From NCBI GenBank assembly GCA_900315495.1, contig OMZJ01000009.1, forward strand, positions 1-64,000: a stretch of 64,000 nucleotides of DNA. Reading direction: 5' to 3'. Positions 1 to 64,000 of the stretch are shown piece by piece. Origin of the DNA: an uncultured Lachnospiraceae bacterium (GTDB taxonomy: Bacteria > Bacillota > Clostridia > Lachnospirales > Lachnospiraceae). Positions within the stretch are counted from its first letter, which is position 1; every line of letters begins with the position of its first letter. Under the pieces are notes generated by a model, which was not told the DNA's origin, ran no database searches, and worked only from the letters and a program-made list of their open reading frames with translations. Both the position numbers and the translations under genes were made by a program.

Positions 1-127
1 ATCCGAATGCTTGATTTCATCTACATGATTCTTTGTTCAGAATCAATCATTTCGTCCGAATCATGAATCGAATCGATCATTCATAAATTGGCAATTAATA
101 TTAATCAGGAAAGGTTCTGCTTTACGA

Positions 128-2536
128 ATGAACGAACAGGTACTCTCTGTACTGGAATACGATAAAATTATCGGCATGCTCGCGGATCTCGCCGCCACCG
201 AGGGCGGGAAAAGTGCCTGCCGCGCGCTGCGCCCCATGAGCGATATTCGCGACATCATCTCCGCGCAGAAGGAGACTTCCGACGCGCTGGCCCGCGTTTA
301 CCGGAAGGGCGGCATGTCCTTCGGCGGCGTGAAGGATATCCGGGCATCTCTGGCCAGACTCCGGGTCGGCGCGTCCCTCAGCGCCGGCGAACTTCTGGGG
401 GTCGGGTCACTCCTTTCCGCAGTGAGCCGCGCCGTCTCCTACGGGAAACGGGACCCCGCAAAGGAGGACCGCCCGGCGGACGCGCTCGACGGCTACTATG
501 ATTCTCTCATGCCCTATCCCTCGCTGGAGCGGGAAATCACGCGCTGTATTCTCTCGGAGGACGAAATCGCCGATGATGCCAGCCCTGGCTTGAAGTCCGT
601 GCGCCGCGCTATCAAACTGACCGGTGAGCGCGTCCATCAGCAGCTCGCCGGGCTTCTCGCCAGCCAGCGCAGTCTCCTGCAGGATGCGGTGATCACCATG
701 CGGGACGGCCGCTACTGCGTGCCGGTCAAGGCGGAGAACAAATCCAGCGTGCCAGGCCTTGTGCACGACCAGAGTTCCAGCGGCTCGACCCTTTTCATCG
801 AACCGATGAGCGTGGTCAACCTCAATAACACGCTGAAAGAGCTGGAGGGTCAGGAGAAAAAGGAAATCGAGAAGGTTCTCGCGGATCTCTCGTCCCAGGC
901 AGCCGCGTTTGAAAAGGAAATCCACGCCGATCTGGAAATCCTGGAAAAGCTGGATTTCATCTTTGCCAAGGGCAGTCTCTCCCGTCAGATGCGCGGCGTG
1001 GAACCGCGGCTAACCACAAGGGGAATCATCCGCCTGAAGAAGGCGAGACACCCGCTGCTGGACCGGAAGAAGGTGGTTCCGATCGACCTGACGCTGGGGG
1101 AAACCTTTGACCAGCTGATCATCACCGGGCCGAACACCGGCGGAAAAACAGTCACGCTAAAGACGGTCGGCCTTCTCACCCTGATGGGATGCGCAGGACT
1201 GCACATCCCGGCCTTCGAGGGATCGACGATCAACGTCTTTCAAGAGGTTTGGGCGGATATCGGCGACCGCCAGAGCATCGAGCTCTCCCTCTCCACGTTT
1301 TCGGCGCACATGACCAACATCGTCCGGATTCTGAAGACAGCCGACCGGGATTCCCTGGTGCTGTTCGACGAGCTCTGTGCGGGCACCGACCCGAATGAGG
1401 GGGCCGCACTGGCGGAGTCGATTCTCTCCTATCTCCACGAGCAGAAAATCCGCACCATGGCGACCACCCACTACAGCGAGATCAAAATCTATGCGCTCTC
1501 CACAGACCATGTGGAAAATGCCTGCTGTGAATTCAATGTCGACACGCTGCAGCCGACCTATCGGCTGCTGATCGGAATCCCCGGCAAGAGCAACGCCTTC
1601 GCCATCTCCCACAAGCTCGGGCTTCCCGATTCGCTGATTGAAGACGCGCAGAAGCGAATGGATCACGAGAGCACCAGTTTTGAGGACGTCGTCGCCGGCC
1701 TCGAGGACTCCCGGGTGCGGATGGAGGAAGACCGCCGCAAAGCGGCAGAGGAACTGGCAGAAGCCGAGCGCATCCGCAGGGATCTGGCGGAGCAGCGCCG
1801 GCAGCTGGACGAAAAGCGGGAGGCAATCCTGCAGAAATCCCGCGACAAGGCCGCGAAGGTGCTGCAGGACGCCAAGGATTACGCGGACGAGTCCATCCGG
1901 ATTCTGAACAAGACCGCGGAGGACGGCGGCGTGAGCCGGATGATGGAACAGGAGCGCACCAGACTCCGCGAAAAATTGAATCAGGTGTCCTCGGTTCCCG
2001 AAAAGCGTGCGCCGAAGCCAAAAAAGAAAAACACACCCGATCCTGCAGCGCTTCGGATCGGCGACACTGTCAAGGTGCTGTCCATGGGGTTGGAGGGCAC
2101 TGTGACCAGCCTTCCGGACGCGGGCGGAAACCTGACCGTACAGATGGGAATCCTGACCACCCAGGTCAATGTCAAAGATCTGGAGATGGTCCGGAGCGAG
2201 GCCGCAGAAAAGAAGGAGAAAGCGTCCTTCGGCTCCGCATCCCGCAGATCGTCCGGCGCCTCCGCGCAGGCCCAGATGGACAAGGCGTCCCGCATCTCCC
2301 CGGAGATCAACCTGATCGGCATGACGGTGGACGAGGCCCTGCCTGTCCTGGACAAATATCTGGACGACGCTTACCTCTCCCATCTCGACAAGGTCCGCAT
2401 TGTGCACGGGCGCGGCACGGGTGCACTGAAGAATGCGGTCTGGCAGAAGCTCCGGAAAACTTCTTACATCAAGGAGTACCGCCTGGGCGTATACGGCGAG
2501 GGCGATTCCGGCGTGACCATCGCCACGTTCCAATAA
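128..2536 (+). CDS. mutS2: Endonuclease MutS2 (DNA/ribosome rescue ATPase)
   Basis: Full-length 802-residue MutS2. The MutS-type ATPase has a Walker A motif GPNTGGKT near residue 335 and a Walker B/signature region (LFDELCAGTDPNEGA) near 410. A charged coiled coil follows (about 520-640). The C-terminal Smr nuclease domain (about 727-802) carries HGRGTGAL, close to the canonical HGKGTG. The family lacks the mismatch-binding domain; it has been linked to recombination control and, in Bacillus, to splitting collided ribosomes. The ATG start is preceded by AGGAAAGG about 12 bases upstream and matches the usual MutS2 N-terminus. The gene stands alone on the plus strand and ends at a hairpin terminator. 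Confidence 0.96.
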   Translation: MNEQVLSVLEYDKIIGMLADLAATEGGKSACRALRPMSDIRDIISAQKETSDALARVYRKGGMSFGGVKDIRASLARLRVGASLSAGELLGVGSLLSAVSRAVSYGKRDPAKEDRPADALDGYYDSLMPYPSLEREITRCILSEDEIADDASPGLKSVRRAIKLTGERVHQQLAGLLASQRSLLQDAVITMRDGRYCVPVKAENKSSVPGLVHDQSSSGSTLFIEPMSVVNLNNTLKELEGQEKKEIEKVLADLSSQAAAFEKEIHADLEILEKLDFIFAKGSLSRQMRGVEPRLTTRGIIRLKKARHPLLDRKKVVPIDLTLGETFDQLIITGPNTGGKTVTLKTVGLLTLMGCAGLHIPAFEGSTINVFQEVWADIGDRQSIELSLSTFSAHMTNIVRILKTADRDSLVLFDELCAGTDPNEGAALAESILSYLHEQKIRTMATTHYSEIKIYALSTDHVENACCEFNVDTLQPTYRLLIGIPGKSNAFAISHKLGLPDSLIEDAQKRMDHESTSFEDVVAGLEDSRVRMEEDRRKAAEELAEAERIRRDLAEQRRQLDEKREAILQKSRDKAAKVLQDAKDYADESIRILNKTAEDGGVSRMMEQERTRLREKLNQVSSVPEKRAPKPKKKNTPDPAALRIGDTVKVLSMGLEGTVTSLPDAGGNLTVQMGILTTQVNVKDLEMVRSEAAEKKEKASFGSASRRSSGASAQAQMDKASRISPEINLIGMTVDEALPVLDKYLDDAYLSHLDKVRIVHGRGTGALKNAVWQKLRKTSYIKEYRLGVYGEGDSGVTIATFQ

Positions 2537-2581
2537 AACGGGGGCCTGTATCGCCGGTGCAGGTTTCAGGGCAGACAAGAA

Positions 2582-2623
2582 CGGCGGTGAATTCCCTTTT
2601 TGGGGGGATTCACCGCCGCTTTT
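2582..2623 (+). terminator. Rho-independent terminator of mutS2
   Basis: The inverted repeat GGCGGTGAAT/ATTCACCGCC (2583-2592 with 2608-2617) has additional C/G pairs towards the loop and is followed by a short T-run. It lies 46 bases after the mutS2 stop and also separates the convergent trmL. Confidence 0.8.
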
Positions 2624-2638
2624 GTGATACTGCGACGT

Positions 2639-3184
2639 TTATTCGAGGCCATGCCTCGCCACCGGTCCGCTCTCTGTCCCGGTGCTGTGCCAGACGGAAT
2701 GGTGCAGCGCACCCTCCTCCTGGAGCCCGCGGAATCCGGTCTGCCGGAGCGCCTCATAGATGACGACTGCCACCGAATTGGAGAGGTTCAGCGAGCGGAT
2801 CTCCGGGAACATCGGAATCCGCACGCACGCACTCTCATGTGCGACCAGAATCTCCTCGGGAATTCCGGCGCTTTCCTTCCCGAACATGATCCAGCTGTCC
2901 GGAGTATACACCGCCTCGGTGTAGCTGCGGTAGGCCTTTGTTGTCGCAAACAGCATCTGCCGCTCCGCCGCAGGGTTTTTCGCCCAGAATTCCGCCAGGT
3001 TCCGGTACAGCCGGTAATTCAGCTTCGGCCAGTAATCCATGCCGGCGCGGCGCAGATTCTTTTCATCGATCTGAAACCCCAGGGGTTCGATCAGATGCAG
3101 CACGCTCCCGGTCGCCACACAGGTCCGGCCGATGTTTCCGGTATTGGCCGGGATTTCCGGCTCGAGCAGAACGACATTCAGCAC
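2639..3184 (-). CDS. trmL: tRNA (cytidine/uridine-34 2'-O)-methyltransferase TrmL
   Basis: This 181-residue SpoU/SPOUT methyltransferase has the typical TrmL start (LLEPEIPANTGNIGRTC), the central block LRRAGMDYW and the C-terminal knot SLNLSNSVAVVIYEALRQ. TrmL methylates the wobble ribose of tRNA-Leu using S-adenosylmethionine. The start is GTG at 3184, inside the stop of the upstream aminotransferase (7-base overlap). A GGAGGG site 9 bases upstream supports it. About 20 residues follow the catalytic core and look dispensable. It is the last gene of a minus-strand cluster. Confidence 0.93.
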   Translation of the reverse strand: MLNVVLLEPEIPANTGNIGRTCVATGSVLHLIEPLGFQIDEKNLRRAGMDYWPKLNYRLYRNLAEFWAKNPAAERQMLFATTKAYRSYTEAVYTPDSWIMFGKESAGIPEEILVAHESACVRIPMFPEIRSLNLSNSVAVVIYEALRQTGFRGLQEEGALHHSVWHSTGTESGPVARHGLE

Positions 3185-4362
3185 GATTCGGATCCCTCCT
3201 GCACCGGAAGTTTACCGATAAAGTCCTTCATCCTTCCCATAGCTTCCTTCAGCCGGTCCAGGGAATAGGCATAGGAAATCCGGACGAATCCCTCGCCGCT
3301 CTCACCGAACGCGGTGCCGGGAACGACCGCAACCTTCTCCTCCCGGAGGAACCTTGTCGCGAATTCATCGCTGGACATTCCGAACTTTTTGATGCTGGGG
3401 AAGACATAGAACGCGCCGTAAGGCGTGAAGCAGGGCAGCCCCATCTCCTTGAACGCATTCAGCAGGTACCTTCTGCGCATGTCGTAGGATTCCCGCATCA
3501 TGCGGACATCGTCGTCACCGTTCCGCAGCGCCTCAACGGCGGCGTACTGGCTGGTGGTCGGCGCGCACATGATGGCAAACTGGTGGATCTTGACCATCTG
3601 GCGGATGATCTCCTCTGGACCGCAGGCGTAGCCCAGACGCCATCCGGTCATCGCGTACGCCTTGGAGAATCCGTTGATCAGAATCGTGCGCTCCTTCATG
3701 CCGGGGCAGGCCGCGATGGTAGCGGGGGTTCCGCGGTAGGTGAGCTCCGTATAGATCTCATCGGAAATCACGTAGATATCCTTCTCCACGCAGATCTTTG
3801 CAATGGCGGCCAGATCCTCCGCGGTCATCACCGCGCCGGTCGGATTATTCGGGAACGGCAGAACCAGGATCTTTGTCCGGTCCGTCACTGCTGCCAGCAG
3901 TTCCTCCGGCATCAGGCGGAAATCATTCTCCTCCTTCAGCGGGATGATCACCGGCTTTCCGTCGGCAAGGATCGCGCAGGGCTCGTAGGAGACATAGCTG
4001 GGCTGCGGGATGATCACTTCATCCCCCGGATTCAGCATGGCGCGCATCGCGGCGTCGATGGCTTCCGATCCGCCGACGGTCACAAAGACTTCCTTGTCCG
4101 GGTCATATTCCACATCAAAGCGGCGGGCCAGATACCGGCAGATCTCCACCTTGAGCTCCTTCAGGCCGGAGTTGGAGGTATAGAAGGTACGGCCTTTTTC
4201 CAGGGAATAAATTCCCTCTTCGCGGATGTGCCAGGGTGTCTCGAAGTCCGGCTCACCGACACCCAGCGAAATGGCATCCTTCATTTCCGTCACGATATCA
4301 AAAAATTTCCGGATGCCGGAGGGTTTGATGGAAGCAACCTTGTCAGCAATCGGATTCTTCAT
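3178..4362 (-). CDS. Class I/II PLP-dependent aminotransferase
   Basis: This 394-residue fold-type I aminotransferase of the AspC/AlaT/PatA kind has FPNNPTGAVM (cofactor-binding Asn), SDEIYTEL (Asp contacting pyridine N), the Schiff-base lysine in GFSKAYAMTGWRLGY, and the C-terminal Arg in FVRISYAYS. It would move amino groups between an amino acid and 2-oxoglutarate or pyruvate; the exact substrate cannot be told from sequence. It overlaps the upstream Lrp-type regulator by ATGA and the downstream trmL by 7 bases, so the three genes are probably translationally coupled. Confidence 0.92.
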   Translation of the reverse strand: MKNPIADKVASIKPSGIRKFFDIVTEMKDAISLGVGEPDFETPWHIREEGIYSLEKGRTFYTSNSGLKELKVEICRYLARRFDVEYDPDKEVFVTVGGSEAIDAAMRAMLNPGDEVIIPQPSYVSYEPCAILADGKPVIIPLKEENDFRLMPEELLAAVTDRTKILVLPFPNNPTGAVMTAEDLAAIAKICVEKDIYVISDEIYTELTYRGTPATIAACPGMKERTILINGFSKAYAMTGWRLGYACGPEEIIRQMVKIHQFAIMCAPTTSQYAAVEALRNGDDDVRMMRESYDMRRRYLLNAFKEMGLPCFTPYGAFYVFPSIKKFGMSSDEFATRFLREEKVAVVPGTAFGESGEGFVRISYAYSLDRLKEAMGRMKDFIGKLPVQEGSESC

Positions 4363-4844
4363 GGCGTCACCTGAATTCTTCTGTCTTCCTCGTCTTCGCT
4401 GGAGAAAACGGTGCCATCCTGCTTGTATTTCTTGAGAACAAAGTGTGTGGACGTGCTGAGCACCTGATCCTGGGTGGAGAGCTTGCTGGCGACGAACAGC
4501 GCCACATCGCGCATGGTCTTGCCCTCGATGATCACCATCAGATCGAAGCCGCCGGACATCAGGTAGCAGGAATCGACCTCCGGAAAGCTGTAAATCCGGC
4601 GCGCGATCTTGTCAAAACCAAGTCCGCGCTGCGGTGTCACCTTGACCTCGATCAGCGCCTGAACCTTTTCCTCGGACGTATTCTCCCAGTTAATCATGGT
4701 ATGATAGCCGCAGATGACATGATCCCGCTCCATCTCTGCAATGGCATTGGCAACATCAACCTCTGACTCGCCCAGAAGCACCGCAAGGTCATGCAGATCG
4801 ATCCGGCTGTTCTTCTCCAGGACAGCGAGTATTCTTTCTTTCAT
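4359..4844 (-). CDS. Lrp/AsnC-family transcriptional regulator
   Basis: This 161-residue protein has an N-terminal winged helix-turn-helix (ILAVLEKNSRIDLHDLAVLL) and a C-terminal RAM/ligand-binding domain (about 65-140) with the YLMSGGFDLMVIIEG segment typical of Lrp-like regulators. Such proteins usually sense amino acids. Its stop overlaps the aminotransferase start by four bases, so the most economical reading is local control of that enzyme in response to an amino acid. The ATG is preceded by GAGGAGG. Effector and targets are unknown. Confidence 0.92.
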   Translation of the reverse strand: MKERILAVLEKNSRIDLHDLAVLLGESEVDVANAIAEMERDHVICGYHTMINWENTSEEKVQALIEVKVTPQRGLGFDKIARRIYSFPEVDSCYLMSGGFDLMVIIEGKTMRDVALFVASKLSTQDQVLSTSTHFVLKKYKQDGTVFSSEDEEDRRIQVTP

Positions 4845-4896
4845 GGAAGCTCCTCCTCATTCTGTAAATGAATACTGCAGCGATTTTTTTATTTTA

Positions 4897-5997
4897 TCAT
4901 GCCTGCACGGGGAATTCCAGTCCCTTTGCCAGGGTGTCGGCGGCAGGCCGGTCCAGATACCGGATTTCACCGCGGTTTTCAATGATTTTATCCCGGTCAG
5001 CGCGGATGGTTCCGATCACCTGCGCCGGAAATCCCGCTGCGCGGAAACATTCCAGAACGCGCGCCGGCCGGCAGGTGACCGTCAGAGCACAGCCGTCCGA
5101 AGCCATCTGGTAGGGATTGCACGCAAAGACGTCGCAGATTTCGATGGTCTCCTGCCGGATCGGGATCTCCGGAAGCCGGACAGAAAAGCCCCGGTTCCAC
5201 CCCTCCGCCAGATACCAGAGCGCCGCAAAAATTCCGCCCTCCCCGACAGCGCAGACATACAGGTCATCTCTGCCCTCTTCCGGCCTTCCTGCCAGAGCGG
5301 CCGCCGATGGGATGCAGAAATGCCGCAGACCCGCCGGGACAGCGCCGGACAGGAAGTTTTCCGAAAAGTGTGCGGAGAGATCCGTGTGCCGCACTTCCGC
5401 CAGAACCGCGCTTCCGCTCTCCCCGGCAGACCCGGCAGCAATAACAGACCAGCCTTCTGGATTCTCCGGCCGGGACAGGGGGCAGATCTGCTGTCCCGTC
5501 ACGGTGACCGTCACCACCGGTTCCGCGATCTGTGCGGAGACTGACGCGGTGGTCTGAATCCGGCAGGAAAAGTGTTTTGCCGTATCGGCGCCGGCAAATT
5601 TCCGGACTGTACCGGCGCCGGCGAAATTCTGCGGCCTGGCGGCACCGGCTGTATTCTGTGCCGCGCCGGGATCTGCAGCAGCCGTGAGAGCAGTTGCCGA
5701 TAGGAGTTCTTCCAGGGGGCGAATTCCGGCCAGGCGGGCGTGCAGCCACTGCTCCGCGGTCCCCTCCGGAAGGAGATACAGGATTTGGGCAGAGCAGTCC
5801 TCCGCTCCGCGGGCACGGCACTGGTTGAGCGCACGCACAAAGATCATCCGGGTCAGCCAGTCAGCAGCCTTTTCGTCTGCGGCCGGCAGAATCTGCTGCA
5901 GGGTACTGCTGATGATGCCGGAATGAGCCTGCGGCATTCCGCGCAGAAGCCCGCACCGCTTTTCCGTATTATAGGGAAGTCTGATATTCATCCTCAC
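4897..5997 (-). CDS. Degenerate AIR-synthase/HypE-like protein
   Basis: This 366-residue protein has a C-terminal half (about 230-355) that follows the AIR-synthase-related/HypE C-terminal fold: GEGGIFAALWYLAEG, IPIRQETIEICDVF, then VIGTIRADRDKIIENRGE. Relatives near Lrp/aminotransferase genes in Lachnospiraceae keep an N-terminal G-x-G-E-D-C ATP/metal site; here I cannot find it, and the usual D-V-S-E-G-G reads AVGEGG. Residues 105-150 are an Ala-rich insert with near-repeats (NFAGAGTV, KFAGADTA). It is probably non-catalytic or strongly diverged. The start is GTG 5997 or ATG 5991; AGGAGA lies just upstream. It lies 52 bases before the Lrp gene and probably shares its transcript. Confidence 0.6.
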   Translation of the reverse strand: MRMNIRLPYNTEKRCGLLRGMPQAHSGIISSTLQQILPAADEKAADWLTRMIFVRALNQCRARGAEDCSAQILYLLPEGTAEQWLHARLAGIRPLEELLSATALTAAADPGAAQNTAGAARPQNFAGAGTVRKFAGADTAKHFSCRIQTTASVSAQIAEPVVTVTVTGQQICPLSRPENPEGWSVIAAGSAGESGSAVLAEVRHTDLSAHFSENFLSGAVPAGLRHFCIPSAAALAGRPEEGRDDLYVCAVGEGGIFAALWYLAEGWNRGFSVRLPEIPIRQETIEICDVFACNPYQMASDGCALTVTCRPARVLECFRAAGFPAQVIGTIRADRDKIIENRGEIRYLDRPAADTLAKGLEFPVQA

Positions 5998-6066
5998 TCT
6001 TTCTCCTGTTTCCTGCTTCTTACAGCTTTTCCTCGCAGTTCTCTTTCCATCATGTGTTCCGCCGTG

Positions 6067-6106
6067 AAAAAACGGACCACAGCCGCCTTTCGGCGCTGTG
6101 ATCCGT
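6067..6106 (-). terminator. Terminator downstream of the VanW-family gene
   Basis: An imperfect hairpin (arms about 6072-6087 and 6091-6106, tip GCC-TTTC-GGC) is followed on the minus strand by six T. It lies about 115 bases past the stop of the VanW-family gene. Confidence 0.7.
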
Positions 6107-6222
6107 CAAAATTCGTTCACTGGCATTTTCACGGGCCGGACGGACGAAACAAAGAACGACAGATCAGGCGGTCCCTGCACAACCCATGGCAGGAATCCGA
6201 AATGCCCTGCTGCGGTTCCTCC

Positions 6223-7812
6223 TCAGGGCGTGTAGTTTCCCGATGCGGCGCTCGGGTTCCACGGCTGCCCATTCTTGAACGTGATGCTGTGGTAAATATC
6301 CCAACCGAGATATTTATACACCGCATTGGGGGAAGAACTGGGAATCGCCTGGCTGGACACATTGCAGTCCGAGGCGATGTAGATGGTTCCGGTCATCTGC
6401 CGGTAGGTGTCGGAGTTCCACTGCGTCACCTCTGTCTCGGTCTCCACACCGTTGGCGTCCGTCACATAGACATGGCGGTAGGATACCGCTTTCACATACG
6501 GGTGAGTCTCCACATCGGCCACCGCCTTGCTGGAGATGCTGGCACCTGCCCCGTAGGTCGCAACGTCATTGTTCACGACCACATTGTAGAGGGGATTCGG
6601 AAACTGCACATCCAGTACCTGCCAGGAGAAATCCACCCGGCGGGACGGATCCTCATCGATGCCGTAGACTCTCGCATACAGGGTGCCGTCACTGACAAAC
6701 ATCTCCAGATAGATCGGGTTGGAAAAGTCATTGCGGAACACCAGATCCTTGGATCCCTCCGCGACCGCGGCATCCAGCGCGGGCGCAACATAGGTGACAA
6801 TCATCGAATGCGCGCTGCGCTGCAGAATGGTCACCTCGGCGCGGATCAGCGCATTGTAGAGCGTTGTCGTGGTCTGGCATACACCGCCGCCGACGGCCGG
6901 CACCTGTTTTCCCTCCTCATAGCCCGGGGCGACCAGATAGCCGTCATCCTCCGTCTGCGGGCCGTAGAGCGTCAGCGCCGATGTCTGCTGACCGGGATAG
7001 AGAACCGTCCCGTTGACGCGCGACGCGGAGAGCTCGATATTGGCGGTGCGGTTGGGAATTCCGAGATTTCCGGTGCTCCACTCGCCGAGCGGGGTATCCG
7101 AGAATGCGAAGTTGGCGGAGGTCCACTGGGCGGGAACATCCGTATAAGGCAGATCGTAGTTGATCGCATCGGTGTTGGCCCAGTCGCTGATCTGTGCGGT
7201 CAGCTCCGAGACTATGCTGTCCGTATCAAAGCTGTGCCCCGTCACTTCCGGCGTGACGACGAATGCGCCGTTCTGCCGGGTCACCGTCGCATCCACCGGG
7301 TCCGAGGTGAAATACGCGGCCAGATCTGATACGACCTTGCTGAGCGAACTCTGATCAAACGTGAGATCGATGGTCAGGTCCTCCGGGCTCACATCCAGCG
7401 TTTTCTGCATTTTATACTGCTCGATGAAGTTTCCAGTCGGAAGATATGAGCGGATGGTATCCTTCAGATCCGGATTGGACCAGGTAACGCCGAAGCTCTC
7501 CCCGTTATAGTTATAGACGTTATCGCCGAACACGGTCAGTGTGATGGCGCGCTGCTGTCTAGTCTGTACATATTGATCGATGAAGGAATCCGCCTCCTCA
7601 ATCGTCATTCCCTCCAGACTCTGCCCGGCCACGCTGATGCCGCTCTGGAAAACGGCCTCACCGCTCATCCGGACGTCCATATCGAAGGTTTTCGTCTCCG
7701 CTTCCGTGACCGGCGCATCGCCGGCAAGAACCCTTCCGGAAGACAGCGCACCGGCACCCGCCATCACAGCGGCACCCGCAGACAGTGTGACGAAAAACTT
7801 TCTGAAATTCAT
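6223..7812 (-). CDS. Exported VanW-family (YoaR-like) cell-wall protein
   Basis: This 529-residue exported protein starts MNFRKFFVTLSAG and has an Ala/Gly-rich signal segment. Residues about 40-210 resemble the repeated peptidoglycan-binding domain found in YoaR/VanW proteins. The VanW core follows, with the hallmark VGGGVCQTTTTLYNAL near residue 310 and RSAHSMIVTYV. The C-terminal 90 residues have no recognised domain. VanW proteins are cell-surface proteins of unresolved biochemistry, often in glycopeptide or cell-wall loci. ATG 7812 has GGAGAGG a few bases upstream; an ATG 30 bases further upstream lacks such a site. The gene is monocistronic between a promoter and a terminator. Confidence 0.85.
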   Translation of the reverse strand: MNFRKFFVTLSAGAAVMAGAGALSSGRVLAGDAPVTEAETKTFDMDVRMSGEAVFQSGISVAGQSLEGMTIEEADSFIDQYVQTRQQRAITLTVFGDNVYNYNGESFGVTWSNPDLKDTIRSYLPTGNFIEQYKMQKTLDVSPEDLTIDLTFDQSSLSKVVSDLAAYFTSDPVDATVTRQNGAFVVTPEVTGHSFDTDSIVSELTAQISDWANTDAINYDLPYTDVPAQWTSANFAFSDTPLGEWSTGNLGIPNRTANIELSASRVNGTVLYPGQQTSALTLYGPQTEDDGYLVAPGYEEGKQVPAVGGGVCQTTTTLYNALIRAEVTILQRSAHSMIVTYVAPALDAAVAEGSKDLVFRNDFSNPIYLEMFVSDGTLYARVYGIDEDPSRRVDFSWQVLDVQFPNPLYNVVVNNDVATYGAGASISSKAVADVETHPYVKAVSYRHVYVTDANGVETETEVTQWNSDTYRQMTGTIYIASDCNVSSQAIPSSSPNAVYKYLGWDIYHSITFKNGQPWNPSAASGNYTP

Positions 7813-7862
7813 TTCCCTCTCCTTCATCTTTCGTAAAGTCATTCGAAAAGCGAACGTTTCTT

Positions 7863-7891
7863 ATTATGGCACAGCTGCACCCGCAGATCAA
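7863..7891 (-). promoter_or_regulatory. Sigma-A-type promoter of the VanW-family gene
   Basis: On the minus strand, TTGATC (7886-7891) and CATAAT (7863-7868) are separated by 17 bases, about 50 bases before the chosen ATG. Confidence 0.65.
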
Positions 7892-8094
7892 TCCTTTTTC
7901 GGAAATCGGCGGCTGTGCGCAATGCTCTTATATCTTAACACAGAAGTCTGATTCTCCGGCCCTGCTATTCCTTACAAAAAGCTTACAAATTTGTATTTGA
8001 TAAATTTTCTGTCCGCAGCCCGGAGATCCGGCAGATTTTCTGTCTGACGCCCGGAACCCCTGCCTGTTTTATTCGGTGAATTTATGTCCATGTC

Positions 8095-8123
8095 TTGTTT
8101 TCAGGCGGGCTTTATGGAATAAT
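8095..8123 (+). promoter_or_regulatory. Weak promoter candidate for the UDP-sugar pyrophosphorylase
   Basis: TTGTTT (8095-8100) and AATAAT (8118-8123) are separated by 17 bases. The match is only moderate, and the resulting leader would be about 185 bases long. Confidence 0.35.
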
Positions 8124-8276
8124 GGAAGTAATTTCAGCAAGGGTACCGGAGAACAGTTCCATTTCGCCGTGTCCATCCACAGCAGTCAGCGAATCATCCC
8201 GACGGGAGGATTCCGAGATTCACAACAACAAACGAATTCTGCAGCATGCAGGGTTCAGAAAGGAGAAGCCGGCCGG

Positions 8277-8318
8277 ATGCGGCAGAAAGTCTGCGCTGAC
8301 GCCGGCAGACAGGTATGA
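8277..8318 (+). CDS. 13-codon leader ORF coupled to the downstream gene
   Basis: A short frame begins at ATG 8277 and reads MRQKVCADAGRQV then TGA. A strong AAAGGAG site lies 11 bases upstream (8259-8265). Its stop overlaps the start of the uridylyltransferase gene as ATGA. That gene itself has almost no ribosome binding site (only AGG directly before its ATG). The arrangement suggests translational coupling: ribosomes loading on the short ORF would deliver translation to the enzyme. Whether the peptide has its own function cannot be judged. Confidence 0.45.
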   Translation: MRQKVCADAGRQV

Positions 8319-9544
8319 CAAAAAGAGAGGCGGAGGAAAAACTCTCCCGCTATGATCAGGGACAGCTCCTGTCCTTTTACGATTCTCTGGATGAAAGCAG
8401 CCGGGAGAACCTGCTGAACCAGATTGATCAGCTGGATCTCTCTGTGCTCAACGTATGGAAGGAGGAAAAGACAAAGGGAATTTCCCGGGGAACATTTTTT
8501 CCCCTGGGCGCCCTGACGATCGATGAGATTGCAAAGAAACGGGATCTGTACCAGGCTGTCGGGCAGAAGGCTCTGCGGGAGGGCAAAGTTGCCGCACTGA
8601 TTCTGGCAGGCGGGCAGGGGACCCGGCTTGGCTATGATCACCCCAAGGGCACCTACAATATCGGTGTCACCCATCCCCTCTACATCTTCGAATGCCTCAT
8701 CCAAAACCTTCAGGATGTCGTGAAGGAAGTCGGCGTCCCGATCCCGCTCTACATCATGACCAGCCGGAAGAATCACGATGAGACCGTCCGTTTTCTGCAG
8801 GAACATTCCTTTTTCGGCTATCCGGCGGATTCTGTAAGATTCTTCATTCAGCAGATGGCGCCGAGTGTGGATTACAGCGGGCATATCTATCTGGAGGCAA
8901 AGGACCGCATCTCCCTTTCTCCCAACGGCAACGGCGGCTGGTTTACCTCCCTGAAGGAGGCCGGTCTGGCAGACCAGATGGAGCGGGACGGCGTGGAGTG
9001 GATTACCGTCTGCGCGGTGGACAATGTCTGCCAGCGTATCAATGATCCCGTCTTTGTGGGCGCTGTGATTGAATCCGGCTGTGAATGCGGTGCAAAGGTC
9101 GTCCGCAAGGCGTCCCCCGACGAGAAGGTCGGTGTGCTGTGTCTGGAAGACGGCCGTCCTTCGATCGTCGAGTATTACGAGATGACGGATGACATGATTC
9201 ACCTGAAGGATGCGGCGGGGAACCTTCTCTACAACTTCGGCGTGATTTTGAATTATATGTTCCGTCTGGACAGCCTGGAGCGGATTGCCGGCCGGAATCT
9301 CCCGCTGCACATTGTGGAAAAGAAAATTCCGTACATTGACGCGGAGGGAAATCTGGTGAAGCCGGACAAGCCGAACGGCTATAAGTTTGAAAAGCTGGTT
9401 CTGGACATGATCCACATGATGGACAGCTGCTGCGCGTATGAGGTCTGCCGGGAGCGGGAATTCGCGCCGGTCAAGAACCTGCACGGCGTCGATTCCGTGG
9501 ACACCGCCAGAGAGCTTCTCCGGAAAAACGGCGTGGAACTCTGA
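8315..9544 (+). CDS. Eukaryote-type UTP:hexose-1-P/UDP-GlcNAc uridylyltransferase (UDPGP family)
   Basis: This 409-residue UDPGP-family nucleotidyltransferase is like eukaryotic UAP1/AGX rather than bacterial GalU or GlmU. The nucleotide-binding motif LAGGQGTRLGYDHPKG sits near residue 95; YIMTSRKNHDETVRFL and the metal-site block WITVCAVDNV follow. It should form UDP-GlcNAc, UDP-GalNAc or UDP-Glc from UTP and the sugar 1-phosphate, feeding wall or polysaccharide synthesis. The ATG start has a weak ribosome binding site and overlaps the stop of a 13-codon leader ORF. A clear terminator follows, so the unit appears monocistronic. Confidence 0.9.
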   Translation: MTKREAEEKLSRYDQGQLLSFYDSLDESSRENLLNQIDQLDLSVLNVWKEEKTKGISRGTFFPLGALTIDEIAKKRDLYQAVGQKALREGKVAALILAGGQGTRLGYDHPKGTYNIGVTHPLYIFECLIQNLQDVVKEVGVPIPLYIMTSRKNHDETVRFLQEHSFFGYPADSVRFFIQQMAPSVDYSGHIYLEAKDRISLSPNGNGGWFTSLKEAGLADQMERDGVEWITVCAVDNVCQRINDPVFVGAVIESGCECGAKVVRKASPDEKVGVLCLEDGRPSIVEYYEMTDDMIHLKDAAGNLLYNFGVILNYMFRLDSLERIAGRNLPLHIVEKKIPYIDAEGNLVKPDKPNGYKFEKLVLDMIHMMDSCCAYEVCREREFAPVKNLHGVDSVDTARELLRKNGVEL

Positions 9545-9640
9545 TGGCAAGCCCCGGTGCGAGGCTCTGTGAGAAATTCTGATCATTTGATTTCAAAGTT
9601 CTTCACACCGGTCCGACTTCTGTTTTTTCGCAGAGAAAAA

Positions 9641-9672
9641 GAGGCATGGAATGATTCCATGCCTCCTTTTTT
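9641..9672 (+). terminator. Terminator between convergent genes
   Basis: GAGGCATGGAAT pairs with ATTCCATGCCTC (9641-9652 with 9654-9665) and is followed by a T-run. An A-run precedes it, so it could also work on the minus strand. Confidence 0.85.
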
Positions 9673-9715
9673 GATGTACCGTTCAGGCTCCGTTTTTCCG
9701 CCTCTCCGGAGTGCG

Positions 9716-9794
9716 TCCGCTGCCCGGCGGCCGCATCTTCACCCGGGCTGCTGCACTGCTTTCCGGCAGGTTTCCGCTGCCCGGCGGCCGCATC
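9716..9794. repeat. Pair of 22-bp direct repeats
   Basis: A 22-base GC-rich unit (starting TCCGCTGCCCGGCGG) occurs exactly at 9716-9737 and again at 9773-9794, 57 bases apart. It lies in the spacer between the UDPGP terminator and the stop of the next minus-strand gene. Confidence 0.8.
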
Positions 9795-9822
9795 GTTATC
9801 CGGATGATCCGAAAGATACCCG

Positions 9823-11064
9823 TTACTCGGCGTCAGCTCCCGTGGTATCTTCCACCGTGGAGTATGCCATCAGCGCAGCGAACTGCTTCACCACATCGGT
9901 CAGCGCCGTTGCGCTCTCCGGAACCTCAATGCCCGTATCGGACAGGTTTTCTCCGTCATAGAGGGCGGAGAAGGAAAGGCTGAACTGAGATGCATCCGCA
10001 TCCGCTGCGGTATCCTGGAATGTCATCGTCACGGACAGATTCAGCGAATCCTCTGCCCAAGTGCCGTTCACATCACCTGAAATCGAAATGTCCTCCAGCG
10101 CGGATGTCAGCTCATCGGAGAGATCCGGTATCTCATCCCAGAGATCTGATACCGAGACATCAGAGCCCATGGAATCTTCCAGATCGGTGGACTCAGTGAG
10201 GCTGCTGAACGCATCCTGCAGCGCGGCATCCAGCTCTTCCTTGATCGACGACGCATACTCTTCCTGATTTCCGCCGGTCGCCGAGGTATATCCCTCCGCA
10301 TAGGCATCGATATACGGCTTCAGTCCGTTCTCCAGGATTTCAACCGCTTTGTCGGCCTTTTCTGCAATCTGCGCCTCATCGGCCGCACCGGCGTACTGCT
10401 CGGACAGCGACTTGAGCTCCTCCTTGTTGTCGGCGATCACCGTGTCCAGATTGTCGGCGGTCTGAATCAGGCTGTCATTGTCAAAGCTCAGGGAAATTGA
10501 GGAATCACTGTACGTTCCGATCGGCGCCAGCGCATCGGTCACCGCCTGATTCAGCGTGTCGGAGGGCTGCAGATTCTCTGTCTTTGTCTCTTTGACAAGA
10601 TCGGCCAGACCGGCGAAATCTGCCAGCGGGACCTCGACCCACGAATCGGTCACGCCGACCGCGGTCAAAATCACGCTGATCGACGAGTCCCCGGTGAGAT
10701 CGCTGTACAAATCCGAAATCGCATCCGTATTGACATACAGTGTCTGGCTGGAAGCCACATAGCGGATCACATCGTCTGCCTGGAAAGATGCGTCGCTGCT
10801 ATCCGAGCTGAGCCCTGTGCCGGACCCCTGGATTCCCGCAGTAAAGTCTCCGTCTGCATCCTTATCCATGGTCACGCTGATGGAATACGCGCCGTCACTG
10901 GTCGAGAAATCCAGATGAAGCTCTCCGGTGCGGGAATCTCCTGCCGCACTGCCTGCTTCCGCGGTTGTCTCCGCCTCCGCGGCAGGGATCACTGCCGGTG
11001 CCGTTCCCAGGACCAGTGCGGATGCCGCCGTCATGGCAGCCAGCCTTCTCATTGTCTTTTTCAT
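9823..11064 (-). CDS. Exported protein of unknown function, Ser/Asp-rich
   Basis: I do not recognise a family. The 413-residue product has a typical signal peptide (MKKTMRRLAAMTAASALV, then Ala/Pro-rich to an AEA-like cleavage site). An acidic Thr/Glu segment (ETTAEAGSAAGDS) follows directly. The rest is beta-prone and rich in Ser/Asp, with repeated motifs such as LHLDFSTSDGAYSISVTM near the start and SLSFSALYDGENL near the end. A helical, probably coiled-coil middle (about 205-265) includes DNLDTVIADNKEELKSL. There is no lipobox Cys, so the protein is presumably secreted or non-covalently held at the surface. ATG 11064 (or GTG 11067) lies behind GAGGAGGAG. It is 100 bases downstream of a lipoprotein gene. 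Confidence 0.7.
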   Translation of the reverse strand: MKKTMRRLAAMTAASALVLGTAPAVIPAAEAETTAEAGSAAGDSRTGELHLDFSTSDGAYSISVTMDKDADGDFTAGIQGSGTGLSSDSSDASFQADDVIRYVASSQTLYVNTDAISDLYSDLTGDSSISVILTAVGVTDSWVEVPLADFAGLADLVKETKTENLQPSDTLNQAVTDALAPIGTYSDSSISLSFDNDSLIQTADNLDTVIADNKEELKSLSEQYAGAADEAQIAEKADKAVEILENGLKPYIDAYAEGYTSATGGNQEEYASSIKEELDAALQDAFSSLTESTDLEDSMGSDVSVSDLWDEIPDLSDELTSALEDISISGDVNGTWAEDSLNLSVTMTFQDTAADADASQFSLSFSALYDGENLSDTGIEVPESATALTDVVKQFAALMAYSTVEDTTGADAE

Positions 11065-11166
11065 CACTTTCTTCTCCTCCTCTTTGCCTTCCTTCTTTTG
11101 CTTCTGGTTCTTCAGATAGAAAACCGGCAGAGCGGATTCAGATCCGGCCCTGCCAGAATCTCTGAC

Positions 11167-11901
11167 TTACTGTGCGGAGGTGCTCTCCGCTTCCGTCTCG
11201 TCGGCTGACGAGACAGACTCTCCCTCGGAGGACTCCTCCTCCGACACATCTGCCGGATCATAGGAATTCACCCCGATGACAATGGCGCTGGTCCCGCGGC
11301 CGGCATCGGTATACCCGATCTGCAGGCTTGTCTGCTGTGTCTCGCTGACATCGTGGAACCAGAAGGTTGTCTCCGTATGATAGGTGGTATTGCTGACCTT
11401 CCGGTCCTCCGGCGTGACCTTCACGGGATCGCCGAAGGCTGCGGTGGCCTCCGCCACGGCGTCCTGATACAGCTCATCCAGCTGATCCGCCGTATAGATG
11501 TCCTCAAAATAGATGGACAGACTGCTGAGCCCGCCCTTTGCGTCAAATACCGGCATCATGCCGACGGAGACCTTTCCGTCGACGATATAGTTCACATTGA
11601 TGTCCCCGTATCCGCCGCCGTCCGAGAAACTCGTCAGGTCGCCGAACGAAACACCCAGCGCGCTCTCCACTTCCGACTGCGTCATGCCCCATGTGACACC
11701 CGGGAAAACAAACATTCCGCTGTCATCCGCAAGGGAAGGCAGGCTCAGCGTCGGAATGGTATCCACCGCGGCGGTTGTCTTGGGCACATTGCGGGATGCG
11801 GAGCCGTAGCCGTAGCCATAGCCGTAATAGCACCCGCTGAAAGTCAGCATGGCAGCAGCCGCAAGGGCTGACACTGCCCTGATTGATTTTCTTCTTCTCA
11901 T
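11167..11901 (-). CDS. Putative lipoprotein of unknown function
   Basis: The 244-residue product starts MRRRKSIRAVSALAAAAML and has the lipobox LTFSGC, so the mature protein would begin at Cys 24 and be lipid-anchored outside the membrane. A YGYGYGYGS run follows directly. Residues about 50-200 form one domain beginning VTWGMTQSEVESALG, a pattern seen in small extracytoplasmic domains that I cannot name with certainty. The C-terminal tail is acidic and Ser-rich (SEEESSEGESVSSADE). ATG 11901 has GAGGAG about 7 bases upstream, which is why it is preferred over an upstream in-frame start at 11982. Confidence 0.7.
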   Translation of the reverse strand: MRRRKSIRAVSALAAAAMLTFSGCYYGYGYGYGSASRNVPKTTAAVDTIPTLSLPSLADDSGMFVFPGVTWGMTQSEVESALGVSFGDLTSFSDGGGYGDINVNYIVDGKVSVGMMPVFDAKGGLSSLSIYFEDIYTADQLDELYQDAVAEATAAFGDPVKVTPEDRKVSNTTYHTETTFWFHDVSETQQTSLQIGYTDAGRGTSAIVIGVNSYDPADVSEEESSEGESVSSADETEAESTSAQ

Positions 11902-12096
11902 GAAACTCTCCTCACACCGGCGCACGACCGTGTCCGTCGGCAAATCTGCACCCGCCCGCCGGATTCGCACCAGGCCGGCCATTCTACGAATTTTCCTGCA
12001 GGAAATGACAGGATCCGCGAAGGCAGAAAATGTCCGCTCAGAATAAACTTTCAGTTCTACTTACAGTCTATCAGCTTTCCCGAAACTTGTCAATCA

Positions 12097-12148
12097 AAGA
12101 GAGCGGTGGGATATTCCCGGTGATTCGGGAATTTTCCCATCGCTCTCT
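12097..12148 (-). terminator. Terminator-like hairpin after the foldase gene
   Basis: GAGAGCGGTGGGA pairs with TCCCATCGCTCTC (12099-12111 with 12135-12147, one G-T). A second internal stem ATTCCCGG/CGGGAAT lies inside. The T-run on the minus strand is short. It lies 26 bases past the stop. Confidence 0.65.
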
Positions 12149-12173
12149 GTTTCATTCCGGCCGCATGCGGCAA

Positions 12174-13394
12174 TTATTCCGCTGCTTCCGTGGTTTCTTC
12201 CTCGGTTGCCGCCTCGTTCGGTGTGACCAGGAACTCATCCGAGAGATCGGTCTCGGATTCGCTCTCGACCTCGGCGCTGTCATCATAGACCACCGCCGAC
12301 TGCTTCATGAAATCGGTCACGCAGTTGGTGATGACGGTGAAATGGACATATCCTGCGCCATAGTAATCGACATAGGAATTGTAGGTATCCTCATCCGCGC
12401 CGTTGGTCTGCATGAAATACTCCGGCGTGATTTCCAGCGACGCGTCTTCCATCACGGCCTGAAGGACCAGATAGTTGGACGCATAGGTCTTGCACTGATC
12501 GCGGAGGCCGTCCTTATCCGTGCCGAACATGCCGAGAACGGTGTCGATGTCATAGCCATACATCGAGCCGAGCCGGTCGTAATAATCGTACTGCACCTGA
12601 TACAGTGCATCCACCACGGAATCCGGCACCTCCGAAACCACCGAATTCTCAATCAGCCAGTTGAGCAGGGACGAGGAGAGGTTGTCCTGATAAATGCTGT
12701 CGGAAATGGACTGCTTGTATTCGTCCACCGTGTCATAGCCAAGGTTTTCCTTGACGAAATCATCCGTCAGTTCCGGCACGTTGGTCTTCTCGATATAGTT
12801 GATGGTGGTCGAGAAGGTCGCATCCTTGCCGTTGAGATCGTCCACGCCGTAATCATCCGGGAAGGTGACATTGATGTCGAAGGTCTCACCGACCTTATGT
12901 CCGATCAGCTGATCCAGGAAGTCATCAATATAGTTGTCGCCGCCGGCCGTCACTGTCGTGCCTTTTCCGTTGGTGCTGCCGCCGTCAAATTCCTTGCCGT
13001 CGATGGAACCGACATAGTCAATGTTGACGGAATCACCGTCCTCAACTGTGCCTTCCTTGACCTGCTCCGTCGTCGTATAGTTCTGGATGGTCTCGTCGAT
13101 CTTGGACTGAATCTCCGAATCGGTCGGATTGACCTCGGATGCGGGGATCTGCACACCGGTGTAGGTCGGAAGCGTCACATAATCCAGCGCGGTGACACCT
13201 GTAAAGAATCCGTTGTCATCAAAGTAGGCGCTGTAATCATAGGACTGCTCTTCCGCCTCGGATTCCGGCTCAGAGACAGCCTCATACGTTTCCGTCTCAG
13301 GGACCTCCGTTGTCTCTTCGTCAGCGAATGCCGCTGCCGGGAAGGCTGCCGCCAGACTCGCTGCAAGAAATGCTGCTGCAATCTTTTTCTTCAT
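12174..13394 (-). CDS. Exported FKBP/trigger-factor-like peptidyl-prolyl isomerase
   Basis: This 406-residue exported protein begins with a signal peptide (MKKKIAAAFLAASLAAAFP, AFA-DEE) with no lipobox. An acidic Thr/Glu-rich segment covers about residues 24-50. An FKBP-type domain (about 85-190) contains GDSVNIDYVGSIDGKEFDGG and GHKVGETFDINVTFP, followed by a trigger-factor C-terminal-like helical domain (LTDDFVKENLGYDTVDEYK onward, about 200-350). It ends in another acidic tail (ATEEETTEAAE). The cytosolic trigger factor normally binds ribosomes through an N-terminal domain, absent here, so this is an extracytoplasmic chaperone/isomerase, functionally comparable to PrsA. It is downstream of xpt on the same strand but separated by 168 bases. 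Confidence 0.85.
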   Translation of the reverse strand: MKKKIAAAFLAASLAAAFPAAAFADEETTEVPETETYEAVSEPESEAEEQSYDYSAYFDDNGFFTGVTALDYVTLPTYTGVQIPASEVNPTDSEIQSKIDETIQNYTTTEQVKEGTVEDGDSVNIDYVGSIDGKEFDGGSTNGKGTTVTAGGDNYIDDFLDQLIGHKVGETFDINVTFPDDYGVDDLNGKDATFSTTINYIEKTNVPELTDDFVKENLGYDTVDEYKQSISDSIYQDNLSSSLLNWLIENSVVSEVPDSVVDALYQVQYDYYDRLGSMYGYDIDTVLGMFGTDKDGLRDQCKTYASNYLVLQAVMEDASLEITPEYFMQTNGADEDTYNSYVDYYGAGYVHFTVITNCVTDFMKQSAVVYDDSAEVESESETDLSDEFLVTPNEAATEEETTEAAE

Positions 13395-13562
13395 TCTGCT
13401 TTCCTTTCATATGGGTTCGGAATCGAACCTTCATGGGTCCGTCTTCTCAGACTATCTGACATTCTAACAAAAAACGAACATTGTGTCAAAATTTCTTTCT
13501 GCTGCGGAGCACCTGACAGCTGTGCCGGATGTTCCACCGGTTCCGGCTGCCGGAATTTTCTC

Positions 13563-14180
13563 TCAGTGAACCGGATCCTCCGCTGCTGCATCTGCCGGGC
13601 TGTGGTCCGCAAAAACGATCTCTCCCGTCGCGGGATCCATGGACTGAACGATTGCCAGGGATTCCACGCGGATGCCCATGGACCGGATTTTTCGTCCGCC
13701 GTCCTGAAAGCCCTTTTCCACGGCGATTCCGACGCCGGCAACTGCGGCGCCGGCCTCATGGATGATCTCGATCAGGCCCTCCAGCGCACAGCCGTTGGCC
13801 AGGAAGTCATCAATGATCAGGATTTTATCCTCCGGGGAGAGATATTTCCGGGAGACAATGACATCGTAGACCCGCTGATGGGTGAACGACCGGATCTTTG
13901 TGCAGTAGGACTCTCCGTCCAGGTTGATGCTCTGCGACTTTTTGGCAAACACCACCGGGACGTTGAAATACTGCGCTGTGATGCACGCAAGACCGATGCC
14001 GCTGGCTTCGATGGTCAGGATTTTCGTGATCTTTGTGCCCTCGAACAGGCGCTTCCACTCCCTGCCCATCTCCTGGTACAGGCCGATATCGATCTGATGA
14101 TTCAGGAAACTGTCCACCTTCAGCACATTGCCCGGCTTTACAATCCCGTCCTTTCGGATTCTGTCTTCCAAAAGCTTCAT
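13563..14180 (-). CDS. xpt: Xanthine phosphoribosyltransferase
   Basis: This 205-residue enzyme converts xanthine and PRPP to XMP in purine salvage. It matches Xpt from its start ([27 protein letters not shown]) through the PRPP-binding signature [17 protein letters not shown] (about 124-140), to [11 protein letters not shown] near the end. The last 15 residues are an extra Ala/Asp tail. ATG is preceded by GGGGGAAGAGG. It lies 62 bases downstream of the alarmone synthetase gene and is probably cotranscribed with it. I see no purine riboswitch in that short gap. Confidence 0.95.
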
Positions 14181-14242
14181 TCCTCTTCCCCCTTGTACTG
14201 CTCCGCCGGCTGATCACACTCCAGCCTGCGTTCCGTCCATGT

Positions 14243-15037
14243 CTACTCCTCAGATTCCTCCGCCAAACTGGCCGCATCCGCGGGTTCTGCTGCTGATTTT
14301 TCCGCCGGTTCTGCCGCCGGAATGCCGTCCTCACGATTCAAAATGACGGAGCGGCGGATCTCCTCGGAATCTCGCTGCTGCTGCTCGCTCTGCTCCTCCA
14401 CCGAAACCGGCTGTTCGCGGGCCACTTCCTGAATATCACGGTTGAGCTGCTCCATCTTCCGATCCAGGCTGGTGACAATGTCCGCGCAGTTTTTCAGCTG
14501 GCTGCTGATATATTCCGGTGTGCTGCCCTCAAACTTGTAACGGATTTTATGGTCCAGAGACGCCCAGAAATCCATGGCAATCGTCCGGATCTGCAGTTCC
14601 ACCTTGATGTGCGCGGGGCCGTTGGAGAGATATACCGGAACCGACAGGATCATGTGATAGCTGGTATAGCCGTTGTCCTTGGGGTTGATCAGATAATTCT
14701 TGACGGTAAGTACTTCCAGATCCGACTGGTTGGTGACGGCATCCGCCAGCCGGTAAATATCGGACACAAAGGAACAGATAATCCGGATCCCCGCAATGTC
14801 ATTGACATAGCGCACCATGTTCTCGAGGGTGACCTCATGCCCGTATTTTTTGAGTTTGTGAATGATGCTCTCCCTGGTTTTGATTCTGGATTTGACATGC
14901 TCGATCGGATTATAATGATGGATGGTGATGAATTCATCATTGAGAATCTCGATCTTTGTCTGCATGGTCTTGAGGGCAGAGCGGTATCCGAGCATGAGCC
15001 GGGAAAACTCATCCGCTCCGATGCTGGTGTCTTCCAT
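14243..15037 (-). CDS. Small alarmone synthetase, (p)ppGpp synthetase (RelA/SpoT domain)
   Basis: This 264-residue RelA/SpoT nucleotidyltransferase-only protein is of the RelQ/YjbM (or RelP/YwaC) kind. Motifs include EHVKSRIKTRESI, DIAGIRIICSFVSDIYRLAD, the KDNGYTSYHMIL loop, VELQIRTIAMDFWASLDHK and a following helix. There is no hydrolase (HD) or ACT domain. It should transfer pyrophosphate from ATP to GDP/GTP. A charged, Ala/Glu-rich extension of about 65 residues follows the catalytic domain. ATG 15037 has AAAGGA upstream; an upstream ATG at 15067 lies almost on the predicted transcription start. It is followed by xpt. Confidence 0.93.
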   Translation of the reverse strand: MEDTSIGADEFSRLMLGYRSALKTMQTKIEILNDEFITIHHYNPIEHVKSRIKTRESIIHKLKKYGHEVTLENMVRYVNDIAGIRIICSFVSDIYRLADAVTNQSDLEVLTVKNYLINPKDNGYTSYHMILSVPVYLSNGPAHIKVELQIRTIAMDFWASLDHKIRYKFEGSTPEYISSQLKNCADIVTSLDRKMEQLNRDIQEVAREQPVSVEEQSEQQQRDSEEIRRSVILNREDGIPAAEPAEKSAAEPADAASLAEESEE

Positions 15038-15079
15038 GTTCACACATCCTTTCCGCGGCCTGGACATTCTTCTTTTTCC

Positions 15080-15107
15080 AGTATACCATGATCTGGCGCT
15101 TTCGCAA
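15080..15107 (-). promoter_or_regulatory. Promoter of the alarmone synthetase-xpt unit
   Basis: On the minus strand, TTGCGA (15102-15107) and TATACT (15080-15085) are separated by 16 bases. Transcription would begin near 15073, which favours the start codon at 15037. Confidence 0.65.
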
Positions 15108-15173
15108 GGGAAGCCTCTTTTCGTTAGAAAATCTTAAGAAACGAAAAAGCAAAAATATTTACTGATTTACCCC

Positions 15174-15201
15174 TTGCATTTTAAAAAAAAGCCGGTATAA
15201 T
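15174..15201 (+). promoter_or_regulatory. Promoter of the Fur-family regulator
   Basis: TTGCAT (15174-15179) and TATAAT (15196-15201) are separated by 16 bases, directly upstream of a perfect operator palindrome. Confidence 0.8.
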
Positions 15202-15208
15202 AAAAAAA

Positions 15209-15223
15209 CGATAATCATTATCG
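15209..15223. promoter_or_regulatory. Fur/PerR-type operator, perfect 7-1-7 palindrome
   Basis: CGATAATCATTATCG is a perfect inverted repeat (7-1-7) with the ATAAT-N-ATTAT core of Fur/PerR boxes. It sits 8-22 bases after the -10 element, over the expected start of transcription and just before the ribosome binding site, as expected for autorepression by the encoded regulator. Confidence 0.8.
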
Positions 15224-15239
15224 ATTGGAGGTTGTTCCA

Positions 15240-15770
15240 TTGAAGTACAGCAGACAGCGCGAAGAAATCCGGCGTTTTCTGTCCGGACGGACAGATCACC
15301 CGACCGCAGAGATGATCTACGAAGGGCTGAAGCCGGAAATGTCCAGCCTGAGTCTGGGAACCGTTTACCGGAATCTCTCACTGCTCGCGGAGAACGGGGA
15401 GATTCAGCGGATTTCCAATGTGGATGGATCCGACCGCTTTGACCCGAATCCGAAGCCGCATTACCATTTTCACTGTGAAAAATGCGGACGGGTGGAGGAC
15501 ATCCCGATGACTTCCATGGAATCTCTGAATCACCTCGCACAGGCGCATCTTGGCGGCCGGGTTTACTCTCATGATCTGATGTTTCACGGGATCTGTGCCG
15601 ACTGCCTGAAGAAAAGTGAGACCGGTGAGCCCGAAGATCTGATATCAACAGAGGCCGGGAATCCGGGCACGGAAGTTTCTGAGAGCTCGGAAAACCCCGC
15701 AGAGGGGATCTCCGCCGGGGATCGCCGTACGGCGAAACCCACCGTTCCCGGAAAAGACGGTGCAGCCTGA
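15240..15770 (+). CDS. Fur-family regulator, probably PerR-like
   Basis: This 176-residue Fur-superfamily repressor has a winged helix with HPTAEMIYEGLKP and LSLGTVYRNLSLLAENGEI (about 18-58) and a metal/dimerisation domain with HYHFHCEKCGRVEDI. The structural zinc Cys pairs are CEKC and CADC. A dispensable-looking 45-residue C-terminal extension follows. The best start is TTG 15240: GGAGG at 15227-15231 sits 8 bases before it. An alternative TTG at 15225 would overlap that site. Its neighbour is a rubrerythrin, and an operator lies in its promoter, so peroxide sensing (PerR) is more likely than iron (Fur) or zinc (Zur) sensing, but this is inference. Confidence 0.88.
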   Translation: MKYSRQREEIRRFLSGRTDHPTAEMIYEGLKPEMSSLSLGTVYRNLSLLAENGEIQRISNVDGSDRFDPNPKPHYHFHCEKCGRVEDIPMTSMESLNHLAQAHLGGRVYSHDLMFHGICADCLKKSETGEPEDLISTEAGNPGTEVSESSENPAEGISAGDRRTAKPTVPGKDGAA

Positions 15771-15855
15771 TCGGATCCGGTACAGGAATCGAGCGTTGCT
15801 CCGGAACCAGGGCGTCTCATGCTCGCATCCCGGATGATTATCAACAACCTGCAGG

Positions 15856-15874
15856 AAACAGAATGATTCTGTTT
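15856..15874. promoter_or_regulatory. Candidate second operator upstream of rubrerythrin
   Basis: AAACAGAATGATTCTGTTT is a perfect 9-1-9 palindrome in the gap between regulator and rubrerythrin genes. Its AAT-N-ATT centre matches the centre of the upstream Fur-type operator. The single-base centre suits a protein site better than an RNA hairpin. Confidence 0.45.
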
Positions 15875-15941
15875 TCCATATCAGCGGCGCCGGGCGGCGC
15901 CGAAAACACCATCGCGGCAGCAGCCGCAGAAGGAGTCAGTC

Positions 15942-16484
15942 ATGAAATTTGTTTGTACCGTATGTGGATATGTGTATGAGGGAGACAAGGCGCCGGAAAA
16001 ATGTCCGGTCTGCGGAGCGCCCGCATCCAAGTTCAAGGCACAGGAAGATGAGATGACCTGGGCCGCGGAGCATGTCGTCGGCGTTGCCAGCGATGTTCCG
16101 GAAGACATCAAGGAAGATCTCCGCTCCAACTTTGCCGGCGAGTGCAGCGAGGTTGGCATGTATCTGGCAATGTCCCGCGTCGCATACCGCGAGGGATATC
16201 CGGAAATCGGCCTGTACTATGAGAAAGCTGCCAGCGAGGAAGCAGTTCATGCCGCAAAGTTTGCCGAGATGCTCGGTGAGGTTGTGACCGATTCCACCAA
16301 GAAGAACCTTCAGCTCCGCGTGGAGGCTGAGAATGGCGCAACGGCCGGCAAGACCGATCTGGCAAAGCGCGCAAAGGCTCTGAACCTCGACGCCATTCAC
16401 GACTCTGTCCATGAGATGGCAAGAGACGAGGCAAGACACGGCAAGGCATTCAAGGGCCTGCTGGAGAGATATTTCAAGGACTGA
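15942..16484 (+). CDS. Reverse rubrerythrin (rubredoxin-first peroxide reductase)
   Basis: The 180-residue protein has an N-terminal rubredoxin-like iron centre ([10 protein letters not shown] and CPVCGAP, residues 5-27). A ferritin-like di-iron domain follows, with [31 protein letters not shown] and [14 protein letters not shown] supplying the Glu/His ligands. This domain order is the reverse of classical rubrerythrin and is known from clostridial NADH-dependent peroxidases that remove hydrogen peroxide and oxygen. ATG is preceded by AAGGAG. It follows a Fur/PerR-type gene and ends at a strong terminator. Confidence 0.94.
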
Positions 16485-16524
16485 GTTCCAGAGACTGAGT
16501 CCACCGTCTTACAGGCGGAATGCC

Positions 16525-16569
16525 GCACCGGCGGGCAGGATCATTTCCTGTCCGCCGGTGCGTTTTTTT
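16525..16569 (+). terminator. Terminator of the regulator-rubrerythrin unit
   Basis: GCACCGGCGGGCAGGA (16525-16540) pairs with TCCTGTCCGCCGGTGC (16546-16561, one mismatch/G-T) and is followed by seven T. Confidence 0.92.
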
Positions 16570-16726
16570 GCAGAATGCCTTGCTCCAGCTGCAGAGCGGA
16601 TCGGCTCCCTGTCTTACAGCGCAGGGATTCCCGATCTGTCCAGCAATATGGGCAATGTGCATTCCAAAAAATGGCCTCTCTCGAAGGGGTCTGCAGACAA
16701 AAAATACGGTAAGCTATTTTGCAATC

Positions 16727-16756
16727 AAAAAAGATCCCCTGAAGGGGATCTTTTTT
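16727..16756. terminator. Bidirectional terminator, mainly for the minus-strand gene
   Basis: GATCCCC/GGGGATC (16733-16739 with 16744-16750) is flanked by A6 on the left and T6 on the right. It lies 9 bases past the stop of the ECF-like gene. Confidence 0.9.
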
Positions 16757-16764
16757 GATGCATA

Positions 16765-17319
16765 TTATTTTCCGGCTGCCGGAACCGCTTCGCCAAACCC
16801 GGCTTTCTTCAGGGCGGCGCGCACCGCCAGGAAAAGGATGCCGCCGATGCAGGCAGTGATCAGCTGGGTCGCGGAGAATGTAAAGCGTGCAGCGGCCAGT
16901 GCCGGCGCCGGAAGTCCGGTTGAAGGGCCCAGTGTCGGAATGACAATACCTGAGATCAGGCCCGCCATCACACCACTCTTTACAATGGCACCGAGGAGCC
17001 AGGCCAGCGAGATATTGCCGTTCTTCCGTCGGATCAGCCACATCACCAGCACCAGCACCGCGTTTCCGAGCATCACGCAGGGAATGATCACCGGAATCGC
17101 AGCCATAAGAGGGGATCCGGTAATCAGGAAGGAAGTGACCGGGGTAATCACGGAGAGAATCAGGGCCGGGAGCAGGCCGCAGAACGAAACTGCAGTCATC
17201 AGGATCAGGTTGATGATCGGGCCGGTCAGATAGACCGAAAGATTCTTTAAAAACTGGCTGACAATGGCCAGTGTCAGAAGTACGGCGGTAAAGGCCGCCT
17301 GCTTTGCGGAAATCTTCAT
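16765..17319 (-). CDS. Integral membrane protein, ECF transporter S-component-like
   Basis: This 184-residue, highly hydrophobic protein has about five or six membrane segments. It has a start typical of S components (ISAKQAAFTAVLLTLAIVSQF) and the segment VYLTGPIINLILMTAVSFCG. S components bind a vitamin or metal and work with a shared EcfAA'T energising module, which is not in this window. The substrate cannot be assigned. It starts 58 bases after the [FeFe] hydrogenase gene on the same strand, so the two are likely cotranscribed. AAGGAG precedes the ATG. Confidence 0.72.
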   Translation of the reverse strand: MKISAKQAAFTAVLLTLAIVSQFLKNLSVYLTGPIINLILMTAVSFCGLLPALILSVITPVTSFLITGSPLMAAIPVIIPCVMLGNAVLVLVMWLIRRKNGNISLAWLLGAIVKSGVMAGLISGIVIPTLGPSTGLPAPALAAARFTFSATQLITACIGGILFLAVRAALKKAGFGEAVPAAGK

Positions 17320-17377
17320 GGTTGTTTTGTTCTCTCTCCTTTTCGGTTTTCCTTCGCCTGTTCAGACAGAAGCATCC

Positions 17378-18886
17378 TCATTCGATCAGATCCATATAAT
17401 CCTGGTAGCCGGACTCGCCGGATTTCTTCTTCTGTGAAGCGGTCATCTGCTTCTGCAGGGAAGCCGCGCTTTTCTTCACGTCCTGCAGCACGCCCGAACC
17501 GCCGATGCAGCCGCCCGGACATCCCATTCCCTCCAGAAGATAGCCGTTGTACTTTCCGGCCACGGCCAGCTGCATCATTTTGCGGCAGTCCGCAAGTCCC
17601 TCCGCTCTGGCCGTCGGAACCTCCCGGCCCGGACTGATGGTATGAATCCGGTCGATCACTGCCTTCGCCACACCGCCGCCGGTGGCAAATCCCTTGCCGT
17701 CCGCCGTGGAATCCTCTCTCTCCGGCTCCATCGACAGATTGTCAAAGGAAATGCCGGCCGCATCGAAGATTCCGGACATCTCCTCAAAGGTGAGCACATA
17801 ATCCACCTCACTCCGGACGGTCCGGCGCCTTGCCTCCAGCTTTTTGGCCGCGCAGGGTCCGATGAAGACGGTCTTGCATCCGGGATGCTGCTTTTTTGTC
17901 ATCCGTGCAGCAAAAACCATCGGCGTAAAGGTCATCGAGATACAGTTCGCATATTTCGGGAACATGGTCTTTGCCATCACAGACCACGCCGGGCAGCAGG
18001 ACGTTCCCATAAACGGAATCTTGTCCGGCACTTCGCGGAGAAAATCCCGCGCTTCCTGAATGGTACACAGATCCGCGCCGACCGCAACTTCCACCATGTC
18101 GGCGAAGCCGAGGGCCTTCAGCGCCGCCCGCAGATGCTGCTGGTCGGATTTCGGCCCGAACTGGCCGACGAAGGAGGGCGCCACGACCGCGTAAACCGGT
18201 GTATCCGTATCCTTCAGCGCCATGATCGTCTGATAGATCTGGCTCTTGTCGACGATCGCCGAAAACGGGCAGCTGACCAGACACATTCCGCAGGCGACGC
18301 ACTTGCTGTAGTCAATCTCTGCCCGTCCGTTCTCGTCCTCGCGGATTGCTCCCATCCCGCAGGCCTTCATGCAGGGCCGGTCCATCCGGATAATGGCGTT
18401 ATACGGACATGCGGCAATGCACCGGCCGCAGTTGACGCACTTGTCCCGGTCGATCACCGACTGCCGGTTTCCCAGGGTAATGGCGTGTTTCGGGCAGACC
18501 TCCCGGCAGGGATGCTCGATGCAGTTCTGGCAGAGATTGGTCACAACCGTCACATGGTCCGGGCAGGCGTGGCAGGCAAATTTGATAATGTTGATCAGCG
18601 GCGGCGTATAATAGCTCTCCTCGGTCGCGGCATTCTCCACACCATCGGAGATCAGTTTGTACTCGGAGGCATCCCGGATCGGGAGCCCGAGGGCCACACG
18701 GAGCCGTTCGCCGATGACCGCCCGCTCGAGAAAGATATTGTCGTAGCTCTGGGATTCCTCCCCCCGGACCAGCTCATAGGGGATCTCATCGATTCTTTTC
18801 AGGTCCGCTCCATCAAACGCGAGTTTCGCCACGGCGCGGAACACGTCATGGCGCCCCTTGGCCTTGCTGCTGTAGACACCTCTCAT
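17378..18886 (-). CDS. Monomeric [FeFe] hydrogenase, group B-like
   Basis: The 502-residue protein has an N-terminal iron-sulfur region (about 110-220) with CQNCIEHPCREVCP, CVNCGRCIAACP, CMKAC and CVACGMCLVSCP. The H-cluster domain then has TSCCPAW (P1), IGPCAAKKLEA (P2, with Gly where group A has Met) and EGMGCPGGCIGG (P3). The TSCCP form of P1 is usual for group B enzymes rather than the bifurcating group A enzymes. It would reduce protons or oxidise hydrogen with ferredoxin in the cytosol. HydEFG maturases are not in this window. GGGAGG precedes the ATG. Confidence 0.92.
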   Translation of the reverse strand: MRGVYSSKAKGRHDVFRAVAKLAFDGADLKRIDEIPYELVRGEESQSYDNIFLERAVIGERLRVALGLPIRDASEYKLISDGVENAATEESYYTPPLINIIKFACHACPDHVTVVTNLCQNCIEHPCREVCPKHAITLGNRQSVIDRDKCVNCGRCIAACPYNAIIRMDRPCMKACGMGAIREDENGRAEIDYSKCVACGMCLVSCPFSAIVDKSQIYQTIMALKDTDTPVYAVVAPSFVGQFGPKSDQQHLRAALKALGFADMVEVAVGADLCTIQEARDFLREVPDKIPFMGTSCCPAWSVMAKTMFPKYANCISMTFTPMVFAARMTKKQHPGCKTVFIGPCAAKKLEARRRTVRSEVDYVLTFEEMSGIFDAAGISFDNLSMEPEREDSTADGKGFATGGGVAKAVIDRIHTISPGREVPTARAEGLADCRKMMQLAVAGKYNGYLLEGMGCPGGCIGGSGVLQDVKKSAASLQKQMTASQKKKSGESGYQDYMDLIE

Positions 18887-18922
18887 TGCTATCCTCCCGT
18901 CCGTTTCTTTTTACCCGCGGCT

Positions 18923-19014
18923 GCCCGACTGTTCCATATGACTGGCGCGCTGTGCAGCCGATCGGGACTGTTCCCGGGCTGACTGTACGCCGTGCGGCCG
19001 ATCGGGACTGTTCC
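18923..19014. repeat. Imperfect 40-bp tandem repeat, about 2.5 copies
   Basis: A block containing GCCGATCGGGACTGTTCC occurs at 18957-18974 and 18997-19014 (the 23-base blocks begin at 18952 and 18992, differing at one position). A shorter degenerate copy ends at 18935. The period is about 39-40 bases. It fills the spacer between the hydrogenase start and the hisC stop. Confidence 0.75.
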
Positions 19015-19067
19015 TCTCTGCCGCAGGCACCGCAGGGGTACCGCTTCACCAGAAGTTTCCCGGGGCT

Positions 19068-20138
19068 TTATGCCTGCTCCGCGATGATCTCTGCCAGCGC
19101 CTTTTTCAGCGCTGCCATCTGTTCGTCCGTTCCGATGGTGATGCGGAGGTAATGATTGATCCGCGGCTTGTCAAAATACCGCACATAGATATGTCTCTGC
19201 TTCAGTTCCTGGAAAAGGACCTTCGCCGGGACACGCGGGTGGGAAGCAAAAATGAAATTCGACGACGAATCCGGGAAGACAAAGCCCAGTTCCGCCAGAT
19301 CCTTCTTTGCCTGCTCCCTTGTCCGGATGACCTTTGCCGCCGTCTCCTGGAAATAGGTCTCATCCAGTACCGAAGCGGTTCCGATCTCCTGTGCTGCCCT
19401 GCTCATCGTATAGGAGTTGAAGGAATTGCGCACATCATTCAGCGCGGCAATCAATGCCGGGGATCCCATGGCAAAGCCGATCCGCATGCCGGCCAGCGAC
19501 CGGGACTTGGAGAACGTCTGCACCACCAGAAGATTCTCGTACTTTGGAATCAGAACCGCAGCGGATTTTCCTCTTCCGGCAAAGTCGATGTAGGCCTCAT
19601 CCACAATCACGACGACATCCGGATTGTGCGCCAGGATATCCTCGATCAGATCAAGTCCCTCACAGAGACCCGTCGGCGCGTTCGGGTTCGGAAAGACAAT
19701 GCCGCCGTTGACAATGTAGTAATCCTCCCGGCGCAGGCGGAAATCCCCGGTCAGCGGGCGCACCAGATAGGGGATGCGGTACAGATCCGCCCAGACATCG
19801 TAGAAGGAATAGGTGATGTCCGGGAAGAGGATCGGCTTTTTACTGTTAAAGAATGTCAGAAAAGACATCGACAGCACATCATCGGAGCCGACTCCGATGA
19901 AGATCTGATCCTCCCCCACTCCGTACCGATCTGCCAGCGCCCGCTTCAGCGCGGTAGAGGAAGGGTCCGGATACAGGCGCAGCCGGTCCGCATCCATGTT
20001 CCGGATCGCTTCCGCCACCCCTGGTGCCGGCGGATACGGATTTTCGTTGGTATTCAGCTTGATGATTCCACCCTCCTGGGGCTGCTCCCCGGGCACATAC
20101 GGCACCATCGTGCGGACATTGTCTCTCCAGTGATTCAT
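19068..20138 (-). CDS. hisC: Histidinol-phosphate aminotransferase (HisC family)
   Basis: This 356-residue PLP aminotransferase begins MNHWRDNVRTMVPYVPGEQP, typical of HisC. It has the HisC block LNTNENPYPPAPGV, FPNPNAPTG, VIVDEAYIDFAG, the PLP lysine in QTFSKSRSLAGMRIGFAMG, and a C-terminal LRITIGTDEQM. It normally converts imidazole acetol phosphate and glutamate to histidinol phosphate. No other his gene is nearby, so it may serve another substrate such as an aromatic amino acid. ATG 20138 has GGGAGG a few bases upstream; an in-frame extension of 41 residues upstream is rejected. It lies 64 bases after the VanZ-like gene. Confidence 0.9.
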   Translation of the reverse strand: MNHWRDNVRTMVPYVPGEQPQEGGIIKLNTNENPYPPAPGVAEAIRNMDADRLRLYPDPSSTALKRALADRYGVGEDQIFIGVGSDDVLSMSFLTFFNSKKPILFPDITYSFYDVWADLYRIPYLVRPLTGDFRLRREDYYIVNGGIVFPNPNAPTGLCEGLDLIEDILAHNPDVVVIVDEAYIDFAGRGKSAAVLIPKYENLLVVQTFSKSRSLAGMRIGFAMGSPALIAALNDVRNSFNSYTMSRAAQEIGTASVLDETYFQETAAKVIRTREQAKKDLAELGFVFPDSSSNFIFASHPRVPAKVLFQELKQRHIYVRYFDKPRINHYLRITIGTDEQMAALKKALAEIIAEQA

Positions 20139-20202
20139 GCAAACCTCCCTGCCCTGGTCTTTTCCCGATTTTCCGGGCTTTTGCATATTTTTTGCTTCCG
20201 GT

Positions 20203-20718
20203 CTACCTTCCGCCCCTGCTCTGCTTCTTCGGCGGCTTCGCTCCCGCCATGCCGGCGGCATAACAGACGGCCGCCGTCAGAATCATCGTCAGGACAGCAC
20301 CGGTCAATGCCCCGGCGGAATCGATGCACATATCCCGGAACATCGGGGACCGACCGCCGACGAAACTTTGATGATACTCATCCGTGAGGGCATACAGGGA
20401 AGCAAAGAGCCATCCCAGGAACGCTGAAAGGAAAAAGCCGCTCCGCCCCGCTTTAAACCAACCGAACAGCAGCGCTGCCAGAATCAGGTATTCGGAGTAA
20501 TGCGCGGTCTTCCGCACGAGGAAACTGACTCTGTAATAAAAATAGCTGTAAGCGTCCGACGAAACACTGTTCATCCGGGGAAACAGCCGGTCAATGACAC
20601 GCCGCACAATCCTGCCGCTCTGTGCGGAAGAAACCGCGCCATCCTGCGAAGAGAACCAGAAGATGGTACCGGCCCACAGCAGAATCAGGATCAGCAATAC
20701 GACTCTTTTACGATTCAA
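20203..20718 (-). CDS. VanZ-like membrane protein
   Basis: The 171-residue protein has about four membrane segments. VanZ-family signatures are the first segment ending TIFWFSSQDG, the RKTAHYSEYLILAALLF block, and ALTDEYHQSFVGGRSP before RDMCIDSAGALTGA. VanZ confers low teicoplanin resistance in enterococci, but most homologues have unknown roles. TTG 20718 is the favoured start because AGGAAAGG sits just before it; the alternative TTG at 20754 lies inside a hairpin. It may be transcribed with hisC. Confidence 0.85.
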   Translation of the reverse strand: MNRKRVVLLILILLWAGTIFWFSSQDGAVSSAQSGRIVRRVIDRLFPRMNSVSSDAYSYFYYRVSFLVRKTAHYSEYLILAALLFGWFKAGRSGFFLSAFLGWLFASLYALTDEYHQSFVGGRSPMFRDMCIDSAGALTGAVLTMILTAAVCYAAGMAGAKPPKKQSRGGR

Positions 20719-20742
20719 ACAAATCCTTTCCTGTACGCGAAA

Positions 20743-20766
20743 GCGCCGCGGCAAATGCCGCGGCGC
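20743..20766 (-). terminator. GC-rich hairpin after rfbB
   Basis: GCGCCGCGGC pairs perfectly with GCCGCGGCGC (20743-20752 with 20757-20766, loop AAAT). On the minus strand only TTT follows, so termination may be partial. It lies 61 bases past the rfbB stop. Confidence 0.65.
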
Positions 20767-20826
20767 CGCATCCGGGCACCTCTTCCGGCCGGTGCAGGCA
20801 AAGCGATGAAGAAATTCTTCCGCGGC

Positions 20827-21855
20827 TTATTTTTCCAGACGCTTCCCGTACATTTTCTGAAAATAATTCTGGTACTCTCCGCTGACGATGTGCTCCCACC
20901 ACTCTTTGTTGTTCAGGTACCATTCAATCGTCTTCGGGATGCCGGTTTCAAAAGTATACTCCGGACGCCAGCCGAGCTCAGTCTCAATCTTGGTGGGATC
21001 CATTGCATAACGGCGGTCATGACCCGGGCGGTCCGAGACAAACTTGATCAGGCTTTCCGGCTTGTTCAGCGCGTGAAGAATCGTCTTCACCACATCGAGG
21101 TTGGTGCGCTCGTTGTGGCCGCCGATGTTGTAGATCTCGCCCTCTTTTCCCTTGCGGATGATCAGGTCGATGGCCTTGCAGTGATCGGTGACATAGAGCC
21201 AGTCGCGGACATTCGCACCGGTTCCGTACACCGGGATCTCCTCATCGGCAAGTGCCCGGCTGATGACCAGCGGAATCAGCTTTTCCGGGAAGTGATACGG
21301 CCCGTAGTTGTTGGAGCAGCGGGAAATCGTGGTCGGGAGACCGAAGGTCCGGTGATATGCCATCACAAACAGATCTGCGCTGGCCTTGGAAGCGGAATAC
21401 GGACTGCTGGTGTGAATCGGGGTCTCCTCGGTAAAGAACAGATCCGGGCGGTCCAGCGGGAGGTCGCCGTAGACCTCATCGGTCGACACCTGGTGATAGC
21501 GGCGGATGCCGAACTTTCTGCAGGCATTCAGAAGCGTCACGGTGCCGAGCACATTGGAGTGGACAAAGATATCCGGATTTTCGATGGAGCGGTCCACATG
21601 GCTCTCCGCCGCAAAATTGACCACGACGTCAAACTTTTCCTCTGCGAAGAGGTCCATGATGAAATCCTTGTCCGCGATATCACCGCGGACAAACCGATAA
21701 TTCGGCTTGTTTTCCACCGGCTTGAGGGTCTCGAGATTTCCCGCGTAGGTGAGAAGGTCCAGATTGACAATCTCATCCTCCGGATAGGTATTGACCATGT
21801 ACTGAACAAAATTACCGCCGATGAAGCCGGCGCCGCCTGTCACACAAATTTTCAT
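20827..21855 (-). CDS. rfbB: dTDP-glucose 4,6-dehydratase
   Basis: This 342-residue extended short-chain dehydrogenase has the NAD-binding motif TGGAGFIGGNFVQY at the start, NFAAESHVDRSI, the catalytic STDEVYG region, YSASKASADLFV (YxxxK) and CSNNYGPYHFPEKLIP. It converts dTDP-glucose to the 4-keto-6-deoxy intermediate for rhamnose or other deoxysugars. It follows rfbA on the same strand; rfbC and rfbD are not present here. AGGAGA precedes the ATG. Confidence 0.96.
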   Translation of the reverse strand: MKICVTGGAGFIGGNFVQYMVNTYPEDEIVNLDLLTYAGNLETLKPVENKPNYRFVRGDIADKDFIMDLFAEEKFDVVVNFAAESHVDRSIENPDIFVHSNVLGTVTLLNACRKFGIRRYHQVSTDEVYGDLPLDRPDLFFTEETPIHTSSPYSASKASADLFVMAYHRTFGLPTTISRCSNNYGPYHFPEKLIPLVISRALADEEIPVYGTGANVRDWLYVTDHCKAIDLIIRKGKEGEIYNIGGHNERTNLDVVKTILHALNKPESLIKFVSDRPGHDRRYAMDPTKIETELGWRPEYTFETGIPKTIEWYLNNKEWWEHIVSGEYQNYFQKMYGKRLEK

Positions 21856-22033
21856 TTTATCTCTGTCTCCTGTATCTCCTGCCTGTTGATTTCTGCCGAG
21901 GGTCTGTGCCCCGTGGCAGGCCGCTCTGCGAAAAATCCCCGAAGCCCGCCGTTTTGATGCTCTGTCAGGATCACCTGCGGCAGACCATCCTGTGGAGACT
22001 CCCGCCGGCAGCCTGCTGCCCGCAACGGACCGC

Positions 22034-22921
22034 TCAGTGAATTTTCTCGATATATTTTCCGTCCAGGACTGCCTTCAGATATGCGCCGTACTGGTTCTTC
22101 CGGTAGAGCTCGCAGGCCTCTGCCAGCTGATCCCTTGTAATCCATCCGTTCAGGTATGCGATCTCCTCCAGGCAGGCAATCTTCCGGTGCTGGTGGGTCT
22201 CCACGGTCTTGACAAAATTGGTCGCGTCGGCCAGGGACTCATGGGTTCCGGTGTCCAGCCAGGTGAATCCCTGTCCGAGAAGCTCAACCGTGAGGTCACC
22301 CTTTTCCAGATAGATGCGGTTGAGGTCGGTGATTTCCAGCTCGCCTCTCGCCGACGGCTTCAGGGATTTGGCATACTCCACGACATGTTCATCATAGAAG
22401 TACAGCCCCGTTACCGCATAATTGCTCTTCGGCTTTGCCGGTTTCTCCTCGATGGAGACCGCCCGGCCGTTTTTGTCGAACTCCACGATGCCGAACCGCT
22501 CCGGGTCATCCACATAATAGCCGAACACAGTGGCGCCGTGCTTTCTGCCGGCAGCCGCCTTGAGGCGCTCCTTCAGGCCATTGCCCTCAAAGATGTTGTC
22601 GCCGAGTACCATGGCGACCGATTCGCCACCGATGAATTCCTCCCCGATGAGGAAGGCCTGTGCCAGGCCCTCCGGCTTCGGCTGCACCGCATAGGTCAGC
22701 GCCAGGCCGAACTCATGGCCGTCGCCGAGCAGCTCGCGGAAGCGCGGCGTATCCGCCGGTGTGGAAATAATCAGGATCTCCCGGATTCCCGCATTCATCA
22801 GGACAGACAGCGGGTAATAGATCATCGGCTTGTCATAGATCGGAAGCAGCTGTTTGGATGTGACGCGTGTGAGCGGGTACAGTCTGGTTCCGCTGCCGCC
22901 CGCAAGAATAATCCCTTTCAT
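22034..22921 (-). CDS. rfbA: Glucose-1-phosphate thymidylyltransferase
   Basis: This 295-residue nucleotidyltransferase has [20 protein letters not shown] at the N-terminus, [24 protein letters not shown], and the C-terminal [11 protein letters not shown] that distinguishes RfbA/RmlA. It makes dTDP-glucose, the first step of dTDP-rhamnose synthesis, and supplies RfbB encoded 178 bases downstream. ATG 22921 has GAGGAG 8 bases upstream; the in-frame start 15 bases earlier is less likely. Confidence 0.96.
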
Positions 22922-23039
22922 GATCAATCTCCTCATGATGGAAGGATCCGCCGAAATACCAGCCGGACCGCTTCCCTGAATTTCCCTGGCTGACCCTGCC
23001 AGGCGGATCCTCGATGGACCGTCCGCTGCCAGTCAGCTC

Positions 23040-23050
23040 ATTATAGCATA
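23040..23050 (-). promoter_or_regulatory. Extended -10 promoter upstream of rfbA
   Basis: On the minus strand TATGCTATAAT gives a perfect -10 with the TGn extension. No good -35 hexamer is seen at 17 bases. It lies about 120 bases before the rfbA start. Confidence 0.5.
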
Positions 23051-23185
23051 CTTCCCGGTTTCCTGCATTCCTATGGCACTTCTGCATCTGTTCATCAGAG
23101 TGCCGCACCGGGAAAGCATCGAATCTCCCGCGTCCCGAAGAAAGCCTCTCCGGCTGTCAGCGGGACGCAGGAGTCCGGTGCCGGA

Positions 23186-24628
23186 TCAGTTTTTGTCCTC
23201 TGCCGCCTGTGCCGCATCCTTGCCGTTCTTATAGCTTTCCGTCATAAACTCGTAGTCATTCCCCGGAAGGATGGCATTGAGCACAATTCCCGCGATAGCA
23301 GCCACCGCAAGCGCGGTCAGCGTAATCTGGAAACTGCCGATATGGAATGTGACGCCGCTTGTCAGACCAAGCGCACAGACCAGAATGATGGCAGTGATAA
23401 TCAGGTTGCGGCTTCTGGTGAAGTCCACCTGGTTTTCCACGACATTGCGGATTCCGACGCCGGAAATCATTCCATACAGGATGAAGGAAATTCCGCCGAT
23501 GACGGAAGTCGGAAGCAGGTTGATTGCTGCCGCCACCTTCGGAGAGAAGGAAAGCAGGATCGCAAAGACCGCGGCAATGCGCACGACTCTCGGATCATAG
23601 ACCTTCGTGAGTGCCAGGACGCCGGTATTCTCGCCATAAGTGGTATTGGCCGGTCCGCCGAAGAGCGCGGACATCGTGGTCGCCAGGCCGTCGCCGACCA
23701 GCGTGCGCTTCAGACCCGGATCCGCCAGGAAATTTCTCTCCGTCGTCGCGCTGACCGCGGAAATATCACCGATGTGCTCCATCATGGACGCGAAGGAGAT
23801 CGGCACCACCGCAACGATGGCACTGACCGCAAGCGCCGGGTCATGGATGTTTCCGAACACCATCTCCGAGCCGCGGATCGGGAAGCCGAGCCAGGGCGCC
23901 CGCTTCAGGGCCTCGATCTTATCCACGGAAAAAAGCTGCAGCGCAGTGTTTCCGCCCGCGCAGATGACCTGCCCACCGTCCACGTCCACTGCTCTTCCCG
24001 TCGTCAGAGCGAGAATCACAGCAACCGCTACGCCGGCGATGACGCCGAGCAGGATCGGGATAATCCGCATCATCCCGCGGCCCCAGATATTGAAAATAAT
24101 GACAGCTGCCAGCGAGATGACCGCAATCAGCCAGTTGGCCGAGCAGTTTGTCACCGCGCTCCCCGCGAGGCTCAGGCCGATGGCAATGATGATCGGTCCG
24201 GTCACGACCGGCGGGAAGAAACGCATCACCTTTCGGACTTCAAAGGCTGCAAAGAAGCCGGCCAGAATCAGATAGACCAGCCCTGCCACAGCCACGCCGA
24301 CACAGGCATAGGGAATGCCCTCCTGCCAGGACAGCCCGGCGGCGTCGGTCATGGCATGGACGGCGGCATAGCCGCCGAGGAATGCGAACGACGACCCCAG
24401 GAAGATCGGGACTTTTCTACCGGTAATCAGATGGAACAGCAGGGTTCCCAGCCCCGCCATCAAAAGGGTCGTTTGCATGTCCAGGCCGGTCAGAAGCGGA
24501 ACCAGCACCGTCGCGCCGAACATCGCGAATGTGTGCTGAATTCCCAGAATCAGCATTCTGCCCCTTCCGAGCACCCGGGCGTCGTAGATTCCCTTCTGCC
24601 CGATGGAAACGGTTTCTTTCTTTGCCAT
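23186..24628 (-). CDS. Uracil/xanthine permease, NCS2 family (UraA-like)
   Basis: The 480-residue NCS2 nucleobase:proton symporter has about 12-14 membrane segments. Typical elements are LGIQHTFAMFGATVLVPLLTGL in the first segment, VPISFASMMEHIGDISAVS (substrate-site Glu/His), and the GGPANTTYGENTGVLALTKV signature of uracil-type members. It would import uracil (less likely xanthine or uric acid). It is preceded by a strong promoter and a structured leader of about 100 bases. GGAGGG precedes the ATG. Confidence 0.93.
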   Translation of the reverse strand: MAKKETVSIGQKGIYDARVLGRGRMLILGIQHTFAMFGATVLVPLLTGLDMQTTLLMAGLGTLLFHLITGRKVPIFLGSSFAFLGGYAAVHAMTDAAGLSWQEGIPYACVGVAVAGLVYLILAGFFAAFEVRKVMRFFPPVVTGPIIIAIGLSLAGSAVTNCSANWLIAVISLAAVIIFNIWGRGMMRIIPILLGVIAGVAVAVILALTTGRAVDVDGGQVICAGGNTALQLFSVDKIEALKRAPWLGFPIRGSEMVFGNIHDPALAVSAIVAVVPISFASMMEHIGDISAVSATTERNFLADPGLKRTLVGDGLATTMSALFGGPANTTYGENTGVLALTKVYDPRVVRIAAVFAILLSFSPKVAAAINLLPTSVIGGISFILYGMISGVGIRNVVENQVDFTRSRNLIITAIILVCALGLTSGVTFHIGSFQITLTALAVAAIAGIVLNAILPGNDYEFMTESYKNGKDAAQAAEDKN

Positions 24629-24730
24629 AACACTCCCTCCGTGCGCAAGAACAGCCGGCCAGTGTATCTTCTACCTGCCGGCTGCAGAATCGAAACGATC
24701 CGCGGGATTTTGTCCCGCCAAACCTTCCTG

Positions 24731-24759
24731 ATTCTAGAGTCAGAAAAGAATTCTGTCAA
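24731..24759 (-). promoter_or_regulatory. Strong promoter and structured leader of the uracil permease gene
   Basis: On the minus strand, TTGACA (24754-24759) and TAGAAT (24731-24736) are exactly 17 bases apart. The leader (about 24629-24724) can form GCGGGA/TCCCGC and a larger CAGCCGGC/GCCGGCTG hairpin followed by TTCTT, which could be an attenuator. A PyrR-binding motif was not recognised. Confidence 0.75.
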
Positions 24760-24896
24760 GGCTTTCCAGAAATCCGCCGGAAATCACGTTTCCCGCCGAG
24801 GTGGCCATTCTGCAGCGGATTCCGTTCTGCCGCATTGTTTCCTCTGCGGTATTTCTCCGGTCCGCAGGATTTTCCGGTCCGCGGCCGGACCTGTGG

Positions 24897-27269
24897 TCAG
24901 AGGTTCCAGTACACGGTCTGCTCTCCCACTGGGGAAGAAATCTGCACGCTGCCCTTCTTTTCGGACGGCCGGACATAGGCTACCAGCTGCCCGCGGAACG
25001 TCTTCCGCTCCGGCGCGTCGCAGATCGTCTCGTCCCAGAGATCTCCGTTGTCCAGTGCCGCGACCTCTCCGCCCAGAGCCTGCACGCGGACCGGAAGGTT
25101 CTCCGTGAACGCGGTGCGTCCCGCGGCATCGCAGAGGGTCACAATCAGCTGAAGAAGCTCGTAATCCGCCCGCGGATCCTGCCAGAGGACTGCCTTCAGG
25201 GAAACCGGTTTTCCGACCGTTTCCAGCGCATCCGTCAACGGCTCCTCTTTTTTTCCGTCCGACCATGCCCGGACTGAAATCGTGCCGGGTTCATACGGGA
25301 TCTCCCAGAGGAACGCGCCGTCGTACCGGCGCTCAGTCTGCACACCGGCCGACCTGCCGTTGACCGTCAGCTCCGCGGCGCTCTCCGTCGTATGACAGAT
25401 TACCGCAATTCGCTCACCCTCCGCATAGTTCCAGCTGCGCGCCGGGACGATCCAGTGCTTCGTTTCGCGCTCTTCGGCACGGAATGTCTGCAGATAAGCC
25501 AGCCGTTCCCCGGACCAGAAGACCTTCCGGCTTCCGTACTCCGCCTTGGGAAGGCCGTTCGTGGCGATAAACCCGGCCTGGGATCCGTGGTATGGATAGG
25601 TTTCCCCGGCTTCCCCGAAATAGTCGATGCCGGTCCACAGGAACTGTCCGCTGATGTACTCATTATCCCGCACGGCCAGCCATGCATCATAACCATGCCC
25701 GTTCTCACTGCCGATCAGCGGCTTTTCCGGATACTTTGCGTGATGCTCCGCGTACAAATGCTCCTTGTAGTTGTAGCCTGCCACGTCCAGAGGAGACAGG
25801 AAACCGAGTCCCGCGGAAAGCTCCGGGAAAGCCGCCGCCAGCGTGACATACCCCTCCGGGATTTCCCGGTGCGCCACGGACGACAGACGCGCCGCCAGCA
25901 CGGGGAGCCGCGAAGCATCCGGCTTGTCCGGATCGTACATCCGCTCCTTGGCGGGCTTGTTCGCATCGTTGTTTCCGGTCATGTTGGAAAAAGACGGATG
26001 GCAGTAGGGGTCGTTGGGATAATCGATCTCATTGCCGATGCTCCAGAGAACAATGCACGGATGGTTGCGGTCTCTCCGGATCATGTCGGTCAGGTCGCGG
26101 TCGTACCATTCCGGGAAATCGGCCGCATATCCGCCGTGCTTCGGCGGATAGACATTGTGGCCGTGCCACCATTTGTTCTTCGGATTTTCCCATTCATCGA
26201 AGGCCTCATCCATCACGAGAAAACCAAGTTCATCGCACAGATCATACAGCTCGGGCATATGGGGATTGTGGCTCATGCGGATGGCATTGCAGCCGGCCTT
26301 CTTCAGAAGTCTCAGCCGGCGCAGCCAGACATCCCGCACCATGGCGGTTCCGAGCGTTCCCCCGTCGTCATGGACACAGACGCCGCGCAGTTTCTCGGAG
26401 ACGCCGTTCAGGAAGAAGCCCCGGTCCGGGTCAAAGCGGATGGACCGGATCCCGACCCTGCGGGTCTCCAGCACCTGATCCCGGCCCATCACAAGCCGCA
26501 GCGTATAGAGATACGGGTCCTGATCCGACCACAGATGCGGCTGCTGCACGGCAATCTGCAGGCTGTATGCGCGGCTTTCCCCGGGCGTCAGACGGACCAG
26601 AAGTTCCGCCGCAGCCGCCGCAGAATCCTTCTGTGCCGGACGGGCCTCGCTTCCCAGCGGAATCAGTTCGACGCGAAGGAGCCCCGCCGCGGTTTCTGCC
26701 GCGTCATTTTTCAGGGTAACATCGACTTCCGTCAGCGCGGAAGCCGCGTCGGCCTGCTCGGTGCGGAACGCCAGGCTGTTGTGCACGGCATACAGGGGTT
26801 CCTCCGCGATCAGCGTGACCTTTCTGACAATCCCCGTTCCTGTAAACCACCGGGAATCCGCCAGCTCCCGCCGCTCCACGCGGACGCTCACCACATTCTC
26901 GCGCTCGCCGAAATGCACGAGATCCGTCACATCCACGGCAATCTCCGAGTATCCGTAAGGACGGTCCGCCAGATGATAGCTGTTGCACCAGATCCGGCTG
27001 TTCCGGTAAATCCCGTCAAAAACGAGCGTGAGATGTTTCCCGCGGTATTCCTCCGGAAGCCGGAAGTGAAGACGATACCAGCCGATTCCGCCGGCCAGAT
27101 ACCCGGTCCCGCTGGAATACTCCCGGGAAAAGGGCATGTGTACAGACCAGTCATGGGGAACGATCACGTTCTCCCATGCGCTGTCATCATATCCCTTGTA
27201 CCAGGCTTCCTCCTCGTCTCCATAATGGAATTTCCATCCGCTGCTCAGTTTGGTAATCTGTCTGTCCAT
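24897..27269 (-). CDS. Glycoside hydrolase family 2 (beta-galactosidase/glucuronidase type)
   Basis: This 790-residue GH2 enzyme has an N-terminal jelly-roll (GWKFHYGDEEEAWYKGYDD, VPHDWSVHMPF) and Ig-like domains. The TIM barrel carries the acid/base Glu in VLWSIGNEIDYP (about 410) and the nucleophile Glu in PLIGSENGHGYDAW (about 525). C-terminal Ig-like domains follow. No signal peptide is visible, so it acts in the cytosol on imported oligosaccharides or glycosides. The exact sugar is not certain; galactosidase is favoured over glucuronidase because family GusA motifs are not obvious. ATG 27269 is preceded by AGGAAG; an upstream TTG gives 10 more residues. Confidence 0.9.
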   Translation of the reverse strand: MDRQITKLSSGWKFHYGDEEEAWYKGYDDSAWENVIVPHDWSVHMPFSREYSSGTGYLAGGIGWYRLHFRLPEEYRGKHLTLVFDGIYRNSRIWCNSYHLADRPYGYSEIAVDVTDLVHFGERENVVSVRVERRELADSRWFTGTGIVRKVTLIAEEPLYAVHNSLAFRTEQADAASALTEVDVTLKNDAAETAAGLLRVELIPLGSEARPAQKDSAAAAAELLVRLTPGESRAYSLQIAVQQPHLWSDQDPYLYTLRLVMGRDQVLETRRVGIRSIRFDPDRGFFLNGVSEKLRGVCVHDDGGTLGTAMVRDVWLRRLRLLKKAGCNAIRMSHNPHMPELYDLCDELGFLVMDEAFDEWENPKNKWWHGHNVYPPKHGGYAADFPEWYDRDLTDMIRRDRNHPCIVLWSIGNEIDYPNDPYCHPSFSNMTGNNDANKPAKERMYDPDKPDASRLPVLAARLSSVAHREIPEGYVTLAAAFPELSAGLGFLSPLDVAGYNYKEHLYAEHHAKYPEKPLIGSENGHGYDAWLAVRDNEYISGQFLWTGIDYFGEAGETYPYHGSQAGFIATNGLPKAEYGSRKVFWSGERLAYLQTFRAEERETKHWIVPARSWNYAEGERIAVICHTTESAAELTVNGRSAGVQTERRYDGAFLWEIPYEPGTISVRAWSDGKKEEPLTDALETVGKPVSLKAVLWQDPRADYELLQLIVTLCDAAGRTAFTENLPVRVQALGGEVAALDNGDLWDETICDAPERKTFRGQLVAYVRPSEKKGSVQISSPVGEQTVYWNL

Positions 27270-27435
27270 ATCAGGCTGTTCTTCCTGTCTCTCCCGCAAC
27301 CAGGGCAGAGCGCCGGGAGTTTGCGAAACTGCTCTGCCCGCTCTCGTTGATCTGACTGTTCTCGTTGGTCTGTCTGTTCTGATGAACCCGTCCGTCTTGA
27401 TTTCCTGCTGCTTCCGCGCCCGGGTATTGATTTTG

Positions 27436-28647
27436 TCACAAACTTCCCTCCGCAGGAACCAGCCGGGCTGCCAGCCTTTTCAGGCTTTCCGCACCGAATG
27501 CCTCCTCCGTGTGTGCCATCTGCAGGAGCGCATCCACATTCTCCTCGCAGTATTCAATTTCCTTGGAATAGATCCGTACGACATTGTTTCGAATCTCTGC
27601 AGAGATTCTGCCGGCGCACGGAGCATTTCCCTTCCGGTTTTCCGCGGTGCTGTCCCGAAACCTTTCGGATCCCGCCTGCATCGGCCGTTCCTGCTTTTCT
27701 GTCAGAGCTTCCGACGCCGGGGTTCCGGAAATCAGGCTCTCTGTCACAGACAGCAGCCGGATCATGCAGACGCTGCAAACGCCAAACTGCACTTTATCCA
27801 GAACCTGTCCGTCTTCCGCGCACTGGCCGAAGTACCGGTAGAGGAAGTACGTCAGCAGAAACTCCGTGTCGTTCTCCCCGCACTCGGGAATCTGCGGCGC
27901 TTCCCGAAGCACCTCGTCCGCACGGGACTGTGCCTGCTCCAGCATGCGCGGCATCTCCTCCGTCATCAGATCCAGCTGACGGAACCGGTCCAGAATCTGC
28001 TGCAGGCTGACAACCTCCGGATCCGGGACGATAGAATCCTCCTCGCCGACTTCGGATGGTGTCTCTTTACGATCCGGATCCGGCGCGCCGGAATACTTCT
28101 GCACATCCGCTGCAAAATCCAGCAGGCGGCTGATCCGCTCTGTGATCGGGACTGCCCGGTCCTGCACGATGCGGAAAGCCTCGTTCCGGAGGGCGAAAAT
28201 CCCGTCCTCCGCATCCGGTTCCGCCGGTTCGCCGTCATCCTCCTCCAGTAACCGGATCGGCTCCGTCCGGTCGAACAGGAGCCGCACCGCCTCCTCACAG
28301 GACAACCCGAGTCCTACCTCCGTCCGGTCCGCGCACCAGTTGTAAAATCTCGGGTGCTCCCGGCAGATGTCGCAGAGCGCGCCTTCCCCGCACTGCAGGA
28401 TAATTCGGCAGAGGCCCTGTGCATTCAGGAACGGACACCGGCCGTCTTCGGTCATCCGAAACCAGATTCCCTCCGAATCCTCCTCACAGCTGCCTGCGAT
28501 TTCCCTGCCGATCGGCGTGTTCATCTGCCGGTATGCCTCTGCGGTCTGCGGATCTACTTCGATTTCCCAGCCCGCACAGCAGGTATCCGTGCATTTCCCG
28601 CCGATGCAGTGAAAGCGCTCATAAAAATCCGGCCGCAACGTCCGCAC
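27436..28647 (-). CDS. FliB-like flagellin lysine N-methylase family protein
   Basis: This 403-residue protein of the FliB family begins MRTLRPDFYERFHCIGGKC and has the Cys-rich cluster CIGGKCTDTCCAGW, then CPFLNAQGLCRI and LCDICREHPRFYN, which probably bind metal or an iron-sulfur cluster. FliB methylates flagellin lysines in Salmonella; no flagellin or other flagellar gene is in this window, so the local target is unknown. The middle (about 140-200) is acidic and low in conservation. The start is GTG 28647 behind AAGGAGG. It lies 82 bases after the FGGY kinase on the same strand. Confidence 0.82.
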   Translation of the reverse strand: MRTLRPDFYERFHCIGGKCTDTCCAGWEIEVDPQTAEAYRQMNTPIGREIAGSCEEDSEGIWFRMTEDGRCPFLNAQGLCRIILQCGEGALCDICREHPRFYNWCADRTEVGLGLSCEEAVRLLFDRTEPIRLLEEDDGEPAEPDAEDGIFALRNEAFRIVQDRAVPITERISRLLDFAADVQKYSGAPDPDRKETPSEVGEEDSIVPDPEVVSLQQILDRFRQLDLMTEEMPRMLEQAQSRADEVLREAPQIPECGENDTEFLLTYFLYRYFGQCAEDGQVLDKVQFGVCSVCMIRLLSVTESLISGTPASEALTEKQERPMQAGSERFRDSTAENRKGNAPCAGRISAEIRNNVVRIYSKEIEYCEENVDALLQMAHTEEAFGAESLKRLAARLVPAEGSL

Positions 28648-28728
28648 GCGGCGCCTCCTTCCGGTCTGTCTTCCTGCTGCAGGGATGGCGGCGGTTCCTT
28701 CCCGGGAGCCGCCGCCATCCGAAACCCG

Positions 28729-30327
28729 TCAGGCAAGCGGCATGGCATCCACTGCCGCTTGCTCGATTGCCAGACCTGCTGTATATACCTTCATAAAGTC
28801 ATCAAAGCCACGGACGTCCGCCGGATCCGGTGAGACGGTCTCCCCCGCGTTCCCGGCAAAGATCTTCTGGCCCAGGAACTGCGCCAGAGACTGGTCAGGC
28901 TTTTTGTCGATCATGTAGCCTGCCAGAAGCGCAATGCCCCAGGCACCGCCCTCTCCGGCGGTCTTCATGACGGTCACCGGTGTATTCATCGCCGCTGCCA
29001 GGATGGACTGCCCGACTCCCTTCGTCTTGAAGAGCCCGCCATGGCCGGTCACACGATCCACCCCGACCTTCTCCTCCTTGAGAAGAATGTCCAGCCCGCT
29101 TTTCAGCGCAGCCAGGGACGAATACAGGTGAACCCGCATGAAATCAGCCAGATTCATCTTTGCATCCGGCCGCCGTACAAAGAGCGGCCGGCCTTCCGAA
29201 AAGCCAGTCACCGGCTCCCCGGAGAAATAATTGTACGCCAGCAGGCCGCCGCCGTCCCTCGCACCGTTCATCGCGTTGGTATAGAGCTTTTCGTACAGGG
29301 TGTTCATGTCCACCGGTATCTGGTACATCTCCAGCAGCTCGCGGAACAGGCCCACCCAGGCATTCAGGTCCGAAGTGCAGTTGTTGCAGTGCACCATCGC
29401 GACATCGGCGCCATCCGGCGTTGTCACGATATCCAGCTCCGGATGTACCTTTGCCAGCGGCTTCTCCAGGACGACCATCGCAAAGACGGACGTTCCGGCT
29501 GAGACATTTCCGGTGCGCTGTGCGACGCTGTTGGTTGCCACCATCCCGGTCCCGGCATCTCCCTCCGGCGGGCAGAGCGGGCATCCGGGCTGCAGGGTTC
29601 CGGAGACATCCAGGAGCTTTGCGCCCGCCTCGGTCAGCGTTCCCGCATTCTCCCCGGCGGTCAGCACTCCCGGCAGGATCTCCTCCGTCTTCCACGGATA
29701 GTGATGCGATGCGATCCGCTCATCAAACAGGTTCAGCATTCTCCGGTTGTAATACTTTGTCGTGCTGTCGATCGGGAACATGCCGGAGGCCTCGCCGACA
29801 CCGATCACCCGTCTGCCAGTCATCTTCCAGTGAATATACCCCGCCAGGGTGGTGAGATAGTCGATCCGGGCGACATGCTCCTCGCCGTTCAGGATGGCCT
29901 GATACAGATGTGCGATGCTCCAGCGCTGGGGAATGTTGAATTGGAAGAGCTTTGTGAGCTCTTCCGCCGCCTCCGCGGTCATCGTGTTGCGCCAGGTCCG
30001 GAACGGAACCATCAAACTGCCGTCCCGGTCAAATACCATGTAGCCGTGCATCATCGCGGAAAAGCCGATGGCCGCCAGATTCCGGATCTGCGCGCCGTAT
30101 TTCTCGCGGACATCCCTCTGCAGATCCGCGTAGCAGTCCTGCAGTCCGGTCCAGATGTCCTCCAGCGTATAGGTCCAGACACCGTTCTCCAGACGATTTT
30201 CCCATTCGTGGCTGCCCTGTGCGATCGGACGCCCCGCATTGTCATTCAGTACTGCCTTGATTCTGGTCGAGCCGAACTCAATGCCGAGAACCGCTCTCCC
30301 CGCCTCGATAATCTCCTTGCTGTCCAT
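28729..30327 (-). CDS. FGGY-family carbohydrate kinase
   Basis: The 532-residue sugar kinase has the N-terminal phosphate loop region [15 protein letters not shown] and the substrate helix [13 protein letters not shown]. The FGGY C-terminal domain has [15 protein letters not shown] and [16 protein letters not shown], with the adenosine motif [16 protein letters not shown]. Members phosphorylate pentoses, pentuloses or polyols; the subfamily resembles uncharacterised XylB/AraB-like kinases of gut Firmicutes, and the substrate is not assigned. ATG 30327 follows GGGAGG. It sits between a deacetylase and FliB-like gene in a same-strand run. Confidence 0.88.
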
Positions 30328-30408
30328 GGTTGCCTCCCCAGTGGATATGTTTCTGTGTTTCTGATTTTCTGTTTCGCTCGATCTGCGGATCTGCATCTGG
30401 TCCTTCCA

Positions 30409-31983
30409 TCAGTTGTCAGTCAGAGGATAGGTTCCAAATTCATAGCCCTTTGCCCGGGCCCCGTCGATGAAATCCGCCAGCATCTCCATATTGGTCTGCG
30501 ACTTTGCGTGCAGCAGATAAATCGCCCCGTTGTGCAGATGTGACAGCGCAGCCTGCAGGGACTCATCCACCGCCGGCTGGTTGTCCGTATCATAATCGAG
30601 ATAGGCATATGTCCAGAAGACGGTCTTCATCCCCAGATTGTCCACCAGCCCGAGTGCCTCCGCACTGTACTTTCCCTCCGGGAAACGGAAAAGCTTCATC
30701 TGATAGCCGAACTGCTCCTGCATCTGATTGTTGAGCGTTTCGATCTGGCTGGTCTGGTCATCCACAGACAGAGAGGTCATATCCGGATGCGTGCAGGTGT
30801 GATTCCCGAGCTGATGTCCCTCATCGATCATCCGCTGCACCAGATCCGGGCGGTCATCCACAAAATTCTTGGTCAGAAAAAAAGTGACATTGACGCCCTT
30901 TTCCTTCAGGATATCCAGTTCGGTCGCGGTCTGGTCGTTGCCGAAGCCCTCATCCATCGTCAGATAGATGACGGGTTTGGAAGTATCCTGAATCCAGTCG
31001 ACGTTGAACTGCCCCCACTGGCTCTCATACCAGGCCCAGTCGGTGGGAATCATATTGGAATCGCGGTTTTCTTCCGCATAGCCGAAATTAACCGGATCTG
31101 TAGACAGCGTGGAGAGATCTCCCGTCCAGTAGCTCCCGCCGGCAGAAACCGCGGAGGCCGCGGACGATGCCGTGCTGTCTGAGGCAGCCGTCGTGGCTGC
31201 CTCAGACGGTGTTTCTGTCGTCAGATAATCGGATTTGATGTAGGCCGTCTCCCCGTTGTACTGTACGGTACTCCATCCGTCCTGCTCGGAAATCCGGGTG
31301 ACAGAGTCCCCCGCCTCAAGCTTTCCCAGGATTTCCGCGTCCGTGCCCGGTTCCTTCCGAACGTTGACCGTCTGCGTGGCATAGACCGTCACGCCGGTGC
31401 TGTCAGCGGCGGCTGTCGCGGTCGTCTCCGCAATGGTTTCGATCTCTGTGCTGTCGACAGACGCTGCATCGGAAATGTCTTCCGTCTGGACCTCGGTTTC
31501 CGCGACCGTTACCGGCGTTTCCGCTTTTGTCACCTGTGCCGCGTTGTTTCCCCGGTTTCCGCCGGTCAGCCCGGAGATCACCCGGACCAGCCCGATGATG
31601 ATCAGAACAATCACGATCGTGCAGACACCGAAAAATGCAATCACCCTGGCGCGGTAAATCATCCGGTTTCTTCTGCGCCTCTCCTCGATCTGTCTCCTGC
31701 GGGCGGCACTCTGCGTGCGATGCCGCGTCGGCTCCTCGGCGGGCGTGCCGTCTCTCTTTTTGCGTGTACTCTGCGCATGTTCCGATGCACTGCTTCTTCC
31801 CATACCCTGGAATCCGTTTGCTGCCCGCGCGCGGATCGATTTCCACAGGGCTTCCGCCCCTGCGGGCTGGCCGACCCTGCTCTCCCCGTCTGTCCGGCCG
31901 GCTGTCTCCCCGCTATCCGGTTCGTTTTCCGTATCCAGAGTGTCCCCGGAAATATCAGGAATTCTGTTATTCTTATCTTCCAT
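30409..31983 (-). CDS. Membrane-anchored SH3/polysaccharide deacetylase, PdaA-like
   Basis: This 524-residue protein has a charged cytosolic N-terminus of about 110 residues and one membrane segment (VIAFFGVCTIVIVLIIIGLV). Outside are an acidic/Thr linker, a bacterial SH3 domain (VNVRKEPGTDAEILG to AYIKSDYL), an Ala/Ser/Thr linker and a NodB deacetylase domain (about 325-524). Motifs resemble PdaA: YLTMDEGFGN (where most enzymes have TFDDG), GNHTCTHPD (metal His pair), FRFPEGKYS and YLLHAKSQTN. It probably deacetylates peptidoglycan. ATG 31983 has GGGAG about 10 bases upstream and starts 16 bases after the epimerase stop. Confidence 0.88.
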   Translation of the reverse strand: MEDKNNRIPDISGDTLDTENEPDSGETAGRTDGESRVGQPAGAEALWKSIRARAANGFQGMGRSSASEHAQSTRKKRDGTPAEEPTRHRTQSAARRRQIEERRRRNRMIYRARVIAFFGVCTIVIVLIIIGLVRVISGLTGGNRGNNAAQVTKAETPVTVAETEVQTEDISDAASVDSTEIETIAETTATAAADSTGVTVYATQTVNVRKEPGTDAEILGKLEAGDSVTRISEQDGWSTVQYNGETAYIKSDYLTTETPSEAATTAASDSTASSAASAVSAGGSYWTGDLSTLSTDPVNFGYAEENRDSNMIPTDWAWYESQWGQFNVDWIQDTSKPVIYLTMDEGFGNDQTATELDILKEKGVNVTFFLTKNFVDDRPDLVQRMIDEGHQLGNHTCTHPDMTSLSVDDQTSQIETLNNQMQEQFGYQMKLFRFPEGKYSAEALGLVDNLGMKTVFWTYAYLDYDTDNQPAVDESLQAALSHLHNGAIYLLHAKSQTNMEMLADFIDGARAKGYEFGTYPLTDN

Positions 31984-31999
31984 CGTATGCTCCGCTCCC

Positions 32000-32893
32000 T
32001 CAGTCTGTGATGATCTCGTATTCGGTATCAAAGGTTTCCCCCGGACGGCAATGCTGCTCCCACTCTCGGTCTGTCAGTTCTCCCTGGTATCCCGTGACAT
32101 CGCATCGTCCATACCATGGCTCGATGCAGACAAACGGCGCATGTTTCCCCGCCGGGGACCAGACGCCGAAGAGAGGTTCCGGGAACCGGACGCGGACAAA
32201 TTCATGCCCGCTGCCGTCCGCCAGCGCAACATCCGCTGCCTGCCGGTTCTCTAAGATCAATGCATCCTCGTCGAAGAGATGCTCCGTCACCGGAAGCCGG
32301 CCATCCTGCAGTGCATACTGGCGTAGCTTCTTTCCGACCGTCCCGCTGTCAGGATCAATCGTGCGGCTGACTAAGGCGTCCGGCGTACTGCCGTCCTCCC
32401 GGCGAAATACAATGCTGCAGGATTCCAGTTTGCCATTCTCATCGGACGGAGGGCACAGGAATGCCGGATGGGCGCCGATGGAAAAAGGCATCTCTTCCGT
32501 TCCCTCATTGGTCACCTGCCACCGGACGAACAGGGAATGACCTTCCAGGTGGTAACTGATCTGCAGGCAATAAGCAAAAGGATAGACAGAACGCGTCTGT
32601 GAATCCGATGTCTGTACAAAGGAAGCGGCATTCTCAGAGAGCTTTGCACATGTAAAATCCCGGTCTCTGGCAAAACCGTGCTGGCTCATCGGATAGGTTT
32701 TCCCGCCTGTCCGGTATTTTTTCTGATAAACCTGACCCACAAAGGGGAAAAGAACCGGGGACCGACGGCTCCAGTATGCCGGATCGCCGTACCACAGATA
32801 GGAGCGGCCGGTCTGTTGATTCACTATGGACTGAAGCTCTGCCCCGTGTTCCGAAATGACAACCTTCCGCTGTTCATTTTCGATTGTTACCAT
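32000..32893 (-). CDS. Aldose 1-epimerase family protein (LacX-like)
   Basis: The 297-residue galactose-mutarotase-fold protein has SRRSPVLFPFVGQVYQKKY, MSQHGFARDRDF (conserved His) and FSIGAHPAFLCP (second His). CIEPWYGRCDV near the end gives the catalytic Glu. It resembles LacX/YeaD-like epimerases that interconvert sugar anomers. It starts 7 bases after the glycosylase stop and ends 16 bases before the deacetylase, so the three genes form one transcription unit. ATG 32893 follows GAGGTGA. Confidence 0.88.
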   Translation of the reverse strand: MVTIENEQRKVVISEHGAELQSIVNQQTGRSYLWYGDPAYWSRRSPVLFPFVGQVYQKKYRTGGKTYPMSQHGFARDRDFTCAKLSENAASFVQTSDSQTRSVYPFAYCLQISYHLEGHSLFVRWQVTNEGTEEMPFSIGAHPAFLCPPSDENGKLESCSIVFRREDGSTPDALVSRTIDPDSGTVGKKLRQYALQDGRLPVTEHLFDEDALILENRQAADVALADGSGHEFVRVRFPEPLFGVWSPAGKHAPFVCIEPWYGRCDVTGYQGELTDREWEQHCRPGETFDTEYEIITD

Positions 32894-32900
32894 CACTGAA

Positions 32901-33422
32901 TCACCTCTTCTCTCCGCCGGCTTCCGCCGGCAGCGGTCGCCTCATCGCTTCTCCCCACGCCCGGATCAGATCGGGAAGATGCCATGCGGCATTGGCCGGG
33001 CTGGTGGAAGGGCAACCAAACTCCGGCAGGCTCGTCTTCTGGCGCTGATAATGCTGAAACAGGCGGTCTGCCGTTTTCCCGTTGACCAGGATCCGCCGGA
33101 TCGGCGCATTCCGCAGAATGACCGACAGATCCGTCGGCACGGCATTCCGCACCGAAGCATCGCTGGAACCTTCGATGTCACATTCCTGGATCACATCCCA
33201 GAGCGCAAACTGGTGAGACAGGATCCACTGCTTCTTCTCCGGAATGGTAACCGGCACCGGCGTGTTTTCCAGTGCCGCAAGCACCTTCCAGAAACGATTC
33301 TGCGGGTGATTGTAAAAGAACTGTCCCTCCCGGCTTTTCACGCTCGGGAAACTTCCCAAAATCAGAATCTCTGATGAACTGTCATACAGAGGCGGAAACG
33401 GATGGACCACATGTTCTGTCAT
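32901..33422 (-). CDS. DNA-deoxyinosine glycosylase, uracil-DNA glycosylase superfamily
   Basis: The 173-residue single-domain protein has motif 1 LILGSFPSVKSREGQFFY with the following NHPQNRFWKVL, and motif 2 STSPANAAW. The Asn-rich motif 1 is that of family 6 hypoxanthine-DNA glycosylases and Mug-like enzymes rather than classical Ung. It would remove deaminated bases (hypoxanthine, perhaps uracil) from DNA. ATG 33422 follows GGAGG; a 40-residue upstream extension lacks support. It is the first gene of a unit with an epimerase and a deacetylase, a mix with no obvious shared task. Confidence 0.88.
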   Translation of the reverse strand: MTEHVVHPFPPLYDSSSEILILGSFPSVKSREGQFFYNHPQNRFWKVLAALENTPVPVTIPEKKQWILSHQFALWDVIQECDIEGSSDASVRNAVPTDLSVILRNAPIRRILVNGKTADRLFQHYQRQKTSLPEFGCPSTSPANAAWHLPDLIRAWGEAMRRPLPAEAGGEKR

Positions 33423-33560
33423 CTTCCCGACCTCCTGTCTGACCCGCATTTCCGCCCTGCCGGATAACAAACCGCGAAACGCTCTCCGGTCGGTTTTCCC
33501 CTGTCTTTCCTGGAGCGCCGCGGCGTTACACAAAGCTTTCACAGCTTCTCTTCTGGTGCA

Positions 33561-33589
33561 ATTCTACACTGATTTCCGGAAATCATCAA
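33561..33589 (-). promoter_or_regulatory. Promoter with spacer palindrome, glycosylase operon
   Basis: On the minus strand, TTGATG (33584-33589) and TAGAAT (33561-33566) are 17 bases apart. The spacer is filled by the perfect palindrome GATTTCCGGAAATC (33571-33584), a good position for a repressor. Confidence 0.7.
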
Positions 33590-33633
33590 CCGAAAACGAC
33601 GTTTTGTAATGATTCCGTAAAGATTTGTTCACG

Positions 33634-33665
33634 AAAAAAAGCCCCCGGCGGAGGGATTCTCCGCC
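33634..33665 (-). terminator. Terminator of carD
   Basis: On the minus strand GGCGGAG-AATCC-CTCCGCC is followed by GGGGGC and seven T. It lies 43 bases past the carD stop. Confidence 0.88.
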
Positions 33666-33707
33666 AGGAGCACTTCATCAAAAGCCGCGCTAAAACACAG
33701 CTGGTTT

Positions 33708-34235
33708 TCACTGCTCATCCGGATTTTCCACCGGATCGCCAACTGATTCCGCAATATATTCCCTGACCTTCGAGCGGTCAATCTGCAGCGGGATCGCAAG
33801 CTCCCCGTAGAGCTGGTCCTCCGCTGCGTGATAATACTTTTCGTCCACAGCCGTGGATTTCTTCCCACGGGAAAGACGATGTTCCTTACGGAAATAGACG
33901 GTCTTGATCAGCCGGACCAGCTCCCTGCAGTCGCAGCTCTGGATGGCTGATTTATAAACCTTCTCACGGGATTTTTCATCCGGCACATCCAGAGGCTTCA
34001 TCCCGGGAATGTCTTTGATCAGATCGTTGGTCTCCTCGCGCGTGAGGATTTTCCGCATCACAACCTTCTGGTTGGAAACCGGTGAATAGACAGTCGATCC
34101 CTCCGCATAAACCGGAACCAGCGTATAATAGGGTTTCTCCGTAGTTTCGCCATTCATCATTGTGATGGGTCCGACCGCACCTACTCTGCAGACGCCGTCG
34201 ATCCCGTAAACGACATAATCGCCGATCTTGAACAT
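33708..34235 (-). CDS. CarD/CdnL-family transcription regulator
   Basis: The 175-residue protein has an N-terminal CarD/TRCF RNA-polymerase-interaction domain (MFKIGDYVVYGIDGVCRVGA, then YYTLVPVYAEGSTVYSPV). A helical DNA-contacting C-terminal domain (about 85-160) includes SCDCRELVRLIKTVYFRK and ending VREYIAESVG. CarD proteins bind the RNA polymerase beta subunit and stabilise open complexes, often at rRNA promoters. The gene is monocistronic with a near-consensus promoter and a strong terminator. GAGGTGAGGTG precedes the ATG. Confidence 0.92.
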   Translation of the reverse strand: MFKIGDYVVYGIDGVCRVGAVGPITMMNGETTEKPYYTLVPVYAEGSTVYSPVSNQKVVMRKILTREETNDLIKDIPGMKPLDVPDEKSREKVYKSAIQSCDCRELVRLIKTVYFRKEHRLSRGKKSTAVDEKYYHAAEDQLYGELAIPLQIDRSKVREYIAESVGDPVENPDEQ

Positions 34236-34318
34236 GAATTCACCTCACCTCGTCCATACAAAGCCGGATCCGATGGATTTCGGACCAAAGAACAGTCTGA
34301 CAAGCCCGTTCGAATTCT

Positions 34319-34347
34319 ATTATAGCATTTTTCTTAATAATTTGCAA
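34319..34347 (-). promoter_or_regulatory. Promoter of carD
   Basis: On the minus strand, TTGCAA (34342-34347) and TATAAT (34319-34324) are exactly 17 bases apart, about 85 bases before the carD ATG. Confidence 0.85.
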
Positions 34348-34365
34348 TTTTTTCCGAAAAACCCC

Positions 34366-34393
34366 TTGCAGGAAATCGTCATCGGAATATAAT
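34366..34393 (+). promoter_or_regulatory. Plus-strand promoter with no downstream gene
   Basis: TTGCAG (34366-34371) and TATAAT (34388-34393) are 16 bases apart. The predicted transcript starts near 34400 and runs into a very stable hairpin, then antisense into the binding-protein gene. Confidence 0.6.
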
Positions 34394-34442
34394 AGAAAAT
34401 TTTATATCATGCAGCTTGCCGCAGCATGGTACAACAGAAACT

Positions 34443-34484
34443 ATGCAGCAAGGCCCGGCAGTTTCCTGCCGGGCCTTGCTGCAT
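34443..34484. terminator. 19-bp perfect hairpin (terminator or sRNA end)
   Basis: ATGCAGCAAGGCCCGGCAG (34443-34461) pairs perfectly with its complement at 34466-34484 around a TTTC loop. It lies 88 bases past the stop of the minus-strand binding-protein gene and could terminate that operon, although neither side carries a proper T-run. Confidence 0.6.
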
Positions 34485-34572
34485 TGAGACTACTATGAAT
34501 CATAAATTAGGAATTGTCCTGCCTTCTGACAGGCAATCCGCACCGGAAAGCCTGCCGCATTGGCTCATGCCG

Positions 34573-36252
34573 TTACTGATCCAGCTGGACCTCGGACGCC
34601 TCGGTGTTCGGAAGCTTCGTGGAGTTTCCGGCCTCGTAAGCCTCTTTTCTCTGCTCGGTGACTTCTGCGTAGCCGGCATCCGCATACTGCTTTGCTGCCT
34701 CTTCGTACTTGGCATCAAACTCGTCCGGGCTGCACATCGTCAGCTCATCGCGAAGCTCCTTGTAGAGCTCGACCAGTGTCTGCTGATATTCCACTTCCGC
34801 ATCGATGGTGACAGAGTACATCGGGTTCGGGATGCCCCAGCCTGCTTCCGCCACCTTGGACTTGGTGTTGTAGTAGTTCACCACATCCTCGGTGAAATCC
34901 TGCTTGAGGTTGTGCGGCAGCATTGCGGAGACCTGATCCTCCATCGTTCCGGCCTGACGGCCTTCCTTGATGATGGACCAGTAATCCTTGTTGTTGTTGT
35001 AGCCCTGCTTGTATTCACCGTCGTAATCCGACACAGTGACCGGCAGTCCGTTGTCGTCGTAATTGAAGTTCTCGCCCTCGTAGCCCCACTGGAACGTGAA
35101 GAGGTTGTCCGGCTGGATGAGCCATTCCATGTACATCCAGGCAGCCTTCATCTCGTCGTCCGTCGCATCATTTGCAAATCCGATCAGCATGCCGAACGGA
35201 TTGTCGATACGGTATCCCGGGGTCTCTCCGGATGTCTCATCAGACTGTGTGACAACCGGCTTGATGGCAAGCTCCGCGTCCGGATTGGTCTCATAGAAGG
35301 AGGTCAGCCAGTCCATCGTCGCGGACGTATATCCGCTGTAGGAATAGCTCTTGCCGTTGATGAAGTTGGTCTTTGCCTGCTCATCGTCGATCAGATAATA
35401 CTCCGGATCGGTAATGCCGCTGTTGTAGTCCTGGTTTGCATAGTACAGAACCTTCTTGTTCGGCTCCCATCCGAGAGACGGAATGTTGTAGTCGCCGTAC
35501 ATTGCCCACTCTTCCTCATCGAGCGGCCACTCACGGTAATTATAATTCTGGTCGGATCCGACGCCGGTCACCATGGACCCGCCGCCCGGATGCTCGCAGA
35601 TGCCGGCATCCATGATCTTGGTCATGGCGTCCACATACTCCTCGCGGTTTGTCGGAACGTGGTCATATCCGACCTGCTTCAGCCAGTCCATACGGACGAA
35701 GGTCTGGAAGGTATACTCGGTATTGTAATTCGGCCGCAGTGCTGCGACGAAGTAGGTTTCCCCGCCCATCTGGGAATACTGGTCCAGGCCGTTGTCCACC
35801 ATCTGTTGATAATAGGTCGGCGCGACCTTGGCGAACTCCTCCATGTCAAACGTGCGCATGTAGCCGTCGTTTGCCCACTGCGTGACCTTCGGATAATCAT
35901 ACTCCTCCAGGACGGTCGGCAGGTCGTTGGATGCCGCCAGCAGCGAATAGGAAGTCAGCACATCCGAACGGGTGATCGGGACATACGTTACTTTAATGTT
36001 GTACTTGTCGCCGAAGTTCGTCTGAATCCAGTTGGTCCAGTAATTGTTCGTGACATCCGGAACACCCTCGACGCCGCGGTCATAAACCGGGATCTGCAGC
36101 TCCACCGTGTCGGCAAACGGCTCCCAGTCGGGATCCGTGGTGCCGGTTTCAGCGGCCTCTGTGGTCTCTTCCGCGAAAGCAGGCATCGCCATACCGATTG
36201 CCATCACACCGGTCAGAGCCAGCGCAGACATTGCTTTCCAGTTTTTCCTCAT
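34573..36252 (-). CDS. LplA-like extracellular solute-binding protein, copy 2
   Basis: This 559-residue exported sugar-binding protein of the LplA/YtcQ type (CUT1-like importers) starts MRKNWKAMSALALTGVMAI. It has an AFA cleavage site without a lipobox Cys, then an acidic EETTEAAETG segment. Fold markers include VELQIPVYDRGVEGVPDVTN and WMYMEWLIQPDNLF. It is a near-duplicate of the protein encoded just upstream; most blocks are identical, with differences scattered. It is the last gene of the permease operon. ATG 36252 is preceded by AAAGGAGG, and a hairpin lies before that site. Confidence 0.9.
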   Translation of the reverse strand: MRKNWKAMSALALTGVMAIGMAMPAFAEETTEAAETGTTDPDWEPFADTVELQIPVYDRGVEGVPDVTNNYWTNWIQTNFGDKYNIKVTYVPITRSDVLTSYSLLAASNDLPTVLEEYDYPKVTQWANDGYMRTFDMEEFAKVAPTYYQQMVDNGLDQYSQMGGETYFVAALRPNYNTEYTFQTFVRMDWLKQVGYDHVPTNREEYVDAMTKIMDAGICEHPGGGSMVTGVGSDQNYNYREWPLDEEEWAMYGDYNIPSLGWEPNKKVLYYANQDYNSGITDPEYYLIDDEQAKTNFINGKSYSYSGYTSATMDWLTSFYETNPDAELAIKPVVTQSDETSGETPGYRIDNPFGMLIGFANDATDDEMKAAWMYMEWLIQPDNLFTFQWGYEGENFNYDDNGLPVTVSDYDGEYKQGYNNNKDYWSIIKEGRQAGTMEDQVSAMLPHNLKQDFTEDVVNYYNTKSKVAEAGWGIPNPMYSVTIDAEVEYQQTLVELYKELRDELTMCSPDEFDAKYEEAAKQYADAGYAEVTEQRKEAYEAGNSTKLPNTEASEVQLDQ

Positions 36253-36273
36253 TTCTTGATATCCTCCTTTGAT

Positions 36274-36298
36274 CCGGGCCCGCTTCCGGCGGGCCCGG
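36274..36298 (-). repeat. GC-rich hairpin between the duplicated binding-protein genes
   Basis: CCGGGCCCGC and GCGGGCCCGG pair perfectly over 10 bp around a 5-base loop. It has no T-run and sits about 10 bases ahead of the second gene's ribosome binding site, so it could stabilise the upstream mRNA or reduce read-through. Confidence 0.65.
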
Positions 36299-36369
36299 TA
36301 TTGATCGCGGCTGTAAAGCAAACCGCGGTACTTCCTTCTCAAAGAGCAGTGTCCCGGCGGCTGTCAGTC

Positions 36370-38046
36370 TCAGTCGTCCAGAGTAACCTCAGAAGCCTCC
36401 GTATTCGGGAGCTTGGTGGAGTTTCCGGCCTCATAGGCTTCTTTGCGCTCTTCTGTAATCTCGCCATATCCGGCATCCATGAAGCGCTGTGCGTCTTCCT
36501 CGTACTTGGCGTCGAATTCCTCCGGGGTGCACATGGTCACTTCATCGCGGATCTCCTTATAGAGTTCGGTCAGTGTCTGCTGATATTCCGTCTCGGAATC
36601 AATCGTGACAGAATACAGGCAGTTCGGAATCCCCCAGCCGGCCTCTGCGACCTTCACCTTGTCGTAATACCAGTCAACAATATCCTGCGTGAAGTCCTGC
36701 GGCAGGTCATGCGGAAGGTTGTTGGAGATGATATCCTCGATGGTTCCGGCATTTCTGGCCTCAATGGTGATGGACCAGTAGTCCTTGTTGTTGTTATAGC
36801 CCTGAACATAATCTCCGCTGTAATCCGTTACAGAAACCGGAAGACCCTTGTCATCATAATTGAAGTTCTCTCCCTCAATGCCCCACTGGAAGGTAAAGAG
36901 GTTATCCGGCTGGGTAAGCCACTCCATGTACATCCAGGCGGCCTTCACTTCATCGTCCGTCGCATTATTGGAGAATCCGACCATCATACCGAACGGATTG
37001 TCTGTACGGTAGCCAGGGGTCTGGCCCGTGGTCGGATCGGTTTCACTGACAACCGGCTTGATGGCAAGCTCCGCGTCCGGATTGGCGTCATAGAAAGCCG
37101 TCAGCCAGTCCATGCTTGCGGAGATGTATCCGCTGTAGGAATAGGATTCGCCGTTGATGAAGTTGGTCTTCTCCTGCTCCGTGTCGATCAGGTAATACTC
37201 CGGATTGGTGATGCCGTTGTTGTAATCCTGGTTTGCGTAATACAGGAACTGCTTGTTCGGATACCAGCCGAACGCCGGAATGTTGTAATCGCCGTACATC
37301 GCCCATTCCTCTTCGTTCAGCGGCCACTGGCGGTAATCATAGCTCTGGTCGGAGCCGATGCCGGTCACCATGGTGCCCCCGCCCGGATGCGCGCAGATTC
37401 CGGCGTCCATGATCTTGGTCATGGCATCCACATACTCATCGCGGGTCATCGGGACGTGATCATAGCCGACCTGCTTCAGCCAGTCCATGCGGACGAAGGT
37501 CTGGAAGGTATAGGACGTGTTGTAATACGGACGAAGCGCGCAGCAGAAATAGGTTTCTCCGTTCATCTGCGTATACTGCAGCTGGTTGTTGTCCACCATT
37601 CTCTGATAATAGGTCGGTGCAACTGCTGCAAAGTCATCCATGTTGAAGGTGCGCAGATATCCGTCGTTGGCCCACTGGGCGACCTTCGGATAATCATACT
37701 CCTCCAGGATGGTGGGAAGGTCTCCCGCCGCTGCCAACAGAGAATAGGAAGTCAGCACATCCGAACGGGTGATCGGTACATAGGTGACCTTGATGTTGTA
37801 CTTGTCACCGAAGTTCTCCTGGATCCAGTTGGTCCAGTAGTTGTTCGTGACATCCGGCACCCCCTCAACGCCGCGGTCGTAAACCGGGATCTGCAATTCC
37901 ACCGTCTCAGCGAACGGCTCCCAGTTGGTGGTATCCGCTGTTTGCTCTGCACCGGTTGTCTCCTCGGCAAGTACCGGAACCGCTGCTCCGGCTGCCATTG
38001 CTGCGGACAGCGCAATGGCGGAAAGGGTACGAAGCTCTTTTCTCAT
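36370..38046 (-). CDS. LplA-like extracellular solute-binding protein, copy 1
   Basis: The 558-residue exported binding protein starts MRKELRTLSAIALSAAMAA. Its signal peptide ends near PVLA and no lipobox is visible; an acidic EETTGAE segment follows. It shares almost the whole length with the downstream copy, including NYWTNWIQ, GYDHVPMTRDEYVDAMTKIM and a common C-terminus EAYEAGNSTKLPNTEASEV. It presumably delivers an oligosaccharide to the LplB/LplC-type permeases encoded directly upstream. ATG 38046 follows AAAGGAGG. Confidence 0.9.
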   Translation of the reverse strand: MRKELRTLSAIALSAAMAAGAAVPVLAEETTGAEQTADTTNWEPFAETVELQIPVYDRGVEGVPDVTNNYWTNWIQENFGDKYNIKVTYVPITRSDVLTSYSLLAAAGDLPTILEEYDYPKVAQWANDGYLRTFNMDDFAAVAPTYYQRMVDNNQLQYTQMNGETYFCCALRPYYNTSYTFQTFVRMDWLKQVGYDHVPMTRDEYVDAMTKIMDAGICAHPGGGTMVTGIGSDQSYDYRQWPLNEEEWAMYGDYNIPAFGWYPNKQFLYYANQDYNNGITNPEYYLIDTEQEKTNFINGESYSYSGYISASMDWLTAFYDANPDAELAIKPVVSETDPTTGQTPGYRTDNPFGMMVGFSNNATDDEVKAAWMYMEWLTQPDNLFTFQWGIEGENFNYDDKGLPVSVTDYSGDYVQGYNNNKDYWSITIEARNAGTIEDIISNNLPHDLPQDFTQDIVDWYYDKVKVAEAGWGIPNCLYSVTIDSETEYQQTLTELYKEIRDEVTMCTPEEFDAKYEEDAQRFMDAGYGEITEERKEAYEAGNSTKLPNTEASEVTLDD

Positions 38047-38230
38047 AAGTGATCCTCCTTTATTCTGCACCGGCAATCTGCTTCACCGGCAGTGTCTCTG
38101 AAAAAGCGAAAGTATATCATCCCCGCAGATGCGGGTACGGCTCCAAACCACAGAAGAAGCCGTGAAAATTTCAAGCATTGCCCCGCGGATGTGAATACGG
38201 CACCTCTGCGCAGGAATCCGATGAATCCGT

Positions 38231-39157
38231 TCAGCCCTTCACAGCTCCGACCATGACGCCCTTCACGAAGTATTTCTGCAGGAACGGGTACACGCAGATG
38301 ATCGGGATTGTGACGAACATGATGGATGCCGCCTGCAGAACTTCCGGTGTGGAAGTGACCTGCGATGCCTCGGACAGAGTTGCGGTCTGTGCCTCGGTTG
38401 CGGAACTGACCATCTGATACAGCTTGTACTGAATCATCTTCAGGCCCTCACTGCGGATATAGTATTTGTTGTCTGCGTAAGAATTCCACCGGCCCACCGC
38501 ATAGAACAAGGAAAGCGTCGCCAGAATCGGCTTGGACAGCGGAAGCACCACCTTGAACAGAATCTGCATGTTGGATGCGCCGTCCAGGAAGGCAGCCTCC
38601 TCCAGGCTGTCCGGGATGCTGCTCTGGAAATAGGTCTTCATGATCAGCATGTTGTACGCAGAGTAGATCAGCGGAAGAATCAGAACCCACATGGTGTCCA
38701 GAAGATGCAGATCCTTATAGAGCAGGTAGGACGGAATCAGACCTGCGCCGAAATACATCGGGAACATCAGAAGGAATGTGAACACTGATCTGCCCTTCAG
38801 TCTCTTCTTGGAGAGCGGATAAGCGGCACAGGTGCAGGCAACCATGCCAAGTGCGGTGAAAATCAGAACGACAACCACACTGTACAGCATGGAATGAATC
38901 ATTCCGCCATCCGAAAAGATAGAGTGGTATGCCTTTGTGTTGAAGCCCTTCGGCCAGAGGAAGACAGACTTCTGCATAACCGCCGTGTTGCTGGAGAACG
39001 ATTTTGCAAACAGATGAATAAATGGAAGGATGCAGGTCAGGCAGAGGAGTGTCAGGATAATGACGATGACAAAATCACTGACATGATACTTGATGATGGC
39101 CCGGCTCCCGTCGCCGACGGTATTTTCTTCTTCGTTATTATTATGCTTTTTTCCCAT
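38231..39157 (-). CDS. Carbohydrate ABC transporter permease (LplC/YtcP-like)
   Basis: The 308-residue inner permease has six predicted membrane segments and the EAA loop SLEEAAFLDGASNMQILFKVVLPL (ATPase contact). The first segment follows YHVSDFVIVIILTLLCL, and the C-terminus ends FVKGVMVGAVKG, typical of the LplC branch of CUT1 permeases. It starts 12 bases after its partner permease. No ATPase gene is present, as is usual for systems that borrow a shared MsmX-type ATPase. AAGGAGG precedes the ATG. Confidence 0.93.
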   Translation of the reverse strand: MGKKHNNNEEENTVGDGSRAIIKYHVSDFVIVIILTLLCLTCILPFIHLFAKSFSSNTAVMQKSVFLWPKGFNTKAYHSIFSDGGMIHSMLYSVVVVLIFTALGMVACTCAAYPLSKKRLKGRSVFTFLLMFPMYFGAGLIPSYLLYKDLHLLDTMWVLILPLIYSAYNMLIMKTYFQSSIPDSLEEAAFLDGASNMQILFKVVLPLSKPILATLSLFYAVGRWNSYADNKYYIRSEGLKMIQYKLYQMVSSATEAQTATLSEASQVTSTPEVLQAASIMFVTIPIICVYPFLQKYFVKGVMVGAVKG

Positions 39158-39169
39158 TTCCGTACCTCC

Positions 39170-40123
39170 TTACAGCAGTCCTTCTTCGCCGAGCAGCTTC
39201 GCAAAGCGGTCAGCAAGGAGAACCAGAATCAGGCCGACCAGAGACTGGAACAGGCCGACAGCGGTAGACATGCTGAACTTGGACGCCTGCAGACCTTTTT
39301 CGTAGATGTAGATGGCCAGCTGATACTGGAACTCTCGCACCTGTGTATTGCCAAAGACATCCAGCCGTTCGAAGTTGCTGTTCATGAGTTTTCCGAGCTG
39401 CATGATGAGGAGGGTGACAATCGTGCTCTTGATGCCCGGCAGGGTGATGTGGATCATCCGCTGCCAGCGGGACGCGCCGTCGATCATCGCGGCCTCGTAC
39501 AGATCACCGCTGATACTGGTGATTGCTGCCAGATAGAGGATGGTGCCCCATCCCATGCTCTGCCATACGCCGATCAGCAGGTAGCTCCATGCCCAGTGCC
39601 ATTTCTCGGTCAGGAACGGAATGCCGCTGTCAATCCAGTGCAGGTCGTCCCGCAGAATGACATTGATGATGCCGCTGTCCGGCTTGAACAGCTGGTAAGC
39701 GACACTGCCGACGATAACCCAGGACAGGAAATGCGGCAGATACAGGATCGTCTGCGTAACTTTCTTGAACCGCGGGAACCGGAGTTCGTTGAGCATCAGC
39801 GCCAGAATAATCGGCATCGGGAAGCTGAACGCCAGATCCAGCAGGTTGAACACGATGGAATTGCGGAGGGAGCGGATGAAATCGCGATCCTTGAACACCT
39901 TCTGGAAGGTCTGCCAGCCCACCCATTTGCTGCCGGCATAACCCTTTGCCGGTTTGTAATCCATAAAGACCATGCGGAGTCCCGGATACGCAGCATAATT
40001 GAACAGGAAAACCAGAACGATCGGGAACAGCAGCATCAGATACAGCTGCCAGTCGCGATGCCAGGCTTTCTTCCACGTGATGTTCGTCTTCACGACGACT
40101 TTGTTTTCGGATCGAACGCTCAT
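39170..40123 (-). CDS. Sugar ABC transporter permease (LplB/YtcO-like)
   Basis: The 317-residue permease has six predicted membrane segments (first: LYLMLLFPIVLVFLFNYAAY). PGLRMVFMDYKPAKGY follows, and the EAA loop LYEAAMIDGASRWQRMIHITLPG lies near residue 220. The branch matches LplB-type permeases that import complex oligosaccharides. It is the first gene of a four-gene unit: permease, permease, binding protein, binding protein. AGGAGG lies just before the ATG, and a good promoter lies about 160 bases upstream. Confidence 0.93.
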   Translation of the reverse strand: MSVRSENKVVVKTNITWKKAWHRDWQLYLMLLFPIVLVFLFNYAAYPGLRMVFMDYKPAKGYAGSKWVGWQTFQKVFKDRDFIRSLRNSIVFNLLDLAFSFPMPIILALMLNELRFPRFKKVTQTILYLPHFLSWVIVGSVAYQLFKPDSGIINVILRDDLHWIDSGIPFLTEKWHWAWSYLLIGVWQSMGWGTILYLAAITSISGDLYEAAMIDGASRWQRMIHITLPGIKSTIVTLLIMQLGKLMNSNFERLDVFGNTQVREFQYQLAIYIYEKGLQASKFSMSTAVGLFQSLVGLILVLLADRFAKLLGEEGLL

Positions 40124-40284
40124 TGGATCCTCCTATCTGATTGGAAATGATTAAAATGGAGCAGAGCATTTTGCTGAATGCCGAAGGGAACTTCCAACAT
40201 TTTTCCGTCGAATTGATCAGGGATGGATGGTCTCTCCGCGGAAAAGATATATAGAATTTCATGCTGTCCATTTTTCTGAACAAT

Positions 40285-40313
40285 ATGATACACAGTTTTG
40301 CCAGCTGCGTCAA
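40285..40313 (-). promoter_or_regulatory. Promoter of the sugar ABC transporter operon
   Basis: On the minus strand, TTGACG (40308-40313) and TATCAT (40285-40290) are 17 bases apart, leaving a leader of about 155 bases. Confidence 0.7.
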
Positions 40314-40556
40314 GACGGATCGGCTGATTTTATCCGATTTCGCATTTTTTATGTTGCTTTTGCCGTTTTTTCTATGCCTGATTCTGTGCTATTTTGGATG
40401 GAATCTGTTGTTTTTGCCTAAAAATCGCCCTTTCGGCGCAGGATCCCCCCTTTTTCGTCATTCTGCCGGAACGCGCGTCTGCACGAACGAACCCGCGCTC
40501 TCCCGCTGTTTCGAGCTCCTGCCCACTCCCCGTGCCGTTTCGGCACATGTCCTTTC

Positions 40557-40585
40557 TTGACACGGTTATCCGTCTGTACTAAGAT
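40557..40585 (+). promoter_or_regulatory. Promoter of the alpha/beta hydrolase-ACT-asnA run
   Basis: TTGACA (40557-40562) and TAAGAT (40580-40585) are exactly 17 bases apart, about 80 bases before the hydrolase ATG. Confidence 0.8.
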
Positions 40586-40669
40586 AAAGCTCAGTCTGAA
40601 ACGGTGAATGCGTTTTCATGAATCAGCAGAAGATTGAAACCTTTTCAGCAAGGAGACAACACTTAAATT

Positions 40670-41647
40670 ATGGAAGAAACTGCCGCAAACCAGATCCCGC
40701 TTCCCGAGGATCATTATTCAGAAATCATGCAGAAAACCGTGGAACCGGCGCTTGCCGCGTGCAGAAAGGAATTCTTTCTGGAGCGTATCCCGGGGAGAAA
40801 GCTGTATGTGGAGCAGTTCACCCCCGCACATCCGAAGTCCGTTCTGATCCTCTCCCATGGATTTACGGAAAGCGCATTGAAATTTCATGAGCTCGCGTGG
40901 TATTTTTATCAGAAGGATTATGCCGTGATCATCCCGGATCACGCGGGTCACGGGAAAAGCTTCCGTCTGGTACAGGATCCCTCTCTGGTGCATATCGATC
41001 ACTGGCAGACCTACCGCGATGATTTCTGTGCACTGATCGATCAAACCGCGGAAAAATTTCCCGGCCTTCCGCTGATTGTTCTCGGTCATTCCATGGGAGG
41101 TGCCATCGCTGCCGTCTCCGTGGAGGAGCGGGCCGCATCGATTCGAAAACTGATCCTGTCTTCCCCGATGATTCTGCCGCTGACAGGTTCCATGCCTGTC
41201 CCGGCTGCAAGGCTTTTAGGCGTTTGGATGAAGCTGAGCGGCCAGTATACAAAGCCGCTCCCCGGATACCATCCCTACGACGGTACCTACACGTTCGAGG
41301 AGAGCAACACCCAGTCCCGTGCCCGCTTTGATTATTACCAGAATCTGCAGAACGGGAACCGGGAAATCCAGACCGACGGCGGAACCTACGGATGGGCCGC
41401 GGAAAGCCTGAAAATGGATGCCCGTCTGATGAAAAACGCGGCGAAACTGACAATGCCGGTTCTTCTGCTCCAGGCGGAGCTGGATCAGACGGTTTCGCTC
41501 CCGGCGCAGAATCAGTTCATCCGACGCGTGCCGTCCGGCAGGTTGATATCCTACCCGGCAAAGCACGAAATCTACCGGGAAAAGAACGAGATTCTTCAGA
41601 ACTATCTGAGAGACGTCTTCCGGTTTCTGGAAGAAATCGGTCACTGA
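40670..41647 (+). CDS. Alpha/beta hydrolase, lysophospholipase-like
   Basis: The 325-residue serine hydrolase is of the PldB/monoglyceride lipase type. The oxyanion region is LILSHGFTESALKFHELA, PDHAGHGKS follows, the nucleophile elbow is VLGHSMGGAIAA (Ser near 140), and the C-terminal Asp/His are in LLQAELDQTVS and PAKHEIYREKNE. No signal peptide is seen, so it is cytosolic. The substrate (lysophospholipid, monoacylglycerol or another ester) is unknown. It is followed after 17 bases by an ACT-domain gene. AAGGAGA sits 13 bases before the ATG. Confidence 0.88.
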   Translation: MEETAANQIPLPEDHYSEIMQKTVEPALAACRKEFFLERIPGRKLYVEQFTPAHPKSVLILSHGFTESALKFHELAWYFYQKDYAVIIPDHAGHGKSFRLVQDPSLVHIDHWQTYRDDFCALIDQTAEKFPGLPLIVLGHSMGGAIAAVSVEERAASIRKLILSSPMILPLTGSMPVPAARLLGVWMKLSGQYTKPLPGYHPYDGTYTFEESNTQSRARFDYYQNLQNGNREIQTDGGTYGWAAESLKMDARLMKNAAKLTMPVLLLQAELDQTVSLPAQNQFIRRVPSGRLISYPAKHEIYREKNEILQNYLRDVFRFLEEIGH

Positions 41648-41664
41648 CGAAGGAGGAAAGAATC

Positions 41665-42075
41665 ATGCTGAAGCAGGTTTCGATTTACGCAGAGAACAAA
41701 AAAGGAGCTTTTCTCGAGATTACATCACTGCTGAAAGAATACCATGTGAATATTCTCGGGTCCGTCACAAACGACAGTGCCGAGTACGGAATCATCCGGA
41801 TGGTGGTGGACCAGCCGGAAATCGCAGTGGACAAGCTGAAAGCCGCCGGGTACATGTGCCGCGTCACTCTCGTTCTCGGCGTAGAGCTGGATGACCATGT
41901 GGGCGCTCTGAATCAGCTTCTCCGCTCCTGCCTGGAGAGCAACATCAATATCGACTACATTTACCTGTGCTACAACCGCAGTACCGGCATGCCGATCATG
42001 GTCATGCACACGGAGGGCGTGCCGGAGGTGGAATCCTGCCTCAAGTCTCTGGGATATACGCTTCTGGAAGCCTGA
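41665..42075 (+). CDS. Tandem ACT-domain protein
   Basis: The 136-residue protein is made of two ACT domains: LKQVSIYAENKKGAFLEIT (1-70) and LGVELDDHVGALNQLLRSC (about 72-136). ACT domains bind amino acids; free-standing tandem forms are common in Clostridia and are thought to sense or signal amino acid state. The gene lies between a hydrolase and asnA on the same strand, so an amino acid link (aspartate/asparagine) is possible but unproven. ATG 41665 follows AAGGAGG; the open frame upstream of it overlaps the hydrolase gene and is not used. Confidence 0.88.
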   Translation: MLKQVSIYAENKKGAFLEITSLLKEYHVNILGSVTNDSAEYGIIRMVVDQPEIAVDKLKAAGYMCRVTLVLGVELDDHVGALNQLLRSCLESNINIDYIYLCYNRSTGMPIMVMHTEGVPEVESCLKSLGYTLLEA

Positions 42076-42147
42076 CGTTTCAGCAGCTGCCCGCCGTATC
42101 TTCCTGTTTCTCATCCCTTTTCAACCATTTTACAGAAAGGCAAACCC

Positions 42148-43158
42148 ATGAGCAATCTGACTCTCCCGGAAAACTACCGGCCGGGCCTCAACCTTCATGA
42201 CACGCAGACCGCCATCAAAACAGTGAAGGATTTCTTTCAGAATCTCCTGTCCAGAGAATTGAACCTGCAGCGCGTATCCGCACCGCTCTTTGTCGACCCC
42301 GATACGGGTCTGAACGACAACCTGAACGGCATCGAGCGCCCGGTATCTTTCGGGATTCTGGAACAGAATGACAAAAAAGCCGAAGTCGTACAGTCTCTTG
42401 CCAAGTGGAAGCGCTATGCGCTGGGCCGGTACGGCTTTGCCGTCGGGGAAGGTCTCTATACCGACATGAATGCCATCCGCCGGGATGAGATCACTGACAA
42501 CATTCATTCGCTCTTTGTCGATCAGTGGGATTGGGAGAAGATCATCACCCGGGAGCAACGCACCCTGAATACGCTGAAGGAAGTCGTCAATAAAGTCTAT
42601 TCCGTTCTGCGGAAGACCGAGATGTACATGGCGATCCAATACGACTACATTCAGGAGATCCTTCCGCGGGAAATCGCCTTCATCAAATCCTCAGATCTTC
42701 TGGCGATGTATCCTGATCTGCCCCCGAAGGCGCGGGAATACCGGTTTACAAAAGATCACGGCGCCGCCTGCATTATGCAGATCGGCGACAAGCTGGCAAA
42801 CGGCGAACCGCACGACGGACGCGCACCGGATTACGATGACTGGTCGCTGAATGCGGATATCCTAGTCTATTATCCGATTCTGGATATCGCGCTGGAACTC
42901 TCCTCGATGGGAATCCGCGTGGATAAGGATGCGCTTCTCTACCAGCTCGACAAGGCAGGCTGCCCGGAGAGAGCTTCCCTCCCCTTCCAGAAAGCGGTCA
43001 TCGACGGAACAGTGCCTTACACCATCGGTGGTGGTATCGGCCAATCCCGCATCTGCATGTTCTTCCTGCGCAAGGCGCATATCGGCGAGGTGCAGTGTTC
43101 CATCTGGCCAGCGGATGTACAGGAAGCCTGCAGGGAAGCAGGAATCCCGCTGCTGTAA
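42148..43158 (+). CDS. asnA: Aspartate--ammonia ligase (asparagine synthetase A)
   Basis: The 336-residue AsnA is related to class II aminoacyl-tRNA synthetases. It has FFQNLLSRELNLQRVSAPLF, the block LNGIERPVSFGI, KWKRYALGRYGF, the motif DQWDWEKII and the final ATP-binding motif GGGIGQSRICMFFL. It makes asparagine from aspartate and free ammonia with ATP to AMP. AAAGG lies before the ATG. No T-box is visible in the 72-base gap upstream. It ends at a strong hairpin terminator. Confidence 0.96.
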   Translation: MSNLTLPENYRPGLNLHDTQTAIKTVKDFFQNLLSRELNLQRVSAPLFVDPDTGLNDNLNGIERPVSFGILEQNDKKAEVVQSLAKWKRYALGRYGFAVGEGLYTDMNAIRRDEITDNIHSLFVDQWDWEKIITREQRTLNTLKEVVNKVYSVLRKTEMYMAIQYDYIQEILPREIAFIKSSDLLAMYPDLPPKAREYRFTKDHGAACIMQIGDKLANGEPHDGRAPDYDDWSLNADILVYYPILDIALELSSMGIRVDKDALLYQLDKAGCPERASLPFQKAVIDGTVPYTIGGGIGQSRICMFFLRKAHIGEVQCSIWPADVQEACREAGIPLL

Positions 43159-43174
43159 TTTACTGTATCAGAAA

Positions 43175-43223
43175 AGCCCGGAGAGAATGATTCCAGCAGA
43201 ATCATTCTTTCCGGGCTGCTTTT
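43175..43223 (+). terminator. Terminator between convergent asnA and glgD
   Basis: AGCCCGGAGAGAATGATTC (43175-43193) pairs with the complementary arm 43199-43217 (one G-T) and is followed by GCTTTT. The AAAA on the left side would let it work in both directions. Confidence 0.88.
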
Positions 43224-43306
43224 CTCTGTATGAGTCACCGCTTTTGCCAGGCTGCGCAGATCTCACACGATCCGGCCGGGCGGCACCGTAACTGCTTCCG
43301 GCTCTG

Positions 43307-44449
43307 TCAGATCTTTCTGTACTTCTCGGCGTAGACCGGGAAGGACGCGGTTCCGACCAGCTCTTTCCCCGCGGAGATCGTGACATTCTTGTCGGTGATG
43401 ACGTGGTCAAGCATTACCTTCTCTCCCACCACCGTATCCTGCATCAGCACGCAGTTTTTCACGACCGCGCCTTTTCCGATCTTCACGCCGCGGAACAGGA
43501 TGCTGTTTTCAATGGTTCCCTCGATGACGCAGCCATCGGCCACCATCACATTCTTTGCCACAGCATTGCCGATATATCGTGTCGGGTTATCGTCACGAAT
43601 CTTGGTGTAGATGGTATTTCCCGAGAACAGGGCATCCAGGTTCCTGTCATCCAGAAGCTTCATGTTCTCATCAAAATAACTCTTCATGTCCGTAATCCGG
43701 GCCACATATCCGTCATACTCGTATCCCTGCACGTTGAGCTCATCCAGGCGGTCCGCAATGATATCGCGCTCAAAATAGCTCATACCGCGCACATAGGCGG
43801 TATTGATCAGGTCGATCAGAAGCTCCCGGTCCACAATGTAGATATTCATCGCCAGGTTTTTGATGCCGGGCGTCGTCTGGTTCATGTAGATCTTGTTGAC
43901 TCTCGTGCCGTCCAGTGCCAGGGTATAATACAGATCCTGGGCAATCTCGTTCGGCCGGATCAGCCCCTCCGGGATCTCGGTGCGCTGGTAGGCAATCGTG
44001 ATGTCTGCACCGGATTCCGTGTGCCTGCGGATCATCTCCCGGAAGTCAAAATTGACCGCCAGGTTGGCATCCGTCAGGACGACATATTTTTCCTTCTGGG
44101 AGCGCAGGAACAGCAGAATGCTCTCCAGCGCCTCCACGCGGCCGGTATAAACCTTGACCGTTTTTTCCGCATAAGGCGGGAAGATATTCAGGCCGCCGTT
44201 CTTGCGGGCCAGATCCCACTCGCGGCCGGTTCCCAGATGATCCATCAGGGAATGATAGTTCTGTCTGACAATGATGGCGATGTTGTCAATATCGCTGTTG
44301 ACCATCGAGGACAGAATGAAGTCAATCATTCTGTAACGGGCTCCGAACGGAATGGAAGCCATGGAGCGCTCGGTCACAAGCTGCGGAACCAGTGAATCAT
44401 AGCTGTTCGGGAAAATGATGCCGAGAGCATCGTCGTACGAATTCATCAT
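43307..44449 (-). CDS. glgD: Glucose-1-phosphate adenylyltransferase-like subunit GlgD
   Basis: This 380-residue GlgD has the nucleotidyltransferase fold plus a C-terminal left-handed beta helix (about 280-380). The usual GGxGxRL phosphate loop is replaced near the N-terminus by [20 protein letters not shown], as in regulatory GlgD subunits of Firmicutes. It partners GlgC to make ADP-glucose for glycogen. It overlaps the glgC stop by ATGA (a second ATG follows at once at 44446), showing tight coupling. Confidence 0.94.
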
Positions 44450-45651
44450 ACCTCTTCACCGTCCTTTACATCTTCTCTGACCATGGCGGTCGGACCTACT
44501 TTCGCCCCGATGCCGATGGTTACACCGGAACCAACGGTGGCAACTGCCTTTTCATCTCCCTCAGGCATTGCGCCGACCACGGCGTTCTCCCGGATCACAA
44601 CATTTTCCGCAATGATGCAGTGCCTTACCACCGCATTGGCGCGAATGACCGTGCCGCCCATTACAACCGCGTCTTCCACGACGGCGCCTTTCTCGACCGT
44701 GACGCCGGAGAAGATCACCGAGTGCTTTACCGTGCCGTCAATCCGGCAGCCATCCGTGACCATGGAATTTTCCAGCACGGCGTCCACGCCGATCTTGTGG
44801 CCCGGCAGGCCGGCGTTGCGGCTGTAGATTTTCCAGTCGTCATCAAAGAGGTTGATGCCGCTGTGCTCAGGATCCAGCACCTCCATGTTGGCCTCCCAGA
44901 GGGAACTGATCGTCCCGACATCCTTCCAGTAGCCGTTGAAATGATAAGCGTACATTCTGCGGTTGTCCTTCAGGAGGTTGGGAATAATGTTCTTGCCGAA
45001 GTCATTCTCCGAATTCGGGTCCTGCTCATCCTCTGTCAGGTACTTCTTCAGGATGTCCCAGTTGAAGATGTAAATGCCCATGGATGCAAGGTTAGATTTC
45101 GGATTCTTCGGTTTCTCCTGGAACGCGTTAATCCGGTCATCCTCGTCAGTCACCATCAGGCCGAAGCGGGATGCCTCATCCCACGGCACCTCCATGACGG
45201 CGACAGAAAACTCGGCATTCTTCTCCTTGTGGAAACGAAGAAAATCGCTGTAATCCTGCTTACAGATCTGATCGCCGGAGAGAATGATGACATATTTCGG
45301 ACTGTATCTCTCGATAAACGGAATGTTCTGGTAAATGGCATTGGCCGTGCCTTTATACCAGTCCGAACCGGATGCCTTCTGATACGGCGGCAGCACGTGA
45401 ACGCCCCCGTGCAGACGGTCCAGATCCCACGGCTGCCCGTTGCCGATATACTCGTTCAGAACGAGCGGCTGATACTGTGTGCAGACTCCGACAGTGTCAA
45501 TGCCGGAATTCACACAGTTTGACAGCGGAAAGTCGATGATACGGTACTTTCCGCCAAAAGGAACCGCCGGCTTGGCGAGCTTTTGTGTAAGTGCATACAA
45601 TCTGGAGCCCTGTCCCCCGGCAAGGAGCATTGCGATCATTTCCTTTGCCAT
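44446..45651 (-). CDS. glgC: Glucose-1-phosphate adenylyltransferase
   Basis: The 401-residue catalytic subunit starts with [20 protein letters not shown], has the allosteric/active-site blocks [20 protein letters not shown] and YYKGTANA-like [26 protein letters not shown] and [18 protein letters not shown], and ends in a beta-helix domain. It makes ADP-glucose from glucose 1-phosphate and ATP. It is followed by glgD with a four-base overlap. No branching enzyme or synthase is in this window. Confidence 0.96.
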
Positions 45652-46028
45652 GTTTTTCCTTTTCCTCCCTGTTGAACTGATTCAGATATCTCTGTGGTTC
45701 CGAAATGAATGGTCTTCTTCCGCAGCATTGCGGATCCTGAGACGTTTCACTGGTTTGAGTATATCATAAACAGCAAAAAATGGGGAGAGGTTTTCCATAG
45801 ATTTATGATTTTTACACAATATTTTCACGCAACCGTCTGCGGCATTGCCGCATCGGCAGTCAGTCCGGAAAAGGTCAGATTGCCGCTGCCCGGAATGCCA
45901 AAGATCCACTGCTCTGCGCCGTGCAAAAAGACAGGACACAGGGATCCGGCCATTCGGCCGGGTCCCTGTGCCCTGTCGATCCATTGACAATTCGACCATT
46001 TTTGCCGATCTCCCGGGCGTGCGGCGTT
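45652..46028. other. Intergenic region between argH and glgC
   Basis: It contains the argH terminator (45925-45977) at the left. The right part should hold the glgCD promoter; the minus strand has TATGATATACT near 45770 as a possible -10, but no convincing -35 was found. Nothing else was recognised. Confidence 0.5.
45925..45977 (-). terminator. Terminator of the argGH unit
   Basis: A 22-bp near-perfect stem (GACAGG...GGCC with GGCC...CCTGTC, arms about 45930-45951 and 45956-45977, loop ATTC) is followed on the minus strand by TTTTT. Confidence 0.92.
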
Positions 46029-47429
46029 TTATTCTTCTTCCCCGGAAATCGAATGCTCCTGAATAAAGTGATCCATCGAGGCAATCTGCCGCTCCACCTC
46101 TGCCGGTGCAGGACCGCCGGGAACGCATCTCCCCTCCACACAGGTGTGCAGATCAATGGCCTGATAGATATCCTCGTCAAACACCTCCGAATGGGCCTTG
46201 TATTCCGCCAGCGAAAGCTCGGAGAGCGCTTTCCCCTTCTGAACACATTCCGCGACCAGTTCCCCGGAAATCCGGTGCGCGTCCCGGAAGGGAACTCCCT
46301 TCTTGGTCAGATAATCCGCGCAGTCGGTGGCGTTGATAAATCCGTGCTCCGCCGCCCGCTTCATGTTCTCCGGAAGGACCTTCATCGTCCGGAACATCGG
46401 GATCAGGCACTTCAGACACATCTTCACGGTATCCACCGCATTGAAGACCGCCTCCTTGTCTTCCTGCATATCCTTATTGTAGGCAAGCGGAAGCCCCTTG
46501 AGCATCGTGAGGAGCGCCGTCAGGGATCCGTACACGCGTCCGGTCTTTCCGCGGATCAGTTCGCAGACATCCGGATTTTTCTTCTGCGGCATGATCGAGG
46601 ATCCCGTGGAGAAGGCATCGTCCAGCTCAACGAATTTAAACTCCGAGGAGCTCCAGAGCACAATCTCCTCGGAAAGCCGGGACAGATGCATCATCAGGAT
46701 GGACAGATCAGACGCAAGCTCGACGCAGTAATCGCGGTCCGATACCCCGTCGATGGAGTTCTCGGTGATCCGGGCAAAGCCCAGCTCTGCCCGCACATAA
46801 TCCCGGTCAATCGGATAGGTGCTGGTTGCCAGCGCCCCGGAGCCCAGCGGCATCTCGTCCATCCGCGCATAGGTATCCTCCAGGCGGAGCACATCGCGCC
46901 GGAGCATCTGTGCGTAGGCCATCATATAATGTGCGAAGGTCACCGGCTGCGCGCGCTGCAGATGGGTATATCCCGGCATGACCGTGTGCAGATTCTGCTT
47001 TGCGCTCTCCGACAGCGCCGTCAGCATCTCCAGGATCATGGACCGGATCTCCCGGATCTCCTTTTTCACATACATGCGCATATCCAGGGCGACCTGGTCA
47101 TTGCGGGATCTCGCGGTGTGAAGGCGTTTTCCGGCCTCGCCGATGCGCTCTGTCAGAAGTGCTTCCACATTCATGTGGATGTCTTCATACTCCTCGGAAA
47201 ATTCGACCTTCCCCGCCTCAATGTCCGCAAGGATTCCTTCCAGGCCGGCCGTGATCTTTTCCGCATCCTCCCTGGAAATGATTCCCTGCCTGCCGAGCAT
47301 CTTTGCGTGTGCGATGGATCCGGTGATGTCTTCCCGGTAGAGACGGCTGTCAAACGAAATGGATGCGTTGAAATCGTCCACTTCATGGTCAGTCGCCTTG
47401 CTGAACCGTCCGCCCCAGAGTTTCTGCAT
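46029..47429 (-). CDS. argH: Argininosuccinate lyase
   Basis: The 466-residue ArgH begins MQKLWGGRFSKATDHEVDDF, contains TARSRNDQVALDMRMYV, PGYTHLQRAQPVTFAHY and the superfamily signature GSSIMPQKKNPD (about 275-290). It splits argininosuccinate into arginine and fumarate. ATG 47429 follows AGGAGG; a longer in-frame start is rejected. It lies 70 bases downstream of argG on the same strand and ends at a strong terminator. Confidence 0.97.
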   Translation of the reverse strand: MQKLWGGRFSKATDHEVDDFNASISFDSRLYREDITGSIAHAKMLGRQGIISREDAEKITAGLEGILADIEAGKVEFSEEYEDIHMNVEALLTERIGEAGKRLHTARSRNDQVALDMRMYVKKEIREIRSMILEMLTALSESAKQNLHTVMPGYTHLQRAQPVTFAHYMMAYAQMLRRDVLRLEDTYARMDEMPLGSGALATSTYPIDRDYVRAELGFARITENSIDGVSDRDYCVELASDLSILMMHLSRLSEEIVLWSSSEFKFVELDDAFSTGSSIMPQKKNPDVCELIRGKTGRVYGSLTALLTMLKGLPLAYNKDMQEDKEAVFNAVDTVKMCLKCLIPMFRTMKVLPENMKRAAEHGFINATDCADYLTKKGVPFRDAHRISGELVAECVQKGKALSELSLAEYKAHSEVFDEDIYQAIDLHTCVEGRCVPGGPAPAEVERQIASMDHFIQEHSISGEEE

Positions 47430-47499
47430 ATTTTCCTCCTGTAGATGGATAACCGACGAGAGCGGCAGATGAACTGCCGCTCTCGGTTTGTTTCTCTGA

Positions 47500-48759
47500 T
47501 CAATCTTCATCCAGCGACGGGTAGTGTTTCCCGGTTTTGTCGAACAGCTGCTCATCCTTCATCGCGCGCACCTTGATCGGAAGGCCGAACAGGCTGATGA
47601 AGCCTGCGGAATCCGCCTGGTTGTAGACATCATCCTCGCTGAAGGTCGCCATGCCGGAAGAATACAGGCTGAACGGAGAGGTGACGGAAGCCGGAATGAT
47701 GTTGCCCTTGTAGAGCTTGAGCTTCACATCGCCGGTCACAGCCTCCTGCGTGGAATCCACAAAGGCGGAAAGCGCCTTGCGCAGCGGTGTGTACCACTCG
47801 CCGTCATACACCAGCTCGGCAAATTTCTGTGCCGCGATGTTCTTGAAGTGCTTCGTATCCTTGTCGAGGGTGATCTCCTCCAAACGGTCATGCGCCGCAT
47901 ACAGGATGGTGCCGGCCGGTGTCTCGTAGACACCGCGGCTCTTCATGCCGACCAGACGGTTCTCAACGATATCGAGAATGCCGACACCGTTCGCGCCGCC
48001 GACCTTGTTCAGCGTCTCGATGATCTTCACCGCATCCATCTCTTCGCCGTTCACCGCGGTCGGAACGCCCTTCTCGAAGTGAATGGTGACATAGGTGGGT
48101 TGATCCGGTGCCTGCTCCGGGGAAACACCCAGCTCCAGGAAGCCCGGCTTGTTGATCGGCGCCTCGTTGGCCGGATCCTCCAGATCCAGACCCTCGTGGC
48201 TCAAATGCCACATGTTCTTGTCCTTGGAGTAGTTGGTCTGGCGGTTGATCTTAAGCGGAATGTGATGCGCCTCGGCGTAATCGATCTCCTTGTCGCGGGA
48301 GGTGAGCTCCCAGAAGCGCCACGGAACGATGACATCCGTGCCCGGTGCGAAGTGCTGGATGGCCAGCTCAAAGCGGACCTGGTCATTGCCCTTGCCGGTG
48401 CAGCCGTGGGCGATGGCATCCGCGCCTTCCTTCTTCATGATCTCCACCATGTGCTTGGCGATCAGCGGACGCGCAAAGGAGGTGCCCAGGAGATACTTTT
48501 CGTAATTTGCGCCGGCCTTGATCGTCGGAACGATGAAGTCCTCCGCGAACTCTTTCTTGAGATCCAGAATGTACAGCTTGGAAGCGCCGGTTGCCTTCGC
48601 CTTTTCCTCAAGGCCCTCCAGCTCGCCTGCCCCCTGACCGACGTCCGCGGATACCGCGATAATCTCAGCACCGTAGTGCTCCTTCAGCCACGGAATCAGG
48701 ACGGACGTATCCAGTCCGCCGGAATAAGCGAGAACGATTTTATTATATTTCTTTGCCAT
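47500..48759 (-). CDS. argG: Argininosuccinate synthase
   Basis: The 419-residue ArgG has the N-terminal ATP loop [33 protein letters not shown] and the substrate blocks [14 protein letters not shown] and [15 protein letters not shown]. It joins citrulline and aspartate using ATP. AGGAGG sits before the ATG. The promoter about 120 bases upstream overlaps an ARG-box-like site. argF, argB-J and ornithine genes are not in this window. Confidence 0.97.
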
Positions 48760-48872
48760 GCTTGTTTTCCTCCTGTACTTGAGAGTTCTGTGATCTCCGA
48801 TTGCGGCAGGCCTGCGCTCCGGAACAGAAATCCACTCGCGGATCCAGTGTCGCCCTCTCTCAGACTTTCGCT

Positions 48873-48909
48873 ATTATAAGGCCGTGGCCGATAAAATGCA
48901 AGTATGCAT
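48873..48909 (-). promoter_or_regulatory. argGH promoter overlapped by an ARG-box-like site
   Basis: On the minus strand, TTGCAT (48896-48901) and TATAAT (48873-48878) are exactly 17 bases apart. TATGCATACTTGCAT covers the -35 element, with a further ATGCA half-site about 20 bases upstream. The position suits repression by ArgR in the presence of arginine, but the match to an ARG box is by eye. Confidence 0.6.
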
Positions 48910-49130
48910 ATGGCAACAATATCCTGCATTTTTCAACAATTTCTGCGGTTATTTCGCCAAAGATACTCAGCCGATTGTGTATATATTCATTTGTAGCACC
49001 TCGGCACAGCCTTATTTCATTCCGGCACGGCCGTGCGACGGCTGTGCGGAATCTGTCGGTCCGGCCCAATGGAAGCTGCCGGATGGTCCGCCTGCCCACC
49101 GACAGGGACTGTTCACCGTACCCGGCAGAA

Positions 49131-49164
49131 GGGGCAGGGACGGCTGCCAGCCGTCCCTGTCCCC
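49131..49164 (-). terminator. Hairpin after the glycyl radical enzyme gene
   Basis: GGGGCAGGGACGGCTG pairs with CAGCCGTCCCTG-T-CCCC with a single bulged T. It lies 24 bases past the stop. No T-run follows on the minus strand, so termination efficiency is unclear. Confidence 0.55.
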
Positions 49165-49187
49165 CTGACTGCTTCTCTGTCTTCTGC

Positions 49188-51569
49188 TTAATGGAAGGAC
49201 TGTTCGGTTCTCGCGATGATCTCATCCTGCAGCGCATCGCTCAGATTCCGGAAATAGTCGCTGTATCCCGCAACGCGGACGATCAGGTCCCGGTGTTCCT
49301 CCGGATGCCGCTTGGCGTCGATCAGCGTCTCCCGGTCAATCACGTTGAACTGGATGTGATGGCCGTCGAGCGCAAAATACGAGCGGATCAGCGCGGCAAG
49401 ATGGTCGATGCCCTGCTGCCCCGCAAGCGCGGCAGGCGTGAATTTCTGGTTGAGCAGCGTCCCGCCGGTGGAGCAGTGATCCATCTTTGCGCTGGATTTG
49501 ATGACCGCGGTCGGGCCGTTGGTGTCGGCTCCCTTCTCCGGGGAAATGCCCTCCGACACAGGTTTGTGCGCCAGCCTGCCGTTGGGGCTTGCCATGCAGA
49601 CATCGCCGAAGTAGACATGGCAGGTCGTCGGAAGCATGTCGATGTGATATTCCCCGCCGCGGATATTCGGGCGCCCGGTGATGGCGTCCCGGTATTCGCC
49701 GAAGACCGCCTTCATGATGTCATCCGCATAGTCGTCATCATTGCCGTATTTGGGCGTATGATTGCGCACCAGATTGAGGATGTCGGCATGGCCGTCGAAG
49801 TTGTCGTCCAGCGCCTGAATCAGCTGCTGCATCGTGAACTTGTGATGGTCGAAGACGTTGTACCGGATCGCGGACAGACTGTCCGTGATGGTTCCGATTC
49901 CGACGCCCTGGATATAGCTGGTGTTGTACCGCGCGCCGCCGGCGTTGTAGTCCTTTCCCTTCGCAATGCAGTCGTTGGTGCAGATCGACAGGAACGGCGC
50001 CGGCATCTCCTCCGCATAGATCTTTTCGATCACCAGGTTGCCGCGCATTTTGATGTCAATGATGTATTCCAGCTGCTTCCGGAAGGCATCCCAGAGTTCC
50101 TCATAAGAGTGGAAATCCTCCGCGCGGCCGGTATGGAGGCCGATCTGCTTCCCGGAGACCTTGTCAAAGCCGTCGTAGAGCGTCAGCTGCAGCACCTTCG
50201 GGATATTCAGGTATCCGGTCAGAATATAGGCCTCATTGCCCCAGGCGCCGGTCTCCACGCACCCGCTGCACCCCGCCTCGCGGGCGTCCGTCAGGGATTT
50301 TCCCGCATTCAACAGTTCTTCAATCAATTCATCGGTATTGTAGAAGGCGGGCTGACCCCATCCCTTGCGGACGATCTCGCACGCCCGCTTCAGGAAGCGG
50401 TCCGGCGTCTTTTTGCTGATCTGGACGTTGGAGTTTGGCTGCACCTGCTGCATGTCGTCCATGCAGTCCAAGATCAGGTAGCTGACCGGGTTCACACCGT
50501 CCGAGCCGTCGGCCTGAACCCCGCCGGTATTGATGTTGGCAAAATCCACATAGGTGCCGCTCTCCTTCAGCGTAACGCCGACCTTAACCGGCGCCGGCTG
50601 GTTGTAAAACTTTACCCACAGGCACTCCAGAAGCTCCAGTGCCCGGTCATCGTCCAGGATTCCCGCCTCGGTATCCCGCTCATAGAACGGATACAGATGC
50701 TGATCCAGGCGCCCCGGTGTGAACGCGTCCCAGGGATTGAGCTCCGTCGTCACGCCCAGATGCGTAAACCAGTACATCTGGATCGCCTGCCAGTAGGTCT
50801 CCGGCTTGTGCGCCGGGACGACCGCGCAGTTTTCAGCAATCTGCAGGAGTTCTGCCTTCCGGACCGGATCGGTCTCCGCGGCTGCCTTCTCCAGCGCGAG
50901 ATCGTGGTAGCGCTTGCCGAGAATGCAGATGGCATCGCAGTCGATCTTCATCGCCGTGAGCTCTTCCCGCTTGTCGTAGGCCTCCGGATCCTTGAAGTAG
51001 TCCAGCGCATCGATCGCCTGCTGGATCTCCCGCTTGTAATCCTCATACCCCTTGATATAGAAGTTTTTGCCGCCCGCCGTATGGCCGGGGCCTCTCTGCT
51101 CCATGAACTCCGTGAACATGCCCGCTTCGTAGCATTCTTTCCACGCTTCGGTCATGTGGGAGAGAATTTTCTCGCGGACGGCCCGGTTATGCCAGTACGG
51201 GATGATCTGTTCCCGCTGAATCTTCCGGTCCTCCTCCGTCACCGCAAAATTCACCAGGCTCCGGCTGCTCATCACATCGAGATCCTCCATGGAATGGCAG
51301 CAGAGCTCCGGGAAGGTCGGCGAACTCTGCGGATCCCGGCCCTTCTCCCCGACGATCAGTTCCCCGTCGCCGAAATAGAGCGTCTTACGCGAAAAGTACT
51401 CTTTGAGCACCAGCGCGCGGAGCACTGGAATGGAGACCGAACCCTCATATTTCTGATACACCTCGGTCTCAATCTGTGCCCGCTCCAGGTCAATATGCGG
51501 CTGTGTCTCATGGCTGATTTTCCGGAGCATCCGGATTCTCTCATTCATGCCATGTTCTGTCTGTGCCAT
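49188..51569 (-). CDS. Glycyl radical enzyme, trans-4-hydroxy-L-proline dehydratase-like (HypD)
   Basis: The 793-residue pyruvate formate-lyase superfamily protein has an active-site Cys in AGCSGCVETGAWGNEAYIL (about residue 437) and a glycyl radical motif RVAGYSDYF near the end (Gly 768). The SGCVETG-xxG-EAY context, rather than GCVEPQ, fits hydroxyproline dehydratase better than choline, glycerol or propanediol lyases. HypD removes water from trans-4-hydroxy-L-proline to give pyrroline-5-carboxylate, which ProC reduces to proline. proC is not nearby. The activase gene lies just upstream. ATG 51569 has GGGAGG 7 bases before it. Substrate assignment is by motif only. Confidence 0.78.
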   Translation of the reverse strand: MAQTEHGMNERIRMLRKISHETQPHIDLERAQIETEVYQKYEGSVSIPVLRALVLKEYFSRKTLYFGDGELIVGEKGRDPQSSPTFPELCCHSMEDLDVMSSRSLVNFAVTEEDRKIQREQIIPYWHNRAVREKILSHMTEAWKECYEAGMFTEFMEQRGPGHTAGGKNFYIKGYEDYKREIQQAIDALDYFKDPEAYDKREELTAMKIDCDAICILGKRYHDLALEKAAAETDPVRKAELLQIAENCAVVPAHKPETYWQAIQMYWFTHLGVTTELNPWDAFTPGRLDQHLYPFYERDTEAGILDDDRALELLECLWVKFYNQPAPVKVGVTLKESGTYVDFANINTGGVQADGSDGVNPVSYLILDCMDDMQQVQPNSNVQISKKTPDRFLKRACEIVRKGWGQPAFYNTDELIEELLNAGKSLTDAREAGCSGCVETGAWGNEAYILTGYLNIPKVLQLTLYDGFDKVSGKQIGLHTGRAEDFHSYEELWDAFRKQLEYIIDIKMRGNLVIEKIYAEEMPAPFLSICTNDCIAKGKDYNAGGARYNTSYIQGVGIGTITDSLSAIRYNVFDHHKFTMQQLIQALDDNFDGHADILNLVRNHTPKYGNDDDYADDIMKAVFGEYRDAITGRPNIRGGEYHIDMLPTTCHVYFGDVCMASPNGRLAHKPVSEGISPEKGADTNGPTAVIKSSAKMDHCSTGGTLLNQKFTPAALAGQQGIDHLAALIRSYFALDGHHIQFNVIDRETLIDAKRHPEEHRDLIVRVAGYSDYFRNLSDALQDEIIARTEQSFH

Positions 51570-51752
51570 ACCGATTCCTCCCGTCTGTACAGGAGAGGGA
51601 TTCTCTCTCTCCCTGTCATGCATAAAAAATGTATAAAATACAATAACGGTATCCGTTCCCTATAGATGTCCGGCGAAATCCAGGCCGGTCCAGTGCGTCC
51701 GGACACAGGTACTGCATTCGGATTGACCGCCGTCTTCCGCTTCGAAACCAGT

Positions 51753-52670
51753 TCAACCGCCGATCACAGTGTCCGCAAAGCCTGCCTGAACCAGCTGTGC
51801 CTGGAACGACTGCAGGCGCACGGCATCCGGTACCGTGAAATTCTCAAAGGTTCTGCCCAGATTCTGGTACTTGGTTTTCCCGTAGTCATGATACGGGAGG
51901 AGACAGACGCGGCGCACGCGGATGTTCCGGTCCCGGAGGAACCGGATGACCGAGTCAAAGAAGAGATCTGTATCATTCACGCCGCCGATCACCGGGATCC
52001 GGATGTCAATCACGGCGCCATCCTTCGACAGGCGCTCCAGATTGGTGAAAACCTCTCCGCCGTCCGCGCCGATCCACCGGCGAAACGGTTCCGGATCCAG
52101 CACTTTGATGTCGTACAGAAAAACATCCGTATATGGTAGAATCTTGTGGAAGGCCTCGTAAGGCCCTGCGCCGGAGGTATCAATATAGACGGAAATCCCC
52201 TCCCGGTGAAGCCGGCGGCACAGGTCTTCCACATAGGAGAATCCCGGCTGCGCCATGACCTCCCCGCCGGAGAGCGTCACACCGCCGCCGCTCTGCTCGT
52301 AGAAAATCCGGTCCTTGCAGAGTTCTCTGACCAGTGTGCTGACCGGAACCCTCTTCCCGGAGAGCTCCCGCGCATTCTGCACGCAGACATCCGCGCAGGC
52401 ACCGCAGGCCGTGCACTTTTCGCGGTCCATGAAAAGCTTCCCGCCCTCGATCCGGCAGGCGCCGGCCGGACATACAGCCGCACAGGCACCGCAGGCCGTA
52501 CACCGGTCCGCGTAAACCACCATCTCCGGCGCAAAGCGCTGGCTTTCCGGGTTATGGCACCAACGGCAGTGCAGCGGACATCCCTTGAAAAATACAGTCG
52601 TCCGGATTCCATCCCCGTCATGTGTAGAAAATTTCTGGATATTAAAGATCAAAGGCTGTACGTCTTTCAT
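51753..52670 (-). CDS. Glycyl radical enzyme activase (radical SAM)
   Basis: This 305-residue radical SAM activase has the CxxxCxxC motif in FFKGCPLHCRWCHNPES (near residue 30). A two-cluster ferredoxin insert (CTACGACAAVCP and CTACGACADVCV, about 55-110), SGGEVMAQPGF, and IDTSGAGPYE follow. It cleaves S-adenosylmethionine to install the glycyl radical on its partner, encoded 183 bases downstream on the same strand. GGGAGG precedes the ATG. Confidence 0.94.
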   Translation of the reverse strand: MKDVQPLIFNIQKFSTHDGDGIRTTVFFKGCPLHCRWCHNPESQRFAPEMVVYADRCTACGACAAVCPAGACRIEGGKLFMDREKCTACGACADVCVQNARELSGKRVPVSTLVRELCKDRIFYEQSGGGVTLSGGEVMAQPGFSYVEDLCRRLHREGISVYIDTSGAGPYEAFHKILPYTDVFLYDIKVLDPEPFRRWIGADGGEVFTNLERLSKDGAVIDIRIPVIGGVNDTDLFFDSVIRFLRDRNIRVRRVCLLPYHDYGKTKYQNLGRTFENFTVPDAVRLQSFQAQLVQAGFADTVIGG

Positions 52671-52743
52671 TCTGCCTCCCTGAACCGTATTTCCACTATT
52701 CTAAATCCGCCGTCCTGAAAAGACAAGCCGCTTTTACGCAGAA

Positions 52744-52777
52744 AGCGCCGCGGAAGGGTTCTCCCTTCCGCGGCGCT
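52744..52777 (-). terminator. Terminator of the metQ-like gene
   Basis: AGCGCCGCGGAAGGG pairs perfectly with CCCTTCCGCGGCGCT (52744-52758 with 52763-52777, loop TTCT). On the minus strand TTCTGCG follows. It separates the binding protein from the activase gene. Confidence 0.75.
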
Positions 52778-52820
52778 GACTCTGCGTGAATTCATTCTAT
52801 ATCAGAAAATCCTGATGCGA

Positions 52821-53735
52821 TTACTCCGCTTCGACGGTCTCCGTCTCGGACTCGCTCTCCGCTTCCGAAGTGTCTTCCTCCTCGTAATCAAATGCCGGGA
52901 GCACGGCACCTTCATAGGTATCGATCATGTACTGCGCGATCTCCGGTGTCTGCAGTGCCTTCACCAGAGCCTGAATCTTGTCGGAATCCGCATCCTCGGA
53001 TCTGGCCGCAATCACGTTGGCATAGGTCTGCGCTGCCTCGCCGGAGGCATCTTCCACTGCAAGCGCATCAGAAACCTTCAGGCCTGCGCCGAGCGCATAG
53101 TTGCCGTTGATGACGGCGATGGAGCCCTTATCGCTGTTCTCCAGCTGTGCCGGTACGGTATCTGCCTGCACATCGGTGATGTTGTATCCGTGATCATCGG
53201 TGATATCCAGTGTGGTGATGCCGGTCAGGACATCCGCATCCGCGTCCAGGTCAATCAGTCCCTCCTGCTCCAGAAGAAGAAGCGCGCGGGTCTCATTGCT
53301 GTCATCCGCCGGGATGATAATGGTCGCTCCGTCTGCCAGGTCGTCCAGGCTGTCCACACCGTTGCCGTAGATACCGAACGGCTCATAATGGATCTTTGCC
53401 ACGGCAACCAGGTCTGTCCCGTTGGACTCATTGAAGGCATCCAGATACGGAGTGTGCTGGAAATAGTTGGCATCCAGTTCTCCGTCCGCCAGTGCAGTAT
53501 TCGGCAGAACATAATCATCGAATACCTTGATCTGCAGATCATATCCCTCATCGGCAAGTACATCCTTGACCTGCTCCAGAATCTCGGCATGGGGCGTGGA
53601 AGACGCTCCGACGACCAGCGGTTCAAGATCGCCGGTGCTCTCCGTCGTCTCCTCCTCTGCAAACGCCAGTGTGCTCCCCGAAACGGCTGCCGCTGCTGCT
53701 GTCACCACCGCAAGTACCTTCGTCCATCTTCTCAT
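52821..53735 (-). CDS. MetQ/NlpA-family substrate-binding protein, orphan
   Basis: The 304-residue exported protein has the MetQ fold: LVVGASSTPHAEILEQV, LADGELDANYFQHTPYLDAF, KIHYEPFGIYGNG, TIIIPADDSNETRALLLLE, and AVINGNYALGAGL. It would bind methionine or a related amino acid. Unlike nearly all Gram-positive MetQ proteins it has no lipobox Cys: the signal peptide ends LAFA-EEE, then an acidic EEETTESTG segment, and a second acidic tail ends the protein (EESETETVEAE-like). MetN and MetI are not adjacent. AAGGAGG precedes the ATG. Confidence 0.88.
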   Translation of the reverse strand: MRRWTKVLAVVTAAAAAVSGSTLAFAEEETTESTGDLEPLVVGASSTPHAEILEQVKDVLADEGYDLQIKVFDDYVLPNTALADGELDANYFQHTPYLDAFNESNGTDLVAVAKIHYEPFGIYGNGVDSLDDLADGATIIIPADDSNETRALLLLEQEGLIDLDADADVLTGITTLDITDDHGYNITDVQADTVPAQLENSDKGSIAVINGNYALGAGLKVSDALAVEDASGEAAQTYANVIAARSEDADSDKIQALVKALQTPEIAQYMIDTYEGAVLPAFDYEEEDTSEAESESETETVEAE

Positions 53736-53894
53736 ATGATTTCCTCCTTTTCGCCCCTTCGGGCTATCACAAATTCTTTTGTCCGGTTTCCCACCGTCCG
53801 CAGACGGATTTCAGGAAACGTGCGGATTCTCTGCGGTTCACCGGGCCGGGTTTCGTTTCAGCCCCCGATTCCCGGTTCCCCGTCGGATGAGCAT

Positions 53895-53922
53895 ATTATA
53901 CAATGACGCGCGGCAAAATCAA
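53895..53922 (-). promoter_or_regulatory. Promoter of the metQ-like gene
   Basis: On the minus strand, TTGATT (53917-53922) and TATAAT (53895-53900) are 16 bases apart. Confidence 0.72.
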
Positions 53923-54151
53923 TCGTTCCAGACAGTGGACTATTTTATGGGGAGATATAGAAACAGACTATAACAATCTCATTGATCTATGGAAAGGTAA
54001 TGGCAGAATCTGTGTCCCAGACCCGCCAAAGTCGTTCGGAACTGGCGCATGATGCAGCCAGAAATTCTCTCCGGTCAGATGTACACCGGGTCGCAGAAGG
54101 AAGCAGCTTTCTGCAGGAATGATCCGAAACAGGCCGGCGCGGCGGTGTGCC

Positions 54152-54180
54152 TTGCCGCCGGCAGGAATCTATGGTAGACT
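54152..54180 (+). promoter_or_regulatory. Promoter of the ABC exporter pair
   Basis: TTGCCG (54152-54157) and TAGACT (54175-54180) are 17 bases apart, leaving a leader of about 120 bases. Confidence 0.55.
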
Positions 54181-54304
54181 GCCTGTGATACAGCGGTCTA
54201 TCCGCCGGTACAAGAGAACCGGATTCCACGCGGAACGCTTCCCATCCACCAGGCGGAACGCATCCGCTCCAGGCAGTTTCAAATTCAATTTTTCAGGAGA
54301 ACTT

Positions 54305-55009
54305 ATGCTGCAATTTGATCATGTAACGAAGAAATACCGCGGCGTCACCGCGGTTTCGGATCTGAGTCTGACGCTTCCGGAGGGAGAAATCACCGCCCTC
54401 CTCGGCCCGAACGGCAGCGGCAAGAGCACGCTGATGAAACTGGCCGCCGGACTGACGCGCCCAACTTCCGGGGAGATCCTTTTCCAGGGGCAGAAGCTGA
54501 CGGACCGAAGCAAGGCGCACATCGCCTATATGCCCACCGAACCCTATTTCTATTCCTATATGACATGGGAGAGCGCCGGGCACTATTACCGCGACTTTTT
54601 TGCAGATTTTTCGGAGGACCGGTTCATTGAACTGCTCGCCTCCTTCCACCTGGATCCGAAGCGGAAGATCGCGAAGCTCTCCTCCGGCATGACCGCCAAG
54701 GGGAAGATTGCCCTCACTCTGTCCCGCCGCGCCGATGTCATCCTCTTTGACGAACCGTTGAACGGCGTTGATATCGTCGCCCGGGATCAGATTCTGGACG
54801 CGCTTCGCACGGCGCATTCCCCCGCGCAGAGCTTTCTGATCTCCAGCCATCTGGTGGAGGCGATCACGCCGCTTTGCAGCGAAGTCTTTTATATCAAGAA
54901 GGGATCGGTTGTCCGCTCCGGCAAGACCGGCGAAGTGGAAGCGCAGGCCGGAAAAAATCTGGCCGAACTGTACCGTGACCTGTATCAGGATGAATGGGAG
55001 GAACTCTGA
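54305..55009 (+). CDS. ABC transporter ATP-binding protein (exporter type)
   Basis: The 234-residue nucleotide-binding domain has Walker A LLGPNGSGKSTLMKLAAG, a signature that reads LSSGMTAKGKIALTLSR (Gln after the Gly replaced by Met), Walker B VILFDEPLNGVD and the switch His in ISSHLVE. It resembles YtrB/BcrA-type ATPases of ABC-2 exporters. ATG 54305 follows AGGAGA; an open frame from 54119 has no support. Its stop overlaps the permease start (TGATG), so both proteins are translationally coupled. Confidence 0.92.
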   Translation: MLQFDHVTKKYRGVTAVSDLSLTLPEGEITALLGPNGSGKSTLMKLAAGLTRPTSGEILFQGQKLTDRSKAHIAYMPTEPYFYSYMTWESAGHYYRDFFADFSEDRFIELLASFHLDPKRKIAKLSSGMTAKGKIALTLSRRADVILFDEPLNGVDIVARDQILDALRTAHSPAQSFLISSHLVEAITPLCSEVFYIKKGSVVRSGKTGEVEAQAGKNLAELYRDLYQDEWEEL

Positions 55010-55797
55010 TGCTGAAATTGTGCAAGTATGAGCTTCGCAAGAATCTGACGCCGCTTCTCTTTCTGATTCTCGGACTGGCAGCCATTCAGATCTGGCTGCA
55101 GACCGCCAACGCGCTGCATGCGACGAATTCGCTGGACAGTGCCATGCTGATTATGATTGTCTACTGCATCGCCTGCTATTTCGCGGTGTTTATCTTTGCC
55201 ATCAGCAATTATTATCAGGAGATCAGTTCCCGCACCGGGTATCTGACCTTCATGACGCCGGTCTCCACCGTCCGGATCATCCTGTCCAAGATGCTGACGG
55301 TCTTTGTGATCGGCGCAATTCTGGCAGCCCTGATCACTTGTCTCGGCTTCTACGACTACACGATCGTCGCAGGGGAGTACGATGAGGTTCAGTCAATCAG
55401 CGATCTCCTGAACCAGATTCTGAAGAATTTCGGGATCGGGAAGGGAGAGATCGCCATCAATATCATCTTTACGGCCGCGACCTATCTGATCTCCTTCTTC
55501 TCGACCATTTCCCTGATGTACCTGTGCATCACCCTTGCCTGCACGTTTCTCTCCAACAGCCGGATCCGCCTGCTCATCGGTCTGCTGTTGTTCGTCGGGG
55601 GATATATTCTGCTCCGCAGAGCGCAGCTGTGGCTGAACAACCGCAGCACCGTGGACGGCCGCCCCTTCTATCTGGAGGACGGCACCATCCACGAAATGCT
55701 CGTCCACATCTTCCCATCCACGCTTGTCTCCCTCGGTGTGATGATTCTCTGCATCTTTCTCACCGCCCGGCTTCTGAAAAAGAAGCTGTCGCTGTAA
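55009..55797 (+). CDS. ABC-2-type transporter permease
   Basis: The 262-residue membrane protein has about six hydrophobic segments, starting MLKLCKYELRKNLTPLLFLI; a large first loop contains NYYQEISSRTGYLTFMTPVS, common in ABC-2 permeases of small exporters. It ends RLLKKKLSL. It pairs with the ATPase encoded directly upstream. The cargo (lipid, peptide or antibiotic) cannot be told. Start 55009 lies behind GGGAGGA and overlaps the ATPase stop; ATG 54994 would place that site inside the gene. Confidence 0.85.
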   Translation: MLKLCKYELRKNLTPLLFLILGLAAIQIWLQTANALHATNSLDSAMLIMIVYCIACYFAVFIFAISNYYQEISSRTGYLTFMTPVSTVRIILSKMLTVFVIGAILAALITCLGFYDYTIVAGEYDEVQSISDLLNQILKNFGIGKGEIAINIIFTAATYLISFFSTISLMYLCITLACTFLSNSRIRLLIGLLLFVGGYILLRRAQLWLNNRSTVDGRPFYLEDGTIHEMLVHIFPSTLVSLGVMILCIFLTARLLKKKLSL

Positions 55798-55818
55798 ACA
55801 CGGTAAAAGGGCAGGGAA

Positions 55819-55887
55819 CCGCATCCGACGGGAAACGGCACAAAGCCGTGCGCCGCATCCGATGAGAAAGTATAAAAAGCCGTGTGC
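55819..55887. repeat. Imperfect 34-bp tandem repeat
   Basis: Two adjacent units begin CCGCATCCGA and end AAAGCCGTG plus three or so bases (55819-55852 and 55853-55887). It lies between the permease stop and the shared terminator. Confidence 0.65.
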
Positions 55888-55909
55888 AGCAACCCGACCG
55901 AAACGACAG

Positions 55910-55964
55910 AAAGACAGAGAAACAGCCCGCAGTGATTTCCGCCGCGGGCTGTTTCTCTGTCTTT
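55910..55964. terminator. Bidirectional terminator, 21-bp perfect stem
   Basis: AAAGACAGAGAAACAGCCCGC (55910-55930) pairs perfectly with the arm 55944-55964. T-rich sequence follows on both strands. It ends the ABC exporter unit (plus) and the DUF308-like gene (minus). Confidence 0.92.
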
Positions 55965-55974
55965 TTCTATGCCA

Positions 55975-57075
55975 TTATTCTGCTTTCGAATCCGTACTGT
56001 CTGCCGCAGTCTCGTCTGCAGACGGTTTCTCGTCCAGATCGATGAAATCGTCATCCCCCGGCACGTTGGCTTCCGTTCCCTTCACGTCATGCCCGGAAGG
56101 ATCCGAATCCGCAGTTTCAGAAAAAGGCTTCTCTTTCATTGCTGCGCTCTCAGATACATCCGTGTCATCGAACGCCGACGCTGCGGAATCTTCTGGCTGC
56201 ACGCCTGCTGATTCAGGCTGGGAATCCGAAGACGCCTCTGCGTGCGGTTTTGCTGCAGTCTCCCCGTGAAACAGGGATTTTCCGGTATTGGCATTGGTAT
56301 CGTCCTTGACCGCGAAAAGATCCTCATTCCCCGCCTGTCCGCTCTCTTCTGTCTCATCTTCTTCTCTTGCCTTTGCCGCAGCGGCAGCCTCTTTCTGCTT
56401 TCTCTTTTCCTCTGCCTGCTGTGCCCTGCGGTGGCGCTCCTCCCTGGCTGCCGCGATGTCAAACCCGTTCTTCAGCTTTTTCAGATACACCATGGTAAAC
56501 AGCAAGGCCACTGCATCCACGGCTGCCAGAATCACCAGCGCAACGGCGATGAAGCGCCATACGGGCACCATGTCACCGAAGGGATTGACCAGCGCGATCA
56601 GCGCTGCAGCGATTGTCGCCAGACCGGCCAGTGCCGTGAGATACCAGAATACAACCCGCCTGCGCAGAAGATTCACACCTTCCTGCAGTTTGAGAAGGCC
56701 CAGATAAGCAATGATCAGGCAGAACAGGGTGCTCAGGACTGTCACAAAGCTGTGCTCCGGCCGCAGACAGAGCACAAGGATCAGCGCCAGAAGCAGGTAG
56801 ATGGTGCCGTCCAGAAAATCATGTTCCGCCATGGCCTGCCGGATCGGCGTGCGGAAATAGCGGATGATCTTGAACACACCGACTGCCGCGGCGATCACAG
56901 CGGCCGCCACCAGAAGCACTGCCGCAAACCGTTCCGGATCCAGCAGAAGGAGTATACCGAATACAAGTTCTGCCGCCAGAATCAGAAGCCGGACCAGCAT
57001 GTGCCCGGATTCCCGGTTTTTCTTTGTCCCGGATGCTTCCTTTGCCGTTCCGGAATCCTTATGGAATAATTTCAT
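55975..57075 (-). CDS. DUF308/HdeD-like membrane protein with long acidic tail
   Basis: The 366-residue protein has six hydrophobic segments in about residues 25-205, arranged as three pairs (LAAELVFGILLLLDPERFAA; LDGTIYLLLALILVLC; AVALVILAAVDAVALLFTM). This pattern and the LLDPE turn fit DUF308/HdeD proteins. An Arg/Glu/Ala-rich helix (about 210-245) leads into an acidic, Ser/Ala-rich tail of about 120 residues ending DFIDLDEKPSADETAADS. Topology predicts the tail in the cytosol. No function is known in this family in Firmicutes. AGGAGG lies before the ATG. Confidence 0.7.
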   Translation of the reverse strand: MKLFHKDSGTAKEASGTKKNRESGHMLVRLLILAAELVFGILLLLDPERFAAVLLVAAAVIAAAVGVFKIIRYFRTPIRQAMAEHDFLDGTIYLLLALILVLCLRPEHSFVTVLSTLFCLIIAYLGLLKLQEGVNLLRRRVVFWYLTALAGLATIAAALIALVNPFGDMVPVWRFIAVALVILAAVDAVALLFTMVYLKKLKNGFDIAAAREERHRRAQQAEEKRKQKEAAAAAKAREEDETEESGQAGNEDLFAVKDDTNANTGKSLFHGETAAKPHAEASSDSQPESAGVQPEDSAASAFDDTDVSESAAMKEKPFSETADSDPSGHDVKGTEANVPGDDDFIDLDEKPSADETAADSTDSKAE

Positions 57076-57349
57076 CTTACACCTCCTGAATTCATCGAAT
57101 CACAGGGAGCGGAGCACCCTGCCGTTTTTTCAGACGCAGAAGGCACTGCGCCTGTTTTCGATGGATATTTTACAATTCTGCCGAAAAACTGTCAAGAAAG
57201 AGGTCTCTTGTCCGTCAATTCGTCCATCTCCCTTTTGACCGGACTGCGGCCGGACAATTGTAACTGACACATCTCCCCACATGTCAGGCCAGGCAGAATC
57301 CGGCAGAGGCATTTTCTGCGATCCTTCTGCGGCCCCTGTCGGTCCAGGT

Positions 57350-58201
57350 TTACTTTCTGCGGCCTTTTTCCTCCGGAATCACCTTCCCGCCGATGACGGA
57401 GAATGTACGATCAAATTCGGCCGGAAGGGTTTGAATCTGACCGCCGAGATACCGCATGAAATCTCTCTGCATTTTCGCGCAGACCGGGACATTCGCATCA
57501 AGCAGATCCGCCATTTCCCGGCAGAACTCGCTGCAGTGCGGATTGTCCTCCGGATTGGTGAACAGTCCGTGCGCCTCCCGGTACTGGCCGGCGACCTGGA
57601 GTGCAAAGAAGGCCGACTGGCGAATCCACGGACGGCGCGTAAAGAAAGCACGGCTGAGCCACAGGAAATGCCGCAGGGAAATCCGGATGGTCCGGCTGCT
57701 GACCCCGTAAAACCTCCCGATGATCCCGGCGTCCAGACGGCGGGGCACAAGCCCGGTCCGAAAATCAAAGGAGAATGGATCGACGCCGTCCCGCCGCATC
57801 AGGTACTTGTCCATCTCCTTTTCGATTTCGTGATGGGACACGCGGTTTTTTTGAATGCATGTCTCAATCTCGGGATGGCAGGAGGCGTCCAGCGCCAGGT
57901 GACAGATGCACCCGAGCGCATACGCGGTCATGGCATCACGGGCGGATCCGGCCGGCTCTCTTTGGATTCTCCCGGCTGCCTCCGAAAAGAATTTTGTCCC
58001 CGTGCTCTCATGGATATCGTGTGCAAGCTGCCCGGCCGGGTTCCGGACAGCCGGATTGTAGAAAAACAGCGGATCCGGTCCCTGCGCACCGGCCTCATAA
58101 TAGGCATTCCAGCGCGCCGGGAGGTACGCCGAGATGAAGTTGCCCGGAAGGGTCTCCCTTGTTCTCCGTGCGAAACAAAGATGTGCATAAAATGCAGGCA
58201 T
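57350..58201 (-). CDS. Zinc-dependent phospholipase C family protein
   Basis: The 283-residue protein belongs to the zinc-dependent phospholipase C-like family. His motifs fit the metal site: MPAFYAHLCFARR at the start, GPDPLFFYNPAVRN, LAHDIHEST, and ALGCICHLALDASCHPEIE (about 92-112). No signal peptide is visible, so despite the name it is probably cytosolic and of unknown substrate; such genes are common in Lachnospiraceae. AAGGAAG precedes the ATG. It stands alone, divergent from the Nudix gene. Confidence 0.85.
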   Translation of the reverse strand: MPAFYAHLCFARRTRETLPGNFISAYLPARWNAYYEAGAQGPDPLFFYNPAVRNPAGQLAHDIHESTGTKFFSEAAGRIQREPAGSARDAMTAYALGCICHLALDASCHPEIETCIQKNRVSHHEIEKEMDKYLMRRDGVDPFSFDFRTGLVPRRLDAGIIGRFYGVSSRTIRISLRHFLWLSRAFFTRRPWIRQSAFFALQVAGQYREAHGLFTNPEDNPHCSEFCREMADLLDANVPVCAKMQRDFMRYLGGQIQTLPAEFDRTFSVIGGKVIPEEKGRRK

Positions 58202-58338
58202 CGCTCTGTCTTCCTTTCTTCCCTGTCAAAATCTTTCCTGCTGGCTTCCCCAGGGTGGAAAGCCCCGAAATCCGAACGGCATTTGCAGTTTGCACCGCAC
58301 CGTGCTAGAATACTGAAGTTTGAACAGGGGGTAACTAC

Positions 58339-59376
58339 ATGAATCCGGAAATCACTACTCTGATCTATATCCAGACGGCCGCGTCCTGCCTGATGCTGCA
58401 CCGCGTCCGCCGCAATCATGACCTCAACCGCGGCAAATGGATCGGTCTCGGCGGGCACCTGGAAAGCGGGGAATCTCCCGAAGACTGCGTCCGCCGCGAG
58501 ACCCTGGAGGAATCCGGGCTGACGCTCGGCAGAATCTTTTTCCGCGGGCTGGTCACCTTCGTCTATGAGGGAGACGGCGAACAGAAAACCGAGCTGATGT
58601 TTCTGTTCACCGGGTCCTCCTTTGACGGAAACCTGACTGACTGCGACGAAGGCGTCCTGGCCTGGGTTCCGAAGGAGAAAATCCCGTCGCTGAATCTCTG
58701 GGAGGGAGACCGCATCTTTCTCCGCCTTCTGACAGAAAAAATCCCCTTCTTCTCCCTGAAGCTGCACTATGTGGGAGACCGGCTTGCCTCCGCCATCCTC
58801 AACGAAAAACCCATGGAGCTTCTCGACATCCGCAATGAGGACGGCAGCCTCACCGGGATGACCCGGGAACGGGCCGCCGCCCACGAGACAGGAGCGCTGC
58901 ACGGCACTTCCCATGTCTGGATTGCGCGGCAGACGCCGGAAGGGCCGAAACTTCTGCTGCAGAAGCGCTCGGAGGACAAGGATTCCTTCCCCGGCTGCTA
59001 CGATATCTCCTCCGCGGGACATCTCCCGGCGGGAAGCGATTTCCTGCCGTCTGCCCTGCGGGAACTGCACGAGGAGCTCGGCATCAACGCAAGAGCCGAA
59101 GACCTGCTCCCCATCGGCGTGCACCGTGGGGACTACACCGGATCTTTCTATGGAAGAAATTATCACAACCGCGAGTACAGCAAAGTTTATCTGTACCGGA
59201 AGCCCGTGCGCATAGAGGATCTCACCCTCCAGAAGGGTGAAGTGGACTCGGTCCGCTGGTTTCCGCTTTCGGAAGTGCTGAAAGCCGCACACACGCAGAA
59301 TCCGGACTTCTGCCTGCAGGAGGACGAAGTGCAGATGGTCGCCGACGCACTGCAAAAGCCCGGAGTGCTTTCCTGA
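58339..59376 (+). CDS. Double Nudix hydrolase (MutT-like plus Idi/YfcD-like)
   Basis: The 345-residue protein fuses two Nudix domains. The first (1-150) has GGHLESGESPEDCVRRETLE and EESGLTL, a complete Nudix box of the 8-oxo-dGTP diphosphatase type. The second (about 160-345) starts LLDIRNEDGSLTGMTRERA and has GHLPAGSDFLPSALRELHEE with LGI, an Idi/YfcD-type box in which the first Glu is Ser. The product could clean oxidised nucleotides and a second diphosphate substrate. ATG follows GGGGGT. It is convergent with cysE. Confidence 0.88.
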   Translation: MNPEITTLIYIQTAASCLMLHRVRRNHDLNRGKWIGLGGHLESGESPEDCVRRETLEESGLTLGRIFFRGLVTFVYEGDGEQKTELMFLFTGSSFDGNLTDCDEGVLAWVPKEKIPSLNLWEGDRIFLRLLTEKIPFFSLKLHYVGDRLASAILNEKPMELLDIRNEDGSLTGMTRERAAAHETGALHGTSHVWIARQTPEGPKLLLQKRSEDKDSFPGCYDISSAGHLPAGSDFLPSALRELHEELGINARAEDLLPIGVHRGDYTGSFYGRNYHNREYSKVYLYRKPVRIEDLTLQKGEVDSVRWFPLSEVLKAAHTQNPDFCLQEDEVQMVADALQKPGVLS

Positions 59377-59411
59377 ACATTGTGCTGCGGCAGAAGCGCC
59401 GCATCCGTTTT

Positions 59412-60443
59412 TCAGATGACATAGCACCAGCTGGAATCCTCGTCCGCGCTGCTGTCTTCCACCGCCCTCATCTTCTTCGTGTTGGAATCGTAGCGCAGCT
59501 TCTGGCTTTCGGCGCTGACCCGCGTTCCGGGCGCGACAGAGGAGGTAATGAACACGTTACCGCCGATGACGCTGTCGTGTCCGATCACCGTGTTCCCGCC
59601 GAGGATGGAAGCGCCGGAGTAGATGGTCACATTGTCCTCAATGGTCGGATGGCGCTTCTTGTTCTGCAGCTTCCGCCCGCCTCTTGTGGAGAGCGCACCC
59701 AGCGTGACGCCCTGGTAGATTTTGACATGCTCTCCGATCTCTGTCGTCTCACCGATGACAATGCCTGTTCCATGGTCAATGAAAAAGAAGCGTCCGATCG
59801 TCGCGCCGGGATTGATATCAATCCCGGTTTTTCCATGGGCATATTCCGTCATGATGCGCGGGATGACCGGCACGCGCAGCCGGTACAGCACATGAGCGAG
59901 CCGGTAGACGGTGATCGCATAGAAACCCGGATACGCCAGGATAATCTCGTCCAGATTTTCCGCGGCCGGATCGCCGTCATAAAACGCGTCGAGATCCGTG
60001 GACAGATAGGCCCGGACCTCCGGAATCTGGCGCAGGAAATTCAACGTCAGGCATTCCGCCCGGGCGCCGGCGCTCTCTTCCACGGTGGCCGGCCCGGTGC
60101 TGACAGGATTGTCCTCCCATTCCCGGCGGAGCGCAATCGCGATCTGCTTGTTGAGCTTGTAGGCGATATCCTCCAGAATCACGGTCACTGAATTGCGGAT
60201 GTCATAGAATTTATAAAACCGGTCCTTGTAGTAGCCAGGGTACACCACCCGCATCAGCTGCTCCACAATGCCGGTGATGACTTCCTGATTCGGCTCACTC
60301 AGGGCATCCATTTTGTCGATCGGGCGCCCGGCCGCGTAATCCGCGATAATGTTGTCGATGTGTTTCTGAATCTCGTTCTGCAGACGCACCGGAGGATTGG
60401 TCTCCCCGCGTGCGCTGTCCTGATCGATAAAATCATTCTGCAT
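59412..60443 (-). CDS. cysE: Serine O-acetyltransferase, EpsC type
   Basis: The 343-residue protein has a helical N-terminal domain of about 190 residues, longer than E. coli CysE. The left-handed beta-helix contains GIDINPGATIGRFFFIDHGT, VIGETTEIGEHVKIYQGVTL, and KKRHPTIEDNVTIYSGASIL. The catalytic His in FIDHGTG and the following VIGE match EpsC-type enzymes. It makes O-acetylserine for cysteine synthesis. The C-terminal 30 residues are a charged tail. ATG 60443 follows GGAGGG. It lies 60 bases downstream of the SNF2 helicase gene on the same strand. Confidence 0.93.
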   Translation of the reverse strand: MQNDFIDQDSARGETNPPVRLQNEIQKHIDNIIADYAAGRPIDKMDALSEPNQEVITGIVEQLMRVVYPGYYKDRFYKFYDIRNSVTVILEDIAYKLNKQIAIALRREWEDNPVSTGPATVEESAGARAECLTLNFLRQIPEVRAYLSTDLDAFYDGDPAAENLDEIILAYPGFYAITVYRLAHVLYRLRVPVIPRIMTEYAHGKTGIDINPGATIGRFFFIDHGTGIVIGETTEIGEHVKIYQGVTLGALSTRGGRKLQNKKRHPTIEDNVTIYSGASILGGNTVIGHDSVIGGNVFITSSVAPGTRVSAESQKLRYDSNTKKMRAVEDSSADEDSSWCYVI

Positions 60444-60503
60444 TTCTGCCCTCCTGCCGCCGGCGCTCACACCGCGCCGGCCTTCTCCGGATCGGAAATC
60501 TTA

Positions 60504-63500
60504 TCAGTCCAGAAGTTCCATCAGTTCTTCTGCCGAAAGCGATGCAAGAGAAGTGCTGTCTCCCTCGAGAATCGCATCTGCCAGGTCCTTCTTTGCATTC
60601 TGCAGATCCAGAATCTTCTCTTCCACCGAATTTTTCATAATCATCTTGTAAACCGTGACATTCCGGGTCTGGCCGATCCGGTGCGCCCGGTCAGTCGCCT
60701 GGTTCTGGGCGGAGAGATTCCACCACGGGTCGTAGTGGATCACGACGTCCGCCCCGGTGAGGTTGAGCCCGGTGCCGCCCGCCCGGAGTGAAATCAGAAA
60801 CACCGGGACATCGCCGGCATTGAAATCGTGCACCAGCTGCATGCGCTTCTCCTTCGGCGTCGCGCCGGTGATCAGATCGTACGAGATCTGCTCCCGGGTC
60901 AGGTCCTGCTCCAGAAGTGCAAGCATGGAGGTGAACTGCGAGAAGACGAGGATCCGGTGGCCGCCGTCGATCGCCGACTGGATCAGCTCCAGGCAGGCCT
61001 CCCGCTTGGCGCTCTCCCCGTGATAATTTTCGTACACCAGAGACGGATCGCAGCAGATCTCCCGGAGCCGGGTCAGCTCAGCCAGCACACGGATCCGGTC
61101 CTTTGCACTCGTCCCTCCGCTCTCCGGCTCCGACAGCATGCCCTTCATATGGGCAACCTGCGCGTCATACAGCTTCTGCTGCTCGCCGGAGAGTTTCACA
61201 TAGCGGACTTCCTCCAGCTTGTCCGGCAGATCCCGGAGCACATCGGCCTTCCTGCGCCGCAGGATGAACGGACCAGTCAGCTTTTTGAGGCGGTCCGACG
61301 CTTCGCTGTCCTGGTTTTTCGTGATCGGGCGCTCATACCGCGACTCAAATTCGGTACTGCTGTACAGAAGTCCCGGCATCAGGTAGTCGAAGATACTCCA
61401 CAGCTCGCTCAGCCTGTTTTCGATCGGCGTGCCGGTCAGGGCAAACCGGCTCTCCGCCGAGAGTGCCTTGACGGCCTTGGTCACGCCCGCCTTCTGGTTC
61501 TTGATATACTGCGCCTCGTCAAGCACCGCGATATGGAACCGGATCCCCTCATACAGCGCCACGTCCCGCTTTAAAAGATCGTAGGAGACGACATAGACAT
61601 CCGCTGTCCGGGCGGCTCCGTACCCCGCCGGCTGCGCTGTTCCGGCTGCCGCAGGCTGCTGTGCTGCCGCAGCCGGAAGCGCTCCGGATGCCGCGGGCTG
61701 TTCCGTTTCCACGGCTGGAAGCGTTTCGGATGCCGCGGACTGCTCCGTTTCCACGGCTGGAAGCGTTTCGGATGCCGCGGACTGCTCCGTTTCCGCAGCC
61801 GGAAGAGTCTCCGGCGCCGTTTCTTTCTGCGGAATTCCGGTGCGCGCCTGCTCCAGGATGGCCTTCCGTTCTGACTTTGTCCCGGTCACGGTCTCGCAGA
61901 CAAGATCCGGCGCAAACCGGCTGATCTCCTCTTTCCAGTTATACACCAGCGACGCCGGGCTGACCACCAGGGACGGAAGCCGGACCCCCTGCTCCTTTTC
62001 GTACTGGAAGAGCGCAATCATCTGCAGGGTCTTGCCCAGTCCCATCTCATCCGCCAGGATTCCGCCGAAACCAACGTTCTGCAGCATCTTCAGCCATCGG
62101 AAGCCGGCGGCCTGATAGGGGCGGAGCGTCTGCGTCAGGCAGGACGGCACCTCCACGTCCTCATCCCGGGCGGAGGCGAAATTCCGGATCAGTCTTCGGT
62201 AAACTCGGTCGCGGGTGGTTGCCAGCTCGTCGTGCTTCTCCAGCATCCGGTCCAGATAGACCGCGCGGTACAGCGGCAGGTGCGCCTTGCCGCGGATGAC
62301 GTCGTCCGGCGCCAGCTCCAGATCCGACAGCAGTTTCTGCAGCTCAGCCAGATCGGAATTCCCGGAAAAATCCACATAAGATCCATTCCGCAGGCGGTGA
62401 TACCGTTTCCGGAGCGTGTAGCTGTGAAAGACTTCCAGAAGTTCCTCTTCGGACAGCTGCGGTGAGGTCACGGACAGGTCCATCAGGCCGCTCTCCACGG
62501 AGACGCCGACGGTGACAGAAGACATCCGGATCAGCCTTCTCCGACGGAAGGCATCGGTTCCGGTCACTGTGCCGAACCGCTCCAGATCCGCGATGCCGGT
62601 GTGAAGAAACCCGAACAGAAGATCGTCGTCGACGGTCCGAAGATAAACATGCGTCCTGGTGCTATATTGATCAAAATACCGGCTCAGCACCTTTGCGACG
62701 CGCTTTTCCTGCAGCTGGTCCCGGTATCCGTCCGCGGATTTTCCCGCGGATTCGCCGGCGGCAGCGCCGTCCGCCGGGCCGGAAGGTTTGTCCTGCCCGG
62801 AATGCGGCGTGATCCGGTATTTTCTTCCCGGATAGCTCACCTCGCAGGCACAGGTGAGTTTGTCCTCCTCCAGATCCAGCCGGAAGACAAATTCCGGCTC
62901 CGGCGGCAGGATTTTTTCCGCCAGCTCTCCCGCATTGTCCGTAAAGCGGACGTAGGGGCTGTCCATCAGCACCGGGATCACCCGGTAATAAAATTCCTGA
63001 AGATTCTTTGCCCCGATCTCAAAGTGGAAATCACCGTTCTGGTCCGCCAGCCCGTGGAAGGGCTTCAAGGCCTTTGCCTCCCCCGAATCCAGACGGCTGA
63101 GGCTGCTGTTTCCCAGAAGGTACCCTCCGTTCTGGCCATAGATCAGAACCGGGATCCGTCCGGATACCGCGATTCCTACCAGATGCCCCCGGACATCCTG
63201 TACCGGATCCACCTGCACCGGAAAGCGAAGCGGCCTGTGTTCGACGCGGATTTCCGTGTTCCGGGACGAATCCTGCTTGAATTCCAGATCGCACCGCATC
63301 CCCTCCGCGGCCTCATAGAAGCGGTCCAGATAGCTCCCCGCAAGCGGTTCCTGACTGTTGACCGACAGCGTCGGCGTGCGGTAGAAATAACTCCTTGCCT
63401 CGATCCGCTCGTTGGTCTCCGCGATATCCCCGACCCGGAGCGTCAGAAACTGCATGAGTTTTGCGGATTCCGGCGTCAAATCACCCGCGGAAAAATCCAT

Positions 63501-64000
63501 CGTCGCTTTTTTCGTCAGTTCAAACGGCTGCCCCTGGCTGTACGCTCTCGTAAATCTGCCGATGTCCCTCAGGACAAACATGCGGCCGCCCGCCGTGCCG
63601 GCCTTGAAGCTCAGCGCGGCGTCTCCCTCCTCGTCGACAATAATCCGAGGGCGGATCACAAAAATCGGCTTCTTCTGCAGGGTCTCCGCCGGACCGGCAC
63701 TCTCCTTCGCATCCGCGCGGGCAGCGTCCTCGGATTCCCTGCTGATTTCGTTAAAGAATCCCCAGACCCGCTCATCCGTCAGATCCAGCTGCGCATAGGC
63801 AGCCGCTTCCTCCATCACCTTCTGAAACAGATACAGCTGATATTCATTGACCGGCCTGTCCGCCGGCAGAACCACAGTGGGCGTCCGGATGAAATTCGTC
63901 GCTTTGTCGTCATACATCGGATCCGGCCGCTGTATACTGGCGTGCATCGACGGGACGCCGTCCCCGTCCACCAGGAAAATCCATGTGCTCTTCGTACAGA
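60504..64000 (-). CDS. SNF2-family helicase/ATPase, truncated by the window edge
   Basis: At least 1164 codons run to the right edge without a start that fits, so the N-terminus (probably a SWIM zinc finger) is outside. After an SNF2-associated region come ADEMGLGKTLQMIALFQ (motif I), LDEAQYIKN (II), LTGTPIENRLSELWSIFDY (III), FSQFTSMLALLEQDL (IV), LRAGGTGLNLTGADVVIHYD (V) and QATDRAHRIGQTRNVTVYK (VI). It is a bacterial RapA/YwqA-like chromatin-remodelling-type ATPase acting on DNA or RNA polymerase. Between motifs I/Ia and II there is an Ala/Glu/Pro-rich insert of about 75 residues made of repeats. Confidence 0.92.
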   Translation of the reverse strand, partial: CTKSTWIFLVDGDGVPSMHASIQRPDPMYDDKATNFIRTPTVVLPADRPVNEYQLYLFQKVMEEAAAYAQLDLTDERVWGFFNEISRESEDAARADAKESAGPAETLQKKPIFVIRPRIIVDEEGDAALSFKAGTAGGRMFVLRDIGRFTRAYSQGQPFELTKKATMDFSAGDLTPESAKLMQFLTLRVGDIAETNERIEARSYFYRTPTLSVNSQEPLAGSYLDRFYEAAEGMRCDLEFKQDSSRNTEIRVEHRPLRFPVQVDPVQDVRGHLVGIAVSGRIPVLIYGQNGGYLLGNSSLSRLDSGEAKALKPFHGLADQNGDFHFEIGAKNLQEFYYRVIPVLMDSPYVRFTDNAGELAEKILPPEPEFVFRLDLEEDKLTCACEVSYPGRKYRITPHSGQDKPSGPADGAAAGESAGKSADGYRDQLQEKRVAKVLSRYFDQYSTRTHVYLRTVDDDLLFGFLHTGIADLERFGTVTGTDAFRRRRLIRMSSVTVGVSVESGLMDLSVTSPQLSEEELLEVFHSYTLRKRYHRLRNGSYVDFSGNSDLAELQKLLSDLELAPDDVIRGKAHLPLYRAVYLDRMLEKHDELATTRDRVYRRLIRNFASARDEDVEVPSCLTQTLRPYQAAGFRWLKMLQNVGFGGILADEMGLGKTLQMIALFQYEKEQGVRLPSLVVSPASLVYNWKEEISRFAPDLVCETVTGTKSERKAILEQARTGIPQKETAPETLPAAETEQSAASETLPAVETEQSAASETLPAVETEQPAASGALPAAAAQQPAAAGTAQPAGYGAARTADVYVVSYDLLKRDVALYEGIRFHIAVLDEAQYIKNQKAGVTKAVKALSAESRFALTGTPIENRLSELWSIFDYLMPGLLYSSTEFESRYERPITKNQDSEASDRLKKLTGPFILRRRKADVLRDLPDKLEEVRYVKLSGEQQKLYDAQVAHMKGMLSEPESGGTSAKDRIRVLAELTRLREICCDPSLVYENYHGESAKREACLELIQSAIDGGHRILVFSQFTSMLALLEQDLTREQISYDLITGATPKEKRMQLVHDFNAGDVPVFLISLRAGGTGLNLTGADVVIHYDPWWNLSAQNQATDRAHRIGQTRNVTVYKMIMKNSVEEKILDLQNAKKDLADAILEGDSTSLASLSAEELMELLD
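61650..61818 (-). repeat. In-frame 42-bp tandem repeat inside the SNF2 ATPase domain
   Basis: Units at 61698-61739 and 61740-61781 are nearly identical (one base apart). A diverged, partial copy lies at 61782-61818 and a degenerate one before 61698. Each encodes about 14 residues, SETLPAVETEQSAA-like. The period of 42 keeps the frame. Confidence 0.9.

Follow-up and report, generated by a model that had tools for sequence, protein, structure and literature searches.

Locus layout and gene neighbourhood

The palindrome considered here lies in a 337-bp intergenic region between two genes that are both encoded on the minus strand, namely a CarD-family gene and a binding-protein-like gene. The relevant features of the window, i.e., the whole 64,000-nucleotide stretch that was analysed, are the following, in order of their coordinates:

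33708–34235, minus strand: CarD-family gene P0001 (carD), 175 aa (Pfam CarD_TRCF_RID, E=1.2e-12)
34347 to 34319, minus strand: probable carD promoter, TTGCAA-17-TATAAT with a TG before the -10 (promoter scan)
34366–34371 (TTGCAG) and 34388–34393 (TATAAT), plus strand: promoter-like TTGCAG-16-TATAAT, 9/12 consensus, no gene ahead
34405–34431, either strand: small hairpin with imperfect pairing, between the promoter-like site and the 19-bp stem, folding on both strands
34443–34484, minus strand: perfect 19-bp stem with the 4-base loop TTTC, proposed operon terminator, minus-strand tail AGTTTCTGTTGT
34573–36252, minus strand: binding-protein-like gene P0002, 559 aa, second of two tandem paralogs and last gene of the operon (from operon context)
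36370–38046, minus strand: first tandem paralog, 78% identical to P0002
38231–39157, minus strand: BPD_transp_1 permease (Pfam)
39170–40123, minus strand: BPD_transp_1 permease (Pfam)

From this arrangement we infer a minus-strand ABC-transporter operon that consists of the two permeases and the two tandem binding-protein-like genes and ends at 34573. Since neither paralog matched any entry in Pfam or NCBIfam (both searched), and P0002 had no match in the PDB, the label "binding protein" reflects operon context, and the sugar-binding function given in the initial annotation is putative. Matches to the tandem genes (34573–38046) at E≤1e-40 exist in 6 of 120 genomes of the family, with their own genome counted. 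When 59 fetched loci, of which 56 were carD loci and many were short, were searched with P0002, a homolog appeared only in L087 and L088, which belong to genomes G001 and G002, respectively; the adjacency of carD and P0002 was therefore not seen elsewhere among these 59 loci. A literature search found nothing on this locus.

Between the two paralogs lies another hairpin (36274–36298), with 10 bp that are all G-C, which ends a few bases 5' of the AAAGGAGG of the second gene and could set the ratio or the stability of the two paralog messages. On the plus strand, crude hexamer gene calling placed no gene between the long hairpin and 40670, in agreement with the initial annotation. An open reading frame of 1208 aa (34426–38052) runs antisense across both tandem genes; it has no Pfam match and is probably a by-product of codon usage.

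Structure and distribution of the 19-bp stem

The two arms of the stem (34443–34461 and 34466–34484) are exact reverse complements, just as had been described, and 13 of the 19 base pairs are G-C. The predicted fold energy amounts to -42.3 kcal/mol on the minus strand, versus -40.8 kcal/mol on the plus strand. Among 20 first-order Markov sequences, each of 64 kb, perfect stems reached 11 bp at most; the 19-bp stem is thus far beyond chance, and the palindrome is no chance product. The smaller hairpin at 34405–34431 may represent a second, weaker hairpin beyond the terminator proposed below.

Two simple origins of such a palindrome were considered and rejected. A dispersed repeat is contradicted by the lack of further copies of the stem, at E≤0.001, within the genome it comes from and of any exact 14+14 stem match in a collection of genome contigs, which may leave out the genome of the window itself, and a known RNA family by the lack of any Rfam match at gathering thresholds over the whole window. 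Among 60 relatives, none has a DNA match that covers the stem, and two other genomes of the genus hold no convincing homologous stretch, the best match outside the own genome being one of 26 bp with E 0.02.

Position and direction of the hairpin

Read in the direction of the mRNA, the hairpin starts at nt 89 past the stop codon of P0002, so that the minus strand carries a stable G+C-rich hairpin (19 bp, 13 G-C pairs) shortly 3' of a stop codon, as is looked for in an intrinsic terminator. The tail that follows the stem on this strand, AGUUUCUGUU, has 6 U in 10, is interrupted, and passes the rule of the terminator scan, which lists the hairpin on the minus strand only; over 33000–36000 the scan counts 3 terminators against a mean of 2.6 in shuffles, i.e., not above them. 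The sequence past the stem on the plus side, TGAGACTACTATGAA, contains no T-run. The T-tail score is 1.20 on the minus side versus 0.99 on the plus side. Given that the U-tract is poor on the minus side as well, the assignment of direction depends less on the tail than on position.

The behaviour of comparable stems in the same genome bears directly on this assignment. In a sample of 292,334 bases, about a tenth of the genome (the window plus 20 further stretches), the crude hexamer method called 220 genes, and 17 perfect stems measure 11 bp or more, of which 5 lie within called genes and 12 are intergenic. By its carD matches, the sampled genome looks Lachnospiraceae-like. All 12 intergenic stems are located at most 100 nt downstream of the 3' end of a called gene, a zone that comprises 28.5% of the intergenic bases; if the stems are independent, the probability of such placement is about 3e-7, or 1e-6 when the 34443–34484 stem is left out. 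The T-tail score, taken in the direction of the gene, is below 2.0 in 7 of the 12, this stem included. Hence, in the sampled tenth of the genome, long perfect intergenic stems mark the 3' ends of genes, often with weak U-tracts, and for this reason they should not by themselves be read as small-RNA signals.

Hairpins were also sought behind the homologous genes, with a set of nine binding-protein-like genes: P0002, its paralog, and one gene each from G001, G002, G068, G136, G150, G035 and G133. Under a rule of 7 or more pairs, at least 4 of them G-C, within 100 nt of the stop, 8 of the 9 genes have a hairpin, which starts 8–89 nt beyond the stop that the script had chosen; among the 8 paralogs and homologs other than P0002, 7 have one (8–72 nt), and the G150 homolog has none. 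In the case of G001 the script took a second in-frame stop, and the true distance is therefore about 61 nt rather than 37. The hairpin sequences are unrelated, so what is kept is the position and not the sequence. This is as expected of a terminator and difficult to reconcile with a conserved small RNA.

The position of the stem, the placement of all 12 intergenic stems and the hairpins behind homologous genes together point to termination, and the palindrome at 34443–34484 is very probably the intrinsic terminator of the minus-strand ABC-transporter operon. The initial annotation had offered as an alternative that the stem simply ends the binding-protein mRNA, and it is this alternative that gains support.

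The plus-strand promoter-like site and the RNAs it might produce

The TTGCAG-16-TATAAT site is indeed present on the plus strand at 34366–34393, and its -35 box is separated from the -35 of the divergent carD promoter by 18 bases, close to the 20 or so first estimated. It combines a perfect -10 with a -35 that matches in 3 of 6 positions, and was accordingly missed by the promoter scan, which requires 4 of 6. At least one such site arises in 7.5% of shuffles of the 337-bp intergenic region (P ~0.075); together with the 3/6 match at the -35, this puts the site within the range of chance. When a simple rule (TATAAT plus at least 3/6 at the -35, spacing 15–19) was applied to the 292,334-base sample, 51 sites were obtained. 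Of these, 30 fall within genes, 16 in antisense and 14 in sense orientation, and 14 are upstream of a gene; 3, among them the 34366 site, are intergenic without a gene in front of them, 3 lie at edges and 1 is far upstream. Most likely the 34366 site is an incidental feature of the AT-rich DNA that precedes the carD promoter; at most, it might give rise to antisense or pervasive RNA at a low level. As a promoter-like site that lacks a gene, it resembles the orphan and antisense start sites of pervasive transcription (PMC10469882).

The initial annotation had regarded this site as an orphan promoter that feeds a small RNA or an antisense RNA. For the former, a transcript starting near 34400 and ending at 34484 would measure 85 nt, which agrees with the length first given, and would share the long stem with the operon as a bidirectional terminator. 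The perfect -10, the symmetry of the stem, which folds nearly as well on the plus strand (-40.8 kcal/mol), and a z of -8.5 for the fold of the 91-nt plus-strand sequence speak for such an RNA, but that z is driven by the palindrome itself, the -35 is weak, and, with no T-run in the plus-strand tail and no terminator listed by the scan on that strand, an 85-nt RNA ending at 34484 would do so without a canonical terminator. The missing Rfam match and the 0/60 relatives matching over the stem point the same way, although a lineage-specific RNA would fail these comparisons likewise. Overall, the small RNA appears improbable, and the proposal of an orphan promoter feeding it or an antisense RNA is without positive support. 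Slightly less credible again is a lineage-specific version, in which the palindrome would serve as a two-way terminator for a plus-strand RNA that is complementary to the 3' UTR of the binding-protein mRNA and tunes its termination or stability.

A longer antisense RNA, which would extend from the same site across the 3' end of the binding-protein gene to modulate that gene, is equally hard to credit. An AT-rich promoter-like site is present, and because no plus-strand terminator is listed there, a transcript could run on; against this, chance readily produces such sites, many of them lie inside genes in this genome, and the neighbourhood is not conserved, with the carD and binding-protein homologs of G001 located about 16 kb apart on one contig.

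Conservation in relatives, which had been named as a check on the proposal, fails for the stem, whereas for the promoter stretch there is a single 60-bp match at 77% identity (G040, E 2.9e-4; 1 of 60 relatives). The matching sequence covers a TTGACA-17-TATAAT ahead of a possible ORF, a resemblance that would mildly favour the plus-strand site as a real promoter type; G040 gave no carD match, and nothing marks the match as the same locus. Outward-facing sites were further scored upstream of carD in 55 regions, comprising the window and 54 others (L064 and L065 were dropped as partial matches, and the regions taken for L021, L026, L030 and L031 are shifted, their matches being partial or not starting from residue 1). 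Of the 55 regions, 21 contain an outward site that scores at least 9/12, where shuffles would lead one to expect 13.0; an inward site of this quality is present in 28. The outward sites vary in place and sequence among the regions. A conserved outward promoter near carD was thus rejected, as the excess is modest and no element is shared.

Comparison with known terminators and proposed mechanism

Intrinsic terminators typically have stems shorter than 19 perfect base pairs, and the 34443–34484 stem differs from them in its length. In Bacillus subtilis, NusA and NusG act on terminators whose stems have A-U pairs at the foot and whose U-tracts are interrupted (PMC8060035); the present hairpin resembles these Nus-assisted terminators in its location past a stop codon, its A-U stem foot and its interrupted U-tract. 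The likeness to I-shaped terminators, described in PMC12403871 as hairpins with few U's after the stem that are common in GC-rich genomes, lies in the strong stem and the poor U-tract; in contrast to them, the minus tail with 6 T in 10 counts as U-rich by the rule given there (at least 3 U in 10 nt).

For the operon terminator, a leftward-moving RNA polymerase would form a hairpin of -42 kcal/mol followed by AGUUUCUGUUGU, and would be expected to terminate just past the stem. Since the U-tract is interrupted and an A-U pair lies at the foot of the stem, NusA and NusG perhaps aid termination here, as described for B. subtilis. A further role of the hairpin would be to protect the mRNA at its 3' end and to prevent read-through from the operon into carD, for which a probable promoter (34347–34319) and a terminator-like hairpin (33671–33641, from the terminator scan) are present. 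The hairpin might alternatively be mainly a stabiliser of the mRNA 3' end, with transcription ending elsewhere, e.g., through Rho or at a hairpin farther on, and the RNA then being trimmed back as far as the stem. The great stability of the stem, its weak U-tract and the 10-bp hairpin between the tandem genes, just 5' of the ribosome-binding site of the second, would suit that role, but in the sampled genome a long stem at the 3' end of a gene often comes with a weak U-tract, and poor U-tracts are tolerated in B. subtilis (PMC8060035); this explanation is accordingly unlikely. Read as an operon terminator, the hairpin is an ordinary operon end, and the finding is of minor importance.

Further hairpins in the window

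Further long perfect hairpins occur in the window. One of 13 bp (31177–31207) is contained in an SH3/polysaccharide-deacetylase gene (30409–32031). Another, of 12 bp (47457–47485), is located about 15 nt past the stop of a minus-strand gene (47500–48759) and falls within the called start of the next gene, which is probably placed too early.
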